Part shown: piece after piece, positions 1 to 15,000 of the stretch
How positions within the stretch are numbered: position 1 is the stretch's first letter
Layout: each line of letters starts with the position of its first letter
Assembly (NCBI GenBank): GCA_009663005.1
Contig: VIGQ01002135.1
Span: 62,501-77,500 of the forward strand
Direction of reading: 5' to 3'
Origin: Actinidia chinensis
Taxonomy: Eukaryota; Streptophyta; Magnoliopsida; Ericales; Actinidiaceae
DNA length: 15,000 bases
Program-made: the position numbers and the translations under genes
The notes under the pieces: model-generated
The model's input: only the letters and a program-made list of their open reading frames with translations
Database searches by the model: none
What the model was told of the DNA's origin: nothing

Positions 1-701
1 AAATTTGGATTAAGTTGATCTATTTATGCCCAATTTAGTTTTATGTGACCACATTAGCTTGCGGGGATCATTTTAAATACCAACCTGGTTCACAAAGTAA
101 GGGGGTGTGGGTCAATTTCAATCCAAACTTTACACGCGTAATCAAGTTCAATTTGAGTCCAATTATGGTGTGTGACCAAGTTGGATTGGGTATATCATTT
201 TTGTCATTTTAAGCCAACTTTGTTCGCTTGGGTATGTATTTGAACCCAACTTTCTTTTTGTCGGACCCTGTTAGCTCGGGTGGATCATTCTCAATCCGAA
301 CCTCATGTGAGTGTCAAAGTTATCTTGCCTGGTTCATTTTGAATCCGAGCATTGTATGCCTGACAAAATAAACTTGTGGGTCAATTTAAATCCAAACATG
401 ACCTACGTGACCAGTTTCATTTATGTGGATCATATTGAATCCAATCTTGCTATGCGTGGTCAAGTTAGATTAGGTGGATCATTTTAAAAAAAGTAATTTG
501 AATATTCACCATGGCAGGCTTTCGTGGGTCATTTTGAATCGTAGTTTGTATGTGTAAGCCCTGTTGAGTTGTCTGGATCCATTTGATACCACTCTAGTGT
601 GTGTTATTTGTTTTTGATTAATTGGATGTATTTGATTCCCAAACCTTTATGTGTGTGATAAAGTTGGAATAAGTGGAACTATTTGAACCCAGTTTGTTTT
701 T
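1..701. repeat. Degenerate tandem repeat array, ~50-bp unit (left block)
   Basis: The block is built from diverged copies of a unit of roughly 45-55 bp. Each unit carries two recurring motifs: GTGACCAAGTTAGCTTGCGT-like and GGATCATTTTGAATCCAACT-like. Clear copies of the second motif start near 65, 108, 199, 283, 332, 376, 424 and 474. Spacing and sequence are irregular, so this is an old or higher-order array. No gene is visible. The family is not recognised by name. What is seen is the periodicity; satellite identity is inference. Confidence 0.8.
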
Positions 702-1103
702 TGATACGACCATGCCAACAGCGTGACGAAACCCGACACCAAAATCTGAAAACAAACCCTAACTCTTTCAAGTTTGATGGAAACCGCGACCCGTTGCTTA
801 ACAAAGCAAGAACCCTGGTATGATGACGACGCCACAAACGGGAATGGATGATCCGTTTAATAAGTCAGGTTTGAACGCCACAAGGAATTCCTTGATAAGT
901 TCAAATTAGTTTTTCTTGAAGAACTCAAGAAAAATAAACGAAATCTCTCTATTTTCATTTGATCACTCAATTTTTGTAACCTCACTTGATCCTCATAAAC
1001 TTGTTTTGGTGTCATCGGAACTAGAGTGATGGTTCTTTGATTGAACATGAACGTATATTTGTTGGTAAAACCATCATGTTGTACACGCCGAATCATATGT
1101 GAC
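702..1103 (-). mobile_element. Truncated relic of a related Ty3/gypsy LTR element
   Basis: On the minus strand, 702 to about 950 resembles the terminal part of the LTRs seen elsewhere here: a TGATACGA start, the shared segment GATGGAAACCGCGACCC (776-792), and matches through AAATCTCTCT. From about 960 to 1103 the minus strand encodes a protease-to-RT linker with HDGFTNKYTF, TITLVPMTPKQV and YEDQVRLQ, which matches Ty3/gypsy Pol. In an intact copy these parts lie kilobases apart, so an internal deletion has joined them. The linker stretch is more readable than the same region in the two larger copies. Divergence suggests a related subfamily or an older insertion. Confidence 0.72.
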
Positions 1104-2383
1104 AAGGCAGGCTTTTGTGGATCATTTCGAATCATAGTTGCATGGGTAAGCCAATTGAGTTGTCAGGATCTATTTGAACCCAGTTTGGTTTTTGTGTGAC
1201 CAAATTAGTTTGCGTGGGTTATTTTCAATACGAACATCATCTTCGTTACAATGTTAGCTTGCATGGGTCAACTTAAATCCAATCATGACAAGTTGGAAGG
1301 ATGGATCAAGTTCGTATGCGTGGGTGATTTTGAATCCAATCTTGGTAATCCGATCAAGTTGGAAGGATGGATCATTTTAAGCCGAACCGCGCTTGTGTGT
1401 TTCCACGTTAGCTTGCGTGAATCAATTTCAGTACGATCCTCGTGCCCGTGTCAAAGTTTAAATCCAATCTTGGTAAGCGTAATCAAATTTGGTGTATCAA
1501 TTTGATCTCAACTCTGTATGTGTAAAATGATCCATCCAATCAAACTTGATCACACATAGCAATTTGGTTTGTAAGCTAATTTTGTCATGTGTACGATGTT
1601 CGGAGTGAAAATGAACCACATTTTTGTTCGAATGACCCCAAAATGAATGATATTTTTGTTCCACATACATCCACTTCAAACCACTCCGTTTTCACAACTA
1701 ATTTATTCAATCAAAAAGAACTTCGTCATGCATGCCAAGTTTGTGTTCGAATGATCCATAGAAAACTACGCGCCACAACAATGTTAATGCAACTCTGTCA
1801 TGTATTCCCAAATCCATTAAAACTTGGCCCAGCAATACCACCAAGCCAACTAGGTCACCCGTACCATGTGTTCACATTAAACCCACGCTGTTACTCGTCA
1901 TACATCCTGATTGTATCAAAATGAAATACCGAATACATCTTGTTTACACAACCATGATTGGATTATAAATGACCCACGCAAACGACCTTTTGTCCCCAGG
2001 TCATGTCATGTTTTTGATTAAAATAATTGACCACACTCAATCTAAGTTTGTCATGCACGTAGTTTTTAATTTTCGTTGTCATTTTAATCTAAAGTTGGTT
2101 GTGGGTAGGCTTGTGTTTGATCTATTAGAACCCAACTTTTTTTCTCGTGTGACAATATTAGCTTGCGTGAATTATTTCGTTCAGACAAACTTGGCATGCA
2201 CAGACAAAGATTGGCGTGGAATTTAGAATGTCAATTTTATGAATTAAATTACCACGCAATATCAGGTTGTCACCATCCATCTTTATCACAATTCACACAA
2301 TTCACCACAAGCAAATCAAAACAATTTTTGGTGGGCTCAACTAGATTAGAACATTCATCTTTATCACCCATGTAAACTTGACC
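1104..2383. repeat. Degenerate tandem repeat array with an inverted block
   Basis: The ~50-bp repeat resumes after the relic. 1106-1170 closely resembles 513-576 (CAGGCTTT...GGATC...GAATC...GTAAGCC...GAGTTGTC), which suggests a higher-order unit interrupted by the relic. Two copies of AAGTTGGAAGGATGGATCA lie near 1291 and 1358. Between about 1500 and 2050 monomers read mostly as reverse complement, for example AAATGACCCACGCAAACGA near 1967. Plus orientation returns by about 2090. The last ~140 bp before the LTR is more diverged. No supported gene is present. Confidence 0.75.
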
Positions 2384-2563
2384 TGCTGAGGACATGGCTA
2401 CACAAGATCCGGAATTGCGGATCCAATTCAAGTTCCCATGTTGGCCCACTTACAAGAGCACGTGCCAAAAATTTCAAAATGCATTAAGTGGGTCTATTCA
2501 AGGGATTTGGGCTCAAACAAGCAATGGGGCCCCTTCATGGTGATGACAAAATACCGCCCTAAG
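2384..2563 (+). repeat. First piece of the plus element's 5' LTR
   Basis: It starts TGCTGAGGACATGGCTA and aligns through its length with the start of the intact-orientation 3' LTR at 12857-13037, sharing ACAAGAGCACGTGCCAAAA, TTTCAAAATGCATTAAGTGG and GGGCTCAAACAAGC. It stops at CCGCCCTAAG, where the minus-strand LTR begins. The rest of this LTR resumes at 7511 with CATAATAAGC, which is what follows at the same point of the uninterrupted copy (13033-13042). Confidence 0.9.
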
Positions 2564-3290
2564 TGATTACAACCCCGTGTCGTTTAACGAACCCCTTATC
2601 AACGTATTGTTGGCTAAGCACCGTTTACTTTCAGGTTTATATGGAAACCGCGACCAACACCTTAAAGGATGTGAACCTTGTATAAAGAGGACTCCACAAT
2701 CAATGGTGAAATACTCGATTGATCAGTCAAGAATGAACGCAAGAGAAATCTGATAAGTTCAAATTATTCTCCCTCAAAGGAAACAAAGATAAATCTCTCA
2801 CTCATTACAACTCCTTCCCCTCTTCAATGAAAGGAGCACAATTTATACTACTAAGGCCACAAAGATCAGCCTTAGTAATTCTTAAACTAAGAAAACTTTG
2901 GGCCTCAATTGTAAGGAAGTCAAACCTAACTTTATTCCCGTTAATTCAGCCTAAAAATTCTGGCCATAAGACAACTTCAATTTGCATAAAGACAAGCCAT
3001 GCATTAACCTCCATAATTTTAGAGCCCAAAGTTGTGCACAAGAATCCTCAATTAAGGAAGTCAGCTCCCCATTTGTCTATTGACTTCTGGCCTTGAATCA
3101 TACTATTATGGCTGGATATTTTGTTCATCACCATCAATGGCCTCCACTTGCTTGTTTGAGCCCAATCCCTTGAATCAGCCCACGTTAATGCATTTTTGAA
3201 ATTTTCTTGGCACGTGCTCTTAGTAATTGGGCCCAATGGGCTTGATTGGATCCGCATTCCGGATCTCGTTGTTAGCCATGTCCCTCATCA
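2564..3290 (-). repeat. 3' LTR of the nested minus element
   Basis: This is a full-length reverse LTR of about 727 bp. Its plus-strand edges are TGATTACAACCCC at 2564 and TGTCCCTCATCA ending at 3290, so on the minus strand it begins TGATGAGGGACATGG and ends with a TGTAATCA-like terminus. It matches the minus 5' LTR at 6757-7510 along its length, for example CGTATTGTTGGC, GGAAACCGCGACC, AAATCTCTCACTCATT and AAGGCCACAAAGATCAGC. Differences are mainly 1-2 base insertions and deletions. Confidence 0.9.
3048..3257 (-). pseudogene. pol: C-terminal Pol tail reading into the 3' LTR (CR-like tail)
   Basis: This is an open minus-strand stretch inside the 3' LTR. It contains GPITKSTCQENFKNALTWAD and then DSRDWAQTSKWRPLMVMNKI. 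The plus copy reads TRARAK at the equivalent place, so this copy appears to have an indel there. In several plant chromoviruses, notably the CRM lineage, the integrase C-terminus extends into the LTR and ends in a motif of this kind, thought to help target centromeric chromatin; that is family knowledge. That this copy belongs to CRM is inference. The first ATG seen is internal and not a real start, because the tail would be translated as part of the Gag-Pol polyprotein. Confidence 0.6.
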
Positions 3291-3311
3291 TTCTCCTCTT
3301 CTCCTCTTCTT
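3291..3311 (-). other. Polypurine tract of the minus element
   Basis: The plus strand reads TTCTCCTCTTCTCCTCTTCTT, so the minus strand is an uninterrupted purine run. It ends exactly at the first base of the 3' LTR. In LTR retrotransposons this tract primes plus-strand DNA synthesis. Position and composition match the plus element's tract at 12844-12856. Confidence 0.8.
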
Positions 3312-3829
3312 GAAAGAGGATTTGTCGCTCACATCAAGTCATCACCTACAACCAAATGACTCAAAATCAGAAACATTGAAGGAGCACTTACATTATATTC
3401 ACGCGGGGTAGTCAAGTTTGTATGCTGTCTTTGATTCGTTCCAAGACGTGGAACGGGCCATCCCTCTATAGTAGTAAACTTGGATTCCGCTGAGTTGGGG
3501 AATCGCTCCTTACGCATGTGTAAACTTCAAACCCAATCTCCAAGTTCAAAAACTAACTTGTTTTCCGCCCTTTATTGCTTGTTTCGCATATTGCTCATTT
3601 CTTCTTTCAATGTTGAGATTGCTTTCTCATGGATCTCCTTTAACAGTTCAGCTTTTCTTTTCCATCTATTCAAGCTCAGTCCAAAGGTAATGAGAGAAAT
3701 CCAAAGGAGTTTAACGGATTAAAACCATAAACAATCTCAAATGGTCGGAAAATTTAGAGTTGGCAGAGTGAAACAGAACGATTTATAATCATCTTTCAAC
3801 AGTGCCGGCAACAATCTTTCCCATGTTTT
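3312..3829 (-). pseudogene. pol: Integrase C-terminal region with GPY/F-type module (fragment)
   Basis: Minus-strand reading gives pieces of the Ty3/gypsy integrase C-terminus: MRKERFPNSAESKF near 3475-3517, then EYNVSA and VVGDDL near 3330-3395, with frameshifts between. RKERFP followed by a GPF-like segment and NVSxTFNVxDL is the standard arrangement of the GPY/F module downstream of the integrase core. Further upstream (3530-3829) are PFEIVYGFNP-like and KTWE-like stretches. The integrase zinc finger and DD(35)E core are absent because the deletion junction at 3826-3833 removes them. The fragment cannot encode a working integrase. Confidence 0.75.
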
Positions 3830-3833
3830 AAAA
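3826..3833 (-). other. Pol deletion junction with TTAAAA microhomology
   Basis: At TTTTAAAA the minus copy passes directly from the RT segment (FSKID, plus equivalent ending at 10524) to the integrase C-terminal segment (TWE..., plus equivalent from 12312). In the plus copy both breakpoints carry TTAAAA, at 10525-10530 and 12306-12311, which are 1781 bp apart. One copy of this 6-mer remains here. This is a classic footprint of microhomology-mediated deletion or template switching. Confidence 0.85.
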
Positions 3834-4340
3834 GTCAATTTTTTAGGAAATACACAAGACCATGCAATTCATCTAAGCATTCATCTCAAAAAACGATGAT
3901 AGGATACGATACTTTAAACCGTTATATTGTTTATTATGCTCGACAATCAACGCCCATTTCTCCATGTCCCCTCCTTCTTAGAACTAACAAAAACTGGAAC
4001 GGAACATAGACTCAGGCTTTCCATAACATCCTACTTTTCTAACAATTCACTAACTTGCAGTTGAAGCTCCTTGTCCGTCGTGGTTGCTCCTATGAAGCTG
4101 TCTGTTGAATGGAAAGCGTCGGGTAACAAAATCAATCTGATGCTCAAATTCCTCTAATGGAGGTAAATCATAGCGGCATCTCATCGGAAAGACGTCCTCA
4201 AACTCCTGCAACAGAGATAAACAGACAGGTATAACAGAGTCAAGTCCGTTGGTGTTAATAATGCCCTCCTTGTACAAGAGTACAATCATCGGCTGATATT
4301 GAAAACATTGCCTCTCCTTGATTTTCTTTGCCTTTTGCAT
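3834..4340 (-). pseudogene. pol: Reverse transcriptase N-terminal fragment
   Basis: The minus strand from 4340 downward encodes SVIPVCLSLLQEFEDVFP, then DLPPLEEFEHQIDFV, the standard opening of Ty3/gypsy RT. A frameshift just after EFEDVFP replaces the usual DEMP. Continuing to 3834 are KELQ, VPVFVSSKKEGTWR, a VDCRAIN-like segment with an indel, and a DELHG-VFSKID-like stretch. The reading stops at the deletion junction just after the first catalytic aspartate region. The YFDD catalytic motif and all of RNase H are missing. There is no plausible independent start; it would be part of a Gag-Pol polyprotein. Confidence 0.85.
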
Positions 4341-4870
4341 AAAATTCTTTTTTTCTCTCTTCTCTCTGTTTTTACCTCAATGGCCGGATCTAATAATTGC
4401 CTTTTCTCATCTTTTTTTCCTCGGCCTCATCTCTTCCTGTTTCACACTCTTTTTTTGTTCCCACCTATTTTTGTAATCTCACTTAATCTTCATGAACTTG
4501 TTTCGGTGATAAAGGTACAACAAGGGTTATGGGTCGTTGAATAAGTGCAAATGAATATTTATTCGTGAACCCATCATGCTTCATTCACCAGCCTATCGAA
4601 CTGCCATGGTTCGTCTACAACAAGTGCCCAGGCTTTGCCATCGGTACTACATCACACAGAACTTCATCTTCATATTTTATCGATTCTCCCTTCGGAACTC
4701 CACCACACCTTGTTTAGTCAACCCTCAACTCACCACTATTATTCCAACCATTGCAACGTATAAAGGCTTTGGTGCAATATCATTGGCAATCCTAATTTAA
4801 TCAACATGGTTGGCTTTGCACATTTCGTACAACTAACCACAATCCATATTAAACCTACATACCTTGTCCT
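4341..4870 (-). pseudogene. pol: Protease and protease-RT linker remnant
   Basis: On the minus strand 4590-4870 corresponds to the plus element's protease region (9540-9810). Matching segments include TAGTTGTACGA, ATTAGGATTGCCAATGATATTG, GAATAATAGTGGTGAGTTGAG and AAATATGAAGATGAAGTTCTG. The catalytic DGGSC motif seen in the plus copy is degraded here, with only the SC-like part (GTTAGTTGTACGA) recognisable. Next is the linker (about 4460-4590) with HDGFTNKY- and LVPL-like segments. 4341-4460 is a purine-rich stretch on this strand, equivalent to the KK/EE-rich linker of the plus copy. Repeated frameshifts rule out function as written. Confidence 0.7.
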
Positions 4871-5108
4871 TGGACATATAGCATCTAGTGTAAAAGATGT
4901 CTCTCTCTCCCCTCGTACTCTGCTCTGGTTCTCTCCTTAGTCGTTGGAACTTCATCTTCGTTCTTCAATTTTGCAAGCTCACGATCTCCTTGCCTACGTC
5001 CAACGATCGGAGCTAAATATTCCTCCTCAGAGGCATCCTCTCTAATGGAGAATGGATTCAGATCACTTCGTCCATCGGTCTCAATTTCTCATATCCCGCA
5101 TCACCATA

Positions 5109-5139
<31 letters not shown>

Positions 5140-5717
5140 ATGTCCCGCCTACCTTTACTTTAAGCATTTAATATCACATTATGGTAGGCTTGGGTTTCGG
5201 TGTCCATGACTTTCTTGTGCTTGGAAGCTCAGCTTGGTTTGGATATTGAGGACGTTTTGGGCCCTTCTCTTCTCTCTTTGGATAGTTCGATCTCCAAGAA
5301 TTGGATGCAGCTTGATGAAAGTCGTGTCTTGCCCTCCTCTTGAGCGTTGCTCACTTTTGACAGTCCTTTTGCACCATTTTCTTCTACTCCACATAATGTT
5401 GCAACTCAACCACCTTACAATCTCCTGATTTCGCCATTAAGATAAACGAGCATGGTTGCTTCTCGGTCTTCTTCGCACATTTGCCCTAATCATGACAATC
5501 TCCTATCTTTGTAATAGTCTTCCACACTTCGATTGCCTTGCGTAGACCTTGCAATTTTTGTACAAGCCTCTGTACGAAAATTGCTGGAATAAAGCCGCTT
5601 TCTCTCATCACGGACTTATGTCTTCCCACTTCGGCAATTTGGACCGTTCTCCATTCCGCTCCTGCATGGCTAACTGATTCCCCAACCAAATCCAGCATAG
5701 TCAGTAAATTTCATCGA

Positions 5718-5765
<48 letters not shown>

Positions 5766-6197
5766 ACTAGTTCCATCTTCTTTTCCCTTCAGGTAGCTCC
5801 TACAGGATACATATTTTCCTTGCAACTACGGAACCGTATCTTTAGTATAAAAAATACCGCTAAGTTTCATCCCCTTTGTTTCATCTCTGTACTATCTCGT
5901 CCATTCCTCCTACGACTATCCCGGAATCCTCCTCCTTCCTCGCATAACTCATCCCCCATAGTAAACTACTAACTTCTTCTCTAACATGGAGCCTCCCTCT
6001 CTCCTACGTGGCTCGTAGAACAGTTGTGGCTGCTCCGGCGCTGAGTTGCTTCCAATTGATCTAAGCGTTCATGCATTGTTCCAATTCCCCTCTCATCAGT
6101 CTTATCTCCCCTCCCCCACTAATTGCCTCCTTCCAACAGCTAGATCCGCTGGACTGGAAGAATCATCAGTAGTGCTTTTTATCTCGTTTGCAGACAT
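4871..6197 (-). pseudogene. gag: Gag remnant of the nested minus element
   Basis: The minus-strand ATG at 6197-6195 opens a reading MSANEIKSTTDDSSSPADLA, continuing to a TAA at 6104-6102 (31 codons). The plus copy has the equivalent ATG at 8561, which supports this start. Downstream the minus strand matches the plus gag core: CCGAAGCACAAAAGGTAAA, GATTTGGT near IWWDQL, TTCGTACAGAGGCTTGTACA, and GGCAATCGAAGTGTGGAAGAC. Gag forms the nucleocapsid shell in LTR retrotransposons. A zinc knuckle could not be found with confidence. The frame changes many times, so the remnant is non-coding as written. Its last part (4871-5100) is poorly conserved. Confidence 0.8.
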
Positions 6198-6743
6198 GTT
6201 TTCTCACAAATAAAGATTAGAAGAAAACAAAACAAACAAAACAAAAAAGGATCTCACCACACTCCCTTACGTGTTTTCACTCTAATAATGAATTCACTCA
6301 GCGCTCGGGTTTCACACGCAGTAATTTGGCTTAAACCTTCATATGTAATTACTTACCACTCTTGCCTCTTTTCACTGTGGTTTATTTCCTCAAAAGATTC
6401 TTACATCAAACTAATCAACAAATAATCAGAATTTCTTAGACGTCCAACGTTCCACACACCCGAAGAGAGAGTTCTTAGGTTCACACACGAAACGAATCAC
6501 TAAGAGACTGAATAACAAAGTAATTAGGACAAAAATATCAACACAGTGCCTACTATCAGAATTTTTTTTTCTTTTTGCTCGAATATTAATGCATGGAATC
6601 AATACTAACTTTTTTTCTTTTTTTTTCTTCTCTTTTTTGTTTTGTCTCTTCTTTTTTTTTTTTGACCTTTATAAATGTACTAGAATTCTGATCAATACGA
6701 AATTCAGAAGGCAAGGATAAATTAAACCTGATGTAGAGCCTAA
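6198..6743 (-). other. 5' leader of the minus element with long purine tract
   Basis: This stretch lies between the PBS and the gag ATG, about 546 bp on the minus strand. The plus strand at 6603-6663 is nearly all T and C (minus strand A/G). The plus element's leader has a shorter equivalent at 8146-8175. Shared segments include TGCATGGAATCA/TGATTCCATGCA and the ACTGTG-flanked AAGAGGC region. No gene is visible. Confidence 0.75.
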
Positions 6744-6755
6744 GCTCTGATACCA
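6744..6755 (-). other. Primer-binding site, initiator-Met tRNA type (minus)
   Basis: The plus strand reads GCTCTGATACCA, so the minus strand reads TGGTATCAGAGC, complementary to the 3' end of plant initiator-Met tRNA. It lies one base inside the LTR boundary at 6757. It marks 6757-7510 as the 5' LTR of the minus element and fixes the element's orientation. Confidence 0.95.
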
Positions 6756-6756
6756 A

Positions 6757-7510
6757 TGATAGAACCCCGTGTCGTTGTAACGAACGCCCGTCTCAAGTAT
6801 TGTTGGCGTAAGACCGTTCTACGTTCAGGTTTAGATGGAAACCGCGACCCAACACCTATAAAAGAGATGTGAAACCTTGTATAAAAAAAAAAATAAGGAG
6901 GGACGCACAATCAATGGTGAAATACCTCGTTGATAAGCACGAATGAACAGTCACAGAGAAATCTGATAAGTGTTAAATTAGTTCTCAAAAACATAGAATA
7001 AACAAAAGAGAAATCTCTCACTCATTCCACTCTCCCCTCTTTAATGAAAGGAGCCATTTTAATACTAATAAGGCCACAAAGATCAGCTTAGTAATTCTTA
7101 AACTAAGAAAAATTTTGCCTCAATTTAAGAGAAGTCAACCTACTTATCCCTTAATTTCAGCCTAAAATTCCGCCATAAGACAACTTCATTTCATAAGACA
7201 AGCATAAGCATGCATTAACCTCCATAATTTTAGCCCAAATTTGTGCAACAAGAATCCTCAATTTAAGGAACTCATCTCCCCATTTGTCTATTGACTTTCT
7301 TGGACTTGAATCATTGCTTATTATGGGCTTGATATTTTGTTCAATCACCTCAATGGGCCTCCACTTGCTTGTTTGAGGCCCAAATACCCCTTTATCAGCC
7401 CACTTAAGCCTTTTGAATTTCTTGGCACGTGCTCTCTTTGTAATTGGGCCAATGGGAAACTGAATTGGGCTGTCCGCATTCCTGGATCGCGTGTTACCAT
7501 GTCCTCATCA
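6757..7510 (-). repeat. 5' LTR of the nested minus element
   Basis: Plus-strand edges are TGATAGAACCCCGTGTCG at 6757 and CCATGTCCTCATCA ending at 7510. The length is about 754 bp, compared with 727 bp for its partner at 2564-3290. It abuts the PBS on one side and the remainder of the plus element's 5' LTR on the other. It contains an A-run (about 6883-6892) and an AAGGCCACAAAGATCAGC segment shared by all copies. Confidence 0.92.
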
Positions 7511-8053
7511 CATAATAAGCTGATTCAATTTCAAGAAAGTCAATAGACAAATGGGGAGCTGACTTCCTTAAATTGAGGATTCTTTTGCACAACTTTGGCT
7601 TAAATTATGGAGTTAGTCATGCTTTCTTTATAAATTGAAGTTGTCTTATGGGCAGAATTTTTTAGGCTGAAATTAATGGATAAAGTTAGGTTTGACTTCC
7701 TTAAATTGAGGCCAAAGTTTTTCTTTAGTTTAAGAATTTACAGGCTGATCTTTGTGTGTCCCTAGTCGTATAAATGTGTCCTTTCAATTTGAAGGGAGAG
7801 TTTGTAATGATTGAGAGTATTCTCTTATGTATCCTTTGAGACTAATTTGGAATTATCAGATTTCTCCTGTGTCGTTTCATTCTTGACTTATCAATCGAGT
7901 ATTTCACCATTGATTGTGGCGTCCTCCTTTATACCAAGGTTCCCATCTCTTTATAGGTGTTGGGTCGCGGTTTTCATCTAACCTGAAGTAGAACGGTCTT
8001 AGGCAAACAATACTTGAGACGGGGTTCGTTACACCGACACGGGGTTCGTATCA
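7511..8053 (+). repeat. Second piece of the plus element's 5' LTR
   Basis: It begins CATAATAAGCTGATTCAA, which matches the 3' LTR from 13033 onward rather than an LTR start. It ends GACACGGGGTTCGTATCA at 8053, the proper LTR end, three bases before the PBS. With 2384-2563 it makes about 723 bp, close to the full 727-754 bp of the family. It holds the region missing from the 3' LTR (about 7765-8010), including CCTTTATACCAAGG and CTCTTTATAGG, which could belong to the promoter; the exact TATA box is not clear. Confidence 0.92.
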
Positions 8054-8056
8054 GTT

Positions 8057-8068
8057 TGGTATCAGAGC
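8057..8068 (+). other. Primer-binding site, initiator-Met tRNA type (plus)
   Basis: TGGTATCAGAGC begins three bases after the LTR end at 8053. It is the standard plant initiator-Met primer site used to start minus-strand DNA synthesis. Together with 6744-6755 it gives two divergent primer sites about 1.3 kb apart. Confidence 0.96.
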
Positions 8069-8560
8069 TTAGGCTCTAACTCAGGTTTACTCTATCTTTG
8101 CTCTTCTTGATTTTCGTTTGATCAATCTAGTACATTTGTCAAGGTCAAAAAAAAGAAAAAAAAAGAAAAAAAAATTGTTATCTTGATTCCATGCATTAAT
8201 ATTTTGAGAAAAAAAAATTCTGATAGTAGTAACTCCGTCTTTGATATTTTTGTCCTATACTTTGGTTTATGCCCAGTCTCTTTGTGATTAGTTTTTCGTG
8301 TGAAACCTAAGAAATCTCTCTTGGGTGTGGGCGGACCGTGACTAATAAATTCTGATTATTTGTTTGATAAGAACTTTTTGAAGAAATAACCAGTGAAAAG
8401 AGACAAGAAGTGGTAAGTACATATTGTGGTTTTTTAAGAAATTACTGTGTGACACACGAGCGTTTGAGTTAATTCATTATTCTCGTGAAAACGAAGGAAG
8501 TGTTGTGAGGTCTTTTTTTGTTTTGTTTTGTTTCTTCTAATCTTTATTTTGATAGAAAAC
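8069..8560 (+). other. 5' leader of the plus element
   Basis: This is about 490 bp between the PBS and the gag ATG at 8561. It holds an A-rich tract (8146-8175, runs of A broken by G) and no supported gene. It mirrors 6198-6743, although the purine tract is shorter than in the minus copy. Confidence 0.75.
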
Positions 8561-9480
8561 ATGTCCCTCAAACGGAGTTAAAAGCACTACTGATGATTCT
8601 TCCAGTCCGCGGATCTAAAACTTTGGAAGAGAGCATTAGTGGGGGAGATAGAGGTCGATGATTAAGAGAATTGGAACAATTGCATGAACTCTTAGATCAA
8701 TTGGAGAACTCAGCGCGGAGCAAGCCACAACCTGTCCCCGAGCCCATATGAGAAAGGTAGCTCAGTTATTAATTACTATGGGATGAGTAATGACGAGGAG
8801 GAGGATTCCTGGGTAGTCCGTAGGAGGAATGGACAAAATAGGAGAGATAGAAACCAAGGGGATGATAACTTTACGGTATAAAGAGGAAGTTTCCGTCTTT
8901 TCCCGAAAATCTGACCTGAAGTCCTACCTTGAATGGGAAAGAAATGGAACTCTTGTTGATTGTCACCAACTACTCCGAAGCACAAAAGGTAAATTAGCTG
9001 GCGATTGAAATTTACTGACTATTCTGTGATTTGGTGGGATCAGTTGTTATTGGCAGGCGGAATGGAGAACTCCAATTGCGACGTGGGAAGACATTAATTC
9101 CGTGATAGAAAGCGTTTTATTCCCAGCATTTTGGCTACATAGGCTTGTATCAAAAATTTCAAGGTCCACGGAAGGCAATCGAAGTGTGGAAGACTATTAA
9201 CAAGATAGGGAGATTGTCATGATTAGGGCAATGTGGAAAAAGACCGAGAAGCCTACGCATGATATTAAATGCTTTTAAATGTCCAAGGCATTGGACACAT
9301 ATAAGGTCAATGCCCGAATAGGCGGGTTTATGTGATGCGGATATGGAGAAATTGAGACCGATGACGAAATGATCTGAAATCCATGTCCTCCATTAGAGGA
9401 TTCCACTGAGGAGGAATATTTAGCTTCCTGATGCCGTTGACGTTAGTGGCAGAGGAGATCGTTTGAGCTTGCAAATGAAG
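8561..9480 (+). pseudogene. gag: Gag remnant of the plus element
   Basis: The ATG at 8561-8563 matches the minus copy's gag start, and both continue to a shared segment coding KSTTDDSSSP. The conserved Ty3/gypsy gag core follows in shifting frames: YLEWER at 8925-8942, NYSEAQKV near 8970, IWWDQL at 9029-9046, then RRNGE/TWED-like and QGxxKAIEVWKT-like stretches to about 9210. YLEWE...YSE..K...A...IWWDQ is a hallmark of plant Ty3/gypsy Gag (retrotrans_gag domain). No CCHC zinc knuckle is confidently visible in 9300-9480. In-frame stops and frame changes occur every 10-40 codons. Confidence 0.85.
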
Positions 9481-9545
9481 AAACGAAGATGAATTCAACA
9501 GCGAACAGCTTTTACACTAGTTCTATGTCAAGGACAAGGCATGTC

Positions 9546-9576
<31 letters not shown>

Positions 9577-9577
9577 C

Positions 9578-9612
<35 letters not shown>

Positions 9613-9646
9613 GGCCAATGATATTGTCATCCTAAGCCTTATAAAT

Positions 9647-9688
<42 letters not shown>

Positions 9689-9830
9689 TGTGGTTGGTGC
9701 GTTCCGAATCGGTAAATATGAAGATGAAGTTCTGTGTGATGTAGTACCGATGCAAAGCTAGCTGCGCCCTTGTTGTGAGGACTACCATGGCAGTTTCGAT
9801 ATTCGGGTGAAGCTGATTGGGTTCGAATAC
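9481..9830 (+). pseudogene. pol: Retropepsin-type aspartic protease remnant
   Basis: Codons 9549-9614 read VIIDGGSCTTVASTTMVDKL without a break. DGGS takes the place of the aspartic protease DTG/DSG catalytic triad, and SCTxVAS is typical of this group of plant Ty3/gypsy proteases. After LGWPM the frame breaks. A later segment (near 9700-9790) shows the KYEDEVLCDVVPM- and PWQF-like end of the domain in alternating frames. The protease would cut the Gag-Pol polyprotein during particle maturation. The minus copy carries a more degraded equivalent. Confidence 0.85.
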
Positions 9831-10140
9831 ATGTTCTTTGTTAACTTAATCAACGACGCCATAACCCTTGTACCTTTAATCACCGAAACAAGTTCATGCA
9901 GACAAGTGAGATTTACAAAAGAGAGTGAACAAAAAAAGATTAAAAAAGAGGAGAGGCCGAGAAAAAAAGAGAGAAAAGGCAATTTAGATCCGCGTGAGTA
10001 AAAACCGAGAGAAAACAAAGGAATTTTTATGCAAAAGAAAGAAATCAGCGATCAATGTTTTTAAATCATCCTGATGATTGTACCTTGTACAAGGAGCATT
10101 TATTAACACAAACGTACTTGACTCTGTTATACCTAGTTCT
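9831..10140 (+). pseudogene. pol: Protease-RT linker region
   Basis: This stretch reads AITLVPLITETSS followed by a lysine- and glutamate-rich run, equivalent to the HDGFTNKY-TITLVPMTPKQV linker seen clearly in the 702-1103 relic. The charged stretch around 9915-9980 matches the purine-rich 4341-4460 region of the minus copy. 10066-10140 (GTACAAGGAGCATT...CTTGACTCTGTTATACC) matches 4226-4280 of the minus copy and leads into RT. No independent gene is present. Confidence 0.7.
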
Positions 10141-11090
10141 GTTGTATCCTGTTGCAGGAATTTGAGCGACGTTTTTTTCCCGATGAGATGCCGCATGGTT
10201 ACCTCCCATTCGAGGATCGAGCATCATCTTGATTTGTCCCCGGGCTTCCATTCCAACCAGACCAGCTTAATATGCGCAACCCCGAACGATGACAAAGGAG
10301 CTTCAAGGCAGGTTTAGTGATTGTTAGAAAAAGGGGTATGTTTAGGTGAAAGCATGAGTCCATGTCATTTTTCCAGTTTTGTAGTTCCAAGAGGAGGGAC
10401 TGGATAAGTGCCGTTGATTGCAGAGCAATAGCAATATAACGGTAAAGTAGCGTCATCCTATTCCTCGTTTAGATGTATGTTAGAATGAATTGCATGTGTT
10501 TCTTGTGTATTTTCTAAAATTGACTTAAAAGTGGATATCATCAAATCCGAATGAAAGAAGGCGATGAGTGAAAAACTGACATTCAAAACTAAATATGGAT
10601 TGTAACGAAGCGGTTAGTAATGCCATTGGTCTAACTAATGCTCCCGAGTACTTTCAATGCGTTTATGATCTATTTTGCGTTCATTTTATATCGGAAAATG
10701 TGTGTTGTCATATTTTGATGATTCCTCATATATAGCAAAAACTTAGAGAATATCATTACAACATTTATAATCTGTTTTAGAGTGCTTAGACAAGAAGAAG
10801 TTATTTGCTAATCTGAAGAAGTGTAACCTTGTGTCAGATAAACTTGATGTTTCTCTAGGCTTTGTTGTGAGTGCACCGGGCCTACATGTTGATGCGTGAG
10901 AAGATTACTTGCCATCCAAGAATTATCTGAGTCCCCCCCCCCCCCCCCACAACCGGAGGTAATGGGAGGAGTTTCATGGACTTGCTAGTTTCTTCTACTA
11001 CGACGGTTTTGTGAAAGATTTCATTCATCACATTTAAGTCGCACCACTATACGGAAGTAATCAAGAAAAATTGGGTTTTAAAGTGGGGAG
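10141..11090 (+). pseudogene. pol: Reverse transcriptase remnant
   Basis: Frames from 10152 read LQEFERRFFPDEMPHG, the usual Ty3/gypsy RT opening. VDCRA follows at 10413-10427, RHPIPRLD near 10450, FSKIDLK at 10513-10530 with the first catalytic Asp at 10522-10524, then SGYHQIRMKEGDE after a one-base shift. The catalytic YFDD motif is at 10711-10722, in the right place. Further on are LDKKKLFANLKKC- and DKLxFLGFVV-like segments (about 10785-10875), and FHGLASFY and FVKDF near 10975-11030. A 16-C run at 10933-10948 replaces part of the thumb/connection coding sequence. RT copies the element RNA into DNA. Frameshifts occur every 10-40 codons. Confidence 0.92.
10933..10948 (+). repeat. Run of 16 cytosines inside RT coding sequence
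   Basis: Sixteen consecutive C bases sit in an AT-rich neighbourhood, between a KVRAIQE-like segment and FHGLASFY. Family members normally encode a short WPxPxxxxxVRSF segment here. The G-rich minus strand could form a quadruplex. It could equally be an assembly or base-calling fault. The minus copy lacks this region, so it gives no check. Confidence 0.95.
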
Positions 11091-11560
11091 ACGAACAAGA
11101 AAGGCAATTTCAATTGGTCAAAGCCAAAGCTGACCACCTCCTTTATTATCTGTGCCCAATTTTGCTAAAATGTTTGAAATTGAATGTGTGCTTCATGTAT
11201 GGGTATAGGCGGCAGTTTTAAAATGCCAGATGGACGACCAATAGCTTACTTTACTCTTCAGTGAAAACTAAGTGGGGCAGCCTTAAACTACCCGACTTAT
11301 GATAGGATTTGTATGCATTGTTTAGGGCGTTGGGACATGGCGTCCCTACCTGGCATAGAGAATTCGTGATCCATACAGATCATGAGTCCTTGAAAATTTA
11401 AAGGCCAGCATAAACTTTAACAAAAGAAAAGACATGCCCGATGATGGAGTTCACTAGAGACAATGTCCGTAACGTTTATCCGATACAATCAAGGTAAGGG
11501 AAAACGTCGTTGTCCCAAGATGCACTTTCTCGCCCGGTACGTGTTGCTTTTCACTCTTAT
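11091..11560 (+). pseudogene. pol: RNase H domain remnant
   Basis: An intact 14-codon stretch at 11354-11395 reads HREFVIHTDHESLK, the strongly conserved RNase H segment of Ty3/gypsy Pol. Before it are FEIEC (about 11170-11185), where the catalytic CDAS reads CVLH owing to an indel, GRPIAYF (about 11237), LNYPTYD (about 11285), and RALGHGVPTWH (about 11320-11355). After it come the VRYKQGK- and ALSR-like pieces around 11480-11535. RNase H degrades the RNA strand of the RNA-DNA hybrid during reverse transcription. Frame changes and the altered first catalytic residue mark it as non-functional as written. Confidence 0.88.
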
Positions 11561-12843
11561 GCTAAATTACTGTTTTGAGCAAATTAAGGAATTATAATCA
11601 ACAGACCATGATTTTTGTGAAATATAAATTGCGCGAGAAGTGCTGCAAATGGAAGGTATATTTTAGGCATGATGGATTTCTTGTTTTCATGGACAAATTA
11701 ATGCGTGCCAAATTTGCTCTGGTGAGAGATTGCTGGTTTAGCAGAATCCCATGATGGAGGCTTGATTGGGACATTTTGGAATTGCTAGACTTTAGCTATT
11801 TGCAGGAACATTTTTATATTGGCCACATATGAAACGAGACATTGAGAGGATTGGGATGATGTTCACCTGTACGCCAGCCATTCTCCAAGTGCAACCAACG
11901 GTTTGTATACAATACTCCTCTTCCTATTCCAAGTGAACCATATGTATTGATATTTCAATGGATTTTGTGTTGGGTTTACTAGTTCTACACATGAGAAGAT
12001 TCATTTTTTGTTTTTGTGTACAAGATTTTCAAAAATGGCACATTTTTATCCATGTCAAAAACTGATGATGCTTCACATATTGCAGAAGCTGTTCTTTAAA
12101 GAAATTGTGCGTTTACATGGTCACCTAGAACATGTTTCTGATAGAGATGCTAAATTTTTTGAGTATTTCCTGGAAGACTTTTGGGGCAGAATTAGGAACC
12201 AAGTTTGTTTGTTTTCACTACTTGTCATCCTCAAACCGATGGTCAAACCAGGTAGTTAAATAGGACTCTATCTACTTTGTTGCGGGCAATTAATAAAAAA
12301 AAATATTAAAACATGGGAGATTGTTTGCAACATGTTGAATTTGCTTACATCTGTCTGTTCCTCTGGCGACTACATTTTCAACCATTGAGATTTTTATGGT
12401 TTTAAATCCTTTAAAACTCCTTATGGATTTATCTCCGTTACCTTTGACTGAGCATGTGAATTTGGATGGAAAAAAGAAAGGCTGAACTTTGTAAAAAACA
12501 GATCCATGGAGAAAGCAAAACTCCACATTGTAAAGAAGACTGAGCAATATAACGAAACAAGCCCAATCAAGGGCGGCAACAGGTATTTTTTTTGATCCTG
12601 GAGATTTGTTTTGGTTGACACATCGTAAGGAGCGATTCCCCCTCAACAGAAATCCAAGTTACCTACCTCCCACTACCTAGAGGGGATGGACGCGGTCCAA
12701 GTCTTTGAACGAATCAACGACAATGCATACAAACTGGGCTTCCCTGTTAATATATGTAAGTCTACCTTCAATGTTTCTGATTTGAGAGTCTTTTGTTGTT
12801 TAGGTGAATTTTTGGAACTTGATTTGAGGTACAAATCCTTTTC
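11561..12843 (+). pseudogene. pol: Integrase remnant with GPY/F module
   Basis: Pieces in order are: a GHFG/EHFY/HMKRD-like zinc-binding region (about 11755-11840), PLPIPSEP (about 11915), ISMDFVLG at 11952-11975 with catalytic Asp at 11961-11963, RFSKMAHF and LFFKEIVRLHG (about 12025-12120), and VSDRDAKFFEYF from 12134 with the second Asp at 12140-12142. DGQT lies at 12238-12249. The next codon should be the catalytic Glu, but a small indel gives R followed by a stop. The C-terminal part includes a PFEIVYGFNP-like piece near 12380-12420, KKKAEL near 12470, HRKERFP near 12624 and ERINDNAYKL at 12707-12736, then STFNVSDL, the GPY/F module. Integrase inserts the DNA copy into chromosomes. Confidence 0.9.
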
Positions 12844-12856
12844 AAGAAGAGGAGAA
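12844..12856 (+). other. Polypurine tract of the plus element
   Basis: AAGAAGAGGAGAA directly precedes the 3' LTR start TGATGAGG at 12857. It primes plus-strand DNA synthesis in this element class. Codons across it read EEEN, so it overlaps the end of the pol frame. Confidence 0.88.
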
Positions 12857-13037
12857 TGATGAGGACATGGCTAACACAAGATCCAGAATGCGGATCCAAT
12901 TCAGTTCCCATTGGCCCAATACAAGAGCACGTGCCAAAATTTCAAAATGCATTAAGTGGGCTGATTCCAGGGCTTGGGCTCAAACAAGCGCAAGTGGAGG
13001 CCCATTGATGGTGATGAACCAAAATATCCACCCATAA
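12846..13037 (+). pseudogene. pol: Pol C-terminal tail crossing the PPT into the 3' LTR
   Basis: A frame opening with EEENDEDMANTRSRMRIQF stays open for 64 codons with TRARAK and KWADSRAWAQTS inside it. It ends at a TAA at 13035-13037, within the LTR. This is longer than nearly any other continuous in-frame coding stretch of the element. The same tail appears in the minus copy (3048-3257). Overlap of the polyprotein end with the LTR and a basic TRARAK-type tail resemble the CR motif layout known from CRM chromoviruses. Assignment to that lineage is inference. The tail has no start of its own. Confidence 0.7.
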
Positions 13038-13347
13038 TAAGCAGGATTCAAGTCCCAAGAAAGTCATAAACAACTGGGGAGGCTGACTTCCTTAAAATTG
13101 AGGATTCTTGTTTTGCAACAACTTTGGGCTGAAATTATTGAGTTAATGTCATGCTTGTCTTTCTTAAATTGAAGTTGTCTTATGCAAATTTTTTAGGCTG
13201 CAATTACGGGATAAAGTAGGTTTTGACTTTCCTTAATTGAGGCCAAAGTTTTTTTTAGTTTACGAATTTACTAGGCTGATCTTGTGGCCTTAGTATTAGC
13301 AAAATACTTGATACGGGGTTCGTTACAACGACACGGGGTTCGTATCA
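12857..13347 (+). repeat. 3' LTR of the plus element, internally deleted
   Basis: It runs from TGATGAGGACATGGCTAAC to ACGGGGTTCGTATCA, 491 bp against about 727-754 bp in other copies. The missing part lies between CTTAGTATTAG and CAAAATACTTGA (about 13300-13305). It corresponds to roughly 7765-8010 of the 5' LTR, so about 270 bp including likely promoter sequence is gone. The ends are intact and the tandem repeat follows at once. Confidence 0.92.
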
Positions 13348-14330
13348 ACTTATACCAAGATTTGATTCAAAATGGACCAGGCATATGAACTTGGTCACGC
13401 ATATGCGTGGTCCATTTTGAATCAAATCTTGGTATAACTGATCAAGTTTACAAGATGGATTGTGTGAATCAAGTTGAACCCAACTTTGTTCGTGTTTGAT
13501 CATATTTGCTCGCGTGAATTGTTTCGAACAGAACTCGGTATGCGAACTTAACATGCGTATACGTGAATCGTTTGATCTGTTTGTTCGTGTTTGAATTGTT
13601 AAATCCAATACTAACATGCGTGACAGAGTCAGTTGGAATGGGTCAATTTAAATCTAAACTTGACATGCCTGACCATCTTCATTTGTTTGGGTCATTATGA
13701 ACCACAACTTGGTATGCATGACAAAGTTGGCCTGCGGGGGTCATTTTAAGTCGAGACTTTGTGTGGATGGCCTAAATGGCTAGCGTAGATCTAACCAATT
13801 TGGCCTTGTCGGATCGTTTTAAATCCCTACTTTGAATGAATGACAAATTTGACTTTAAACCAAAATGTACATCCGTGACCAACTTTTTTTGCGTGGGTCA
13901 TTTTGAGGCCAAAATTCTTGTGCGGACCAACTTTGTTTGGTGGGTTGTTTTTAACACCAACTGAATAATGTATGAACCAAATGGGTTAGCAAGTTGGCAT
14001 GTGTGTGACCGCATTTGCTTGCGTAGATCATTTCAAACAGAATTTCGTATGCATGACTAATGTGACTTTCATTGATCATTATGAATTGTAATTTGTTATG
14101 TGCAACAAAATTAGGCTTGTGTGAATCCTTTTGAACCCATCTTTGTTCATGTTTTACCAAGTTAGCTTGCGCGCTCCATTTTAAATCCACACTTTGTATC
14201 AGAGATAACAACCGCTTGGGTGGGACAATAACAATCCAAGCATGACATGGGGCCAAAGTTCGCTTGCACGGTAATTTTGAATCCAATGATGGTGCATGTG
14301 ACCAAGTTTGATCGGGTGCACTAATTTGAT
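13348..14330. repeat. Tandem repeat array, ~50-bp unit (right block)
   Basis: This is the clearest part of the array. GGTCATTT/GGTCAATT-type motifs start near 13639, 13689 and 13739, and again near 14026 and 14074, about 48-50 bp apart. Units again alternate TGACCAAGTTAGCTTGCGTG-like and CATTTTGAATCCAACT-like motifs. Most monomers run in plus orientation, but the first one next to the LTR is inverted. No supported gene is present. Confidence 0.82.
13350..13437. repeat. 88-bp palindrome at the LTR-repeat junction
   Basis: Arms at 13350-13379 and 13408-13437 are perfect 30-bp reverse complements (left arm begins TTATACCAAGATTTGATTC). Past a G/G mismatch (13380 and 13407) the pairing continues for seven bases, GCATATG at 13381-13387 with CATATGC at 13400-13406. 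The loop is 12 bases. It begins two bases after the LTR end. Confidence 0.95.
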
Positions 14331-14567
14331 AAGTCGCTGCGCCAAACACAGGTGGTTCTTTCTTGTCGTAAGTGAATGCAATTAAAAGTCCCGGAAATAA
14401 CGAATAATGAAGGAATTCATATATTGACGTGCTCATTTCAAATTTTGCTTTTTTTTATTCCCATCATCCGATAACCGTAGGATGATCCACAAGAAAGGTT
14501 GCAGGATTCTAATCTATGGGTTGGGTGGCTGGGTTAGCACCCCATCTCTTCTATGTAACCGAAACAG

Positions 14568-14590
14568 ATGCGCTGCGCTACCCAGCGCAT
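14568..14590. repeat. GC-rich hairpin in the insert
   Basis: ATGCGCTG (14568-14575) pairs with CAGCGCAT (14583-14590) around a 7-base loop. It overlaps the possible A box and so could be tRNA-like stem structure. A terminator is unlikely, as there is no T-run after it. Confidence 0.6.
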
Positions 14591-14634
14591 AACCTTGTCT
14601 CCCCTACCCCTTTGCTGGTTGTGCCATTACCAAT

Positions 14635-14649
14635 CGTGGGTAACCCACG
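14635..14649. repeat. 15-bp near-palindrome CGTGGGTAACCCACG
   Basis: The two 7-base arms are exact reverse complements around one central base (14642). It lies in the GC-rich part of the insert. Its function is unknown, and it could be chance. Confidence 0.6.
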
Positions 14650-14735
14650 GTCCGGCCACCCCTGACCTAATAAGAACGATTATCCTTTTGACCAAACAAG
14701 GACCAGCTTACTTACTTCTCGAGCAATAGTGTATG

Positions 14736-15000
14736 TGTGACGAAGGTTGTGGTTCATGTTGAAGACAAACATGGTACGGGGCCCAAATGGCTTGCACTGA
14801 TCATTGCTTGGTGCATCAGTTTTAATGTTTGAAAAAGTTGCCTTCGGTTAATCGTTTTGAACTCGAACTTGGAAAGCATGACAGAGTTTGTGTGGATGTA
14901 TTTGTGCCCAAATTTTTTTGCCTGGGACCATGTTGTCTTGGGTGGAACTTTCAAACACAACTTGGTAAGACCAAGGTTCCTTTGATTGATCATTAGGAAT
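14736..15000. repeat. Tandem repeat array resumes to window end
   Basis: Diverged ~50-bp units return: TGTATGTGTGACGAAGG, TGCACTGATCATTG, AATCGTTTTGAACTCGAACT, GCATGACAGAGTTTG and TTTCAAACACAACTTGGTAAG. They match the motif order of the blocks at 1-701 and 13348-14330. No gene is visible, and the array appears to continue beyond the window. Confidence 0.75.

Follow-up and report, generated by a model that had tools for sequence, protein, structure and literature searches.

The nesting of an LTR retrotransposon within an older member of the same family has been termed autoinsertion (Jedlicka et al. 2019, PMC6911290). As described there, nested elements have in most cases no preferred family, autoinsertions stand out in certain families and species and are more common in Ty3/gypsy than in Ty1/copia elements, with Tekay and CRM among the families named, and LTRs and the integrase domain are the least frequent nesting targets. 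Nested pairs in both orientations were reported in the same work, with six Physcomitrella pairs, the most common of which, Phygy in Tcn1, is not of the same-family type. Same-family nesting has also been described under the term 'recently nested' LTR retrotransposons in connection with Look4LTRs (PMC11020628).

For CRM (centromeric chromovirus) elements a target-site duplication (TSD) of 5 bp has been reported (Neumann et al. 2011, PMC3059260). Members of CRM group A have LTRs of 299–1,225 bp with the termini TGATG and (T/C)ATCA, a PBS complementary to 12–18 nt of tRNA-Met, a PPT of 4–13 bp and a polyprotein frame that extends into the 3′ LTR; a number of them possess an A-rich stretch in the 5′ leader. 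Centromeric retrotransposons are usually found alongside satellite arrays (PMC3059260).

Here we analysed a window of 15,000 nt from Actinidia chinensis (contig VIGQ01002135.1, positions 62,501 to 77,500). We consider it highly probable that a plus-strand Ty3/gypsy element, probably of the CRM clade, was later hit by a reverse-oriented copy of the same family approximately 180 nt into its 5′ LTR, with a duplication of 5 bp. Same-family nesting is already published, and the present case is ordinary in kind.

Architecture and target-site duplication

Self-comparison of the window revealed one LTR family with four LTR copies at full or partial length. The features of the two elements are as follows.

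2384–13347, plus strand: plus element, an LTR retrotransposon
2384–2563, plus strand: plus 5′ LTR, piece a, its first 180 nt (86% to 12857–13026)
2559–2563, plus strand: left TSD copy, CTAA then G, imperfect (expected CATAA)
2564–7510, minus strand: LTR element inside the 5′ LTR of the plus element (self-BLAST, LTR termini, 5-nt overlap)
2564–3290, minus strand: minus 3′ LTR, 727 nt (82% to 6760–7510)
3291–3311, minus strand: PPT-like purine run, 21 nt, adjoining the 3′ LTR (by eye)
3831–3832, minus strand: junction of a 1.78-kb internal deletion, with TTAAAA at each of the two corresponding sites in the plus element
5177–5457, minus strand: 281 nt missing from the plus element, which has 7 nt there (self-BLAST)
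6610–6663, minus strand: A-rich leader counterpart (as T)
6744–6755, minus strand: PBS-like stretch TGGTATCAGAGC
6757–7510, minus strand: minus 5′ LTR, 754 nt
7511–8053, plus strand: plus 5′ LTR, piece b, the remaining 543 nt
7511–7515, plus strand: right TSD copy CATAA, exact, opening piece b
7769–7775, plus strand: TATA-like TATAAAT in piece b (by eye)
8054–12856, plus strand: internal part of the plus element
8057–8068, plus strand: PBS-like stretch TGGTATCAGAGC
8147–8174, plus strand: A-rich stretch of the leader
10527–12305, plus strand: internal segment of 1,779 nt without counterpart in the minus element (self-BLAST), holding the integrase-core fragment 11951–12259
12629–12859, plus strand: integrase C-terminal SH3-like fragment (PF24626, 28.4 bits, slightly below the 30-bit cut-off)
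12844–12856, plus strand: PPT-like purine run AAGAAGAGGAGAA, 13 nt
12857–13347, plus strand: plus 3′ LTR, 491 nt, not full length

The split and the order of the LTRs are directly visible in the self-BLAST pairings. Positions 2384–2553 pair with 12857–13026 (direct, 86%, E 7e-45) and 7511–7766 with 13033–13294 (direct, 84%, E 1e-66), while 7511–8059 pair with 3110–2558 (inverted, 83%, E 2e-140) and 6760–7510 with 2568–3290 (direct, 82%, E 1e-168). An earlier note on this DNA had proposed that the plus 5′ LTR is divided into 2384–2563 and 7511–8053 by a minus-strand relative; these pairings, together with the 5-nt overlap described below, bear this out. The two pieces also add up to one LTR, as had been stated (180 + 543 = 723 nt, compared with 727 and 754 nt for the minus LTRs). 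The 5′ ends of the plus and minus elements face one another, so the head-to-head arrangement given in the note was correct as well. Its statement that the two pieces are contiguous in an uninterrupted plus 3′ LTR holds at the split point and fails elsewhere, since 242 nt are missing from that LTR: it lacks the counterpart of approximately 7767–8008, and 8 nt stand there instead (13295–13302). The missing stretch starts beside the TATA-like TATAAAT, and therefore the plus 3′ LTR probably lacks the core promoter.

The two pieces were aligned, one at a time, to each of the three LTR copies unsplit at this point, with 179 of the 180 nt of the left piece aligned. The left piece ended at LTR positions 181, 190 and 185; the corresponding starts of the right piece were 177, 186 and 181. 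The alignments left no large gap, and the two pieces overlapped by exactly 5 nt, just the size of a TSD, in all three unsplit LTRs; these are not three independent tests, because the same two pieces were compared with three related LTRs. Local alignment scores ranged from 181.5 to 680; in a control with the minus 3′ LTR shuffled 50 times per piece, the best score was 27.5 for the left piece and 31 for the right. CATAA is present at the matching site in each of the three unsplit copies. The 5-nt overlap, which is seen directly in these alignments, is the target-site duplication of Ty3/gypsy integration.

The locus resembles the described autoinsertions in that the outer element is split by a same-family LTR element with both of its LTRs, and in the TSD around the inner element, with an exact right and a noisy left copy; it differs in its target, the 5′ LTR, which belongs to a least frequent target class (PMC6911290). 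In what the Look4LTRs account says of recently nested elements, neither a split 5′ LTR nor opposite strands are singled out (PMC11020628).

Internal regions and clade features

The large deletions can likewise be read directly from the self-comparison. The minus element lacks the 1,779-nt segment with the integrase core, and the plus element lacks the 281-nt block, which appears to sit between gag-like and protease-like stretches, near the end of gag. Both copies are defective as read on account of these deletions. The earlier description of a whole minus element between the two LTR pieces thus stood with regard to its two LTRs and its PBS-like and PPT-like stretches, and did not stand for the internal region, from which the 1.78-kb block is missing. 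The note had remarked on neither the internal deletions nor the error-like differences treated in the next section.

Of 23 candidates for the integrase-core fragment at 11951–12259, 22 reached E ≤ 0.01, the best with 1.3e-12, and 14 of these 22 homologues carried PF00665. The Pfam rve match on the fragment itself was weak (E 0.23), and in the PDB it matched Ty3 Gag-Pol alone, also weakly (E 0.12). The position of this integrase core (rve) on the 3′ side of pol in the plus element is a Ty3/gypsy likeness. In total, 21 small fragments were queried in Pfam, one of which (857–1135) lies outside the elements. The sole match at E < 0.001 among them was that of 12629–12859 to SH3_Tf2-1 (E 1.9e-6, under the curated cut-off). 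A Retrotrans_gag match was weak (E 0.065), and matches to DUF4893, DUF3963, Phage_RpbA (0.0034), DUF4312 and DUF6198 were taken as chance. An RT domain was absent from the results of these 21 queries; RT-like words were noticed by eye alone. The C-terminal integrase fragment had nine candidates, none at E ≤ 0.001, and neither 12629–12859 nor 10580–10735 matched anything in the PDB up to E 5. There were no matches for the integrase fragment in phages, for 7511–8400 in plasmids, for an exact LTR 20-mer in viral contigs or genome contigs, or in Rfam, and no tRNA genes in the window.

Several features make membership of both elements in the CRM clade probable. Among the four LTR copies, three start with TGATG and the fourth with TGCTG, while three end with TATCA and the fourth with AATCA. 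The same PBS-like TGGTATCAGAGC, probably complementary to tRNA-Met, lies downstream of both 5′ LTRs. The LTR termini TGATG...(T/C)ATCA (in three of four starts and three of four ends), the LTR lengths, all within 299–1,225 bp (727 and 754 nt in the minus element; in the plus element, 723 nt for the two 5′ pieces together and 491 nt for the deleted 3′ LTR), the 5-bp TSD (minus element only), the A-rich leader shared by both elements and a purine run upstream of the 3′ LTR all agree with CRM elements (PMC3059260). With 13 nt the purine run of the plus element falls within the 4–13 bp given for the PPT, whereas that of the minus element is longer (21 nt; PMC3059260). With regard to the polyprotein frame, one frame stays open over 59 codons from DEDMANTRSR in the plus 3′ LTR, over 52 codons in the plus 5′ LTR and over 54 in the minus 5′ LTR, and meets a stop after five in the minus 3′ LTR; error-like indels obscure the reading frames in general. 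Because the minus purine run is longer than described for CRM and this frame result is mixed, the CRM assignment is probable rather than proved.

Differences between copies and the origin of the sequence

The two minus LTRs differ by 35 substitutions, of which 6 are transitions and 29 are transversions, and by 73 indel events, most of which (62) involve a single nucleotide. Transversions outnumbered transitions in all ten pairwise comparisons, and indel events outnumbered substitutions in nine of the ten, the exception being 14 versus 17 (ratio 0.8–2.1). When the three within-element LTR comparisons were pooled, there were 13 transitions and 44 transversions, a ratio below 1 (p 2.4e-5) that was not distinct from random change (p 0.12). 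Plant LTRs accumulate an excess of transitions as they age. The small differences between copies thus appear to be mostly uncorrected long-read error. Since the differences are error-like, dating by LTR divergence was rejected and neither insertion is datable, nor are broken frames proof of decay.

Some differences, which are shared between copies, are probably real. Nine substitution columns, three of them adjacent and probably one event, group the plus LTRs against the minus LTRs, compared with seven and three for the other two pairings, where four of the seven fall in one apparently misaligned stretch of piece a. For gap columns the numbers were 11 versus one and one, five of the 11 being end effects of piece cutting and four more representing one event. 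Piece b alone (first part plus last 45 nt) gave seven substitution columns versus two and three, with three of the seven adjacent and probably one event. Piece a alone gave two columns for the plus pairing versus five and zero, four of the five in the misaligned-looking stretch, and does not favour the plus pairing; the left piece is therefore tied to the plus element by its position and the TSD and not by diagnostic bases.

An error-like signature of this kind, with 35 substitutions and 73 indels in the minus LTR pair, would also suit an artefact, in which a fold-back read (missed adapter) or the chimeric joining of two members of the family gave rise to an apparent inverted pair. The arms are indeed inverted copies around approximately position 7418 by self-BLAST, and a palindrome (arms of 38 nt, one mismatch) begins 2 nt past the plus 3′ LTR. 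The arms differ, however, by the 1.78-kb and 281-nt blocks, and the minus unit ends on LTR termini at both sides. Moreover, both outer junctions fall at the same LTR position with the 5-nt overlap in all three LTRs, which a fold-back does not predict. Flank-to-flank self-BLAST matches were mostly direct, with one short inverted match listed (13353–13396 with 1347–1304). We therefore regard an artefact as unlikely; the 5-nt overlap and the block deletions speak against a fold-back read in particular.

Degenerate repeats occupy both flanks. Allowing up to two mismatches, TTGAATCCAA was found in forward orientation 18 times in the left and 12 times in the right flank, where 100 base shuffles of each flank gave 1.8 and 1.05 on average, and reversed six and three times, respectively. 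The strongest shared-word lags of the right flank, 47–50 and 93–97, correspond to a unit of approximately 48 nt, and those of the left flank are mixed (126–129, 64–68, 193 and 47–48), lags in both cases being given without a null. An array of approximately 48 nt was not among the 16 short arrays listed by Tandem Repeats Finder. Over a short distance, the left flank beside the plus element resembles the right flank in reverse complement, with a score of 25 against at most 22 in 300 shuffles. Inspection by eye for a TSD of the outer plus element gave none.

Order of insertions and significance

Later integration into an existing LTR is supported because its predictions agree with the observations: the overlap measures 5 nt, both ends of the minus element coincide with LTR termini, and the order LTR-PBS-internal-PPT-LTR is present in each of the two elements. 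The order deduced in the earlier note from the anatomy, plus element first and minus element second, is accordingly well supported.

An identical anatomy, 5-nt duplication included, would be expected if one cDNA of the family had integrated into another and the composite had then entered the repeat region as a single unit, and there is neither an outer TSD nor an age difference to set against this. Such a course of events requires two rare events, however, and the deletion in the plus 3′ LTR, absent from the 5′ LTR and for this reason most simply explained as post-integration, argues against it. Nested pairs were considered probably not to be retrotransposed together (Jedlicka et al., PMC6911290), which concerns a neighbouring question only. 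We judge this route very unlikely; if true, it would allow inverted retroelement pairs to arise in single events. Least probable of all, and barely credible, is that the pieces come from two separate elements and were joined by ectopic recombination or by an inversion: inverted repeats of one family are able to recombine and both elements carry deletions, but a 5-nt duplication around exact LTR ends is not expected from such an event.

According to the favoured reading, the plus element, a Ty3/gypsy retrotransposon that probably belongs to the plant CRM clade, would have resided in a degenerate repeat region. Integrase would later have placed another member of the family, slightly different from the first, in the opposite orientation approximately 180 nt into its 5′ LTR, generating the 5-bp duplication CATAA. 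Because the inserted minus copy lacks the integrase core, we propose that an intact relative probably mobilised it in trans, or that the integrase segment was lost afterwards, by deletion between the two TTAAAA words; mobilisation in trans would apply if the deletion preceded its move.

The error pattern carries a warning that LTR elements should not be dated, nor pseudogenes called, on sequence of this kind. The locus illustrates cleanly how a same-family element can nest in an LTR, a kind of target that ranks among the rarest in the account of Jedlicka et al. (PMC6911290). In the resulting arrangement, the part of the plus LTR with the TATA-like box adjoins the minus 5′ LTR, and two LTRs of the same family stand head to head. 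Since this TATA-like part is kept beside the minus 5′ LTR, divergent transcription from the head-to-head LTRs may be possible.

Divergence between the element copies

Between copies of the sequences of the plus-strand Ty3/gypsy LTR retrotransposon (plus element) and the same-family minus-strand copy in its 5′ LTR (minus element), together spanning 2384–13347, transversions exceeded transitions in all 10 pairwise comparisons and indels exceeded substitutions in nine of the 10. Because of these two excesses, the copy-to-copy divergence looks error-like and suggests uncorrected long-read sequence.

A run of 16 C at 10933–10948, in the internal region of the plus element, is possibly a read error.

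The 3′ end of the plus element

A palindrome with 38-nt arms and a single mismatch occupies 13350–13437, beginning 2 nt beyond the 3′ LTR. Its arms are more similar than the LTR copies of the window are to each other, across a short length only. By eye, no target-site duplication was visible at the adjoining end of the insertion.

Flanking sequence

At about 700–1080, the left flank holds what looks like the remains of a more distant, minus-strand LTR and, beside it, a second stretch; self-comparison of the window gave these matches:

765–908, minus strand: LTR-like part, ~70% to 2628–2766
970–1078: adjoining stretch, 73% to 4467–4578, internal to the minus element

Degenerate repeats, some stretches of which are inverted, occur in both flanks (1–2383 and 13348–15000) and share a TTGAATCCAA-like word, spaced by ~48 nt in the right flank and less regularly in the left.
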